Assembly: GCA_037043015.1 (NCBI GenBank)
Contig: CM073323.1
Location: forward strand, 18,981,758-19,045,757
DNA: 64,000 nucleotides
Direction of reading: 5' to 3'
Origin: Bryum argenteum
Taxonomy: Eukaryota; Streptophyta; Bryopsida; Bryales; Bryaceae
Below the pieces are notes generated by a model, which was given only the letters and a program-made list of their open reading frames with translations, made no database searches and had not been told where the DNA came from. The position numbers and the translations under genes were made by a program. Position 1 is the first letter of the stretch. Every line of letters begins with the position of its first letter. Positions 1-64,000 of this stretch are shown piece by piece.

Positions 1-364
1 CTTATGTGATACACTTCACTACAAAGTAAGGGATCTGAATCTTGAGCCATTATTGAGCACTATTCCTTAGAATGTTATCGATCACCGTTGAAATCCATTT
101 CTTTGTAGACCACTTCCTACAACACTAATGGCTTTTCTTAGTGGATTTAATCACTACAAAATGGATTTGAATTCATGGACTTTCAAGCTTAGTTGGACGT
201 CAAATCAGTTTGTGTGATGAAAACTTAGATCCATGTAAGAAATAATAAATTTATAACATGTATTTTAATGGAAGGAGACTATGTTTGTGAATTGTACGCT
301 ATTAGGGAACTTTTTTCTATTGGTAGCCCTTTCTTTGAGTTAATTTTTTTCTTCATAAGTTTGA

Positions 365-1110
365 TCTAAGAGGAATGTTCCCAACGTCATTTTTCTACAT
401 TTTGAATGAAAGGCAGAAACTTTGAAGAATTAGAACTTCTTCATTCAAACTCCGTTTTTGAGAAATTTACTTGGGTTGGGTCCCAAATCAAGTTTAGTTT
501 GTGTGGTAAACTTTGTAGACCCGTGTACTCAAGTATGAATCAATGTCATGCATTTTAGTGAAGGCAGCTCCTCGTTTTGGGAATTCAAACATGGGCATGT
601 TTTACCATTGCAAGTCAACTATGTGAAATTAAAAATAGTTTTCGATGAATTTTTTATACTTATAATCTTTACAAGCACTCTAACAACTTTCTAGTTGCAA
701 GTTTTTGATCCAAGTAACTTTGGTATTGGATTTTCAATGTTGTTTCTACGATACAAAAAGTGAAAGAAAGAACGCTTTTTGAGAAGCTAGCTCTCCTTCA
801 TCCACTATGAGATTTCATCTCTATTTTTTGGGATGGATTCTAGTCGTAGTCTAGATTTAGTGGTAAAACTTGACCTAATTGAAGATGTATTAAAGATACA
901 ACATGAATTTGAGTGCAAAGGGTTTAGTTGTGGACTATTTTTCTTTTATAAATTTTGGGGCAGTATTCACTATTAGAAGGCTACTATTTAAGATAAGATA
1001 TTTTTTGTTGAATTTTCTTGGTACAAAAGTGTAATTGGAATGAAGATGAACAACTTTTTAGTTTGTGATTTTTTTATTTTTTTTCCCAATTTAGATGTTG
1101 GTAATCTTCA
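365..1110 (+). repeat. Family C non-autonomous element, truncated copy
   Basis: This stretch matches, with many substitutions, the reverse complement of 6425-7405 and the + strand of 41504-42604. Shared landmarks are a run about a 'gcagaaactttgaa' motif near 415, the 'ctccttcatcca' motif near 792, 'gagtgcaaagggt' near 913 and 'aagatgaacaac' near 1042. The terminal TTAA and CCCCTAAACG ends seen in the intact copies are not recognisable here, so this is an old, truncated copy. It contains no open reading frame of note. The flanking 1-364 is AT-rich with nothing recognised. Confidence 0.6.
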
Positions 1111-2109
1111 CAGCTCTTCGAAATTATTAATGCACAAGAGTACAGAAACACACTATATGAGCATGGGCTCAAACAAACTCTTCACTTGATTCAGAAAGCC
1201 GCAAGTACCTCATCTCCATCAAAAGCCACGAGTGAAGACATCATTAATTCATGACCTTGGGGAAAGGAAAGTTGGCCAAATCGCCGTTGCAAGGTTAGAG
1301 GAAAAGAAATGGTTGTCCTTTGGTGATGCGTTCCAAGGGCTCAATCAAGTATTTTTTTACAAAACAATGCTCTTAGCCCCTAAAGGAGAGTGGCCTCGAA
1401 TCTGCCAAAAGCCCTCAAAATTGCCCACTTGTGATGCAAGATGCAACTTTTCATTATTTGAGAAGTTTTGAAGTATGTAACAATATAATCTAGGAGCTAA
1501 CTTGTACATTTACATGTATACAAAATCTTACATCCAAGTTCTTTACCAATACTCCAGCATTCTTGATGGAAGTTGCAAAAGGATTGGGCGTTCGCCGGCA
1601 GAGGGAAATGAGAGGTGTACGCTTATATTTTGCTCCCGCATCCAACTTCTTATCTTGTGAAAGAAATAAGCATAAGTCTCTCCCTCATTCAAACCTAAAA
1701 TCCTCACAAACTCTATCACAAGTGGTAAACCAAGAACAACAAAACTTTAGTGAATACACTTGCACATAATTCATGAAAAATACTCTAAACACCTACTTTC
1801 TCTCTTGAGAAGGAAATAAATAGCAAAGGAATTTAAAATCACAAAAAAGCTCAAAAAATTTAAACCCTAAAATCGCAGCTTCCCTCTATTTCCCACGGAG
1901 TCTTCAAAAGGAGCACCAAAAGGAGTCCAAAAGCTAGTGACCATACACCGAGAATGAGGTCGCTTCTTCGCCTTTGTTGCACCATAGAATCACCTTCGCT
2001 CTAAAAGCTCACTCGTTGGTTTGTCTAGGTGACTACTAGCATACAACGAGCAAAGAGGTAAACAAGAGGCACTTAAATAATTAAGATCTTAAAGTGGAAT
2101 CAAAGAAAT
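1111..2109. other. Intergenic, no gene recognised
   Basis: Two short ORFs of 79 and 68 codons start at 1232 and 1563. Neither has homologous motifs, splice context or codon bias like the true exons in this window. Nothing else is supported. Confidence 0.5.
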
Positions 2110-2309
2110 CTTTAGTTGAAAGATTTATAAATTATGATTCAAATAGTTTTGGTATAAGATTTGCAATGATATTTCTACGATAAATAAAGTAAAAAAATGG
2201 ATGATTTTTTAGGAGCTATATCTCCTTCATCCACTGTTGGGTCTCAATTTTTTCTTTCTTCCTTCCTTCCTTCCTTTCTTTCTTTCTTTCTTTTCTTTTC
2301 ATTTTTTTC

Positions 2310-2342
<33 letters not shown>

Positions 2343-2740
2343 TTATTTATTTTTTTGAGTTGGATTCGAACTAAAGCATAGTATAATCTTGACTCAATCA
2401 AAGGTTTTTTTATAATAAGGCAAATACTTGAGTGAAAAGAGTTAACTCTTGGACTATTTTTCCTTAATTGAATTTCTCGCAGTTTTTAACATTGTGAGTT
2501 ATTATTTGAGCCAAGTAATTATTTTGATGATTTTTTTTGGTTCAAGGGTGATTATAGATGAGGATAAACGTCTTTCTATATTATTATTTTTAATTTTAGT
2601 AGCTTCATTGATAGAATTTTCACTCTAAAGTGAAAATAAAGAAATTTTATAGCTTGTTTTTGAGAATTAGTTTGTTGTGATGTCAAAATCTATGAGATTT
2701 CATGACCGGTCCACGTGACTTTTTTTGAGCATTGATTGAG
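2110..2740 (+). repeat. Family C element, degenerate copy with SSR expansion
   Basis: The order of landmarks is the same as in the other family C copies: 'gcaatgatatttctacgat', 'ctccttcatccact', a lysine/threonine-poor AT-rich middle, 'tcactctaaagtgaaaat' and a terminal 'catgaccggtccac'. A pyrimidine microsatellite (TTCC/TTTC, about 2258-2290) and a TTA triplet repeat (about 2311-2341) have expanded inside it. No intact termini are seen. Confidence 0.5.
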
Positions 2741-3400
2741 AGACATGGTCTACGTTGTGAGAAGAAGGACTCCAAAGTTTTTGCTCATATTTTTTTCATT
2801 TAGATAACCAAGTTGAATACACTGAAGAAAACTCCAAAAACTCATTACGCTTATCAAACCTTCATGCAGTTCAGTTTCTTTGAACGAAGGAATAAAACAA
2901 CAATTTGGTAAATCATGCATCATTGTATTCGGTTAAGAGAAAATTTGAACTGTAATTAGGTACGCCTGTGAGTTTGTAAATTTTGGGCAATGTTTAAAAA
3001 AATTCCTAAAGCTCAGATTTTGACAAATTTTGAAATGAAGAAATATAGATTTACAAAAACAATCGAAGCTTGTTTTTGTGAAATCTGTAGAAGCTTCAAC
3101 TTGGGTTGCTTCAAAATTTGGGAAGAAACTTGGTTTTCCCACAAACTAAAAAAAATAAAAAATTATTAAAATTATTTTAAAATTATTTTAAAAATTATTC
3201 AAAACTTAAAAATTTTTAAAATTAAAAAAAAATAAAAAAAATTAAAAATGTTAATGATGAATAAATAAAAATTCTGTTGCACCAAGGCTTCAAAACTAGG
3301 ACTGTCTTAAAGAACTTAATTTGACCTTGTAAATGTTACAACATACACTTTGTATGTATTATGACACATACACCAATTGATAACCTGAAGTATCAAAATT
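2741..3400. other. AT-rich intergenic DNA
   Basis: No gene is seen. 3150-3260 is almost pure A/T with short ATTTTAAAA-type repeats. Confidence 0.5.
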
Positions 3401-3417
3401 AGACTCTTTAAACCTAT

Positions 3418-3736
3418 ATGAGTTTTCAACTTATGGACCTTTCCCAACTAATGAAGAACCTTGGTTTTATCGGTGGCAAGCCAATACATCCCCACATCTA
3501 CAACTTTCAAAAGGTCACAACTCACTCAAATTTTGTCCAAATCAGACATATGAGGTGTTTTTTGACATCTACATTTTTTGTAGATATCAAAAAACACCCC
3601 ATATGTTTAATTTGGACAAAATCTGACTTAGTTATGACCTTTCAAAGATTATTGATGGAGTCTTAAGGTAATATTGGCGGACAGCCGACATCATTTCTGC
3701 ACTATGAATTTATCCATAATTAGTTAAATATCAGTT
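3418..3736. repeat. Fold-back (long inverted repeat) element, copy 1
   Basis: The two halves are nearly perfect inverted repeats about a centre near 3580. The stretch containing 'gacatatgaggtgttttttg' is mirrored by 'caaaaaacaccccatatg', and 'ggtcacaactcact' by 'gacttagttatgacc'. A homologous element lies at 54067-54403, where the outer ends are clearer and read TGATATTTAACTAATTATGG. The right end here carries the same 'ataattagttaaatatca'. The 82-codon ORF across it is only a read-through of the palindrome. RNA from it would form a long hairpin. Confidence 0.75.
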
Positions 3737-4017
3737 ATTGTCTAAATTTCCATGTATACAACAAGATTGAAATCCAAATCACTTATCTTCATTCTCATCT
3801 ATGACACTCGCAACCAAAAACGTGCTTTTAGGCTATACATAAGCTCGAAAATCTTTCAACCTTCTTCGATTATATGAGCTTTGACTTGATAATAATCTTG
3901 TCCTTTGCGCACAGGTCATTCATTCCTTGTTGCAGTAGCTGTTCATTGATTTTTGAAATATATTCGGTTCCACCCATTGCTTTATATGTATATTTCCCTT
4001 ACTGATATTCCTACATA

Positions 4018-4279
4018 TTAACCCCTAACTTTCCTTAAAATCCGAAACGGGTTTTTGCGCAGGAGAAAAACTCAGCCAACTTTGATCATTATAATCTCAC
4101 AAATGAGGAAGAATGAACGGTTCAAATTTGGTATGTGAGAAGAATGTTAAGTGAAATTTGAGATCTTACGGTTGAATATTTTAAATAATGCTTAGATTGA
4201 GATTTTTTGTGCTTAATTCAAAAGAAGGTCAAATTTTGTGACTTAGACCATTTTGCAACAAGAAAATTTAGAGGTTTAA
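4018..4279 (+). repeat. Family A TTAA-flanked MITE, copy A1
   Basis: It starts TTAACCCCTAAC and ends with a mutated version of the usual TTTAGGGGTTAA end. The interior matches seven other copies in the window, with 'ctcagccaactttgatcatt', 'gaacggttcaaatttgg' and 'gagatcttacggttgaat' in order. The length is 262 bp. It has no coding capacity and TTAA target duplications, as expected of a piggyBac-type non-autonomous element. Confidence 0.75.
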
Positions 4280-4934
4280 AAATGGACCATACAAAATGGT
4301 TTTCAAATTGCAATGTGACACTAGTACCACCCCACAATTGAGTGAAAATTCATTGGTGACAGGAAACCCATAATTTGAATGGTACATTCTCTTTTTTCCC
4401 ATACCAAGGTGCAGGATTAGTGTCAGGAAGCAAGGACAAGTTTTACAGCTATGAATTGCTTTTTAGTTCAAGTCTAATTCCCTTACTGAAAATCAATCCA
4501 CAATTTCAAATCAATCAGCCTGTTGTACAGCAAAATGGGTATTAGTCACCTTTCATGCAAAAAGCTTTAGCTTAATTTACACACAAGTTTTTTGCAGGGC
4601 AAGTCACAGTTCAAATTATTGTGTTGGTGAATTTGGAATTGTCAGAATTATTGCAGTTTCTGAAGGTGACCCCTACTCTTGTCCCTTACTGAATCTTGGT
4701 TCATACGTAGATGCTGATTGTGACCATGTACCCCATTTTTACATGCAAAATCTAGGGGTGATTTTGACTAATGATTTTTCTGTAAAAATGGAAAACTACT
4801 ACCTGGGAGTTAGTTATTGTAGTGTGAGTACGGTACTACACTGATTGTGGTATTTGGCGAGCCTCTACTAGATTTTTCCTTTTGTGAAAACGAATTTTTT
4901 ATTATTATTGTTTATTTTAAGATTATTACCACGT
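4280..4934. other. Intergenic, no gene recognised
   Basis: AT-rich sequence between two family A copies. No repeat match, gene or RNA was recognised. Confidence 0.4.
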
Positions 4935-5201
4935 TCACCCCTAAATTTCCTTGTTGCAAAACGGTTTAAGTCACAAAATTTGACCTTCCTTTGGATTAAG
5001 CTCAAAAAATCTCAATCTAAGCATCATTTAAAATATTCAACCGTAAGATCTCAAAGTTCACTTGACATTCTTCTCTCATACCAAATTTGAACCGTTCATT
5101 CTTCCTCATTTGTGAGATTATAATGATCAAAGTTGGTCGAGTTTTTCTCATGTGGGAACCTCCAAAACCCGTTTCGGGTTTTAAGGAAAGTTAGGGGTTA
5201 A
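4935..5201 (-). repeat. Family A TTAA MITE, copy A2
   Basis: This copy is inverted relative to A1, running from CCCCTAAATTTCC to GGAAAGTTAGGGGTTAA. The right TTAA is intact at 5198-5201, while the left flank is TTCA, so one target site has mutated. Confidence 0.8.
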
Positions 5202-6424
5202 TAGAGTTCATTGTTTTGTATTTATTTATAAACCAGATTTTCCTAACAAATACAGAGTTGAGAAAAATTAGCTTTAACACCTAAGAGCCCAGTCAACCAT
5301 TTTTATGGTGGATCCGGAGTTTTGAGGAGATGTAGCACACTAAAAGAAGATCTTTTATGGAAACTTTTCAAACATTCGAGAAGTTTGGGGAGGTGGGAAC
5401 CACATAACCTCGTTTGGATTCATAGATTGTTCACAATAAGCCTTCATACACAAAGAGGACAGAGTTTTCTTAGTGTTGAAAAAGTTACTATTTTGGGAAA
5501 CTAATAGTGTTTCTCTTAGGTTATGTGTGGCATTTCTGTATATTATCGTACAATATGTTCTTAGAGCCTAGGTTTTTTAGTTGAAATCGATATATTCTAA
5601 TTGAGATTTTACTAGGTGTTTTTCCTAGACTACAAAGTGTGTGTGCAATAAATTGCAAAGTCAAATCTCAATTTTTTATTCTTCTAGAGGAATTCCCCGT
5701 ATGAGAGCCCAAAATGGGGCAATTCAATTTTTTTTCTTTTATGCTAAAAATATGTTCATATCCAAATCACTAATCAAATTTCGAAGTGACCCAAGTCAAA
5801 GAGATTATCAATTCTACAAGCATAGCCTCTAAAAATTACAAAAACAACCTTCATAATTTTAAGTAATTTCCGAAGTATTTCTTTCAGTTTTTTTTTCAGA
5901 AATCAAGATTTTGGAATTTTTCAATTAAAATCTCACTTGAAAATCACAAATTCACAAAGGCACGTCATCGTTCACTCATTTCTAAATCAGATATGTCTAA
6001 TTTGGTGCATATTTAACTATATTGTTATTTATCTTATACCTTCTTCTAGAAAACAATTTACATGAAGGTCAAGAAGAGAAATGAGTCTCTATCTTGCATG
6101 GGTGTACCCAACTTGATTATCTTTGTGGAAAAAATACATAGACTAAAATGTTTGGGGTAAAAATCTTTAACTACCCTTTGCACCATGGAGACATTGCCTC
6201 TAGAGCAATGTCTAGAAAACTTCTGCACGGATTTTGGATGTTATGATCTTGCAAATGATAAGCAAGCCAACGGTCAAATTTTTGGAACAATGACTTTTAG
6301 GTCTGAGATCTTATGGTTGAAGGTTTCTAAGTAGTATTTTTTTTGTTTCACACCTTGGAAGTACATTGACAGAGGTAGAAAACTGCAATTTTAAGTTTTT
6401 GAACTTCCAAAAATTCAAGGAAAC
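5202..6424. other. Intergenic, no gene recognised
   Basis: AT-rich with scattered short ORFs (60-63 codons) that lack any recognisable motif. Nothing else is supported. Confidence 0.4.
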
Positions 6425-7405
6425 TTAACCCCTAAACGTCCTTGGGGTATTTTTAGCCAAAAACTCATTTTCAAAAAAAGTGATATAGATGAAAATAAAG
6501 ATAAGCTATTCAGATCTTAACCGTACAAACTTGTAATAGACTTGTAGTAGATCATGTGGGCCAAAACTTGACTCATGGGACCTCATAGATTGGGAGATCG
6601 TAACGTATTAGTGCGCAAAACAGGCTACAAAATACCATCATTTCCACTTTGAAGCGAAAATACCACCAACATGAAATTTGCAATCAAAAAATCACCAACT
6701 AGAAAGTTGTTCATCTTCATCTCAAAAACACTTTTGTACCAAAAAAATTCATCAAAAAATATCTTTGGCTCAAATAGTAGCCTTCCAATGGTGAAAACTG
6801 CCTCAAAATTTACAAAGGAAAAATAGTCCAAAACTAGACCCTTTGCACTCAAATCCATGCCCTATCTTCAATACATCTTCAATTAGGTTAAGGTTTCTAC
6901 CACTTAAAATAGACTATGATTGGAATCTATCCCAAAGAATAAAGTCGAAATCTAACGGTGGATGAAGGAGATCTAGCTCCTCAAAAATCATCCATTTTTT
7001 CACTTTTTTCATTGTAGAAACATCATTGCAAATCCACTAGCAAAGTTATTTGGATCGAAAAACTTGCAACTAGAAAGTTGTTAGAATACATCTAAAGATC
7101 CTACTTATGTAAAAAAAATTCATGAAAAACTATTTTTGGTTTTGCATAATTGGCTTGCAATGGTGAAACATGCCCAATGTTTGAAATCTCAAAACCAAAA
7201 GCTGCTGTCACTAAAATGCATGCCATTAATTCATACTTCATTGTATGGGTCTGCAATTTGTAACACACAAACTAGACTTAATTTGGGACCCAACCCAAGT
7301 GATTTCGTCAAAAACGGAGTCCGGATGAAGAAGTTATGACTCTTCAAAGTTTCTGCCCTTCATCCAAAATGTCGTTTTTCGACACTAGGGACGTTTAGGG
7401 GTTAA
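6425..7405 (-). repeat. Family C non-autonomous element, complete copy C1
   Basis: It is flanked on both sides by TTAA. The ends are CCCCTAAACGTCC on the left and GGACGTTTAGGGG on the right, a perfect 13-bp inverted repeat. The whole is 981 bp and has no long ORF. The interior matches 365-1110, 2110-2740 and 41504-42604. The TTAA target and CCC-starting termini are shared with families A and B, so one TTAA-specific transposase probably moves all three. Confidence 0.8.
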
Positions 7406-8185
7406 GGGTTAAAGTCTCATCTAGAATGTTGAATGTGGACATTCATAAGTTTAGTGGGAAAAATAGAAGCATCCAAATTTAACAAAGTCCATAAACCAAC
7501 ATAATGAGTTGTCTATACTTGCAAATTACAAGATGCAAAAATTGTATTGCCTTTTCTAGCACTTTAAAATTTCCTTCAAAAGATTTGTGTGTTCATATGC
7601 ATTCAAGCTTAGTTGATATAATACATGTTCCTCAAATATTGATTACAAATCACCTCTACATCAATAACCTAGCTTTCTAACTTAAATGTCATTTATTACT
7701 ATCAATAACAATCTCAAATCCCGCCCAATAGATGTGCTTTGAATCTCTCCACATACAACTTCAAATTCCCTCACAAATTTTTCACAATACATGTTAAATT
7801 TTGTTATTCGTGGGAACAAAATGCAAATGATAAAGCTCTTGTGAAAATCTAAAGTAAGCACATATATGTGCCTCTTCCATACCCATTTCGTTACACTAAA
7901 AGTTATGTTTGGTGTAACCACACTATATAATTAGGGTTTGCTATAGCTTTTTTACTTCTGATGAAGCAAACAACCACCCATAGTACTTAAAGGGAGGGCA
8001 AGCTTGTGAACATGGTTAGTCCTCTCTTCGATCACAAGTTAAAAAATTAGCAATTATACATCAATTAGTGCAAACAACACTGAATATAAATTCTAGTGTC
8101 AGAAAATTGAACATCTATATTACGACCCCAAGTTATGGAGGTCCATGGAGTTGTCACATGAAAAATTTACAAGTAGGATCATCTA
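7406..8185. other. Intergenic, no gene recognised
   Basis: It starts with a second GGGTTAA just after C1. An unremarkable 79-codon ORF on - (7682-7921) has no family features. Confidence 0.4.
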
Positions 8186-8400
8186 AATTTATAGATAGAT
8201 TCCAAAATCTAAGGCACCAGAAGCCATGGCTCGGCAGTTAGGGCTCATGGCCCCCAATGAGGAGGTCCTGGGTTTCATTTCCCATGCCAGCCTGATGCTC
8301 ACCACCATAGTCCATCCAACTCTGTTGGGGGGGGGGGTTCTTGGACCTGGTTGTATGTGTACATTAGAGCCCTTTGGGGGATACCATGTTGGATATCTCA
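8186..8400 (+). repeat. SINE-like, possibly tRNA-derived repeat
   Basis: It contains a tRNA-like run 'tggctcggcagttagggc' followed 30 bp later by 'cctgggtttcatttccc', which resemble Pol III A and B boxes. Part of it ('ccaccatagtccatccaac', the G9 run and the 'gggataccatg' end) recurs inverted at 9765-9895. A flanking 'aggatcatct..aaattta' run recurs at about 8492. No tail or clean target duplication could be fixed. Confidence 0.4.
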
Positions 8401-8860
8401 ATTAGTGCAAACAACACTAACAATAAATTTTAGTGTAGAAAATTTGACGACCCCAAGTCAAGGAGGTCCCTGAAAAATGTACAACTAGGATTATCTAGAT
8501 TCTAAAATCTATGGCAGTTATTATTAGAAAGTTTGAAAATATGGGGTCAATAAAATTGGATTTTTTATTTTTTTTATTTTTTATTTTTTTATTTTATTTT
8601 TACATAGAGTAAGCCAGGACGGTGGAGACAAGAGCCATGAGTGCACTGGGAGGATTCTGTGCTCCCAAAGTTATTGAACCACAGGAATGAGTATGAAGTA
8701 CGACAGGAAAGGGCTTCTTGCAGATTTGGGCTCAGACAGAATTTCATCTTTTATGACAAAGGCTGTTTATTACTCTTCTTACACTTCCTGCTTTGACCCC
8801 CAAAACCTGCAGGTCCAACCTCGGTCTTATTCTAAATTGTTTATTAGATTTATCCCACTC

Positions 8861-8863
<3 letters not shown>
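8401..8863. other. Intergenic, no gene recognised
   Basis: It includes an A/T homopolymer tract at 8555-8605. No coding region is supported. Confidence 0.4.

Positions 8864-8943
<80 letters not shown>
8864..8943. repeat. (TA)n microsatellite, about 40 units
   Basis: An uninterrupted TA dinucleotide tract of about 80 bp. All ORFs of Ile-Tyr repeats across it are artefacts. Self-complementary and probably length-polymorphic. Confidence 0.98.
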
Positions 8944-8944
<1 letters not shown>

Positions 8945-9036
8945 CTTTTTAAACATTTGGTCAAAAATAACCTTGTTGACTATGCTTACAAGATTGTCCA
9001 AGAAGAGGAGTGTGATTATATCAAGCTTCAACAGGT

Positions 9037-9579
9037 TCAACTCCTAACTTTCCTTAACCCCTAAATTTCCTTGCTGCAAAATGGTCTAAGTCACAAAATT
9101 TGACCTTCCTCTAGATTAAGCTCAAAAAATCTCAATCTAAGCATTATTCGAAAGATTCAACCGTAAGATCTCAAAATTCACTTGACATTCTTCTCGCATA
9201 CCAAATTTGAACCGTTCATTCTTCCTCATTTGTGAGATTATAATGGTCAAAGTTGGTTGAGTTTTTCTCCTGCGGGAACCTCCAAACCCCGTTTCGGGTT
9301 TTAAGGAAAGTTAGGGGTTAAAACCCAAAAAGGGTTTTAGAGGTACCTCAGGCTAAAAACTCAGCCAACTTTGACCATTATAATCTCACAAATGAGGAAG
9401 AATGAACGGTTCAAATTTGGTATGTGAGAAGATTGTCAAGTGAACTTTGAGATCTTACAGTTAAATGTTTTAAGTAAAGCTCAGATTGAGATTTTCTGAG
9501 CAATATTTTGAACTTAATGTAAAGGAAGGTCACATTTTGTGACTCATACCGTTTTGCAACAAGGAAATTTAGGGGTTAA
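9037..9579. repeat. Nested pair of family A MITEs (A3 inside A4)
   Basis: A4 begins near 9037 ('aactcctaactttcc') and resumes at 9322 ('aacccaaaaagggttttag'), ending in TTTAGGGGTTAA at 9576-9579. A3 (9054-9321) sits in the inverted orientation at the internal TTAA of A4, with TTAA duplicated at 9054-9057 and 9318-9321. This gives a direct view of TTAA target duplication without other footprint. Confidence 0.85.
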
Positions 9580-9900
9580 CAAACCCTGCCCATTGTATTG
9601 TGTGGCAAGAAGAAGGAAACTCCAACCTATATAGAGGCCGGTGTGAATAAAGTGTTTGTTAGACCTATCCTTGAATGTATGTCTGAAGGTCAGCATATTA
9701 ATGGCGGGACTACTAACCCCTCTTGGGGTGAACACTATGCTAGTTTCTACCTAGCCGTAGAGATACTTGACATGGTATCCCGCCAAAGGGCTTCGAGGTA
9801 CCCATACAACGAGGTCCAATAACCCCCACCATAGTTGGGTGGACTATGGTAGTTGTGACCACCATAGTCCACCCTACTTGAGCCACAACTAAGTTATGGT
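9580..9900 (-). repeat. Repeat related to 37400-37540 and to 8186-8400
   Basis: 9600-9755 shares an ordered set of blocks with 37410-37540, including 'actactaacccctct' and 'ggtgaacactat'/'ggtggacactat'. 9765-9895 is an inverted partial match of the 8.2 kb SINE-like repeat and ends in a short hairpin around 'ggtggactatggt'. No gene is supported. Confidence 0.5.
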
Positions 9901-10814
9901 AATAAACTTAGAGTTTAACCGGTAAATTCAATCTATGAGAGGCAAAATTTTGACGATAAATTTTTCTTTAACGCCTATATTTTCTTAATGCAAGTTCTTA
10001 AATTTACAAATATGACCTTCTTCTACTTTAGTCCTTGAAAAGCACAATTTGAGAATTATTTGGAAATTCAAAATGTATAATGTCAAAGTTATCTTGACCT
10101 TTCTACTCACATGTCAAATTTCACTATTGATTCTTCTTCATTTGTGACATTGCTCAATTTTCCTCCTATAGAAATCTTCCAAACCCATTTCAGGTTTAAA
10201 GGAAAGTATACAACACTACTTTTCTATATTACCAAGAAATAGAAAAACAACTCTTTTCTCAACTTCAAACATTACGATATCAAAAATAGTGAATACTTTG
10301 CAATTAAGATTTGGTATACAAGTACACATAAAATACTAGTTCCAACTACAATATTACAAACATCAATATTCACGTCAAAAAACATCAATTCTCACCTTGC
10401 AATGAAAAAGGACAATTTAAATATTACTATTTTTTTATAATTTTATAATTTTATTTTTTTTTTGTTTTTCAGACTTTTTCAGCTTTTGGGTTAACTACTA
10501 CTCTACACAGGGGTAGATCTCATCCTAGAAACCACTTGAGAGGACCAAACCTCATTCTTGGGCCACTGAAATGTGTAAGAAACTCCAGATGCTTTTTTAA
10601 AATTTTTAAATTGTTTTTTCAATTTTTTTTTATTTTTTTTTTATTTTTTTATTTTTTTTTTTTTAACAGCAGGTTTGGTGTACATTACATAATAGTTGTT
10701 GTGTACTTTGGCTATGGAGATTTTCCAGAGTCAGAAGATAATACCCACCTGGACCATTTCAACTCCTACTGCCCCGCTTTGTACAACAACTTTGTTTGTT
10801 TCAAATATGGTGTT
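9901..10814. other. Intergenic, no gene recognised
   Basis: AT-rich, with a T-rich tract at 10600-10665. A 103-codon ORF spanning this tract is low complexity (Phe runs) and is not believed. Confidence 0.4.
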
Positions 10815-12638
10815 TTAACCCCTAAAGTCTCAAGAGGGCCCAATTGACTTTGGTCGGCCTCTGACTTACTACTTCTAGATTGCATGAAGTTGAAACCTTT
10901 CAGGTTGTAGAGTTTTTCCATAGCTTTCTGTTAAGTCATCTCATGCTACAAAATTCCTCATCCTCTAGGAGATATTCGCAGTCAAAGTTTGGAAACACTA
11001 TTTGAAGTCTGCCAAAATTGCCCAAACTGCATTATATGCTCATTTATGCTCAAAATTTGCCCAAATTTGATTAAAACGTGAAAACTTTAAAAATCCACCA
11101 AAAATTGAGATTTTACTTTTTCTTCAAGGTTTTTTTTTTTTTTTTTTTTTTTTGGTACATGTAGAAAAGGTACTAAGGCATGATATTATTGTTCGTATTA
11201 TCAACTTTCGAGTAACTTATTATTGAGCATCCGATGAGAGTTGTAACCAATTCAGTTTGGATTCTTTACTACAATAAGGCAAAGAAGGTTATCTACTTAT
11301 TTAACTGAAAGTATGTACCGGTATATAGATTCTCTCTTTTTTGCTTTGTACATTCTGTTAAGATCCCCTAAGAGTCTTTGTATATTCTACAACAGTTAGA
11401 AATTAATGGACAAATATCAACTCCAGTGACCACTCTGAGGAGTGAATAATAAAGACTAAATTACCCAGATACGCTAAATTATGTAATATTGCACTTCTTG
11501 GAATGTTTCCAATAAGTGCAATGAAACTAACTTTCATGAGTTTTCTTGTTTTATTTTTTTAAATAAAAAAAACTTAAATGTATTAACCCCTAACTCTCCT
11601 TAAAACCCGAAACGGGTTTTAGAGTTTCCCCCAGGAGAAAAACTCAACCAACTTTGACCATTATACTCTCACAAATGAAGAAGAATGAACGGTTCAAACT
11701 TGGTATGTGAGAAGAATGTCAAGTGAACTTTGAGATCTTACGGTTGAATCTTTTATATAATGCTTGGATTGAGATTTTTTGAGCTTAATCTAAAGGAAGG
11801 TCAAATTTTGTGACTTAGACTGTTTTGCAACAAGGAGAGTCAGGGGTTAATCAATTAAACAATCAGTACACTTAAGAGAAAGATATAAAAAGACCCTGTA
11901 AGAGAGTATTGATTATTTAGGGTTAAGGGATGCTTTGCATGGGAGTCAAGGCCAACAAATCTCCAAGCTGATTTACTCATATTTTGAGCCCAATTGGCTC
12001 CATGGGAACACATTATACATTTGATAAAGTGGGGGCCGGATCCCTCATGCGTGAAGCTGTTGGGACTGATTTGTGAAAGGAAAAACAAGGCCATGGGGCT
12101 GCTCTGTATTATTAACTACATTTCATGCTTTTGATTCGTTCACATTAGTGAAATAATGATTTTGTGATGAAATCGAGTAACTGCCTCTAGGCCATGAATT
12201 GGCCTTCAATAACTTGTATCTCCCAACTTCTGTAGCGCGGGTCACGTCATAACTTATCCTCCACCCCTTGTAAAAGAATTTCCAGAAAATGAGCCTTGAC
12301 TCCCCATGTAAAGCCAATTTTTCAAGACCTCGACCAATCACAAGAGAGGATATGGCCGTGAATTGGCCCCATCAATGGCTTGACCCCTCCTGTAAAGCGA
12401 CCCTATGTTACTATCAAGAAGCTACTCTTGCCCAACTCCTAGACCTACGAAGCTCCTCCCAAAACTCCAAAGTGACCTAAGGCCACACAAACATCAACCT
12501 ACTACCTTACATCCAACCATTACTATTATTCTAAAAACAAAAATTGGTTCGAGGAAGCTAAAATGAAGGTGACTTCTATAGACCCAAAATGATCCTATTT
12601 TCAGTGTATTTTGACAACCTTGTGCCTTTAGGGGTTAT
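10815..12638. repeat. Possible larger TTAA-type element with nested MITE A5
   Basis: The left end TTAACCCCTAAAGTCTCAAG and the right end, read on the other strand as ATAACCCCTAAAGGCACAAG, match over most of 20 bases. This suggests a 1.8-kb element of the same superfamily. The right target site reads TTAT, not TTAA. No transposase ORF is visible inside. Family A copy A5 (11583-11850, TTAA on both sides) is nested in it. Confidence 0.4.
11583..11850 (+). repeat. Family A TTAA MITE, copy A5
   Basis: TTAACCCCTAACTCTCC at the left and GAGAGTCAGGGGTTAA at the right, 268 bp, with the standard interior landmarks of the family. Confidence 0.85.
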
Positions 12639-13600
12639 TATAAGCACTTTTATTGATGCAATAAAGGGAAGTGAAGGTCAATAATAAGCCAAATGTAATT
12701 TGTTGCAATGTGGCATTGGACCTTCTTCTTCATGAAGATTAAGATTACTGCGTTAATTAATCAAGGCATTGAACCTTCTTCATGAAGACTAAGTTAAATG
12801 TGTTGACATTTTGCCATGAAGTCAAATTAGATTAAATTAGTGAAGGGGCAGTTTTCCACAGCAATTAAGACATGTGGGGAACTGGGGAATTGATTTAATT
12901 AATACCGTTCTCCAGTGCTTACACATGAGAGAGATCTTTTTTTTTAATAATTTCTATTAGGGCTCACTAAGTACCATAACACCACTTTGTTGAGTATAAA
13001 GGATTTTTTTTTTTAAAAATGCAATAAAAATCATAAAGGGTACGTACTACCCATCACTAGATGAATTTGTAGTCTTCACAATATGACTTAGAACACAATT
13101 TGAGTTTTGATGTCCCTATGAAAACACTTTCATGTGTAACACAAGTGATGGGGGTGAAGTTCACAATGTATCTCAATGAGTTTACGATAAATTCTTTCCT
13201 TGAAACCCTCAATATCATACTTCTTTATGGAGACGTCTTTATAATGATAGAAATGATGAAAGTGTGCGCATATTGGCTCTCTCATATATACATCATTAGC
13301 CAATCATAATAAACTCTAACTAATAACATGAGTATTTCTAACTTGATGTATGTATAAAAATAAAATAAATTTTAACACATTATCGCGTCATTGCTTTTAA
13401 GGTGAAATAAGGTGATTGCAAGTATAATGTGTAAGAACCCATATTTCCGAATATTTTATTTGATATCTAGATATACAAACACCGTTTTAATTGTGAATGT
13501 GTTGTAAGCATAGTCAGGTGCTGAGTCAAAGCATAGTTGGCAGATGTGGAAACAAAGAGTTTTTGTTTTTATTATATCCCATGATACTATTTTAGAGCTT
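12639..13600. other. Intergenic, no gene recognised
   Basis: 12655-12850 has two imperfect copies of a 'gaccttcttc..catgaagattaag' block. No coding region is supported. Confidence 0.4.
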
Positions 13601-13985
13601 TTTGTTCACATTCTTTGCGAGGACCGGACCGGATGATGGTGGAGCCGAGCAGGAGAAACCTGAGGGGGGCACAATCAGCATATCAACATGGGGAATTGGG
13701 CTGTGATCTTTGTCTCACGCTATGCGATCAGTCAATGCCTGATGATGGGGAGAGTAGTCACGGAGATGGCCCCGCCGGCGAGGGGGTGGACCCCTCCCTC
13801 AAGAAACTCTTTGTATGTATGTTCAGGCCGGGGGCTCGGGGCCGGGGGTGGGAGATGGTGGAGGTGGGCAATGCATGTTCATGATGTGCATCTCACTTGC
13901 TGTGTCTGCCATTCCAAGGGCAAGTAACAACTGGTCCCTAGCGTCCATGGTTGTTGTTGTTGTTGTAAAGGATCACCCCCTCCGG
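13601..13985 (+). repeat. GC-rich SINE-like repeat with GTT tail
   Basis: A GC-rich island in AT-rich surroundings ending in a (GTT)5-type tail at about 13948-13966. A piece of it ('ccgccggcgag..ctctttgtatg') recurs at about 55161-55184. Three overlapping ORFs (62-89 codons) are the by-product of GC richness. Class uncertain. Confidence 0.4.
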
Positions 13986-13992
13986 CCGGAAG

Positions 13993-14618
13993 TTAACCCC
14001 TAAATTTCCTTGTTGCAATTCGGTCTAAGTAACAAAATTTGACCTTCCTTCATATTAACCCTTAAACGCCCATGGGGTTTGAAACGGGCAGCCCAAAATT
14101 GGATCACAGCATCTTTTGGACATGGGCATCATGAATAGTGCACTTTTTGAACTTGGGCATCGTGAATAGACCAATCAATGATGAGTTTGCAACCTCCTAC
14201 AAGGTTATGTACAATCCCAACCTACCTACCACAATTTATGTACAAAGCACAAATTCATTCGTACAAATTGTGATTTGAATTGTGAAATTTCACTTTTTGA
14301 ATGCATCACAAGAAGGTGACCAGTTTGACATCAAAATATAAGTGAAAAGTTGAGTACAATGAGAGCTACAGGGAAGATTCTGTTGGAATCAAGCCCCTCG
14401 GGCTTGCTTGGGCGTTTAAGGGTTAAGCTCAAAAAATCTCAATCTAAGCATTATTCAAAAGAATCAACCGCAAGATCTCAAAGTTCACTTGACATTCTTC
14501 TCACATACCAAATTTGAACCTTTAATTCTTCCTCATTTGTGAGATTATAATAGTAAAAGTTGGCTGAGTTTGGAACCTCCAAAACCCGTTTTGGGTTTTA
14601 AGAAAAGTTAGGGATTAA
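13993..14618. repeat. Family A MITE (A6) interrupted by family B MITE (B1)
   Basis: A6 begins at TTAACCCCTAAATTTCC (13993) and ends with GTTAGGGATTAA (14615-14618), inverted relative to A1. B1 (14055-14426) lies at the TTAA that every other A copy carries at this position ('gga-TTAA-gctcaaaaaatctc'), with TTAA duplicated on both sides. B1 starts CCCTTAAACGCCC and ends GGGCGTTTAAGGG. Confidence 0.88.
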
Positions 14619-16384
14619 CTCTACCATAGTTGTCTTATTCCATCGAACAAGTATGTAGTGGTAACATAGTTCCCCAAAATCTCCTCCATATCGCAATTGC
14701 TCGGACCGTTGGAATTTGACCATGATTTCATTGCCATGTAATACGAACCCTTTTAGTACACATGTCCCATCACAAATATTGTTACAGGAAAAGAAGAGAT
14801 CGAGGTACAATGTAGTGCCGCGGAGGCCAGCTAAGATAAGAAAGAACATCCTATGCCATGCATTTGGGTTGCAAGCTGAGCACATATCATTGACGTCGGT
14901 TCCACACACACATAAACATACATACATGAAAGAGACTTTCCACACAAGATGTTGTATACCCACAAGTTTGAGAAAATGATAAGCTATGGCACCATCCCCC
15001 GCGTAAACTTACATACGAGTGCAGCATGGATGGAGACGTTCCACACAACATGGTGAATAGCTCCAAAAATTTGCGAGTTCTAATGGTTCGGGGTTGGGCA
15101 GAAAATGAGCAGTGGAGCATCGTCATGAGTGAGGTTGGGAAGAAAGGGGAGGACATGAGCGCGTTTCTTGCAAACCATCAATTGTGCGAGCCAGGGCCGG
15201 GATCCAGCGGAGATTGAATCTTGGATCTTGAAGAGGAGAGGAGAGGGGAGTAGGGTGCCCAGTACTCAAGTAAAAAGAAACACCCCATAAAAACACTAAT
15301 AAAAGCTGTCCATTTCTTGACTTTCCCAATCTTGATGGCACTCACATTCTTTGCTCACAAGCCAGCCAGGGGCTGATTTCACCCAGGGGCAAGGTAAATA
15401 GGTGAATTGCAGCAGCAGCAGGGGCTTGCAAGTACTGTGGGCAAGCACTTAATGACCTAAACCACGAAAGCCTGACACTTCCCACGCGGCTCGTGGGAGC
15501 CTCTGCCCGCGAGAGAGCTCTTCATCATCGAGTCGCAGACTGCAGACGGATTCAGCTCGATCACCTGTGCCAGAGGCGAGCCCTCACTCATGCAGGAGTA
15601 GCTAGCTATGAAGCAGCTAACCTACAGCAGAACCAGCAGTTGGAGCTGCAGCATCACTCATATTATTCTTCGCTTGACCGACGACCAGTTTGAAGCAGGC
15701 ATGGTGATGGCGAGCTTGGTAGGAAGGCGAGAATGCTAGCACGCATTTTGGTTATCATTGCGGACCTCACGTCTTCGAGGAGGGCAATGTAACCCGGACC
15801 GGGCAGGTTCAAGTCTCTGTCTGTCTGTCTGTCTCCCTCCCCCGTAGGTGGCTTTCGAGTGTGCATCCTGGCCCGGTAGTAGTAGTGTTGGTGCATGCTC
15901 GTGATTGACGAACGACTTGGACCAGGTGTGCCTTTTTGTTTGAATGAGTGCACATGAAGATGCTCTTCTAGCGCAGGTACGGCTCGCCTGCTGTAAGTTG
16001 GGGTTGTTAGACTCCCTGCGTGCTGTAGCTCTCTTGGGAGGTTACGTTCAAAGATCGATTACCGCCGGGGCTTTGGGTTTTGTTAGATCACCACATTAGT
16101 TTTGGTGTAGTGATGTGAGCACTGCGAGTTTCATCAAGATAGGCGTGAGTGAATCCTTTTAGAAGGAGTGAGTTAATAAGAGGGAGTGAGTGAATCGGGG
16201 AATTATTTGGTAGTGGCGGTGTCCGCATTGGAATCGCTGGTCGGCAACGTATGACGAGGTGAAGAGAATTCTTCGGGTGCGGTGAGGGAGATTTATTGCA
16301 GTGGGAGTTGCGGTTTAGATTTGTTTGGGTCATGGACGTCAGTGAAGAGAAGGTTTAGAGGCGAAACCTGTTGAGATTGTAGCC
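14619..16384. other. Upstream region of the receptor kinase, no gene recognised
   Basis: Base composition rises in GC from about 14.8 kb. A (TCTG)n run lies at about 15817-15835. Several ORFs of 63-121 codons occur on both strands, but none shows a family motif. The last part, 16.0-16.38 kb, is the likely promoter/5' UTR of the downstream kinase; I could not fix a TATA box. Confidence 0.45.
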
Positions 16385-19300
16385 ATGGGTGGGCTGTGGG
16401 TTTTGATCATGGCGGTGGTGCTGGTGACAATGAGCGGGGTGATCGTGGCCGACGACGCGGCGGGGAGCTCATTGCTGGCGTTCAAGAGGGGGTTGACATG
16501 GGATGGGCCCGATGACCCGCTCGCGACTTGGGTTGCGGGTTCCGATCCATGCCAATGGGATTTCGTCACCTGCGACGCGCTCGAACAAGTGACGGCCCTG
16601 TCGCTGCACCGCCTGGGTCTGCAAGGCCCCATCTCCCCGGCGCTTTGTGCCGTCACCACTTTGCAGCACCTCGATCTCAACAACAACGCCTTCACGGGCT
16701 CGCTGCCGTCGCAGATGGGTGCGCTAGCCTCGCTTCAGTACCTGGACTTGAACTCGAACCAATTGTCCGGCTCGTTACCCCCTTCGTTCTTCACGCTCGG
16801 GGAGCTTCAGTACGTGGACTTGAGCTACAACACGCTCTCGGGTCCGCTCCCGCCTGCGATTGGGGAGCTTCGGAGCGTTATCACGTTCATCTTAGGCCAG
16901 AACTCGTTCACCGGCGCCATCCCCGCGCAAGTCGGAAGCCTCATTGCCCTCAAACGCCTCGACCTCAGCTTCAACTCCTTCCTGGGCACCGTGCCGCCTC
17001 AGCTGGAAGGCTTGGTGAACATGGAGGATTTGAATTTGAGCGCTAACTCGCTGACAGGAGAAGTCCCCGCGCTCCACATGATGACGAATCTGTACCGCGT
17101 CGACGTTAGTGGCAACCAATTCTCCGGGCCAATCTCGCCGCTCCTTGCGTCGTTGCGGAACCTGCAGTCACTGGACTTGAGTAATAACTCCCTCTCGGGC
17201 TCTATCCCTGCGGAGATTTGGGGCATGACGTCGCTCATGGAGCTTTCTCTGGGCGCGAACGGCGGCCTCGTGGGCAGCATCCCGAAGGAGATCGGCAACC
17301 TCGTGAACTTGACGAGCTTGTTTCTGGGGAGTGCCAAGTTCACCGGCCCCATTCCTGAAGAGATCACTCTCTGCACGAAGCTCGTGAAGCTCGACCTCGG
17401 CGGCAACTTCTTCAGTGGCTCCATACCCACCTCCATCGGGAGCTTGAAGCATCTCATAACGCTGAACCTGCCTAGTACGCATCTCACGGGCTCGATTCCG
17501 CCCTCGATCGGGCAGTGCACCAGCCTTCAAGTCCTCGACCTCGCGTTCAACGAGTTGTCGGGTCCGCTTCCCGAAGAACTCGCGTCGCTCCAGAACGTAC
17601 TCTCAATTTCCATCGAAGGTAACAAGCTGTCCGGCTCCCTGGGGCCGTGGATCGGGAGCTTGCAGAACATGTCGACGCTGCTGCTCTCATCGAATGAGTT
17701 CAACGGGACCATCCCTGGGGAGCTAGGGAAGTGCGCGAAGCTCAAAAATCTGGGTCTCGATGATAACCAGCTGACGGGCGCCATCCCCCCGGAGCTTTGT
17801 GACGCCGGCGCGCTGGCAATAGTCACGCTGAACAAGAATATGCTCACGGGCGAGATCACGGACACGTTCCGGCGGTGCTTCACATTGACACAGCTCGATT
17901 TGACGTCCAACGAGCTCTCGGGACCGATTCCCAGCTACCTCGCGGAGCTACCCAACTTGATCATGCTGTCGCTGGGCGCGAATCGGTTTACGGGCACTGT
18001 CCCGGACTCGCTCTGGAGCTCCAAGAGCTTGCTGGAGATTCAGCTGGAGAATAACGAGCTCACTGGCGAGCTGTCGCCCTTGATCGGGAACAGCGTCTGG
18101 CTGCAGTACCTCGTCCTGGACAACAACAGATTTTATGGCCCTATTCCGCCCGAAATCGGCAACTTGACATCGCTCATGATCTTCTCCGCGCCTGGAAATA
18201 TGCTCAATGGCTCCATTCCTGTTGAGCTCTGCAACGCCCTGCAACTCACCACGCTAAATTTGGGTAACAACTCGCTTACTGGTCCCATACCCCGGGAAAT
18301 CGGGAAGCTTGTCAATCTCGAGTGCCTGGTGCTGGCGCACAACAACCTCACGGGCGAAATTCCCATCGAGATTTGCACCGATTTCCAAGTAACCCACTAC
18401 CCTATATCACTACTTTCTTCTGCACTTTCGGTGTTCCGTTCTGTCGTTAAAGCACACAAAACATCTTTCATGTAGAACGCGAACTCAATCCATCGCTCTG
18501 ATATAACTTCAAAGAAACGACATGCAGATGTTGAGAAAGCTACTAAAGATGACTTTCTGATGTTTTTTTGAGTAACTACATGCTTCACGGTCGTCCGAGA
18601 ACTCATCAAATGCTTCACCTTCTGTTTTTCATATTCTGATTCTACGGCGTGATAACCCCTTCGTTGGCGTTTACGTGTGCTCTGGTTCTGAGATGCGATT
18701 ATTATGTTGAATTTTCTTTGACAAGTGTTGCATGTGCTACAGGTGATTGCCATTCCGGTGACGAGCTTCCTGCAGCACCATGGCACCTTGGATTTGTCAT
18801 GGAACCATTTCAGTGGGCCGATACCGCCGCAGCTGGGGGACTGCACAGTGTTGGTGGAGCTCATCTTGGCGGGGAATCACTTCAGAGGGCCATTGCCTCC
18901 GGAGCTTGGCAAGCTGACCAATCTCTCGTCACTGGATGTGTCTTGCAACGAGCTCAACGGCACAATTCCTGCGCAGCTCGGGGACTCCCGGAAGCTGCAG
19001 GGGATCAACTTGGCGAACAACGAGCTCACGGGCTCAATCCCCGCCGAGCTCGGGAACCTCAACAGGCTGGTGAAGCTGAACCTCACGCGCAACCGCCTCT
19101 CGGGCGCCTTGCCGGCAGGCCTGGGCAACTTGACAAGCCTGCAGCACCTGGACGTGAGCGACAATGCCCTGAGCGGCGAGATTCCCAAAGCTATGGCCAA
19201 CATGGTGTCCATCGTCGGGCTCGACATGCACAACAATTTCCTCAATGGCAGCATCGCTGGTCTCTTATCCGAGAGCACTGTGTGGCGCCAGATGCAGTCG

Positions 19301-20812
19301 CTGAACCTTCGCAACAACCAACTCTCGGGCCCCATCCCCCCCCTCGTCGGCAACCTCTCCGGGCTGGCCACCCTCGATCTCAGCCACAACCAATTCTCCG
19401 GCGCCATCCCCGATGACATCGGCAACTTCTACCAGCTCGTCTACTTAGACCTCTCCAACAATGACCTCCAAGGGCCGTTTCCACGCGACGTCTGCGAGCT
19501 CCGGGTCTTACAATTCCTGAACGTCTCCAACAATCACCTGTTCGGGCGCGTTCCGCGGACCGGAAGCTGCCGAGCGCTCACACCCGGGTCGCTCCAGGGG
19601 AACCCAAACCTCTGTGGGGACGTTTTGAATGTCATTTGCACGGCAGCTAATCTTATCGCGAGTACTCACCACATCGGCCGCGCGGCCATTCTCGGCATCG
19701 CCCTCGGGTGCACTTTGTTTATCTTCACTATACTATTTTTTGTTTTGAAATACTGGATTCATCGGAGACAGAATGGGGATCCCAAGGACATGGAGAAGAT
19801 CAAGCTCAACATGGTGTTGGACGCGGACTCATGCGTGACGTCCATGGGGAAGTCGAAAGAGCCGCTGAGTATCAACATCGCGATGTTTGAGCGGCCGCTG
19901 ATGCGGTTGACGCTGGCGGACATTCTCCAAGCGACGAACAACTTCTGCAAAACGAATATCATCGGGGACGGCGGATTCGGCACGGTGTACAAGGCGGTGT
20001 TGAGCGACGGTCGCATCGTGGCGATAAAGAAGCTGGGTGCGTCGACGACGCAAGGCACCCGGGAGTTTCTGGCGGAGATGGAGACGCTGGGCAAAGTGAA
20101 GCACCAGAATTTGGTGCCGTTGCTGGGCTACTGCTCGTTCGGGGAGGAGAAGCTGCTGGTGTACGAGTACATGGTGAACGGCAGCTTGGATCTGTGGCTG
20201 CGCAACCGCGCGGACGCGGTGGAGGTTCTGGACTGGAGCAAGCGGTTTAAGATCGCCACGGGCGCGGCGCGCGGCCTGGCGTTCCTGCACCATGGGTTCA
20301 TCCCCCACATCATCCACCGCGACATCAAAGCCAGTAATGTGCTCCTGGACGAGAACTTCGAGCCTCGCGTCGCGGACTTCGGGCTCGCGAGGCTGATCAG
20401 TGCGTACGAGACCCATGTGAGCACGGACATCGCGGGCACGTTCGGGTACATCCCGCCGGAGTATGGCCACTGCTGGAGGTCCACCACGCGCGGGGATGTC
20501 TACAGCTACGGCGTGATTCTGCTCGAGCTTCTGACGGGCAAGGAGCCGACAGGGAAGGAGTATGATACCATGCACGGAGGCAATCTGGTGGGGTGCGTGC
20601 GCCAGATGATCAAACTGGGCGACGCGCCCGACATCCTGGACCCCGTCATTGCCAATGGCGCCTGGAAGTCCCAGATGCTCCAGGCCCTGCATCTCGCAAA
20701 TCTGTGCACCGCCGAGGACCCCTCCAAGCGCCCCACCATGCAACAAGTCGTGAAAATGCTCAAGGATATGGAAGCCGGCTCCCAGTTCATCCCCACTCTC
20801 GTCACTTTGTAG
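16385..20812 (+). CDS. EMS1-like leucine-rich-repeat receptor kinase (LRR-RLK subfamily X)
   Basis: Two exons, 16385-18388 and 18743-20812, give 1357 residues. The 354-bp GT-AG intron is in phase 0 and falls between DFQ and VIAIP, inside the LRR array. Seen: signal peptide (about residues 1-22), LRR N-cap with DPCQWDFVTC, about 30 plant-type LxxLxLxxNxLxGxIP repeats, a juxtamembrane cysteine pair (near 940-965), one transmembrane helix (about 983-1005), then a kinase domain with GDGGFGTVYK (about 1078), VAIKKL, HRDIKASN (about 1194) and DFG (about 1213). It is an RD kinase with all catalytic residues. The HHGTLDLSWNH and GTFGYIPPEYG stretches resemble Arabidopsis EMS1/EXS, the receptor for a small secreted cysteine-rich ligand acting with SERK co-receptors. 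That ligand pairing is known of the family, not seen here. Start chosen because the hydrophobic leader follows immediately. Confidence 0.93.
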
Positions 20813-22817
20813 CCCCAAGCTCAGGTCAGACATCCATCTCTTCTAAATCCTTTTCCTGATACAGACTTCTGATACCACATCCAGAAATGAGCATGTATGC
20901 ATAATTTCCCTTGCCATCAAATTTCTTATGTATCAACAAGGTATGAGTTGCTGATTATTATATGTTGATGGTGATGCAGAGCATGTACCGATGTGAAATG
21001 GCCAGTTCGAGGCGCCAAACTGACGCACAAAAGCTGTCAATACTTGATGGGTTTTAGTGGTGAGTTTCCTGCAATCCGGTCACATCGGTTTTAGTTTGTG
21101 CAAGTGCATGATTACGGTAATGGATCAAGATTTTGTACAAATTGGAAACTCACTGTGTGTTTCCAATTGCAGGGTTGGTGGCTCATTTTTGAAGAAGGTT
21201 GAATTGCGACACGCAACCATACAATCCGAAGTGTATCATCTATAAAGGTCTACATTTATAGATATAGAGTGACTGAAACTCCCTTTTGTCAGGGTATGTG
21301 TTATTTGTATATACGTGAAATTACAATCGCCATTGAGACTCAGACTGGACCGATCATTTCGTCTTATCTGAAAATCTGATTTTGTTGTTACGAATTTCAA
21401 TTATTTCACTCTTATGAGAACACTATTATTTCATTAAGTTAGAATCATTTAATAGTGATGGTAAAATGAATTATAATTACTCATTAGAAGGACTAGTTGC
21501 AGGTGTTCTTACAGAAATTTACTATAGGACTTGACCTCGTTCAGAGAGACGATTATTTAGTTGATGATTTTAAAACGATAGGTAAGGGAAAGTTCTCCTT
21601 CTGAATAGAAAACACTCTTTCAGCATGCATAATGCCGAAGATCGATGTGAGTAAACAAAGATATTTTTATACCTGCACATTACAACAGTACCCAAATTTG
21701 TCATTCCATACTCCCAAGTTCTTCAATATATTTTGAAATCTGTCACATGAATTATAAGCTCTTGAATGTCAAACCCCAGTGCCAACCAATTTTAAGCAAG
21801 GATATTGTGAATTTAGCACGATACTAAATTCAAGATATCTTTATCTGCTCTTCCCATATCTCAAGGAAACTGTGAATCTAACTCCATACTAGATTTGAGT
21901 TAGATCCTTATCTGCTTTAAGATTATCTCAAATCTAGTGCATTGCCAGAAATTTTTGATACCCTTGCTCGATACCTTCCCGACATTGCTGTCTTGAAACA
22001 ACAGTCGGCTAATCTGAACAGTTTCAGTATCCAATATACAGCAAATCAGTTGATGGCACATTAATGAGCATCGGTGTCGTAACTCGACCTCTGCTGCAAT
22101 TGCAATTTGATCAACTATTATCAATACAGCCATTGATTTGTACATGGGAATACACATCGAAGTAACTTAAAACATTTTCTTATGTGTACAGGAAGGAGCT
22201 GCTATTGCACGGAACAAGACTACAAACGATCCCTCTATCCCTGTGACCGTGGGATCGAGACACGTTCAGAAACCACTACACCGAAAGTCTTCTCCTTCGC
22301 GTGGACATTGAAGACTTGGGCTTCTTAATTGCATGACAACCCCGCTTGTGTACCTGCAATGAATCCAGCTTGAAGGTCCTCCCACATTGCCTGTATCATA
22401 TGCAACCATACCTGTCAACTCCATCTCGACTAAACCTGTCATACTTATTTGGAAATCCTTAAAATCCTTGACACGATTAGTTGTTGGTGTGTTACATTTA
22501 ATGACTTTTCACCTTCCAGGCAAGCTTAAGATCAATTTAAGTATTGCAGAAGAAAATACACATGAGGTGGAATGACTCTAGGTTAGGTTGCTTACAAGCA
22601 TTCATGAAGGACCAGGTCTTCAGGAGGTAGGCTATAAGTTGCTGCTTTATGAAATGTCTTCTGCCAATCCATGTGTGTTACGCCTGGAATCAATAGCCTG
22701 CAATGGGAGCTTACCGTACATTAACGCTCACAATACGAAGGAATCTCAATTTCGGTTCACTGGGCATTGAACTGAACAAGCAGGCTCCATTCATAGAAAT
22801 TATTGATCTTTCGACAC
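20813..22817. other. Spacer between kinase and SOSEKI genes (convergent 3' ends)
   Basis: It holds the 3' UTRs of both convergent genes. Repeated 'actaaattcaagatat'/'actagatttgagttagat' runs occur near 21824-21905. No RNA gene or long ORF is supported. Confidence 0.5.
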
Positions 22818-25777
22818 TCACCTGTCGTCTATACTTTTGAAGTCTCTTGGCCGGACAGGTTGTTGAAAGGTCCACACTCTTGTTTCTTCGCTTGAATTAG
22901 ATTCAGCAGCAGAAGCTTCAGTCTTCACTGTTATCATCTCCAACCCTTGCTTGTTGCCACTGTGAACGGTGCCAGAATCAAACATAGAGCTTTCAGGCCG
23001 CTGCACTAGACTGGCTACGTTTATTTTTTCCACGGATGGGAGCTTGGATGTGGTACCCAAGGTTTCAACTGTCCCCTCATCAGTGACCTTCACAGCGGCC
23101 TCAGCTCTGTATCATTTGCATTTCAGCCAGCATGAAAGTTCTCAGGTTTTCAGTTACAAATTGTTTACACTACCCAACGCTCGTCAAGTGGTCAGCAAGA
23201 CAATGTAGATTGTTATAAATCAGAGCATTCTGAAGACGAGCCTAAGTTCCGCCTCTTTTAGAGAGAAATTCATGTCAAGCGACACCAACAGAGACTGTAG
23301 AGATACTTTTTCGCACCTGACAGCCAAAGTCTCAGACCTTAAAACAGCTCCATTCGAGTCTCCGTTGCCTTGCGAACTTCTCTGCATCAAATGCGTACCT
23401 TCTGCATCATCTTCCAAGGTTGTAGCAGTGCGTCCACAATGCATGCTGTCTTTTGAGTCCAATTCAACATCCTGCTTGTTGCCTTTTGGATTAGACCTAT
23501 TATTCTTGGCCTCCCCTTGCGACACTGGACTAACCTCGGCTTCAGAAGTCTCCAGAGAAAGTCTTCGTGTAGCTCCAGATTTGACTCCTTGGCGAGAAGT
23601 TGACAGCTGCTCAAGGACTTCCATCGTTGTTTGATAAGTGATATCAAGGGTATTATTACCGAATGGGCTGGGCTCGGGCTGTGCTGGATCAATATCTTGT
23701 GAATCAGTAGCAAGAGCAGCAGTACACTGTGGTCGCGATTCTGGCTGTGAAATGCTTGAGTGGGGTGTTGGAGTTCCTGCGACTAAGTGCAGTTCATTCA
23801 TAAGCTTGAGAACGGGGAGGTCTTTCTCTTTGCTTTTGAAATACTCTGCAAGGGTCTTAAACTCTTTCACAGGTTTATGAGCAACGGGGATGCTCTTCTT
23901 CTCAGGTTCTACGCAAGGAAGCACACTTTTCTCGGGTAATCGGATATGGTTCTTTCGAATAAGTTCAGCAACAGAACTTGCGCTCTTCCTTGCAGGCTCG
24001 TCAAACAGAGAGCGCGTGCGCTTCACAGGACTCTTGAAAAGAAGCTTGTTCACGTCTTCCTTAGCTTTGCTTCTAACGTGAATCTTCGACGTCTTGCTTC
24101 GAGTCGAATCGATGACGTCGACACCCCTGCATAAGCGTGGCCTCAAACCTCCCAGCCTCGTTGCCTTCCTCAGCAGGTTCAGGAACGAATCCTCGTTAAC
24201 AGACGCCTCTTGTAAGACTTCACGGACTGGCGCTTTCAAATGAGAACTGGAGTGCTCGTCTTCTGAGTTTTTGTTGTCGCTTGGATCTGCATAGATGCTG
24301 ATCTTGTTACTTTCTTTCTCCCAAGTTTTTCTCCTTAGAGGCACCGATCTTGGTGATGTGATAGGAGAGGGGGAGAAAACTGACAGCAGCTTATCTTTCT
24401 TGGTGGTGGTCGAAGTCACCTCAACTGATAACTCCTTGCAATTCGTCATGTCATAAATCTGCAGCGAAGACTCCCTGGTTGCACAATGTGAAGTCGAATT
24501 GCACCGCTTGACAGCTACAGTCCCTTCGCTTCTGGAGACAATGCTCCCCAACGTCGGTCCATCGTGGCCTGCATACCTCTTGCTTTTGACCAGATCTCCA
24601 AATGAAGGACTCCCAAACTCGTCGCCAGGATCTATGCCACGAGCCATAGATGATCTTCTACCTTGAGAGAGACATTTCAGTCGCTGCTTGCTAAATTCCG
24701 TGCTGCTGTCGGAAGTTATGTTACCTGCCTCACTAAAGGTGACTAAATCGTTCTTTCTAACTACTTGAATGTCGCTATTTAGTTGAAGGCGCTCCATCCT
24801 TGTGGAAGGTCTTGAAGGCTTGCGCAAGCCGGTAGCTCTAGAGTTTCGAAAGGGTAGGAACTCTCTCGCCGAATGGTACTCAATCTCTCCATCTGAGAAA
24901 TCTGTAGCATTGCAACCGAGAATCAAAAAGAGTAAGCCTTAGCACATTGAAGTTTGTTTCTAACAAGGAGCATCGAATATATCAACATTGCATTTTTGTC
25001 CCGCTATGCACTTAATGAACTCAGTAGATTCCCAAATGCCACTCAATTCGGGGCTAGCAACTGACGCCAAGAACCAGCAACAAAGAGTTGGAAGATTTGT
25101 AAACGCACCTTGCGAAGCATCATAGAGTTCTACAGCTTTCAGGATATACTCGCCACTTTCAGAGAGAGGAAGAATGAAGTCGTCATCAAACAAGTCGCAC
25201 CAGATGAAATTGTCCTTGTAATTCCTGGTCCATCAAGTGCGACTACTTAGTTATGGAGTACAAAAAAACACAACACATCACATTTCAGATTCTTCTGCAA
25301 CCGAGGCCGCATTACGCACGGACGATTGGGAGTCAATTTGGGATGAATATTCTAGTACCTTTTGTAAGACCAAGAGAATGAATCCGCCATGTTTTTTCCT
25401 CTCAGAGCAATCAAACGAGCTTTCACATCTGAAACACCATTGCAAAGATTAAGAATTGACCTCACAACAAGCAAATAGCAGCCATTTTCTGTCAAGCTCA
25501 CCAACATTACTCAAGCTACTTTTAAGTTTTGGACAAACAGACCACAAAACAATACACGACACAAAGTGAGCGGGAAACCGACTACTGCGACTGGCAGTGC
25601 TATACCTCTCAAAGTAGGACCTGGTTGATGCGCAATATACTGTACATTGATCATATGCGGATGCTCCAGCTGAGTGCCGCGGCAAAGCAGATAAAGAACT
25701 TCAGCCACGCGGACATCAGGCGTGGAAGAACAAGAGCGGCGCGGAGTCTCCATTTCAATCAAGAATCTCCCCGGCAT
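22818..25777 (-). CDS. SOK: SOSEKI (DUF966) polarity protein
   Basis: Five exons on the - strand: 25777-25606, 25428-25359, 25224-25109, 24901-23338 and 23106-22818. All have GT-AG borders and compatible phases, giving 736 residues. The N-terminus is a DIX-like domain (about residues 25-119). Its landmarks are VLYLLCRGTQLEHPHM, TLRDVKARLIALRGK, SFSWSYKRNYKDNFIW, DLFDDDFILP and GEYILKAVEL, the SOSEKI signature. The long remainder is Ser/Arg/Lys-rich and probably disordered. SOSEKI proteins polymerise through the DIX domain at cell corners or edges in land plants and recruit partners. An upstream in-frame ATG (25822) exists. I prefer 25777 because SOK leaders are short, but 25753 is also possible. 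The exon 4 donor (AAG|GTCTGA) is the least certain junction. Confidence 0.92.
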
Positions 25778-26337
25778 TGTCACGCACCACGTCTCACTCG
25801 CCTTGCGGCAGGCGCATTGCAACCTTGTGATTGGCGCCAGTCAATTAAACCCTGGGAATAGAGTCTAAAGTCGCTCCTTCCACGTTGAAATTTGAATTCA
25901 CAGTTTCGTTGCCGAAGTATCAATCTCCAGTTCCAGCATTCAACTACTCTTCTGCTACGGAGTTAAGGTGCGGCCACTCTGCAGATAAATTAATATCAGA
26001 GCCGTGCATCATCAACACACGAAGTGACATCTTCAAAATCGCAATCAATAGAGCTATATCTCAACAATAAGCATCTCACCAACTTTTAACCTCGTTGTGT
26101 CAATTTTCACCAGCCATCACCATAAAGCTCAAGAAAAAGCCAATTCCAGAATAGACCAATTGTGACAACCTCGTTTCAACCATCCTCGCAAACTAATACA
26201 GAGTTATGACTTACTCTTACGCACCATGGCCTCATATTACAAGAAGAGGCAAGGATTCTCACGGCTGTATCGCAATCATAGAAAACAAAGATCCTGTCTA
26301 GACGGCAACACTCAAATTCAAAATCTGAATGACTTAC

Positions 26338-26746
26338 TTTGAATCCTTTCAATCGCGATGAGGATTAGAAATGCTTCGAGCTCTATCTGCATCGTGGACT
26401 TGTTAGTGACACTGTCCCTTTGAAATGGAGCGCTCCGCAGCTCATGAATGCAATCCTGACGGTCCTGTGATTTCCAAGCGGGAAGACACTTGCAATTGAC
26501 AGTTCTGCCATAGAATCTGACAACTTCTTGTAGGCACCGATCGGCAAGCTTATTATACAGTAGTGTGACTCTGGCTTCCATCGGATCCTCTTGTTTTATA
26601 TCAACAGAGTTCATCCGGAAAGTCTTTGAAAGGTGGACTAAGGCGTCCTTTGGCTCATCCAAATGGATGAATGTTGGGACACGAGGATGAGCATTTGTTT
26701 GCTTGTAGTTGACCGTGTGCTTCAGAATTTGTTCTTTTGTGATCAT
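26338..26746 (-). CDS. First exon of an unrecognised gene, next to the MULE insertion
   Basis: An open frame starts at ATG 26746 (MITKEQILKHTV) and runs 136 codons to a good donor site (CAAA|GTAAGT at 26338/26337). The protein is soluble, with a possible amphipathic C-terminal helix (ELEAFLILIAIERIQ). I do not recognise the family, and downstream exons could not be identified before the SOSEKI start at 25.8 kb. The open frame continues upstream through ATG 26818, but that part lies inside the transposon end. The element sits 11 bp upstream of this ATG (20 bp upstream if the target duplication is counted), so the original 5' UTR or an earlier exon has been displaced by 10.5 kb. It may be a dead or truncated gene. 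Confidence 0.4.
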
Positions 26747-26756
26747 GGAACTGGTT

Positions 26757-26766
26757 GTTTTGAAGC
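26757..26766 (+). repeat. 10-bp target-site duplication, left copy
   Basis: GTTTTGAAGC directly outside the left end of the MULE, repeated exactly at 37313-37322. Mutator-like elements duplicate 9-11 bp. Confidence 0.88.
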
Positions 26767-26801
26767 CAACGACGCTAGGAAGTGAGCCTAGAAATGCGAG
26801 C
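26767..26801 (+). repeat. MULE left terminal inverted repeat
   Basis: It pairs with 37278-37312 in reverse complement at the same distance from both ends. The core GTGAGCCTAG is identical, followed by short GAGCTTGYGAGC repeats. A possible start codon of the neighbouring host ORF frame (26818) lies just inside. Confidence 0.85.
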
Positions 26802-26948
26802 TTGCGAGCAATGAGCATGACTTTGTGAGCTTGAGGGAAAAAGTATGTTTTTATAATTATATTTATAGTGAATAAAAATGTATATCATGATTAGATAAAT
26901 TTATTATGTTGACAATAGATAAGTTTATTATTTTAAGTAGAAATATAC

Positions 26949-27103
26949 CCTAAAACCGTGGGTCATGGTTGTACCTATAACCGTGGAAGTAGACAAATTT
27001 TGTAGAAATAAAATAAGATAACTGATTGTAATGATTGTAATAATTTGCTAAATGCTTCATTTTACAGATCCACTCACCTCAAATGTAGTACCTAAAACCG
27101 TGG
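26949..27103 (+). promoter_or_regulatory. Left subterminal motif array CCTAWAACCGTGG (x3)
   Basis: Copies at 26949-26961, 26974-26986 and 27091-27103. Inverted copies near the right end make these the likely transposase- or accessory-protein-binding sites, as subterminal repeats do in MULEs and CACTA elements. Confidence 0.75.
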
Positions 27104-27331
27104 AAATACAAGGATAATGTAGGAGACAAGTGACATACTTGCTATGTCAATATTAAAGAGAATATCACATACTCATACTTATAGAAAAAAATCAAGGAGT
27201 AGATCTCCTCAACATGTAATAATAAAATCTAAGCATTTAGTTGCTAAGTATATAAGAGGTAAGGCTATGACTCTAAGGCTATAGCTGCAATACAAGAAAT
27301 AAGGCTACAATTTCAAGCCTATGAAATAAAT

Positions 27332-30300
27332 CTAAATATTCTCTATGATGATTTGGGCGCGTAGAAGGAGTTGCTTCACTTCGTTGAAACTCAAGCTTAG
27401 GTAGTGGATGAATGTGTCATCCTCACAATTCATCTTGCAGAAATAGCGAAAAATGTAATAAATATGTTTACAATTAACATATTGCCCACGTTTTCCAATC
27501 GATGACACAGCCATGTTTTGGAAATCTGGACACGTACACTCTGGGAAGTGGCTGATAGAGATTCGATAAACCTTTTTGTTTGGATCTGATCCAGATTCCA
27601 ACGAGATTATTGCACCAAGACCTGGAAATGGAAGAAGTGTCACACTTGTGATGGTACCTTTGATGTTGCGTGCGCTTTCCCACTTATTCCGGTGTTCAGC
27701 AGTTGGAGCGCGTCCGTTGCGGCGAATGGACTTACTATTCCGAGTTGTTGGAAAAATGTCCGGATTTACCGGGCTTGGATGATTAAAGACATGTGCGTCA
27801 ACACAGTTGGCCAATGAGAACATACGTCGAGGTGACATCTCTTTATGATCTTGAAGTGTAAACCCTGCCTCTTGTAGAAGAAGAGTTTCATGGCGTGTCA
27901 AGTGAGTGCCACTCAAAACAGGCCATACTTCCGGAACATGAGGCCAATCTAGAACCCAAGGTTGTTTACTACCCTTTACACAACGCTCAATATCGTCTGG
28001 ACAGAACCAAAAATCGGTAACAATCTCCTTGTTTCCACCGTACTGAGTTTTTCTACCTCTGTATGTTGGTGCAGGGGTTCCCTTTGAACCCTTTGCAATA
28101 CGAGCACTACACTTAATATTTGTCGATGCTTGTTGGGCATGACATTTACAGCTCGATTTGTGAGAGATCCTAGCTATATGCCACTGTGACACATCACAAT
28201 CAGACTCTAATGCTGTCGTCACATGAAGATTATCTTCGTGTGTTGTAAGAAGTGTAGACCCTTCTCTCAATTCTCTATGAGATGCTGCAGACCTAGTTTG
28301 TATCCGGGGTTGTGAAAAGTTTACCTTGTCAGGTCTATGTGAGTCTCCATCATCACCGGGCGGAAGATCTAGTTTCCTTTTTGTGCTACCAAAGATTTCT
28401 TCCCCCTCCAGATGAGGAACCCGAGTATTGGCAACCTCAGCACCCGGAAGTTGGCCAACTGCTTCAGCAATTTTTTTTGGGTCACCAGAACGTGTTGCTG
28501 CACGTAACTTTAGTTCCTGCTTTGATGGACCCATATCTGACAGATTGCCCTTCTTCTGGTACGCCCTGTAGTTGGTCATTTGCATTACTGCTCGGATCAT
28601 ATCGTCGCAAGTGGCCACATAGAGGTCATTGCCACGATTCCCTGACTGTTGCAACCACTTGTTGTGAACAGTTTCTGACAAGTTACAGGATGGCATGTCT
28701 GCCAATTCTTCAAGGCTACGTCCCTGCATCAACACATACACAAAAATTTAACATAAATATTGCATATCACTGTATATATATGCAATTATGCAACCATATG
28801 AATATCCAAACAAAAGATGAAGATTGTACCATTTGCATAAAGCCTCCCCATTGACGGTAACGAAAGTGCCAGAATGCTAGCCAAAGATTTAAATCTCGGA
28901 TAGATTCTTCAGATGAAGCTCCTGATGAAAGCCACCACGCCCGAATAGCTAGGTACTTTGACTCTGCATCGTCAAGTGTCTTCGAATCCTTATATTGCTT
29001 ACAAAGGCGGTTGTGTTGCTCCTGCATGTTGGGCTTGATGTACTTCTGAGTATGCCGAATAAGCGACGTGGTCCAATGCAAAAGGCATGTTCGCTCTCTG
29101 CCCTCCATAGGTATCTTTGGATCGCCACTCCCGTAAATAATGCGGACTGCGTTCCAATTAGCTTGTGCACTGTCGGCCATGAATCCCTTGAAATTGGTTT
29201 TCTCCACACCGTGACGTTGCATAACTTCATTGAGCTCCCTCCACATGATACATTGAACCTTAGTGTCTTCCGATTGCATGTCACAAACAAAGAATCGTCA
29301 ACTTTTGCAATATTTTGTGTCATACACATGACACGCCATTGTAGTCCAGTCCTGAACACGTTTGACATGGTCAAACATGAGCCAAGCGTTCTGAAGATCA
29401 CCTCCTGGTTGCATGCGTTCAACAAGGTTGACACCACTGCCCGGACCATCTTCCAACATTTTGAATAAGTAAACCTTGTCCTTCCCTTGGCCCGGAAACA
29501 CACTACTTTGTATGTACTCAAGTGTACTATACCTCTTCATTGCAAGAATGTTATCAAATGCACTTTGCCCTTGCCCCGCCTCTATTTCAAATGAAATCGT
29601 GTTTCTCAAATTTGGGAACTCGAGGTACTCAAACTTATCCAACACATTCTCCAAGTCTTTCCCTCGAAGCATCTCTTTTGCTCCAGATCCACTGTGAATG
29701 AGGTACTTGTCTAAGAACTCTTTACTTGCAGCCATAGCTATCGCTGAATTCTTCGCAGTTGGTGTTTTTGCGACTTCTTTAGCAATTAGACTGGATATTG
29801 TGCTCACAGACTCACGACAAACACCGGTAGACACCGGATGGGTATGCACCCCTAAATGGATGCACGCCCTCGTCATATCGTTTGTACTAAGGACGTAGTA
29901 TATACGACCGTCACAGAAACTAAGACATGTTGGAGGAACTTTGCAAACTTTGCAAACTAAAGTAGATGTAAGAGGACGCGTTGACCCAGCTTTAAAAGGA
30001 GTGTTGGTTTGGCCAGACCACTCTGTTTCATTCTTCTTTCCTGCTCTTGATAAGAAATCGCATGCATCATTCTCACAGACCAAATGACCGACACAAGAAG
30101 ACTTTCTAAAAGTTAGTCCTTCTTTGTTGTGAATATTAGTTGTTATAGTTCGACACCATGCATGACCATCATATCGCTTATCCATACCATCCATTTGATT
30201 CCTTGAACCAGGTATGGAAGAATGACTCGGAGGCAACTCAAAGATGACATCTCCATTGTATACTGGAGGGAGAAATTGGACTTTATGATACGTAATCTTG

Positions 30301-30851
30301 TCATAGTCAATAGACGCAAGTTTAGTTCTAGAACCTGGAAGAGAAGAGAGGCGTCTCAAGCATTGCATAATACTCGGGGGTTCTCGAGTATTATGATGAC
30401 ATGGAGGCCGAGAAATGTTAGAATAACCTGAAGACTGGCCTAGAGTATGAGCAGAATTAGACTGATCACTAACAGAACGTATAGTTGTAGGTAAAGGGAC
30501 ATCACGAGAATGAACTACATCGTTAGGAATTTGACCTTGTGATGAGTCACTTGACAATTCCACTGCATCACCATGACACTCTTGTTTCACTCTTGATACA
30601 CTTAGACCAAACGCCCTGTATCTTCCGCTTGGAAGAAGCCAGTATTGTTCATCTTCGTCATGACAACTCAGTTGCAAAATAGTTCTATCTACAACACTAG
30701 ATTCAGAGAACACCTCTTCTTCAATAAAAATTGAAGAGAGTTGTAATCCGAAGCGCACGTGTAGGATTTGGGCAGACACTCTAGCACGACCTTGTTCTCC
30801 AACTTGGAAAACAAGGGGGATTGGGTGACCAGATGCTCGAACAAAAGCCAT
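27332..30851 (-). CDS. MULE-like transposase with WRKY-GCM1-type and SWIM zinc motifs, one in-frame stop
   Basis: Exon 1 is 30851-28830 and exon 2 is 28723-27332, with a 106-bp GT-AG intron. Seen in order: a novel N-terminal region; a WRKY-GCM1-type zinc cluster (SCVGHLVCENDAC ... LVCKVCKV ... HLGVHTHPV); an RNase-H-like core with first Asp in YDTKY, second in FMADSAQANW, and a downstream acidic helix (SSEESIRDLNLW); a Lys/Arg-rich spacer; and a C-terminal SWIM finger (CTCPDF ... NCKH), the usual MULE C-terminal module. A TGA at 29298-29300, between YCKS and RFFVCD, interrupts an otherwise continuous frame of about 1,140 codons. It is probably a CGA-to-TGA decay mutation next to the catalytic core. 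No exact family name is claimed. Confidence 0.85.
28724..28829 (-). other. Intron of the MULE transposase
   Basis: The donor ATG|GTACAATC and acceptor GATGCAG|GGACGTAGC join GGFMQM to GRSLEEL in frame. The 106-bp length is normal for this window. Confidence 0.8.
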
Positions 30852-31471
30852 ATTGTAAACCGAACAGATGTTGTAAACAAGAAGCGGAAAGAGAGCATAA
30901 CATAATCTTAAGAAATAACTATCAACAATGGAAGTTAAATAGGAAAAATATCGGAATTATTGCATGCACTTTAAAAAATTGAATGGTATTTTATTAGATT
31001 CTAACAAAAATAGAAAGCGGCACAAACCGAACTTTAGGTGAAGTATATGTTATTAATAATGGTTGTTTATGATTAAATAAAGTAAGGAGAATTAGAAGTA
31101 GGTATGCGTATGTGTGGTAACATGTGAAATGTCAGCAATCATATTATAAACAGGGAATACAAGTATATAACGCCGAAAATATATTTTTGGTAAGACGCCA
31201 ATATGATTTTAGAGTAGCCGTCAAGTTACTGACAATATCTAGATATAGAATTAATTTTTTGAAATTCAAATTATGTAGCCGCATGTTGTTCCGCGGAAAT
31301 TCCGTACTCGTTTTCTGACAATTAACGCGGATGACAATATCTGAGTACCGGTGTTCAATTGTGAATGTGGTAGAATGTATTGGAGCTTGGAGTTTCACTC
31401 ATTCTCAAATGCTTCGTGCAGGCACCACTTAGCGCAGCCTTAGCCGTCGTTGTGAAAGCTATTGGGGACAC
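30852..31471. promoter_or_regulatory. Divergent promoter region of the MULE
   Basis: 620 bp of AT-rich DNA between the divergent transposase (-) and the small ORF (+). No clear TATA or repeated motif was fixed. The subterminal CCTAWAACCGTGG motif is absent here. Confidence 0.5.
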
Positions 31472-32198
31472 ATGAAAGAGGGTAGTCATATTGTTAATCA
31501 ATCGACGGAAGCAACACGGAAGCGGAAGAAACGAAGAGGTGGCACTAGTTTTAGTGGCTCTAAGGAGAGGAGGCGTAGGGAGTTAAAGAAGAAGGCAGTT
31601 TTGAGTGAGATTTGTGGGGAGACTATAAGAACGGTATGTGAGATTGACGACAAGAGGGTTAGATCAAGTAGAAATTTTAAGAGTGGTACACTAGATATCG
31701 CGGTTGTTGAGGAAAGTGAAGAGGAGGAGAAGGGAGTGCGATTTAAAAGATTGTCAACAATGAGTTCGGAAATTGAACGTGCGCCACAGAGCTTTGTAGA
31801 AGAGAGTGATTCTGATGATGAGACGGCAGGCGGGTCCATAGCTACGGTAAATAGTCTTCTTATTCAGTAAATTGCATGTCATATTGACAATGTATTCTTA
31901 GATCTTGTGTACATGAAGTGAATCATTAAGTGAAGTGATTGTTTTCAAAGAAATGGTAGCTTTATGAAAAATATTAAAGTTTTTGTGTATCTTGTACTGC
32001 ACCTTTACTTTTGTAAAGGGAGGTGGCGGAATTATATGCGCCCAAGAGTACGACATGGAGGAGTCGGATAATGACGAGGTGAATAAGGATGATCAGATCA
32101 AGACTATCGAAGCAACAACAATGAAGTTATTGCCTTCCAAGAAAAGAGCTCATCTGTCACACGCAAAGGTAGAAGAGACTTTCTTTATTAAGGGTTAA
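31472..32198 (+). CDS. Small highly charged nuclear-type ORF of the MULE
   Basis: Exon 1, 31472 to about 31848, starts at ATG (MKEGSHIVNQ) and ends at ACG|GTAAAT. Exon 2 starts after AAAG| at about 32020 (GGGGIICAQEYD) and ends at TAA 32198, unless it splices again at AAAG|GTAGAAG near 32166. The product of about 185 residues has a strongly basic N-terminus (RKRKKRRGG, KERRRRELKKK) and acidic patches (EESEEEE, EESDSDDE, MEESDNDEVNKDD). No known fold is visible. It could be an accessory gene, or 5' exons of the downstream ParB-methyltransferase gene. I favour a separate gene because AT-rich, poly(A)-signal-like sequence and a TTTAGGG box follow before the next ATG. Confidence 0.45.
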
Positions 32199-32589
32199 AT
32201 AAATAATTGAAGTTTTCTAATAATTTAAAGCGATGATACTTGAAGTTGGCTTAGAGTATGGAAAAGTATGATACATTTTATTCATGGATTGAGATTTTAT
32301 TTCATTGAAATGTAATATCACTATTGTTTAGTTTGTAAGTACTGCTTGCATTGGAAAGTCAAAGCAAATTAATATCTCAGTATTCTACAAAATGCTCATG
32401 TGTTATATTCTTGTATTCCAATGAATTAAAAAAATTAAATAAAAAGAATTGGCTCAATTAGAAGATATTCCATTAATGCACTTACGTACTCATCCACTTT
32501 CCTAAGCACCTCCCAAACCCCATCCACCAATCATACTTTCTCAATAAACCTAATTTTCATATTAGATCTAGGATTGGCGGCTTGGCGGC

Positions 32590-32618
32590 TTTAGGGTTTA
32601 GGAATTTAGGGTTTAGGG
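32590..32618 (+). promoter_or_regulatory. Telo-box-like TTTAGGG cluster
   Basis: TTTAGGG occurs three times and TTTAGG once in 29 bp, about 105 bp upstream of the ATG at 32724. Telo-boxes are known in the promoters or 5' UTRs of plant growth-related genes. Here it suggests that the methyltransferase-like gene has its own promoter. Confidence 0.5.
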
Positions 32619-32723
32619 ATCAAAGGTGAGGTGAAGCTTGTTCACTTTTTGGTTATCTTGTTTTGAGTTTTGAGTTTTGAGTTTTGAGATTTGAGTGTGT
32701 GCTTATTGAAGGAGAGGAAAGAG

Positions 32724-35700
32724 ATGGAAGGTGAAGATAGCGTGGTTATGGCAAGCGTGGTTATTACACCGGATGAGACTCAAGAGGAGCATGAAGTGGA
32801 GAGAGAAGAAGCTGCAACACCCAAGGTTAGTAGTGAACAAATAGCTACTATATGAACAAATTTCTAGTACAAGATGTGAGCTTTTTAAGAATTGTGAGTC
32901 GCGAATCTGGAGCCTTTCGTTGACGAAAGCCTCCTTCAATGTGTGCTGGTCGGGGCGGGACACTGCCAGCCGGCGGGGCCGTGCGTGGACCGGGGGGGGG
33001 TACTGGATAGGCGTGGGTCGAGAAGGGGCTGGCTGGGCGTGGGTCGGGAGGGGCTGGCGTGGGCGGGGGGGCTAGGCTGTGGGCCAAGGGGCGCACTTGG
33101 CTTGGATGTGAGGGAGGAGGTCGGCTGGCTGGTCATCACGCCGCGCCTGGAGGCTGAGCATCTTCTTTGCCATGGCATCTTCTTTGCCGCTGGGCTGCTA
33201 GGGCCAGACTTGCCAGGGCCTCACAGCCAGCCCCCCTCCAGTCACTTTTTTTTTTTTAAAATTTTTTTTTGGTTTATTTTGGCTTTGTTTTTTTTCTGTT
33301 TCTCTTCATTTTTTCTTTACTGTATTTCTTTTTGTAATTTCTTTTTGTATTTGCATTTTTAGGCATTTTTAGGCATACATACACATGTTTTTTTTTTTTT
33401 TCTTTCTTCTGATGTGATATAAATTCTTCCATTTAGTTGTCAAATTTTGTAACATCAACATTGTTTCATTCTTATGCATATGTGCTTTCGTTGACGAAAT
33501 GCAATACTTTCTGTGTGTTTTGTGGCATTATAATTTGAGGTAAATGAATGTGTAAGTCATTGGGTTGGTTGAATTACATGTTGTAGAGCCTTTCGTTAAC
33601 GAAAGGCTATCTATGTGAGGTTTGTTTAAATTTGGTTTTTGATGAGTTATTTTTTTATGGAATTTTATTTTACATGTCGTAGAGCCTTTCGTTGACGAAA
33701 GCCTCTTCTCATGATTTGATCATTCTAATTTTTGGTACTAATTATCCTTATGTTATGGTGTTTTGTTATGTTTTGTTAGGATGGAGGTCCAATCCTTCAT
33801 ATACCCGAGTGCCTGCATACGTAAAAAATGACCCCGATGTGAGTGAGATCGCCCTCCGCAATATACGAGAGGTGGATTCGGTCAATGTAATCAATCGGTT
33901 GCGAATCAAGCCTTCATCTAAATCACGGTTTGTGATTCCATTATGTCGTTTATGGTGTCTTCCTCTTGTACGCCCTATCGGTTAAAGTTAACGTGCGGCG
34001 CTTGGAGAACGATTTCGTTATGGGATATCGAGATGGAGATCGAGTCCTCTATGTATCCATATACAATGGTGGAGATGCTGAGTTGACGGTTACAGAAGAA
34101 ATTTGTGCATCTTGGAGTGCCCATTGGAAAGCAGCAAACGATGCATTTGAAAACTTTCTAGCTGCAGATGAAGATCTCAAGGTTTTCAGCAACAAAATGT
34201 TTTTTGTGTATGAGGGAAACCATCGACTGTCTGCATGGTTTCGCCACATCAACAAACATCATGGGGGCGATCCTGCATGGCATATAAGTGTTGATTGCAT
34301 TGTTCTAGATGCACGGAAACAAAGTGGCATTCTTCTTAAAAAAGTTGTGTTCGTCCCATTCAGAAAGACGTTTCTGGAGGTCTTTTTAGCCCTGCTGAAT
34401 TTGTTGATCGGTGGCGTATTATTTTGTGGGACAAAGCTTTTTTGCCATTGATTGCAAAGTTTGCGAAGTCTACAGTTCTTACGACATTTAAGGGTGGAGA
34501 CATGGCTATCAATCGTGTGATGTACCGGTATGATATGGCATCACCTTAAGAAACAATTCATTTTTCTTTTTCTTTACTTTTGAAATTCTAAGTGTTTCAT
34601 GTCAATATCTTGTCAGGTATTTTTATCGTGAAATCGTGACGAAGAATGCTCTTTCAGCAGAATTTGTCCCACCCATTCTTCATACTTTCTTGGATTCTAC
34701 ATCCGAAGAATTCATGTATACACCTTTTCAATCTCGGAAATTTCCTGTTTCTCATCTACGAGCAGGAGGGTGGTATCTTGATTGTGTGGACGGATTTATT
34801 CCTCCTGGCGAGGAAAGCCTTGTTCAATCTCTTGACGAAATTCCGGATCTTCATTTGGAAAACTTGAACACTATTCTATGTGATGTGGAGAATGAAGATT
34901 TGGAGGAGCAACCTAAACGAAAACGGTCCAAGAAGACAACCAACACATCTCTTGCCGTTGCAACTCGCTCTACAACAAAGGCAACCTCACGAGACTCTCC
35001 AGCAAGTGCTACGGTAGGATGCTCAACAGCTGGTCAATTAGCCATTGTTTCAGTACCTTTACAGCCTACTTTAGGCTCTGAGGTATCCAAGCGCAAAGTG
35101 ACTGTACCCACTACAACTGTTACTTCTTCTAGTACAATTCGTTCTTCCACTCTTCTTGAAAATGCAGACTTGGAGGAACTTATTGAGTTCAAGCATATGA
35201 ACGGTGTTCATGATCCTATTTACGAGCGCATCCAGAAATTTATATCGGATGTGAGTTACTTATCACCTCTTTGTACTTTATGTATTGCAATCTACATTAT
35301 TTAGAAATTGTGGCTAATAATTGTTGTCTTTTTAGGTTCGTACATCGCGACCTCATGGTACATCAAACATGACCGCAAATCATTCCGGACTTGACCTCAT
35401 TATAGCGGATGTACCAGAAAACCTGCCAGTGCCACTTGTCTCAAGCACTACGGTACCTGAATGGAACAAGCGCTCAGAAGGTTACTTTGAGTACTTATTT
35501 TCATTTGCTGCTGCAAACTTGCATGACGATGCAATGTTGCTTGTAGTTCATCCAAATGATCCTGCTTTGTTACTTGATTTGCGAAATTGGGCTTATACTT
35601 TTGAGTTTGAGCTGCTACGCGATTGGTGGGGTCTAAATAACCTCCATCTTTTTTCTTCGGTTGATCGTTCACAAAAGGTGCAAAATTCATTCCATAAACT

Positions 35701-36656
35701 TCTATTATTCTTATGTCATTTTACTTCAATTTTTGTATTTCTAATACTTACAATTTTTTGTTTTGTAGACTTTGCGATTTTTCATCAAGGTTTATACTCG
35801 CACTGGTTCCAAAGCCTCTATTCAAGAAGCAAGTTCTTGGTCGGACTTGGGATTTTCTCTCGAAAATGATGGCTACCTTCAGAACTTCACAAATTCAAAG
35901 TGTCAACTTATGAATGATACAATTCCGTGGAGAGGGGCCCGCGAGAAGCATCCTAAGTTCATGCAGATTCTTATTGAGTCTCTTACAAAAGAAGGAGACA
36001 TTGTTCTTGACTGGCAAACCAATACAGGTACTGTTTTTTTTTCCCAACTAATAATTTTTTATATGTTGATTTTATTGTTTTTGTTTTAGCACTTTAATTT
36101 ATATCTTGATGTTCATTTTATACAGGTGCCTCAGTTTTAGCGTGTCGTGACACTGGTCGTCATATCATTGCTCTGGAGAAAGACATTGAAATCTTCAACG
36201 GCCTTCTCAAGGGATTTGAAAAACAAGAAATCCTCCCCTCTATTTCTATGCCAACACGCCCTTCTTTTCAGGAACCTCCTCCACAAAAGAAGCAGAAGCG
36301 TATTGCTCTTTGTGCGTAAGTTTGATAATCAATGTTAATGATGTTAACATATTATTTATATGATACATTTTTATTCTTGAACATTAAACTTACACAATAT
36401 CTTGTATTTTTGCAGAGGTTCACCTTTAAGAAAGAAACGGATACTTACAAAGGACATGTTTATTAGTCCTCCAAAAGATTTTTACCTACCTTCTTACGCT
36501 GAGAATCTTGCACAAGAATTTGTAAACGCACCTTCTCCAGTTCTTTCCTATCGTAGACGTTTCAATCCTATTGTTGAGACGTTTATTGATTTAGAGGTGG
36601 AAGAAGATAATAGGAGGTTTTCAGGAAGTGAAGGTAGTTCTAGTCCAAGTATTTGA
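32724..36656 (+). CDS. ParB-like domain plus beta-class DNA-methyltransferase-like protein of the MULE (frame interrupted)
   Basis: Exons: 32724-32825, 33780-33927 (frame unsure), about 33950-34527, 34617-35250, 35336-35677, 35769-36027, 36126-36315 and 36416-36656. The last five splice in frame with GT-AG borders. First module: VNVRRLENDFVMGYRDGD and FVYEGNHRLSAWFRHI ... VDCIVLDA resemble the ParB/sulfiredoxin-type fold (GxHR). Second module: LDLIIADVPEN (position of motif IV, normally DPPY), a strand with AMLLVVHP, then HPKFMQILIESLTKEGDIVLDWQTNTGASVL split over an intron (motif I, normally DPFxGSG) and GRHIIALEKD. The order IV before I is that of beta-class N4C/N6A methyltransferases, and ParB fusions with such enzymes are common in phages. 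DVPE and NTG deviate from the catalytic and SAM-binding consensus. The tail is basic (KKQKR, RKKR). Frame breaks near 33.82, 33.94 and 34.34 kb suggest decay. Confidence 0.65.
32914..33701. promoter_or_regulatory. Four dispersed palindromic sites CTTTCGTTRACGAAAG
   Basis: Sites at 32914-32929, 33485-33500 (last base T), 33590-33605 and 33686-33701. Three share the flank 'gagC' and two the flank 'GCCTC'. The third is a perfect palindrome extended to 22 bp (33587-33608). Size and symmetry resemble parS or a dimeric-repressor operator. They are inside the gene whose product has a ParB-like domain. Confidence 0.7.
32941..33240 (+). repeat. GC-rich low-complexity insert in the intron
   Basis: About 300 bp of G-rich sequence with repeated 'ggcgtgggtcgggaggggctgg'-like units, preceded by one palindrome copy and followed by a T-rich tract. 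Its composition is unlike anything else in the element, so it may be a separate insertion. The 139-codon ORF across it is not believed. Confidence 0.5.
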
Positions 36657-37064
36657 AATGTTTTGGATTTGATTTTGTGATTAGAGAAGCAGGCTACATT
36701 CTCAATCACTCTCATGTTTAGTTTGGTTTTTTGGTATTTAATATTAATTATTCATACTATTAGGTTGATTTGTTATTTTCTTCTGAGTTTAGTAGATCCG
36801 TATCAAATATTTTTCTCCTTTGTATTGGTCTTATTTTTATGAAATATTTTCTTTAACATTGTCATTCACTTGTTAGTTCATGAATTGATTTGCACTTAAA
36901 TATTTATGTTTTTCTTGCATAGAGTGCTGTCAGCCCTAATTTAATTGGCCTTGTCTAATACAACAACAAAATTTTATAATCTTTTTTGAAACCATAATAC
37001 ATAACTTAATCATATGGTTGTATTATTTGTTATTGTAATAGATGAGTACTAAATAGTAACCAAA

Positions 37065-37218
37065 CCACGGTCTTAGGACACTTTTTTTTCTTTCATGCAC
37101 AAAATTTCTAACATGATTTCCACGGATTTAGGGTACCCATATAAAAATATTCAACTTGTATTTCAAAAAAATTAGTTACAACTTATAAACTTTATGATTT
37201 GCCACCCACGGTTATAGG
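37065..37218 (-). promoter_or_regulatory. Right subterminal motif array (x3, inverted)
   Basis: CCACGGTCTTAGG at 37065-37077, CCACGGATTTAGG at 37120-37132 and CCACGGTTATAGG at 37206-37218 are the reverse complements of the left array, with one or two variable positions. Confidence 0.72.
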
Positions 37219-37277
37219 TCCAATCCACCTTTTATTTCCTAGTAAATATTTGGGTTCATATGCTCGCAAGCTCACAA

Positions 37278-37312
37278 GCTCACACTCCTAGGCTCACCTA
37301 CTAGCAACCCTG
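37278..37312 (-). repeat. MULE right terminal inverted repeat
   Basis: Reverse complement matches 26767-26801 at about 26 of 35 positions without gaps. Tandem 'gctcgcaagctcacaagctcac' repeats continue inward. Confidence 0.85.
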
Positions 37313-37322
37313 GTTTTGAAGC
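37313..37322 (+). repeat. 10-bp target-site duplication, right copy
   Basis: GTTTTGAAGC, identical to 26757-26766. Confidence 0.88.
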
Positions 37323-39388
37323 TCCACTTTTGTACTATATTCAACAAAATTTGAAAAACAAAATATTTTTGATAAATCTACCTTTTTCTCAAATAAATAA
37401 ATAAGAACACCAAACCCTTGTAGGCCTCGCGTGAATAGAATGCCCGTTCGACCTACCCTTGATAATATGCCCATGGGACAGAACAACAATGACGTAGGAC
37501 TACTAACCCCTCTCAGGGTGGACACTATAATCACAAGTAGTAACCAGTAGACATTGAACTAGCAGCTAAATATTTTGTTATATAACATATGGTTTGTTTG
37601 TTCGTTTACCTCGTATTGGTATAAATGGAGAATGTTGGTCCAGTTGGTCGTCACATACCTTTTCACCTTACAAAACATCCGGTCCCTCAACTGTAATGAT
37701 CTTCTCATGTAACCCCATTTGAGGCTCAAGTTGTACATTTAATTTCAAACCTCAATTCCGTTAAAATGATATTATGCTCACTAAAGTGGCACATCTCAAC
37801 TTTCTGAACTACACTTCTAAAATCACGTGATATAACAAACTCTGAAGGTTATAATATTTTGGAAAATGAGTGATAATGTATATATATAGGGGTGATATTA
37901 CATAAAATGTTGTGATATTACAGAATACACTAATCTCTATGCGTACGAATGCAAGATTTGGTTTGACAAAATGGCACATGAAATAGCACCATTGAGGTTC
38001 TCCAAGTGTCAAAAGATTTTCATTCAATCCTCACATGATAAAAAAGAATGCCCATTTTTGCTCTGAAACAATCCTTGTATAGTAGTTCAAACGCTACCAT
38101 GTTTCATAAATCTATGACAATAAAAACATTGCTTTTGTACTTTCAGAGCTAGGCTTTGACATTCCATAAACAATAGAAAAATTCCATTAAATAACGAGGG
38201 AAATTTCATATAAGGAACACTTTTGTAAATGATTTCCAAAGAGGGGAACAATTTATTTTTTTTAATTTTTTAATTTTTTAATTTTTTTTTTCTTTTTAAA
38301 GATTTTTTTTAGATTTTTTTAAAAAATTATTTATCACTTGTAAACAAATTGAAGTTAATATGAAGAAGATTGACATCTCAGCAAATTGAAGTAACCATAC
38401 AGCTTCTTCTACTTACTCATGAAGCGACGATGAAATGTGTTTTTCCTTCCCCTCTTTGCAAATTATTCCCCTATTTGAAAATATTTTACAAAAGTATGAA
38501 ATTTACCCAATTAAATTATGAAACACATTGAAAGCTTGGGGGTCACGCTTCTACACCAAAATGATATTATAATGGAAAATTTGGTTTCGTTGGCGATGTC
38601 AACATATGCAATTGTACTGTGAACCTCTAGAATCTTGTACTATTGATTTACAGGATTGACATTCTTGGATTCCAACAGGGAAAAGCACTTGTAGTGGAAA
38701 AGTCAAGTCCCAGCTGCATTAGGGCTCAAAACTCTACACTTAATAGGTAGATTAGTGTTGGAAACAGTAATAGCGGACGAAGACGCTAATTGTCAATTGT
38801 CTTCATAGTGTTAGAACACTTAATGCAAGCTTCTAACACAATTCGTACTAATTCGAACATAACTATATACAATATGAGCTTTTAGGATGGATTTATATGA
38901 AAATTGAAAAGCATGGTATTGATGAACCACGGGCTTTTTAGCTCCTAGGAGACCACTACTCTCACACAAAACTCTGTGTCAACACTAAGGTAGACAATGC
39001 TAAATCCGTGCATCTCCTTAATCCGCCCACTCTAGATTCTTGCCTACTTCCGAGATTTCATGTAGAAGGATGTACCTCATGTGCACATGGAGAATGTGAA
39101 CGGTTTGAGGTAATGTGGTACATGTCACTTCTTATTTTATATGTGTCAAAAAAAATATTACAAAAATATGGAAACTTCATCATTGCTTCATTTTTATAAT
39201 TAAAAACATCTCGATTCATAAATTCCAAGTTTTCAACTTTAGTGTAGTCCTTTTAAAGATTTTCTACCTTATATATGTAATTTATGTTGATAAAGAATGT
39301 TATGGGTAAAAAGTGCATTCAAAACTAATCTTTCATTTAACAATAATCTACCTATTTAATGTAAAGAACATGGGTTGATTGTGATTGT
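37323..39388. repeat. Intergenic DNA with dispersed repeats
   Basis: 37400-37540 is related to 9598-9755. 37690-38030 is a copy of a repeat also present at 40410-40490, 41220-41335 and 57540-57885. Shared blocks include 'aaagtggcacatctcaactttctgaact' split by mutations, 'gatattacagaatacac' and 'aagatttggtttgac'. 38030-39388 has T-rich tracts and no recognised gene. Confidence 0.5.
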
Positions 39389-39656
39389 TTAACCCCTAAC
39401 TTTCCTTAAAACCTGAAACGGGTTTTGGAGGTTTCCACAAGAGAAAAACTCAACCAACTTTGACCATTATAATCTCACAAATGAAGAAGAATGAACAGTT
39501 CAAATTTGGTATGTGAGAAGAATGTACAACGAACTTTGAGATCTTACAGTTGAATATTCTAAATATTGCTTAGATTGGAATCTTTTGAGCTTAATCCAGA
39601 GGAAGGTCAAATTTTGTGACTTAGACCGTTTTGCAACAAGGAAATTTAGGGGTTAA
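39389..39656 (+). repeat. Family A TTAA MITE, copy A7
   Basis: TTAACCCCTAACTTTCC to GAAATTTAGGGGTTAA, 268 bp, TTAA at both ends. Confidence 0.9.
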
Positions 39657-39993
39657 GTCAGTTTCTGAAATGCTTGCAAGTTATAATCGTAAGAGTCAAA
39701 ACTTCCTACTTTCGGATTTGAGCATCATCTTAGAAGTCAACAAGTTTGTAGAAGTATGATGGACTTTAAAGGACAAAATTGTACTTCCCAAGTCTTGGAA
39801 AGGTCATAAAGCTGCTTAATGTAGATGCTACCCCTAAGTATGTTTAAAGTGTTTGGTACCCTGATGCTGCAACTGCAAGTTAAGTTATAGCAGGAGAAGC
39901 TTTGTGTTGATTTTCCTTGAAGAAGAAGGGAGTGCAAAAGGTCATTTTTGAAGTTGATTTGTTTCATATTTGTTAGAGCAGCTAAGATTTTAA

Positions 39994-40261
39994 TTAACCC
40001 CTGAATTTCCTCGTTGCAAAACGGTTTAAGTCACAAATTTTGACCTTTACTTTAGATTAAGCTCAAAAATCTCAATCTGAGCATTATTTAAAAGATTCAA
40101 CCGTAAGATCTCAAAGTTCACTTGACCTTCTTCTCACATACCAATTTTGAACCGTTCATTTTTTCTCATTTGTGAGATTATAATGGTCAAACTTGGCTGA
40201 GTTTTTCTCCTACGGGAACCTCCAGATCCCGTTTTGGGTGTTGAGGAAAATTAGGGGTTAA
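39994..40261 (-). repeat. Family A TTAA MITE, copy A8
   Basis: Inverted relative to A7, TTAA at both ends, 268 bp. The 337 bp between A7 and A8 hold no recognised gene. Confidence 0.88.
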
Positions 40262-41503
40262 TTAAGGTCAGAAAGGACGAGGAGAAATTTCTAATACAAC
40301 TGAGCATGACATGGAGTTCACAAGATTTATAGTTGAGGCTAATTTGTTGCCATAAAATCTAAAGTCCAGAACAATTTTGTTGAATCAAATGGCGTTATTC
40401 CATGTGCCATTTTGTCATACTAGATCTTACATTTGTACGCATACGGATTGATGTATTTTGTAATATCACAACTTTTTATGTGATACAAGTCCTTATCCGT
40501 GTCCTCTAGACACGGACGTCAAAAAGCTCAGATTGAAATTCATAAAATGTGCAAAAAAATCATACCTAGGTACGAAGTTGGAGGTTTTTGGTGATGTTGA
40601 AATTATGGGATATGCAATCAATATGCAAGTTCCCTACTCTCGGCTCTGACTCCATGTTGTTCAAAATTTATAGCATGTCCTCCGTTCCCGTGTTTTTAAA
40701 GATTTGTAGCATGTCTTCCGTTCTCTCATTCCATTGTTCCCGTCCTCTATTATGGTTCCCCATTCTCCATTTTTTTCTTACTGGTTCCCTACCTCCAAAG
40801 TCTCAATCATGGTTTCTATCTTTTGTTCCCATTTCTCCATCGCCCAACTTTTCTTATTGTTTTCCATCATTCGTTTTGCGGTTCCCATCAGTCATTCCTA
40901 GTTCTCATTATTTGATCTTGGTTCTCATCCTCCGTTCCTAGTTCTATCGTTTGTTCACCGTTCCTAGTTCCCTTCATCCCACCTTCACTTCTTATTTGCT
41001 CCCATTTTCATGTTTCATATTCCTTGTCTATTTGCTTCCTTGTTATATTCTTATGATCTAATAAGTGCTTAATAACAATCAAATACCACTTATGGAAATT
41101 CTTCAAAATCTTTAAAACTCTTCATACCATGTATACATGACCAAATCATGATAGCCATGACCATGCATCGCCAAGGACACAAACAAATTGCAAATCATGT
41201 TCTTTTATATATAGAGATCACTCCTTTATATACATTATCACTCATTTTCCATCATATGGTTTTTGAAGTGCAGCTCAAAAAGTTGAGATGTGCCATTTTA
41301 GCGCATAATGCCATTTTAACGGAACTGGAGTTATTGGTGTATTTTGCGAGTAGTGGAGGGTTCTTGACATACAACATGTAATTCTTGGGTTGTACTAGAG
41401 TTTAAGTGTTCCAGGATTTGTAAGAGATTACTAGTTGGTAAAATGACAAAACTCTCAAAATCTAGACATCAAAGTGGTGGTTGGTAGGAAGCTTAGTTCT
41501 TTC
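40262..41503. other. Intergenic, pyrimidine-rich degenerate repeat
   Basis: 40650-41030 is a C/T-rich stretch of degenerate 'gttccc'-type units. 40410-40490 and 41220-41335 are pieces of the repeat seen at 37.7-38.0 kb and 57.5-57.9 kb. A 117-codon ORF over the pyrimidine tract is low complexity and rejected. Confidence 0.45.
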
Positions 41504-42604
41504 TTAATCTCTATACATCCCTTGTGTCGAAAAATTGACATTTTGGATGTAGGGTAGAAACTTTGAAGAGCCATAACTTTTTCAACTCAACTTTTTCTAA
41601 CAAAGTTACTTGGGATGGTCACAATCAAGTCTAATTTCTGCAATATAAATTTTGAACCCATACAATAGGTAAAAAAAATTTCATGCATTTTCGAGAAGGC
41701 AACTTTTGTTTTTGGTCTTTCACACATTTGGAATGTTTTGCCATTGCAAGCCAATTACGTGACTATTAAAAATGGTTTTTCATGAATTTTTTTACAGAAG
41801 TGTGATATTCAGATGCATCCCAACAACTTTGTAGTTGTGAGTTTTTTGATCCAAATAACTTTTGGTATTGGATTTGCAATGATGTGTCTATGATGAAAAA
41901 AGTGAAAAATGGATGATCTTTGAGGAGCTAGAGCTCCTTCATCCAATGTTAGATTTTGACTTTATTTTTTGGAATGGGTTTGAATTATAATCTAATTTTA
42001 GTGGTAGAAACCTTGATCCAATCGAATATATATTGAAGATAAGGTATGGATTTGAGTGCAAGGGGTCTAGTTTTGGACTAGTTTTTCTTTGAAACTTTTT
42101 GGGAGTTTTCACCATTGCAAGGCTACTACTTGGGCCAAGATAGTTTTTTGATCAATTTGTTGGGTACAAAAGTGTCTTGAAGATGAAGATGAACAACTTT
42201 CTAGTTGATGATTTTTTTTTTATTGCACATCTCTTGGTGGTAGTATTTTCACTTCAAAGTGAAAATGATTGTATTTTGTAATTTGTTTTGCACACTAATA
42301 TGTTAGACTCTCGCACCAGTGTACCAGTGTCCTTCTGTCCGGTGGGCTTTAGGTTGCTGGCTCGACGGACAGACACTCTAATCACGCTGGCCCTTGAAAA
42401 AGGACCGGAGTTTTTACTACTACTACTACTTAGACTCTCCCAATCTATGAGGTTTCATAAGTCAAGTTTTGGTCCACATGATCTATAAGTTTATGACAAG
42501 TTTGTACGGTTGAGGTCTAAACAACTTATGTTCATTTTCATCTATGACACTTTTAAAAAAAATGGGTTTTTGACTAAAAGTACCGCAAGGATGTACAGGG
42601 TTAA
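41504..42604 (+). repeat. Family C element, copy C2
   Basis: The left end is TTAATCTCTATACATCCC (mutated) and the right end is 'aaggatgtacaggg' followed by TTAA at 42601-42604. The interior is homologous and inverted relative to 6425-7405. A short SINE-like unit has inserted at 42313-42429. Confidence 0.75.
42303..42439 (+). mobile_element. Short SINE-like insertion with 10-bp target duplication
   Basis: TTAGACTCTC at 42303-42312 is repeated at 42430-42439. Between them lies a 117-bp GC-richer unit ending in a (TAC)n tail. The other family C copies read straight through this site, so the insertion is recent relative to the host element. Pol III boxes are not obvious, so the class is inferred from size, tail and duplication. 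Confidence 0.6.
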
Positions 42605-42833
42605 CCCTTAAAAGTCCCTTGGGGATAGTATGTACGTTGTTGTATAATTAGGATTTGCTACCAACAAGAAACTCGAAACTGGAATTGTAATAGCTCACTA
42701 GAACCGCATTAATTCAAATGTCAACTTCTTCTTTGAACTCAAACCCATTAAAGGTGTGCATTCACTCCAAATACAACCAAAATACACCGTATTCTACTGG
42801 TCGCCACGGCACGCTCAGACCTTTAGGGGTTAA
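42601..42833 (+). repeat. Additional TTAA-flanked small element
   Basis: TTAACCCTTAAAAGTCCC to CAGACCTTTAGGGGTTAA, 233 bp. It shares the left TTAA with the right end of C2. The interior does not match families A, B or C. Confidence 0.55.
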
Positions 42834-43690
42834 AGTCGTTCTACCAATACACCGTAAAGAAAGGATCAGTTTGAGTTTTTTTCACCTAAATTAAGAAAAA
42901 ACAATTGCAGGAAAACTTAGAGGTCATTAGACAAGGACTCAAGAAGGGATTTTAGTTCACTTGCAATCTTTATATGAAATTGAAATATGTACTTTTGAAG
43001 GCTTCTAAGTACATGCCACAAACGTATTGCTGTATTAGTGCGTGTATTTTTTAAAAAATCAAAGAAGTTCCATGTAACTCAATGACAGATAAATATATAA
43101 CAACTTCTGGCCTCCTGATTCTCAATGTAATAGGATCTTAGAGCTTTGCACATGAGTTAAAAATTAAAAAAGATAAAAATAAATCTGGCCTCCTGACTGA
43201 GGAAGTGATACATAATGGAATCTCCCGATGAGAAATGCATTAGAGAAGGAAACTCATTAAGAAACTCATTTGCGAACATCCAGACCCCAATCCCAGTCTC
43301 ATCAAGCTATTTGATAGGAGCTTAAAATGAATAAAGAACATCACTCAACAAGTAAGTTTTTATGTGCATTATGTCCAACTGGGTAAGAGACCTACAACTG
43401 AATGCGAAAAAACCATATTTGCCTGTCATCACATTCCCGGGATATTCCAAGTCAGAAGAGGTAAAATCTCGATAGAGTGATTTCATTTCTTTTGCGTGAA
43501 AATTCTTGTTGATTCATGGAAATATCGCCCACTCTTTTCGAAATAGATATAAGTGGAAAATAGAACACACTAGGGTTGTGGTAAAGCTGCAGTGACAAAA
43601 TGATGAGCCCTCCCCTATTCACCAGAAGTTGACAATGGTCTATCTACATTTTGAAGTTTGACAGTTGAGAGGGCCTCTGTCATGATACTT
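42834..43690. other. Intergenic, 3' flank of the F-box gene
   Basis: No repeats or coding region recognised. Confidence 0.4.
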
Positions 43691-44698
43691 CTAGCTGGTA
43701 TGCCTGGTGGTATTGATGCTGGGAACCAAAAGTTTGCCTGTGACACCGTACAAGTCGATGGAGTATTGGACTAGACGATCACGAACTTGAGGAAGTCGAA
43801 TGCAACCACCACACAAAAGAAACTGGAAATTGCCATTCAGGGTTTTCCTGACATAAAACTCACCCACCTTCCCGCATGCACGACAGGCATGCCTATAGTA
43901 CAGCGACCTCCACTGCCACACCCAAAATTTACACCAGTTGAGTCCATACTTCTCAGATTTCTAAACCCGAGCAGCTTTAGAACATAAAGAATGTAATACC
44001 AAGAGTATCCACGCAAGACAGGGTTCACTCATTGTGTATATGATGAACTAGCAACGAGCGTATATGTGAGACCACATGAAAATTAGTAATTACGCACCGG
44101 GAAAGCAGGGGTTGCTCCGCGGGGAAGGCGGGGCAGTGACCATCCCTTGCGGTGACACTCTAATTTAAATGCTGACTCACCCAATCTCGCCCATGATTTA
44201 CATACCTGCAAGCAGCCACAAGAATTTTTAGCGGTTTGTGTAGTATACACTTTCTCTGGTGAAAATCGCATTGCCATCAGTGAGGTATCTGTCATAATGA
44301 ATCTGGGATGTGAGTACACTTATTTAACTAAAAATTTGAATGAATGCAAACTTTCTGTAATATTGACTTGGCAAGATAAGAACAGTGACAAGAGAATCTA
44401 AGGAACAGGAAAGGGTACGCACACGAGCAGCTTGGAGTAGGGTAGCTGGAGGAAGTTTTTCAAGAATGCTCTGGAGTAAGTCTTCTTCCCCAAGTTCGGT
44501 AAGACGTTGCAGGACAGAGCGGCAGGTTGTAGAAGAAGCTCGTTTCTTAACAGAAGAGATAGTAGTAACATTGGCGCCACCATCTAACAAAGTAGGCCAC
44601 TGGTTTAGGTTGACAAGGAGGCTTGGGAACCAATTCGAGAGGCAGCGAGCCAGAAGTCCCGTCCCCAGCCGCAGACGCCTGAGGGATGCCCCCAGCAT
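43691..44698 (-). CDS. F-box protein with C-terminal zinc-ribbon-like motif
   Basis: Three exons on -: 44698-44423, 44205-44098 and 43960-43691, with GT-AG borders all in phase 0, giving 217 residues from the ATG at 44698. The F-box runs across the first intron (GEEDLLQSILEKLPPATLLQAAR | VCKSWARLGESAF). F-box proteins are the substrate receptors of SCF ubiquitin ligases, binding SKP1 through this motif. The C-terminal exon carries CRACGKVGEF ... LLCGGC, a CxxC...CxxC pair that probably binds zinc. The true start may be further upstream, because a basic ORF (44791-45627) on the same strand could be a 5' exon. The substrate cannot be inferred. Confidence 0.72.
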
Positions 44699-44790
44699 CA
44701 GACTGAAAATTACTGGAGCACACCAGATTCCTACCTCTGATAAAATTCTAGAGCATATCTGTAGTTAGTAGATTATTTCATATCTGCGGT

Positions 44791-45627
44791 TCAAGGATCC
44801 TCGGAGCCACGGTTCACAACAACACATTCCAAAGAGACCCATTCAAAGATCATACAATACGACTTTGACTCCCTAGTACCCAAACTCAGGTCATTTTGCA
44901 AGAAGATTCGTGTACCTTCACTTTGCGAGCAGGAACCCCTGCTTCGATCATGAAGCTTGGAGCTTCCTATACAAGGCGTTCCTTTATATAACCAGCAAAT
45001 CGGTTTCCTCTTCCGTTTCAATCTCGCTGTTCTTCTTCGACCAAATGCTGCTGGCCTGCCTGTCCGGCAGCTCAACAAAGACGCGGCTCGTTTCTCGAAA
45101 AGACGTGCACTCTTCCGTCGAATGTTGTAGCTCGCATTGGTCTTGCCCTCAGTGGTATCATCTGCAAATAGATACGAATCAACCTCTGGTCCAAGGGCAC
45201 TCGTGGGACTGAAATTCTGGAAGCGCATTGCATGAAATTTCAAGAAACTAAGGAATTTGCTACCTGGAGCTGTGTATAACGATTTTACTGAGACGAGCAC
45301 AGAGCGCTTGTTTCCTTTGGACCTGGTGCGTAACCAGTACTGCGGACCGCCGCGAGTGCATGATCGCAACAGAGACGCACGTTTATTGAACAGTCGGGCG
45401 CTCTGCCGAATGGCTGGTTGCGTCGTGTTTGGTCCGGACGCTGATGCTGCTGCATTGCCGGTGGCTGTGTTTGTCAAATCGGAAGCTCGGGTGCGAACAC
45501 CTTGATTGTCTTTCAAAATGTTGTACAGCGAATCCACGGACACTATAATTTTACCACCACTTCGGTGGCCGCTCCTTGCTCTCAACCAATATTTGGACGC
45601 CCCGACCTTCAGTCTCGGAGGGACCAT
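44791..45627 (-). CDS. Basic protein with two internal repeats, possible 5' part of the F-box gene
   Basis: An open frame of 278 codons. Two repeat pairs are visible: YWLRARSGHRSGGKIIVSVDSLY with YWLRTRSKGNKRSVLVSVKSLY, and RQSARLFNKRASLL with RKSARLFEKRAASLL. The spacing is about 95 residues. Arg/Lys-rich clusters (GRRRTARLKRKRK) suggest a nuclear location. No known domain is recognised. A donor-like AAG|GTACACG near its end could splice to the F-box exons 200 bp downstream, which would make it the N-terminus of that protein, but the phase could not be resolved. Coding status is supported by the repeated protein pattern. Confidence 0.5.
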   Translation of the reverse strand: MVPPRLKVGASKYWLRARSGHRSGGKIIVSVDSLYNILKDNQGVRTRASDLTNTATGNAAASASGPNTTQPAIRQSARLFNKRASLLRSCTRGGPQYWLRTRSKGNKRSVLVSVKSLYTAPGSKFLSFLKFHAMRFQNFSPTSALGPEVDSYLFADDTTEGKTNASYNIRRKSARLFEKRAASLLSCRTGRPAAFGRRRTARLKRKRKPICWLYKGTPCIGSSKLHDRSRGSCSQSEGTRIFLQNDLSLGTRESKSYCMIFEWVSLECVVVNRGSEDP

Positions 45628-48600
45628 CTCTGCTAGCGTAGGAAAGATGCAATAGAACCACTGACGTTGTCAATTGAGGTATTGCAGCCACTGGATGCAA
45701 CTGGATTCTGCTGAAGCCCCTTGCATGTTATCCTAATAAAAAATGCGTATAACCTCTTGCCATTACATTCTTACAAGAAGTCGCCAGCAAGCTCGGGAAA
45801 CTGAGCATTTGTTAATCCGTTGATGCCTTCGCTAGTGCTACTGTCCCTTGCTCTACTAGCAGCCTCTGCACATGCAATCGAGCATTCATTCAAGCGGTGC
45901 CTCAATTTTACCAATAAGAATAAATTCTTGGTTGCAAGCTGCAACACAATTTATCCATAGAAACCTTGTACACAATTGCGAAACACTTTACTTCGAGCTC
46001 CACTATAGCCCGCTGCCGATGTTCACGAAGCAACTTCAGTTTTTCAACACCAGTCGAAATTTTTGCATGTCGACGAGCAATGCACGATATTCAACCTTAT
46101 CATCTTCGCAGAATTAACTATGAGAAACTTGGATGAAATAGAAGCAGAAACACATCACAATATTCGTGTGCCATTTGAACTGCTTGTGTTTATGGCAGGT
46201 GCACGAAACTGGAAGTTCATGCAAAACCCTAGGCAACACTTTCCATTACCGAGCCTTAAAACCTGGATGTTTTGATGAAAACTCCTATCGATGTTATTGT
46301 AATTTTCATACGAGGACGTGGACTAGCTGAGAAAAGAAAAGAGAACGATTGGCACAACGACATTGAGGCTGGACACAAACGTACGTAGATAGCAGTTGCT
46401 GTGAGCCTTGAGACGCTTCATGTTCGGAGCTGATGATCTCAAATTATTTCCTACGCGATGAGAGTTCGCAATCGGTATCAAGGATCCTAAAATGGAGGTC
46501 ATGCACAAGGAGAGGCAGAAGTGATTGGTTTTCAGACATGGAAATGCCAGGGTCGCTTCCGTTTGTGGACGCGCCCTTTCTTCCAACGCTCTGTGGCAGC
46601 CAGAACGCTCCATCGATCAGAAGACGGTAACTTATGGCACGTCAAATATCGGCCAGCCAGCTAATTCTCTATGACGGTTACCTGTCAAGGCCGTTAGGGT
46701 GTGGCTTCAAGATCTGGACGCAGATTTGGCCAATATGGCCATAGTTCCCAGCCACTGTGGTCACATTGCGGTAATCAATCTCCTTGGCTGTTCTTGATTC
46801 AACTGGTTATCACTGTGTTTTCCATGCTCATTGTTGCGGCCTTGTCTGCGGCTACATTGCGTCCGTTCTTGTTTCGTGTCGTTTGTGCACTATGGTTGCT
46901 CCTGCTTTATCGCTGTTCTTGTCTAATTGTGGCTGCTCCGGCTTCTTTGATTCCTTATGCATTACAATGATTCTTGATTTGAAACCTGTGCAATTGGCCC
47001 CTACATTTTACAGAACAAGAACACTATGTAGTTACATTGATCAGTGGCGAGTGCTTCGCCGCCGCCGCAGATCCGGAGAACTACGCGGAAATCCTCCAGG
47101 TTTGCACAGTTCTGCGTATTTAAGATTGAGTTCTGAAATGGATGAGGCAACTTTTCGTTCCGAGTCCTGCAATTGTGGTGCTTGAGAAACCGTAAGTTAT
47201 TTGTTTCCTAGGGATTTTGTAGCTCTAGGATGACATGTGTCTAACGAAGGTGTGCATTGACAAGCTTGTAGCTCGAGTTTGACATGGGCCTGCAAGCTCT
47301 GCGTATAATCGCACGCTTGCCCCTTCTCAACCGAGTCTCCTTCTAACACTGAGTTGGTTGAACAGGTTCGCCGTAGAAATTGCTCTTGTGAAGTACGTGG
47401 ACGATGCTTTTCAAGGAGGCGAATGCTTAGTTTACTGCACTGGTGGAATGGATGTCGAAGTGAAATACAGCTCACCGTTGCTTAAATTTCAGCCCAAAAT
47501 ACTTTCGGTAAGCTGGTCAAGTATGCCATGTGGGAAGGACCATATGCTTCATGACATCTGCCTTTTTGTTACTTATCCTTTTCCATGTATCATTGCTTTA
47601 GTAGGGTTACTTCGTCTTTGTACATGTAGTAGACATTCTAAAGTAGAAAGGCTGTGTGAGCAGTATGTCGATGAATTAACAAGAATCTGTTTTTATTTCA
47701 TAGGGTGTCGGTTCGAGTTCCTGCAATTTATGGAAGGTGAGGATCTCATCATGTAACCTTGTGCTTACTTCTGTTTCTTTGCCCGCGTTGGCAGGATAGG
47801 ATGCAGAAATCAATATGAAGAGTTCAAATCAATAAGGCCCACCTCTCTGCTGCAGCTATCAGGTGAATGCTCATCGTTTTGAGGAGGGCAATGTGCAACT
47901 GCAAAGCAGCTATGAAGTCGACGACTCTGTCACGTTGCAGGTTTTTTATCTCTGCTTACTATCCTAAACGTCAGCTTACTGTGATATGAGTCTTCTTTCC
48001 TAGTGTTGTCATTTGGCAAGCAGTTTCTGTACAAGTAGTGGAGTTTTATGACGTGAAACCCGTTCTTATCTCTTACAAGAAGGGAAGGATGCTACCGCTG
48101 CCATTGTTTACGAGTTGAGGAGCTTGAATTGGTGTTACTGTTGAACCCGGAGGTAAATTGCTGAGAGCTTGTGTAATCTAGCTGCTGCTTGATTGAAATT
48201 GAGCATGTAGTGCTGCAGACTCTGGTCCTACTCCCCCACTTACATAATCTTCTCTTCTTTCAGGAGCAGTACTCGAATCTTTCCGACAGAGCGTTCAAGG
48301 TACAGAGCGCTACGACATGAGGAAAAGCAAGGACGTAGCACAATACTTGCAGTGCTTAAGTAAGAAGGTTGTCTCATGTGGAGTAAGGAATCAATGCTGA
48401 CATCATTCCTGGGACTGCCCTGCCTGTGACTCGCCCGCTTTTGCATGAGACAAGATACTGCAATTCGTGAGATATTAACAAATATGAGATAGCCATTGTA
48501 CATAGCCTACCTGTGAGCAAAAACTACTCGCAAGGAATTTCTTGGTGTTTTGATCGCTAATCAATTAGCAAGGTTTGGCCACTTGTTACCCTTCACCCAT

Positions 48601-49707
48601 CAGATTCTATGTAACTAGATGATGTTAATGTAGTTCTCTAGGACGTTAAGGACATAACTGACGAAGTACGGTGGCCTTCATATTAGTCTCTTCGTGAATT
48701 GGCTTCTGTACATTTCGTGATGCATGAAATATCACATCATCAGTGCTTGAAAATGTTCGACCCTTCTCGTAGATACAGATCTGGTGATCAATGTGTATGG
48801 AAAGACAACAGTCGATTGTGCATCAAACTCCTGTAGTGACGGCTTCTTAGTCCGATAAATTAGGTCGAGACTCCCATACCAAGTCGATTGTGCATAAAAT
48901 TCCTGTATTGTCCAATAAATTAGGTCGAGACTCCCATACCCGACCAGGTACCCATAACCAACCCATAGAGTATGCTAAATCCAAAGAACTTCCCTGCCAA
49001 GTAGCCATGCTATTTAGGTTCATGATTGTATTTCTATTAATTGATCAATACATTGGTTGGTTAAAAAGAAGAATGTATAAATATCTAAATTGTTAGTTTC
49101 TTCTTTATTGATTTTAGGTGGACATAAATATTCGTTGTGTATGAGTAACATTTTGGCTTCCGGTATTCATTATAATTTACATAAAAATCGGGGTTCCTCA
49201 CAACATTTATTTCTCTTTGAAGGAAAAGGCACCCTTCACTAATACACCTCCCCTTTTGGTGGGAATTCTCTTACATGGTTGGTTTAGGTACCTTATATTT
49301 GAGGAAGTAATGACTTGGAAGTGTATACAGAAGTTTTTCTTAAAGGTCAAAAATTGTTATAGTTTTGTGCTATAAGAAAAAAAGATCATAGCAATGCTTG
49401 ACTTTGTTTGAATGTACTCATCTTTCAACTATTGTGATTGGGAAACTATTGCGATGCATTACTTTGTTTGTTTGGGTACATCATTTCACTGTATTGCTTC
49501 AGTTTGTTTGTTTGACCAATCGTTTATATGGGAAGTTAATTCATCAAAAGTATATGGTTATAATATATGGTTCATAGGACATGGTTTGAAATATACTATC
49601 TATTTGTACCATTTGTAGTATATTGACTAATGCTTATGGTTTACAATGTAATTTATTTTAAAATATTTCTACTATTATTTTAAAAATATGTTACTTCTAA
49701 AATATGC
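45628..49707. other. Region without a recognised gene; weak exon-like pieces
   Basis: GC content is closer to that of genes until about 48.5 kb. Possible exon-like stretches are 47037-47099 (CFAAAADPENYAEILQ, followed by GTTTGC) and 47370-47500, after a CAG acceptor, but the frames do not join and no family is recognised. They may be remnants of a gene. 48880-49080 contains a duplicated block 'agtcgattgtgcat' (48810 and 48883). Beyond 49.1 kb it is AT-rich. Confidence 0.4.
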
Positions 49708-49918
49708 TACTCCATCCGTCCCAGAAAAACACAATGATTTGGTTCAAAGAAAAACACCATGATTTGGTTCAAACACCCGTCTCACAATAATACCAAGATT
49801 TGAAATTAATCCAGATCATCCAAACCATATTTGATTATATCAATGAGAAATCTCGACTACCAGAAAAATCAACCATTTTTAACAAACCACGATCTTTTTC
49901 TAGGACAGAGGGAATATA
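49708..49918 (+). repeat. Stowaway-like MITE
   Basis: The ends TACTCCATCCGTCCCAGAAA and, inverted, TATTCCCTCTGTCCTAGAAA match the Stowaway terminal consensus (CTCCCTCCGTYCC) and are flanked by TA. The 211-bp element repeats 'atgatttggttc' internally. Stowaways are moved by Tc1/mariner transposases; a dead relative lies at 58.7 kb. Confidence 0.75.
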
Positions 49919-50034
49919 GAGTGTAATAATGTGAAATTAAAAACACATAAATCCTTATACACAGCACCCAGAAAAATAAAAAAACCAGCGACTGATTTTG
50001 TTGATAGCCTCCTTCTCTAACTTATTTCCACTGT

Positions 50035-50345
50035 GGTAAGGTGTCCTATAATGGCGCAATTTTCAGCACAGAAATTCTACAGGAATGTTGCCAGTGCAAG
50101 CAATTTTTGTGCATGTGGAAAATTAGTAGAAAGCTAGAGCAAGTGGAATCATCATTTTTCGCCTCTTCTACAGTAAGTAATGAATTTTTAAAGATGGAAA
50201 TATAGGTGTTCCTAAAATGGTGCCCTAAAGTGACGCCCTATAATCTTTGTAGTGTGTACATAGTACTGTTGTATGGAGAAGCTATTATGTACGTGACAAT
50301 GAAGATTACTAGGGCTCCATTTTCGGCACTGCGCCATTTTTGGCT
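50035..50345 (+). repeat. Dispersed repeat, inverted partner of 52140-52440
   Basis: Blocks such as 'aaatggtgccctaaagtg' and 'aagattactagggctcc' recur inverted at 52140-52440 ('gagctctagtaatcttcac', 'ctagggcaccattttagg'). The pair encloses about 1.8 kb with the tRNA gene and three family B MITEs. Confidence 0.6.
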
Positions 50346-50474
50346 GCTCTACCATACCTGGTGTGAAGAGGAGAGGACGCCGTAATGAGCCTCGTTATTG
50401 TATAGAAAGGGTTCAGATGACGATTTGAACATCCAACCAAGGGTTCTGCTTCTTCATCTCGGACGGTTAACCAC

Positions 50475-50546
50475 GGAGGTATAGCTCAGTGGTAGAGCAA
50501 TCGGCTGCAGTCCGATAGGTCAGCGGTTCAACCCCGCTTGCCTCCT
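50475..50546 (+). tRNA. tRNA-Cys (GCA)
   Basis: A full cloverleaf: acceptor GGAGGTA/TGCCTCC (one G-T pair), D arm GCTC..GAGC, anticodon arm ATCGG-CTGCAGT-CCGAT with anticodon GCA, and T arm AGCGG-TTCAACC-CCGCT, 72 nt with discriminator T. A TTTT Pol III terminator follows at 50553. There is no intron. It resembles plant nuclear tRNA-Cys, including the A box TAGCTCAGTGG and B box GGTTCAACCC. Confidence 0.95.
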
Positions 50547-50730
50547 TAAAGGTTTTCGATTTTGAAGCCTTCATCGTTTTGGCGTCGACTACATACACAG
50601 GGATCGACGGGGAATCGAGCTTTCTATTTGTTCAAAAACAGGATCGAACGGGAATCGAGCTTTCTATCCGTTCGAAAACAGGCGCGTTTCACCGGGGCTC
50701 ATGTTTCTTATTGCGGTATTATCGACTCTT

Positions 50731-51069
50731 TTAACCCTTAAACGCCCAAGCAAGCCCGAGGGGCTTGATTCCAACGGAATCTTCCCTGTAGCTTTCATTG
50801 TACTCCACTTTTCACTTATATTTTGATGTCAAACTGGTCACCTTCTTATGATGCATTCACAAAGTGAAATTTTACAATTCAAATCACAATTTGTATGAAT
50901 GATTTTGTGCTTTGAAAGGATTGTGGTAGGTAGGTTGGGGTTGTACATAACCTTGTAGGAGGTTGCAAGCTCATCATTGATTGGTCTATTCATGATGCCC
51001 AAGTCCAAAAGATGTTGTGATCCAATTTTGGGCTGCCCGTTTTAGACCCCATGGGCGTTTAAGGGTTAA
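50731..51069 (-). repeat. Family B TTAA MITE, copy B2
   Basis: TTAACCCTTAAACGCCC at the left, GGGCGTTTAAGGGTTAA at the right, shortened to about 339 bp by an internal deletion relative to B1. Confidence 0.88.
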
Positions 51070-51219
51070 ATAGCCAGTCATGATTCCAAAGGAGGGCCAG
51101 AATCGGCGGCAGGTCTCGCGAATACTCGTTGAGTTTCCAACCGCCTCCTGAAGAATCTTCTGGCAGTAACACAAATTCAAAATGGAGATACACTCGGTAC
51201 ACTCGATCTGGTCACACTT

Positions 51220-51960
51220 TAACCCTCAACCCTTAACCCTTAAACGCCCAAGCAAGCCCGAGGGGCATGATTCCAACAGAATCTTCCCTGTAGCTCTCAC
51301 TGTACTCAACATTTCACTCATATTTTGATGTCAAACTGGTCACCTTCTTCTGATGCATTCAAAAAGTGAAATTTCACAATTCAAATCACAATTCGTATGA
51401 ATAATTTTGTGCTTTGAAAGGATTGTGGTAGGTAGCTTGGGGTTGTACATAACCTTGTAGGAGGTTGCAAGCTCATCATTGATTGGCCTATTCATGATGC
51501 CCAAGTTCAAAAAGTGCACTATTCATGATGCCCAAGTCCAACAGATGCTGTGATCCAATTTTGGGCTGCCCGTTTCAGACCCATGGGCGTTTAAGGGTTA
51601 AACGCCCAAGAGAGCCCGAGGGGCTGTTTTCCAACAGAATATGCTCTGTAGCTCTCACTGCAATGAACTTTTTACTTGTATTTTGATGTCAAATTGGTCA
51701 CCTTTTTGTGATTTATTCAAGAAGTGAAATTTTACAGTTTAAATCACAATTTGTATGAGTGATTTTGTGGTTTGAAAGGATTGTGGTAGGTAGGTTGGGG
51801 TTGTAGATAACCTTATAGGAGGTTGCAAGCTCATCATTGATTGGTTCATTCATGATGCCCAAGTTCAAAAAGTGCACTATTCATAATGCCCGAGTCCAAA
51901 AGATGTTGTGATCCAATTTTGGGCTGCCCGTTTCAGACCTCATGGGCGTTTAAGGGTTAA
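51220..51960 (-). repeat. Nested family B MITEs (B3 inside the end of B4)
   Basis: B3 (51233-51601, TTAA on both sides) lies at the TTAA of the CCCTTAAACGCCC terminus of B4. B4 resumes at 51602 with ACGCCCAAG and ends with GGGCGTTTAAGGGTTAA at 51960. Both have the same orientation, producing a head-to-tail array. Confidence 0.8.
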
Positions 51961-52139
51961 CCAACAACAAGTTTACGTAGCTTCAAAACGGAGTATTCTG
52001 GTCACACTAACCTTGTGATTATATGGAGTTTTGTGCTTTTCAATATAGACTGACGGAAGTGCTGCATGTTCAGTTGTGTACTCTTGAATCACCATCTTCA
52101 GAACCCTATTTAAATCTGTTTGAGCCACTTATAGTATAG

Positions 52140-52440
52140 TGACCTAAAATGGAGCAGGTCTCTTACAATGGAGCTCTAGTAATCTTCACTTAGAGGTATA
52201 TAATACTTCCTCATGCAATAGTATCATGTATTGAGTGTGTAGGGTGTCACTCTAGGGCACCATTTTAGGAACACCTATACTTCCAACTTCAAAAATTTAT
52301 GACTCATTGTAAAAGAGTCCAAAAATGATGATTTCACTTACACTAATCTAATTGTCCCCATATAGGGAAATTGCTTGCACAAATAATGCTCCTATAGATT
52401 TCCTGTGCTAAAAATTGCACCATAATTGGTGACCTTACTG
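52140..52440 (-). repeat. Dispersed repeat, inverted partner of 50035-50345
   Basis: See the partner: shared blocks in reverse order and orientation, with moderate divergence. Confidence 0.6.
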
Positions 52441-52559
52441 TAAATACCATATTCATTATAATGGGAAAATTGCATGATTTTGAGAAAATACGTTTCAGCT
52501 TAAATTGAGCTGAAATGTACTCATTGATTGGATACATTACTGAAATTGAACAAAACATC

Positions 52560-52745
52560 CAATCGTGAACATTTTCAAATGGTCATAATTTACTCAAATT
52601 TTGTCCAAATTGGGCATATAAGGTGTTTTTGACATATACAAAAAGAGTTGTTCCCAAAAAATACCTCATATGCCTAGTTTGGACAATATTTGAGTAAGTT
52701 ATGACCATTTGAAAATATCAATGATTGGTAACTTTGTACAGATGC
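52560..52745. repeat. Fold-back repeat, related to the 3.4 and 54.1 kb elements
   Basis: A stem-loop with 'ttttcaaatggtcataa'/'ttatgaccatttgaaaa' arms around a centre near 52645. The inner 'tttggacaaa..gaggtg' blocks resemble the other fold-back copies. Confidence 0.65.
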
Positions 52746-53540
52746 AGTGGGTATAATTGTAGTGATGTATCCACTCTGCGAGTACAATTTAGCTCGACTC
52801 AAAGCTAAACTGTCATTAAATTGGGAGGTTGGAAATCTTCCAAAAGTATCGAATATGGTGTTTATACTGCAAAGAATTGCCCAATAGACAATGTTTGAGG
52901 TGATTTCCATGAGTTACTATTCATAGAACAATGTTCATCAAATGACAAGAAAAAAGTTGTCAGAGTATATGGACTGAGGAGATGCTTGTCAGTAACAACT
53001 ACATTTGAGAATAATATATACCATCTAGAAAGAGTTCCGTTGTTCGCAACATATGTTCTACTTTGCGGAAACAAATCAAAGTAGGAAGACAAATTGTGTA
53101 ATCCGGTAATCATAATATCTCAGCTTATTTGTGTAAGAAAAGCAATCACAAAATGAAAATGAACTTAGGATTGAGTCGTACGATGAAGAATGATACAACC
53201 CATACGTTGATACGGTAATTAGTCCTATCTTACTTGCGTTATGTTTTGTGAGCATACCATTAAAGATTGGTCATAAGAACGTTCAGTTCCCACCACTCAA
53301 AAGGTTGGCGTCCTTATTCTAGTATTACTAGTTAAAAATGACAAAGGAAATGACAACAATTTGTTAAAGGGTGCATAGAGAAAGTGTCTCAATTGATAGA
53401 AGAACTTTGTGTTATTTGCGTCATGTCATTACCAACATCTTGTCATTTGTGTCAATCCATGATTCGATTGTAGCAGCCCACTTCTCACAAATGTTGTCAT
53501 TTTAGACATCAAAGTGACATCCTCTTATTTAAGACACTTC
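52746..53540. other. Intergenic, no gene recognised
   Basis: AT-rich. Two short ORFs on - (78 and 83 codons) overlap the fold-back and its flank and show no family features. Confidence 0.4.
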
Positions 53541-53910
53541 TTAACCCTTAAACGCCCTTGGGGTCTAAAACGGGCAGCCCAAAATTGGATCACAGCATCT
53601 TTTGGACTTGGGCATCATGAATAGTGCACTTTTTGAACTTGGGCATCATGAATGGACCAATCAATGATGAGCTTGCAACCTCCTACAAGGTTATGTACCA
53701 CCCCAACCTACCTACCACAATCCTTTCAAACCACAAAATCATTCATACAAATTGTGATTTGAATTGTGAAAATTCACTTTTTGAATGCATCAGAAGAAGG
53801 TGACCAGTTTGACATCAAAATATAAGTGAAACGTTGAGTACAATGAGAGCTACAGGGAAGATTCTGTTGGAATCAAGCCCCTCGGGCTTGCTCGGGCGTT
53901 TAAGGGTTAA
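53541..53910 (+). repeat. Family B TTAA MITE, copy B5
   Basis: TTAA at 53541-53544 and 53907-53910, 13-bp terminal repeats CCCTTAAACGCCC/GGGCGTTTAAGGG, 370 bp. Confidence 0.9.
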
Positions 53911-54066
53911 GAAGGAAGGAAGGAAAAAAGGAAAAAAGAAAAAAGGGTGAATTCCTACTAATGTATAGTGGGTGCTCCAAATCTGATGGCTTGCGCCTGA
54001 TTGGTTTCTGGCCATGTTGTAGATATGAGTTTTGGAAATGTTGCCATAAATGAGAAGTACAAAAAT

Positions 54067-54403
54067 CTGATATTTAACTAATTATGGACAAATTCATAGT
54101 CCAGAAATAATGTCGGCTGTCCGCCGATATAACCTTGAGACTTCATCCGTAATCTTTGAAAGGTCATAACTCAGTCAATTTTTGTCCAAATGAAACATAT
54201 GAGGTGTTTTTTGATATCTACAGAAAATGTAGATGTCAAAAAACACCTCATATGTTTCATTTGGACAAAAATTGAGTGAGTTGTGACCTTTTGAAAGTCT
54301 CAGATATGGGGATGTGTCGGCTGGCCGCCGATAAAACCAAGGTTCTTCAATAGTTGCAAAAGTCCATAAGTTCGAAATAAGTCCATAATTAGTTAAATAT
54401 CAG
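54067..54403. repeat. Fold-back element, copy 2
   Basis: Outer inverted repeats CTGATATTTAACTAATTATG at the left and its complement at the right, then long arms with GTCGGCTGTCCGCCGATA/ATCGGCGGCCAGCCGAC and the inner 'atgaggtgttttttg' hairpin. About 337 bp, no ORF. It is the same family as 3418-3736. Confidence 0.8.
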
Positions 54404-54480
54404 TTAAAATGTCTTTAAATACAAATTTTGCTCTTAGTAACTTTTGCATACAATTTCCAAATCACACATTTTTTGGTGCA

Positions 54481-54849
54481 TTAACCCTTAAACGCCCATG
54501 GGGTTTGAAACGGGCAGCTCAAAATTGGATCACAACATCTTTTGGACTTGGGCATCATGAATAGTGCACTTTTTGAACTTGGGCATCATGAATAGACCAA
54601 TCGATGATGAGCTTGCAACCTCCTACAAGGTTATGTACAACCCAACCTACCTACCACAATCCTTTCAAAGCACAAAATCACTCATACAAATTGTCATTTG
54701 AATTGTAAAAATTCACGTTTTGAATGCATCATAAGAAGGTGACGAGTTTGACATCAAAATATAAGTGAAAAGTTGAGTACAGTGAGAGTTACGGAGGAGA
54801 TTCTGTTGGAATCAAGCCCGAGGGGCTTGCTTGGGCGTTTAAGGGTTAA
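54481..54849 (+). repeat. Family B TTAA MITE, copy B6
   Basis: TTAA on both sides, termini as in B5, 369 bp. Confidence 0.9.
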
Positions 54850-55641
54850 AATTTACACTTTGTTAGAAGAATATCCAAAACTTTGACAGTATCAATATTA
54901 AGAGTTGAGCACATCAACAAAAATCACAGTTTTTTTAGGTACCTACGCTTTGATGTCAAATTCATTACAATACTCAAAATTGGTTAATACATGCTTGAAA
55001 TAATGAGCTCTCTTAAATGCATGCTAGGTACAATTGAAAAAAATAACAAAATAGGCAACTCGAAAATTCAGCTTCAAGTCTTTGTGGGTATGAAAATGTA
55101 CGAACGGGTAGCAAATTTGTTGATCTATTGTTTTGATCTACTAGTAAGGTCTATGTCATCCCGCCGGTGAAGCTCTTTGTATGGTACTCTTTAAAAAGAA
55201 TCCCGTGTCTACCATTTCCTCAGACAATATTATGTTTATTATTTTTATATATGTATGGGTTTTTTTGTTTGTTTTGGAGGTTTTTTATACATAATCCAAA
55301 AAACATAAAAGAAGGTAGGTAGGTTGGTAAGTTAGTAGGTTGGTAGGTTGCTATGTGGTGGGTAGGAAGGATCGCCGCAGGGACCCAGTTCTGTTATACA
55401 TATAGATTAATTACGAACTCAACCTTTTGGTGCTCTTGCCGTAAATGACATTTCACTGCCAGTCACATCGTGATCATCCACAATCAATCAAAAGCTCTCA
55501 CGTCACAGATTTGGGTTACATCGTAGCTTGATTTTCAAATCGTACATCTCCTCCTCACATTTTGTTTCTGACCAGTTTCTTTTGCTGTATGGCAATACTG
55601 TATTTGTACGTGACTTGCAGTATTGATACGGAGGTGCAACC
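54850..55641. other. Upstream region of the B3 gene
   Basis: It includes 'gtaggttggtaggttg' tandem units at about 55313-55362 and a short piece of the 13.6 kb GC-rich repeat at about 55161-55184. The B3 promoter should lie here; no TATA box is assigned. Confidence 0.45.
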
Positions 55642-57304
55642 ATGCCGAATACAAGGCAAACTTACTCTTATGTAGATGAGTGGAAGAGATTATGGGAGCC
55701 GGATTTGGAAGCCATCGCTTATAACGGACAAAGCTGCGACCCCACAAGAGTAGATCCAAAAGTTCTGGATTGGATCCACGAAAATTGTGTCCCGGCGAAG
55801 CCGCATTTCGTGAAAGTCATCAACAGGAATGCTGCTCACGATCAGCCTGGGCTCATCGCGAGGTCATCGCCCTGCCTTGTAAGCACACAATCTTCAAACA
55901 TGCAACTGACTGTTTTCGCACATCCTACAGTGGTAGAATGCCCTCTTGCTGAATTTGAAAGCTTCTCGTTCGTGTACTAGGCTGTACCTGCTCCATTTGC
56001 TCAAGAACACTTCGCAAAACTGCAACGAGTAGTTACTCTGGATAACGGAGAGGGAAGAAAGTGGAAGGTAGCATTTTGCGCTGCGCAGAGGCATCCTTTG
56101 TGGCTCCAAGGATGGAAACGATTCGCCAGAGATAACGAGCTTCGACCGGGGGATGTTGTGGTGTTCGAGCTTACGGAGGATTCGCACTTCCATTTCACAA
56201 AGTTCGATGAGGATGGAAACATTAATGCAAGGAGATCCGAGCTTCGGTACTCTCCTCGACAGCTCTCCGCCACCGACACAGACGATAATCCCAAGCTCGC
56301 GGCATCAAGTGACCCAGAGGTGGAAGAAGAGACAGACCCTTCGTCGTCCAAAGCGGTATTGATATAAAATAACCTGAGTGTGAAATTGCTTACAATTCAA
56401 ACAGTGTATCAAATTGAATTCGTTGCTGATATGACATGATCGAGCACGGCAGATCATAGCGAATGAACAAACTCCCTGCAAGAGAAGAAGGCTTCGAAAA
56501 CTGGCAGACATGGTGCAGACCACCAACTCGCTGCTCGAAAATGAAACTCCAGCAAACCCGAGTACTGCAAATGAAGACGGCGGAGGCAATGGGGTAGACA
56601 ACAATCAAAACCTCGACTCGTTCAATCCTCTGACATTCACCCTCTTTTCCAAAAGGAGGACGGTAACGGCGGTCGAATTGCAGCGTGCTTACGACTTGGC
56701 TGAGGCCCACGCTCGCACCATCACTGCAAGCCCCCATTTCCTGCTTGTGATGACACACGCTCATGTTTACCAGCACTTCCACTTGGTACGCCACCTTTAC
56801 CATCTACCCAAACTCAACTCTCATCGAGGTAGCTCAAAAGTCGTATTAATTGGTTTTGATAGCTCAATTTCAGGAGGTTCACAAACCTGTTAAGAACATG
56901 CACATTTGCAAATAGATCGAAACTGACAATTGCGAAGTTCATGGATAGTGGAGGTGCTTGAAGGTGGTTGGAATGGGTGGCAGGTGTTGCCGGAGGGATT
57001 CGTGAAGGAGGCAAGGTTGCCAACCTCAAAGACTAACATGATACTCGAAGATTGCACAGGGAAGACATGGGAAGTGCAGGCGAGAGAGAATGTGAAATTC
57101 CAGGTGCAATTCTATCGGAAGCCGTGGGCTCTTTTTTCGTTTCACCATCTCCTCGAGGAAGGTGACGTGTGTGTTTTTCAGCTCACCTGCGACAAAACTC
57201 GCACCATTCTCGTTCGCATCTTCCGTGTTGTGCCCATTCCATTGCTTGACAGGCACTCTTATCGCGACCACTATGAGCTTCAAGTCAAGGCTCACACCAG
57301 CTAG
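55642..57304 (+). CDS. Tandem B3-domain DNA-binding protein (REM/VRN1-like)
   Basis: Four exons, 55642-55878, 55981-56355, 56483-56785 and 56984-57304, all phase 0 with GT-AG borders, giving 411 residues. First B3 domain, about residues 52-148: KPHFVKVINR, VPAPFAQEHF, LDNGEGRKWKVAFC, LWLQGWKRFARDNELRPGDVVVFEL, interrupted by intron 1. After an acidic, Ser-rich linker and a basic RRRLRKL stretch comes a second B3 domain, about residues 280-405: PHFLLVMTHAHVYQHFHL, VLPEGFVKEA, MILEDCTGKTWEVQ, FHHLLEEGDVCVFQL. Intron 3 interrupts it at the same place as intron 1 does the first, suggesting domain duplication. B3 proteins bind DNA in the nucleus as plant transcription factors; the target is unknown. 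Confidence 0.88.
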
Positions 57305-58740
57305 CTCTCATGTACACTCCATCCAGCTTCGGATAAACATCCCACGCTACTGGGACTGTTGTTTGTATACCTGCACTTTTCAAGGTTGCTTAAATTGCTT
57401 GCTTTCGGCAGCGACAGGATGTACGTAATCTGATAGCATAAGAGAGTCCTGATTCGTTCCGATTTCATAACGTTGTGGAATCGATATTAGAGCGGTTCGA
57501 TCATCCAGGGCTCGTAGTTTTACATTTTGACAATATTTTACACACTGTGCACAAAGTTGGTCACTGATCATTCCACTATGCTTGACAATGACAATGAGGA
57601 AACAATTTATACACCAGCCACTATCCCCAATTCCATTAAAATGCCGTTGTGCCGCTAAAATGGCACACCTCAACTTTCTGAACTGCAGTTCAAAAACCAT
57701 GTGATAGAACAGAATTTGAAGGTGATGTTATGGAAAATGAGTGACAATGTATATAAAGGAGTGATATTATTTTAAAATGTGAGATATTACAGAATACACC
57801 ATTCCAAGTGAGCACGTATGTAAGATTTGGTGTGACAAAGTGGCACATCGCATAATGCCATTTTAACGAAATTGAGGTTAGTCACTATTCAAGCAAAGTT
57901 TAGTCGATGTGGCGATTTACACCCACCTTAGGTATAAATCATCACTTTGAGGGTGTACTCGTGTGGTATACTCAAGCCACTTTTCTACTAGTGTTGGCCA
58001 CCCGGAAAGATTAGCAAGCCTGTATCTGGTCACAGATGTAATTTGAAGCTCTGCAGTCTGCACACCACATTTGATCATGTGGACCTGGGCATGTCATGAT
58101 TTTTTTCACTTTTCTATTCTTTATCGGAGGTAATTTATTCCGTCATATTATGTTTTGTGACATTATGATCTAGGGGACAGCCTGTCAGATCAAGCCTCAT
58201 GAGGTGTTGTTGGAAGTAGGGTTTTTTATTTTATAGAGTTGTGGAAAACAATCGGATCGCAAAAGGGGTCCTTGGGTCCCGAGATATTGAATATTGAAGT
58301 ATTTATGGCCTCATTTATATTGGAAACTATTTGTATGAGCGTGGCAACGCCGCGGGGGCATACTAGTAGGGACAATGTACAAAAATATTAACTTGAATGA
58401 CGTGTCCAAAATAACATCAGAGTACACCTATCTATGTATGAAATGACATAAAAACCTTCCATTATAATTATGTTTATAATGACACAATTTTATGTCATTT
58501 CAAACAAAAATCTCTTATATCAATTCCGACATGCCATTTTATTCAACATTGTTTAACAGAGTTCCTACTAGTGACTCATTAAACTTTTCAACTACTTGCA
58601 ATATGGCACCAATGAAAGTGAGGACTCCCTCTTCGACAAAAATGCTCACCTTGCTTTTTTGCAAGATCTTTGCAACAAGTATTGGGAGTAAAAGTTATGA
58701 TACATATTATTAATAATATGATACTCTCATATTATTAAAC
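57305..58740. repeat. Intergenic with a dispersed repeat copy
   Basis: 57540-57885 is the most complete copy of the repeat also seen at 37.7-38.0, 40.4 and 41.2 kb. It has imperfect inverted ends of the type 'attaaaatgccgttgtgcc..aaaatggca' / 'gcataatgccattttaacg'. The remainder has no recognised gene. 58371-58740 may include the left end of the mariner element. Confidence 0.45.
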
Positions 58741-58766
58741 CTGCACTTTAGAGAGCTCGTTTACGT

Positions 58767-59482
58767 TTGCAAACAAAGGTCAATAAACTACATTTTTTTC
58801 TCAAAAATGGAAAGACACATCTAAAGTTTGGTAGTGTTCACGAACACTATACCATAGAGGATTGGAGTCAAGTAATCTTCTCAAATGAGTGTAATATCAA
58901 CAACTTCAACTCTGGTGGATGGAATTTGGTGTTGGACACGAGAGGCGATGGCGCATTTCGGAACAAACTATCAGTCAAACAATTAAATATGGAGGTGGGG
59001 GGATTATAGACTGGGGGTGTATGTGAATGCATGGACTTGGATCGATATGCAAAATGAAGGGGCACATTAATTAAATTTGTTATTGTGACATTCTAGAGGA
59101 AAATGTCTACATGGTAATTTCCAAGTTTAACTTCGACCGTTCTCATATTATCTTTCAACAAGACAATGCTCCCATTCACACAACAAAGATGCTTCAAAAA
59201 TGGTTTGGAAGACAACCTTTTGCTCTCCTTCCTTCGCCTGCTCAATCGCATGATTTGAATCCCATTAAATACCTTTTGTCAATTCTCAATTCTCAATATA
59301 AGAGACCTCATAATGGATTATTAGAATTATGGGATGGTGTGATAGAAGTTTCCCATTCAATTACACCAAATGATTGTAGGAGGCTTGTAGAAAGTATGCT
59401 ACATGGAATTGCAGCTGTAAAGCAACAAAAGGGAGTTGGACAAGGTATTGACAAATCATTTTTCATGAGTTGGCAAAAGTGA
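58767..59482 (+). pseudogene. Tc1/mariner-type transposase remnant
   Basis: Two frames carry DDE-family motifs: DWSQVIFSNECNIN with GGWNLV, then after a frame change GGGGIIDWGC..HGLG, DILEENVYMVISKFNF, HIIFQQDNAPIHTTKMLQKWF and QSHDLNPIKYLLSIL. There are at least two in-frame stops and one frame change between 58990 and 59110. The third catalytic residue of the DLNPIE motif is Lys here. The N-terminal helix-turn-helix part is missing. Clearly inactive. Confidence 0.8.
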
Positions 59483-60530
59483 TCAAATGCATGGATGGAT
59501 TTTGGATTTTTCTCAATCTTTTTAGAGCTCTAATGTTGAAGGCGTTTTTTCTCTAATATGTATTATATATTAGATAGCATGTTAATGAAATTACATACTC
59601 CATTTTCATGTGTTCATTTTTTGTCCAAAAAAGATTAAATGAAGTGTTTGTGGATGTTTGATCAACTTTCACAGTCACTGTATGTCACCATGAATGAAAT
59701 GTCAAATCATATGTAACTTAAAATTTGATAGGTCTTCTTCTTTAAACCTATACCAAACACACACATCTTATTATAGGTAATTACAAGCCATTTTCCAAGT
59801 AACAAGTTTTCCAAGTTTGACACACTCTGTAAAATTGTCAACGCCATACTTCTCATTGACCTAATTTGAATCTACATATGGCTTACATATAGAGATAAAG
59901 TCAAATTGATGAAGAGTAAACTTTTGTTTCTTACAATCTATAGAGTTCATATAGTTTCAATGAAGTCAAAAAAAAGTCTTTACAACTTGTACTATATATT
60001 GATATAGTGAATGTTGTAAATAACACCATTAATTTTTCTTTCTAGTGTTTATTGTCTTATTTCTGATAACATATTGCTCTCAAATATTCCATTATTCATA
60101 ACTCTTGTCTAGTTATCCGTTATTATGTTCGCACCCTCATTTTTTTGAGAAACCCGAATTATGTAGTATGCAACACCAAATATGTGTTACGAGCATAGTT
60201 CGGGTGCTTGTGAGTAGTTTCAGACACCTTCAGAGTGCATCTTTAGCTTTTCTGAAAGTTGCTAATTGCAACTTCTCGTTGAATTTCTTCATAAATAGGA
60301 CCTCATGCTCAAGAGCTAGAATAATAATTGAAATCATGCACAAACGCAACAATGTTTATTTATATTTCATCTCCTTCATTCTTGTTATCTCAAAGTTAAG
60401 AGATGCAATTTTGAGAGCTTTTTGAAATATTCTTTTGAAACGCAAAATACAACTATGGTTACAAGCAATGCATCGGCGTGCTCATATTGCAGCTGCGCTG
60501 CTCACCAGTGGAGAACTAGGTTTAAACAAC
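59483..60530. other. Intergenic, no gene recognised
   Basis: AT-rich. A 106-codon ORF at 60105 has no family motif and is not believed. Confidence 0.4.
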
Positions 60531-60531
60531 A

Positions 60532-60693
60532 TGTTGAAACAACATTTTGCCAAAAATGTTGTTTCAACCGCCCTCAAAATTGGATTTTGTTTCAACCACT
60601 CGTGCCAAACAACATTTGAGGAGTTGGAACAACATTTTCCACATTATGTTGTTTCAACAATGTTGTTTCAACCATGGCATGTTGTTTCAACTT
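60532..60693. repeat. Cluster of GTTGAAACAACAT motifs in both orientations
   Basis: Seven copies or near-copies of GTTGAAACAACAT (or ATGTTGTTTCAAC) in 160 bp: near 60533, 60557, 60588, 60633, 60647, 60659 and 60679. They can pair into several hairpins. No gene explains them. Confidence 0.75.
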
Positions 60694-60943
60694 AGGCATG
60701 GGCAATGAATGAAGAAACGTTAAATGGATCAATGAAAAAAATGATTTTTGATGAATGATGGATACATGATAAATATGCATTTATATGGATGAAACTTGTA
60801 TTTACAATGAATGAAATTTGAAATGATGAATGAATAAGAGTTTGATTGGGTGGTTTTTTAAGTTCTAGGGTTCGAGGGTGTTTGTCTTACAGTGACTATT
60901 TGCATCACCGTGTACTGGGTTTTCATGAACGGTGGATTTGCAG

Positions 60944-62124
60944 AAGCTGGTACGGTTAACGAGAGGAGATATCATTGTTGAAAGCGAACCGGGAGAGGGA
61001 AGTGTGTTCAAGTTCTCGTTGGTGTTGCCAACGTCAGGGCAAAGGGGTGATTTACAGAAGTTGGCTCGTGCTATGAGGCGCACGTCATCAGGCTTAGGAG
61101 ACGAACGGCTCCGCGGAATCAGGGTTCTTCTGGTGGATGCAAATCTTGTGCGACAGGTATAATTTTGCATGCTTTTTACTCAATCAATTCTAGTCTCCCA
61201 GAAGTAGGGAGGGAGGACATCTGGACCGAGCACGAGTTGAGGTCCATTCACGTAATATGCAAACACTACTTTTGTTGAGCACCCTTTACAATCGACTCGT
61301 TGAGCTTATTCTCTCAGTGTGCTTCGATTCGCTTGCTAGCTCTTCCGCAGAGATACCTGTGATTCTTGCTCTTATCTCTTATCAAATTAGGTGTACGCGC
61401 CTCTGATTAATCTACTTGGAACTTGAGCAGGAAGTTGCTGCAACATATTTGCGAAGAGTTGGAGCTCTTGTTGAGTACGCGGAGCAAGTGGGCATCGTTC
61501 TGGAAATGTTAGCAAGGTAAAAGCTTCACTGTTACTTTAGCCATCTTGAGAGTTACAGAATTCATTTTGTTTTATCTGGAGGCTGCGCGATCATTTGTTT
61601 AGGATTATCCGCCTTATTTAACGAGGAGGACGGCGTTTTTATTGGTGCAGGATTGACGGACCCCCGTTCCAAGCGGTAATTGTGGATCTGCAAGGAATGG
61701 ACCATGCATCATCGATTCAATTTGTGCAACAATTGAAGGAGCCAAGATTCAATAATGTTCCCGTATTGGCTCTTTCTATCCCCTGATAGCACGTCGCAGA
61801 GTGAGTTACATGAAGCCGGTTATTTACACATAGTTCACAAGCCACTGCGATGTACAACGTTGATATCAGGGTTACTGCAGTCTCTTGGCTTGCAAGTCAC
61901 GAATCCGTCCCGGAAGCAGAATGCTAATGAGAAGATGCTTGCTGGCAAGCGACTGCTTGTGGTGGACGACAACATGGTGAACAGGAGAGTGGCGAGCTCA
62001 ATGCTGCAATGCTATAGTGCGATGGTCGACTGTGAATGGTGGAAAACAGGCCATTGCTGCTGTTAAGAAGCGAGAAGATGATGAGCAGTTCGACATGATC
62101 TTGATGGACATCCAAATGCCAGAG
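60944..62124 (+). pseudogene. Hybrid histidine kinase fragment (cytokinin-receptor-like)
   Basis: Three exons remain: 60944-61156, 61431-61516 and 61651-62124, with GT-AG introns. The first starts in the ATPase domain (GDIIVESEPGEGSVFKFSL, just after where the G boxes should be). Next is a degenerate receiver (RVLLVDANLVRQEVAATYLRRVG), then a receiver with RLLVVDDNMVNRRVA and the phospho-acceptor region MILMDIQMPE. Two frame breaks are present: one near 61783 (LSIP then DSTSQSEL) and a 2-bp loss near 62030 (MVDC then VNGG). The sensor, His-kinase and C-terminal receiver parts are missing. Intron retention shows a genomic, not a cDNA, origin. Confidence 0.8.
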
Positions 62125-62530
62125 GTACAATCATCGAGATTTTCGCTTCGTTAAGAAATTCCGTGGCACAAAGTACTATCTGTTTCATTGCGACCATTTA
62201 GGAGGGCGACTGTGGAAGATTAATAATGTGCAGATAATAGTCCTGGAGTCCTGTTTTCTCTGCCCTAGATGCTCACCTGTGGTGGGCTGAGCAGTTCTGT
62301 GCTATCCAATCTTATCTCTTTTGATCTCCTGCAGACCATTTCAGTGGATATGGTGCTTGACAAGATTTGTTTCACTTGTTAATGATCGTTAAACGAGTAT
62401 ACGGGATCTATTTTTCATTTAGTACAAGGATGCATTGCTCCAGTTGCTCTGGTTATTCATCAATTCAAGAGATTTATGTTGTTACTCAAGTGAGCTTTGG
62501 AGTTGACCTTCTGCTTCTCTTGTATGACAG

Positions 62531-63350
62531 ATGAAGTGCGCACTTTACTTTCCCTTAGAGGAAAATCAGTCTCAAACTTATGGTCGAATTGTGGTAACAA
62601 ACAAGAATGTGAGCATCAGTCAGTACGGCTTTGCGAGAAGAGTTTTGGAGGTCAAGGACACCAAGGTACGTCGGCTTCAAGTTCTTTGGGTGCCTCCGGT
62701 GGAAATCGAGTTAATGATCATGTATTGTGGTAGTGACTGGACTTCCTGTATGTGCAGTCTTCAGAACCACCCTTCACGGTGCTGCATTATGAATACCTGG
62801 AGTGGCCTGATTACTCTGTTCCACTTTCCACAAGATCTGTTCGTGAGCTCATCCGTGCCTTGTTTAATATTCCCCCTCGCACTGGCCCGTTCGTCGTCCA
62901 TTGCAGGTACACTTCTTTCCCTTTTTGGAGATATCAAACCTGATTAACCCTGAATTACCGAGGGATCCCGGTCAATTATCGAAAAATCGTGACTTTGCTG
63001 TTAAGAGTTTTATGCTAGAGGAGCCAAGTTCTACGTCACCAGAAACTGTTATCGCTTGGTTGGGAAACAGATGCAAAGAACTCTAGACTGACGTCATAGG
63101 ACACCTTTGTACTTTTTACTATGCCGAATTGGAGCTTCAAGTGAGATCTAGTCTTTCTTCACTCATTCAGCTGGTTATCATTCATGAGGCTCTACTATTT
63201 GTTCTCAGTGCCGGCATAGGAAGAACAGGAACCTACTGCACAATCGATCACACCCTTCGTCGAATTCTGCGTGGTGATGAGGCAGCAGTAGATATCGAAA
63301 GCACAGTACGCCAATTCAGATTTCAGCGTGATGGGATGGTGCAAACAAGG
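62531..63350 (+). pseudogene. PTP1-like protein tyrosine phosphatase fragment
   Basis: Exons 62531-62665, 62758-62906 and 63209-63350 splice in frame. They encode CALYFPLEENQSQTYGRI, RVLEVKDTK, YLEWPDYSVP, then the signature loop VVHC|SAGIGRTG split by an intron, and FRFQRDGMVQT. This is the C-terminal half of a classical PTP domain with the catalytic Cys, the Arg and the WPD Asp present. The N-terminal half and the Q-loop end after MVQT are missing, so the enzyme cannot be complete. The 303-bp intron before the P-loop serine is longer than its neighbours. In plants PTP1-type enzymes act on MAP kinases. Confidence 0.8.
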
Positions 63351-63374
63351 GTAAGATGTTCAACTTGGCGTTGT

Positions 63375-64000
63375 CATTGCAGAGGAAGTGGTGCTGCCAG
63401 TGCCAGGCCATCAGCTGCTGTACCAACGTAAGTTGCAGTGTCGTTTGATTTTTGTCTTGGAAGTGATTTCTGATAGGGCGAAGTTCTGGGCGCGTTCCTG
63501 GAGCTGACACCGGCTTGGCGATGCAATGTACAGGTTGGTGCCGTCGTCCGCAGCTGCACAAGCAGCAGCAGCACCGCAAGCTCAAAGTGTGAGCTCAGGA
63601 AGTGGAGGGTCGACAGGAGTGGCAAATGGAAGCAGTGGTTATGTGAGGCCTGCACCAGCGCCACAAGGGGCATGGGCATCTGGGCATGGCACGATGGCAG
63701 ATCTGTTGAAAGCACGGGCCGCTCCTCCTCCGAGCTTCCCGGCCTTCCCGAGCGCCCAAAGCAATGCTAGCCCGTCGTATCCGGCGGCAGCGCCATTTGT
63801 ACAATCAAGTGAAGCATCGGAATTTTATTCGTCAACTGCGGATCCAGTGCTGGAGTCATCCGTGGATTCTGGTAACCAACGACCTATCGGGTCGAGTGCG
63901 ACGAGCGTAGAAACAAGCTTGGGGTTATGCTCAGCGGGGTTTAGAAACAAGCTTGGGGTTATGCTCAGCACAGCGGTTATGCTCACACCCAGCAACCGAC
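63375..64000 (+). pseudogene. GIP1-like (DUF1296) protein fragment, runs to the window end
   Basis: A short exon (63375-about 63427, SGAASARPSAAVP) and a longer one from about 63536 splice in frame. The longer one is Ala/Pro/Ser-rich and has two motifs typical of GBF-interacting-protein-1-like proteins, SGHGTMADLLKA and STADPVLESSVDSG. The N-terminal DUF1296 domain is absent. It may be truncated after about 63890, where an imperfect duplicated unit (GAAACAAGCTTGGGGTTATG) begins. The assignment is from remembered family motifs only. Confidence 0.6.
63908..63989 (+). repeat. Short tandem duplication at the end of the window
   Basis: The unit GAAACAAGCTTGGGGTTATG plus CTCAGC occurs at 63908 and 63943, with the partial unit 'ggttatgctca' again at 63974. 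It may be a junction or end of the fragment-carrying element. Confidence 0.65.

Follow-up and report, generated by a model that had tools for sequence, protein, structure and literature searches.

A Mutator-like transposon family of Bryum argenteum carries a second gene with a methyltransferase-like domain and a possible ParB-like segment

Does a plant transposon carry, as a gene of its own, a fusion of a ParB-like segment to a beta-class DNA methyltransferase-like domain, and would the product of such a gene methylate DNA? The window, a 64,000-nucleotide stretch of the Bryum argenteum genome, raises this question at positions 32724-36656, where the original prediction placed such a gene inside a Mutator-like element (MULE).

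Boundaries and classification of the element

Positions 26767-37312 of the window are a transposon of 10,546 bp, with a 10-bp target-site duplication on both sides. Outside the second gene, its features are the following.

26757-26766, no strand: left target-site duplication GTTTTGAAGC, 10 bp, with an exact copy at 37313-37322
26767-37312, no strand: whole transposon, with end bases common to other copies
26767-26818, + strand: left terminal inverted repeat, about 50 bp, imperfect
26947-27103, + strand: three subterminal 15-mers, CCTA(A/T)AACCGTGG-like, starting at 26947, 26972 and 27089; candidate protein-binding sites
27332-30956, - strand: transposase gene, with a DDE-like core at 28767-29297 and upstream, and a C-terminal CxC...CxH SWIM-like finger in 27332-28747
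37065-37220, - strand: three right-end subterminal copies of the CCTA(A/T)AACCGTGG-like 15-mer, facing inward
37260-37312, - strand: right terminal inverted repeat, partner of the left one
37313-37322, no strand: right target-site duplication GTTTTGAAGC, 10 bp, an exact match to the left one

Two other copies were read at both ends and each has its own 10-bp duplication, so that all three copies so read fall within the 8-11 bp given for Mutator-like elements in PMC6446971. The terminal inverted repeats are short (about 50 bp) and imperfect; they align locally with a score of 51, where 1,000 shuffles gave 30 at most. The transposase, which in the window copy has a stop near the first aspartate, shows the patterns of a DDE core with C-x2-H and of a C-terminal SWIM finger. 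The Pfam SWIM model gave a weak match (E 0.14) in the divergent member L051 and none in a close copy, a Pfam scan of the transposase core returned no family at E<=10, and not one of the 52 genome matches to the Pfam MULE model, PF10551, comes as close as 2 kb to any of the 150 transposase places listed. The assignment to MULEs is thus upheld by the target-site duplications and terminal inverted repeats and finds no backing in a transposase match to the Pfam model; the element matches the Mutator-like type by structure, yet is missed by that model.

This transposon family is very numerous in the Bryum argenteum genome. When the genome was searched with the ParB-like, the methyltransferase-like and the transposase exons, each of the three gave 1,000-1,900 candidates at first look, and the first 223 bp of the element occur in full or partly at 18 places, the window copy included. 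The hexamer CCGTGG has seven sites in the window element (about 1.9 would be expected in the whole element), and six of these, all facing inward, are no more than 340 bp from the ends.

Exon structure and decay of the second gene

The + strand at 32724-36656 can be read as exons with GT/AG splice sites, lying between the terminal repeats and 10-bp duplications, in agreement with the predicted position of the gene inside the transposon.

32724-32825, + strand: exon 1, predicted start and splice donor, by reading
33780-34338, + strand: ParB-like exon with the GNHR motif, frame broken in the window copy
34338-34339, + strand: deletion point, where about 1 kb is gone relative to other copies, taking with it the end of the ParB-like exon and additional exons
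34339-34527, + strand: remnant of the exon after the deletion, middle region, by exon reading
34617-35250, + strand: middle region and linker exon, by exon reading
35336-35677, + strand: methyltransferase-like exon with altered motif IV (IIADVPENL), by exon reading and member comparison
35769-36027, + strand: methyltransferase-like exon with the motif X region (PWRGAREKHP) and motif I (LDWQTNTG), by exon reading and profile comparison
36126-36315, + strand: methyltransferase-like exon 3' of motif I (ASVLAC...IIALEKD), by exon reading
36416-36656, + strand: last exon and stop, by exon reading

The GNHR segment, FFVYEGNHRLSAW, precedes a methyltransferase-like region whose conserved stretches, which we take to be motifs IV, X and I, occur in that order, so the predicted succession of a GNHR segment followed by motif IV before motif I is borne out in the window exons. 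Five in-frame introns had been proposed. Five introns do lie 3' of the ParB-like exon (34528-34616, 35251-35335, 35678-35768, 36028-36125 and 36316-36415), in addition to a long first one at 32826-33779, but the window frame is not open throughout, and a composite model has ten introns, its exons, pooled from several copies, summing to about 1,060 aa.

The ParB-like exon of the window copy shifts frame relative to the open exon of another copy, L053. An intron at about 33928-33986 was rejected as the cause, because the L053 exon reads straight through. At 34338/34339, seven of the ten close copies fetched carry 0.96-1.05 kb of extra sequence and an eighth about 7.2 kb, while the remaining two are without the left side; none of the eight two-sided copies shares the junction of the window, since all hold extra sequence there. 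In other copies the stretch absent from the window contains further exons. A slip in the A-run at 34340 was rejected as a sufficient explanation, since other copies are about 1 kb longer at that point. The window copy is damaged, then, in its shifted ParB-like frames, in the deletion of about 1 kb of exons and in the transposase stop. Of the ten close copies fetched, not one was seen to be open across all exons. Such decay would suit a functionless passenger sequence, captured in the style of a Pack-MULE.

Pairing with the transposase and selection across the genome

The ParB-like exon is more than a chance reading: it was scored at 150 places in the genome, at 139 of which the matched stretch is free of stops. 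A listed transposase lies within 20 kb of 45 of the 150, where random placement gave 5.1 such links on average and at most 10 in 500 trials. The two genes stand head-to-head in 39 of the 45 linked pairs, the other six being otherwise arranged, and this arrangement supports the view that the second gene belongs to the transposon. Among 111 typed methyltransferase-like exons, 28 are linked; all 28 are preceded on their own strand by a ParB-like exon, at a distance of 2.0-2.9 kb in 27 cases.

Purifying selection is strong in some subfamilies. The clearest pairs have dN/dS values of 0.02 (L143/L146, motif IV exon), 0.03 (L146/L151, motif I exon) and 0.06 (L062/L064, ParB-like exon), and some of the copies with low values (L062, L064) have lesions in other exons. 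Passenger DNA is largely contradicted by this selection, with dN/dS as low as 0.02, and also by the high proportion of stop-free ParB-like exons and by the presence of the gene in many divergent subfamilies with a mostly constant orientation to the transposase. We therefore reject that explanation as very improbable.

The methyltransferase-like domain

Homology of the C-terminal domain to beta-class N6/N4 DNA methyltransferases, as originally proposed, is well supported by profile comparisons. The domain matches a PHROG family at E 2.6e-8 and, in a PDB profile search, DpnA at 7e-5; hhalign aligned it with six viral enzymes, themselves chosen through sequence matches to the same half of the protein, at 97.1% and E 7e-11. 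The profile test against Pfam N6_N4_Mtase turned out less clear, with a score of 23.5 bits, under the cut-off of 26.7; the model was seen in three of nine members, six of the nine being without the last exon.

Motif IV of N6/N4 methyltransferases is canonically (D/N/S)PP(Y/F/W). That beta-class pattern is absent here. In all 15 divergent members read (the window, L051, L052 and 12 fetched loci) motif IV is D(V/A)P(E/D/K)NL, which keeps the aspartate and the second proline and lacks the first proline and the aromatic residue; the six viral enzymes compared have D(L/P)PY. Motif IV had been correctly placed before motif I; in the window, the DPPY position is occupied by DVPE. In the motif I loop the first glycines are replaced and TG is kept.

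These substitutions bear on the view, that of the original prediction and also suggested in PMC12477816, of a DNA methyltransferase active on N6 of adenine or N4 of cytosine, which its ParB-like domain would bring to the element and which would mark or protect the element's own DNA. The motif order, the homology to phage N6/N4 enzymes, the retained residues of both motifs and the strong conservation would all suit such an enzyme, while the missing proline and aromatic residue of motif IV and the substituted glycines of motif I speak against it, and we regard it as possible but less than probable. Because motif IV is altered in every divergent member read, ordinary N6A/N4C catalysis appears doubtful, and the proposed role in marking DNA was not a safe inference. 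An altered motif IV is not, by itself, proof of lost activity.

The ParB-like segment

The motif EGNHR occurs in all six members of alignment A6, and L052, which was excluded from A6 as decayed, has RGNHR. We infer that GNHR is the P motif of the ParB/Srx (ParB-CTPase) fold with its conserved arginine. Two of the six members match the PHROG family of ParB-like partition proteins, phrog_1033, weakly (E 0.0013 and 0.0065), in alignments that extend past the motif. Pfam ParB_N matches none of the six members and nothing in the whole genome, although the same model detects 10 of 14 controls, and a PDB search with the segment gave no credible match. An hhalign ParB match (87.8%, falling to 0.2% with GNHR masked) was discarded as evidence because the comparison set had been selected by that motif. 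The ParB identity originally proposed is thus suggested by the motif and by phrog_1033, and is not recovered by Pfam; we consider it plausible but weak outside the motif.

The methyltransferase-like domain might instead be real and GNHR have arisen by chance in some unrelated domain, as the missing Pfam match and the failure of the masked comparison would suggest. The phrog_1033 matches to residues beyond the motif count against this, as does a published algal gene with the same stated domain pair, the same strand relation and a similar size, and we think such a coincidence unlikely.

Relatives in other transposons

The algal gene is that of Sola1-1_Ec32, a 21.5-kb element of the brown alga Ectocarpus, for which PMC12477816 describes an accessory protein of 1104 aa with ParB-like and N4/N6 methyltransferase domains, encoded on the strand opposite the transposase. 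The Bryum element likewise has both domains in one gene (the ParB identity being weak), inside the element and opposite the transposase, with a product of similar length (about 1,060 aa from summed exons). By description, to which the comparison is confined, it differs in being Mutator-like and in a land plant, where the Ectocarpus element has a Sola1 transposase. PMC12477816 also reports similar proteins in green- and red-algal transposons, citing Iyer, Abhiman and Aravind 2011 and Petroll et al. (Bostrychia), and refers to the red-algal study also for giant EnSpm elements that carry accessory genes. Given the brown-algal case and the green- and red-algal ones cited with it, a ParB/methyltransferase gene in a transposon is not without precedent. 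The Bryum case extends a known oddity of algal transposons and does not found a new one; what is new is the land-plant host, the Mutator-like element missed by the Pfam MULE model, and the conserved, altered motif IV. Dinoflagellate and charophyte retrotransposons, too, encode DNA methyltransferases, termed host-derived in PMC5890265, but these are cytosine (C5-type) enzymes.

A possible role on element DNA

The reading we consider most likely, at about an even chance, is that of an accessory protein whose target is the DNA of its own element and which is not an ordinary N6A/N4C enzyme. A large Mutator-like family carries the resident second gene, which is read in the direction leading away from the transposase; in its predicted product of about 1,060 aa, a ParB-like segment would be followed, after a middle region, by a beta-class methyltransferase-like domain in which motifs IV and I are altered and strongly conserved. 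The ParB-like part may load onto element DNA in a sequence- or nucleotide-dependent manner, perhaps at the inward-facing subterminal repeats, and the methyltransferase-like part, its catalysis presumably lost, may bind SAM or DNA and in that way mask or remodel the element, which would help transposition or resist host silencing. A protein that chiefly serves transposition, by recognising the ends or by controlling strand or copy state, and that plays no role in silencing would fit the pairing and orientation with the transposase and the subterminal repeats at both ends, though we judge it distinctly unlikely.

Among known Mutator-like elements, VANDAL elements carry VANC. These and other two-gene Mutator-like elements, as described, share with the Bryum element an extra, sometimes antisense, gene and a possible counter-silencing role. 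The extra genes or motifs named in PMC6446971 include OTU, SET, PMD, DUF and MutB, and neither "methyltransferase" nor "ParB" occurs in its text on Mutator-like elements.

More tentatively, we suggest that a ParB/methyltransferase-like gene is carried by unrelated transposases (Sola1, Mutator-like and possibly EnSpm) over algae and land plants, and that in Bryum its product would have become a pseudo-methyltransferase, abundant and under selection, or else an enzyme with a novel chemistry, which loads onto the DNA of the element to defeat host silencing. A kind of gene described, in the literature found, for algal transposons is here present in a land plant, in very many copies and linked to another type of transposase. 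The suggestion in PMC12477816 of self-modifying transposons, in which the ParB/methyltransferase protein marks or protects element DNA, hinges on DNA methylation by such proteins; the conserved altered catalytic motif offers a direct test of whether they methylate DNA at all, for which mosses would be tractable hosts.

Relatives in phages and viruses

Phages and prophages have the ParB-CTPase fold, in which NTP binding is variable, fused to an N6_N4 methyltransferase (PMC12704722), the same two domain types as in the Bryum gene but in prokaryotic systems. The ParB-like segment found no match in phage sequences by tblastn and none in IMG/VR, and a larger methyltransferase alignment found no relatives in GTDB genomes and IMG/VR. 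The methyltransferase part itself gave partial matches at E<=0.01 in 98 of 50,697 phage records, all to methyltransferases, and partial matches to two loci in IMG/VR, of which the one read, L067, is an ordinary methyltransferase.

The transposon and its two genes

The gene that the original prediction placed at 32724-36656 is present there, within a transposon that also carries a diverging transposase gene. The predicted gene, the second of the element, is real; it resides in a plant transposon family of very high abundance, and shows signs of selection in some subfamilies. The features concerned are:

26767-37312: transposon, 10,546 bp
27332-30956, minus strand: transposase gene (DDE-like core, CxC...CxH finger)
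32724-36656, plus strand: second gene, ParB/methyltransferase-like

The two genes are divergently transcribed. The transposase of the window copy carries a stop at a point where cI, one of ten close copies (cA to cJ) fetched from the same genome, reads through. The genome searched comprises 258.8 Mb in 25 contigs, with the window at C3:18981758-19045757.

The target-site duplication of the window element, GTTTTGAAGC, is identical at both flanks; those of copies cA and cJ are CCCTCCTAAC and AGCTTTAAAA, so that the length is 10 bp in all three elements with both ends read. Alignment of the two inverted ends scores 51, where the highest score among 1,000 shuffles is 30. Complete or partial copies of the element's first 223 bp stand at 18 places, this one included. 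Mutator-like elements have target-site duplications of 8-11 bp, according to a published account (PMC6446971). The plant MULE setting originally proposed agrees with these structural traits (10-bp duplication, inverted ends, DDE and SWIM-like patterns), but not with the Pfam MULE model, whose 52 matches in the genome all lie farther than 2 kb from any of the 150 listed transposase places and farther than 20 kb from any of the 150 listed ParB-like ones. We class the element as Mutator-like by structure only.

The window element contains seven CCGTGG sites, where about 1.9 would be expected for an element of such composition. Six of the seven sit in CCTA(A/T)AACCGTGG-like 15-mers no more than 340 bp from the ends, three at each end and every one inward-facing; five of the six are retained in cJ, and five in cA. 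These subterminal 15-mers may be sites for the transposase, for the second protein, or for neither.

Damage to the second gene in the window copy

The second gene had been read with five in-frame introns. The exons so read are present, but the ParB-like exon of the window copy shifts frame, while its counterpart at another family locus, L053, is open across 202 codons, and about 1 kb is missing at the junction 34338/34339. Relative to the window, seven of the ten close copies (cA, cC, cD, cE, cF, cH, cI) have 0.96-1.05 kb extra at this junction, and in cB the extra stretch is about 7.2 kb; the left side of the junction is absent from cG and cJ. In cH, where the absent stretch was read, it completes the ParB-like exon and contains additional exons. 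Because open reading across all exons was seen in none of the ten close copies, the window's subfamily may be without any whole copy. At the L053 locus, too, the gene is damaged, with a break in its motif IV exon (L020/L022). Protein length, summed over exons from several copies, is about 1,060 aa, a figure that describes a composite exon model and not a transcript.

Open frames rich in charged residues, 145 and 76 codons long, occupy 31433-32198 on the plus strand, between the two main genes. They may constitute a small third gene within the element, or else be 5' exons belonging to the ParB/methyltransferase-like gene. Two other family loci have alike upstream segments, YM..WR......RLEA...AR..PRRS (L051, reverse strand 1308-1598; L052, reverse strand 551-841), not seen in exon 1 of the window, which may be a further N-terminal exon. 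Within intron 1, the stretch 32914-33701 holds a repeated palindrome, CTTTCGTT(G/A)ACGAAAG, and a G+C-rich simple stretch; the length and alignment of the intron vary from copy to copy, which suggests a nested insertion.

Pairing of the two genes across the genome

Own-genome searches returned 150 matches for the ParB-like exon (150 scored of 1,037 candidates), 150 for the transposase core (150 of 1,013), 207 for a methyltransferase-like query (131 of 1,830) and 259 for a second such query (150 of 1,920); candidates are not confirmed copies, and those scored are a minority. No stop occurs in 139 of the 150 ParB-like exon matches, as counted from the table.

A listed transposase lies within 20 kb of at least 45 of the 150 ParB-like places, a lower bound from two lists of 150 each, where random placement gave a mean of 5.1 links and no more than 10 in 500 trials. 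The transposase is upstream on the opposite strand in 39 of these 45 pairs, upstream on the same strand in one, and downstream in five. From the second-query matches listed, 111 motif IV exon places were picked by eye; for 28 of them a listed ParB-like place is no more than 8 kb away (random placement, 2.2), upstream on the same strand in every case and at 2.0-2.9 kb in 27. A listed transposase lies within 20 kb of 21 of the 111 (random placement 4.1, at most 9), upstream on the opposite strand in 16. Hence the pairing of transposase and second gene belongs to the element family as a resident trait. Locus L051 (C6:55200-61700) departs from the head-to-head layout: there a transposase match precedes the ParB-like exon by 3.4 kb and shares its strand.

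A methyltransferase-like domain with an altered motif IV

The predicted methyltransferase-like domain, with its motif IV segment ahead of the motif I part, was borne out by matches to PHROG phage methyltransferase families (to 2.6e-8), by a three-member profile searched against the PDB (DpnA 7e-5, CcrM 0.04), and by hhalign against six viral enzymes (97.1%, E 7e-11, 90 columns, motif I included), a comparison not fully independent because those enzymes were chosen as sequence matches to the same domain half. Motif IV before motif I is the beta-class order. The Pfam N6_N4_Mtase profile agrees in part: it scores 23.5 bits, below its cut-off of 26.7, and matches three of nine members (best E 3.9e-5; six of the nine rows are without the last exon).

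Motif IV reads D(V/A)P(E/D/K)NL, without an aromatic residue, in all 15 divergent members read (the window, L051, L052 and 12 fetched loci, with close copies of the window left out); two broken close copies, cH and the L020/L022 locus, have ADVPKNP. Most members have D(W/F)S-x-STG as motif I; L051 has FYWSVSTG, the window LDWQTNTG. In canonical enzymes the aromatic residue of motif IV stacks on the flipped base, and METTL14, a relative whose motif is altered, is non-catalytic. On these grounds we infer that ordinary N6A/N4C activity has probably been lost.

The ParB-like segment

In six divergent members the segment runs RIPLCRL...VRP...KLENEF..GYR.GD...YVS and, some 45 residues on, YVYEGNHRL.AW and then HISVDCI.LD, with small variations, a motif order that we take to be the one expected of ParB/Srx. 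PHROG 1033, a ParB-like partition family, matches two of the six (0.0013 over residues 108-160, 0.0065 over 108-147). Against the proposed ParB-like domain, Pfam ParB_N matched none of the six and nothing in the whole genome, while the same model matches in 10 of 14 control genomes. The best PDB match to the segment, at E 0.85, is not credible. Profile comparison with viral ParB-like proteins, themselves selected by the GNHR motif, gave 87.8%, and 0.2% once that motif was masked. A ParB-like domain is the likely, though unproven, reading of this segment.

Selection on the second gene

Nei-Gojobori dN/dS is as low as 0.02 for the motif IV exon of the L143/L146 pair of family loci (dN 0.005, dS 0.249) and 0.03 for the motif I exon of L146/L151. 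The ParB-like exon gives 0.06 for L062/L064 and 0.12 for L060/L064; since at all three loci other parts of the gene contain stops or frame breaks, these values reflect past or shared constraint and not whole genes today. Medians over all pairs with dS of 0.05-1.5 are higher, at 0.32 for the ParB-like exon (41 pairs), 0.49 for motif IV (52) and 0.40 for motif I (82), in sets that take in broken copies and many pairs from the window's decaying subfamily. The second gene has been kept up in some subfamilies and is decaying in that of the window.

Known similar systems

The statement that no plant Mutator-like element is known to have been described with such a gene holds for the literature covered: among the matches listed, from a search reaching few subscription journals and no bioRxiv, none reports a ParB/methyltransferase gene in a land plant or a Mutator-like element. 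The gene kind, however, is already known from algae. Ectocarpus Sola1-1 is reported to encode a 1104-aa protein with ParB-like and N4/N6 methyltransferase domains (PMC12477816), and this accessory gene, like the window's second gene on its likely reading, combines both domain types on the strand opposite the transposase. Phages, too, have ParB folds fused to N6_N4 methyltransferases, according to another report (PMC12704722). What is new is the kind of host and of transposase, together with the conservation of a non-canonical motif.

Other features of the window and genome

16346-20812: gene for an LRR receptor kinase (E 7.7e-47 for its kinase part)
39389-40261: inverted repeat with 197-nt arms (84% complementarity, 479 nt between them) and a second, 54-nt pair nested in it

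One locus of the genome has two stretches that match the LEAFY DNA-binding domain (PF17538); together with the LRR receptor kinase gene, this marks the genome as that of a land plant or of a near relative of land plants. None of the 14 control genomes has such a LEAFY match, which tells little, as those named are prokaryotic. The inverted repeat looks like a foldback element.
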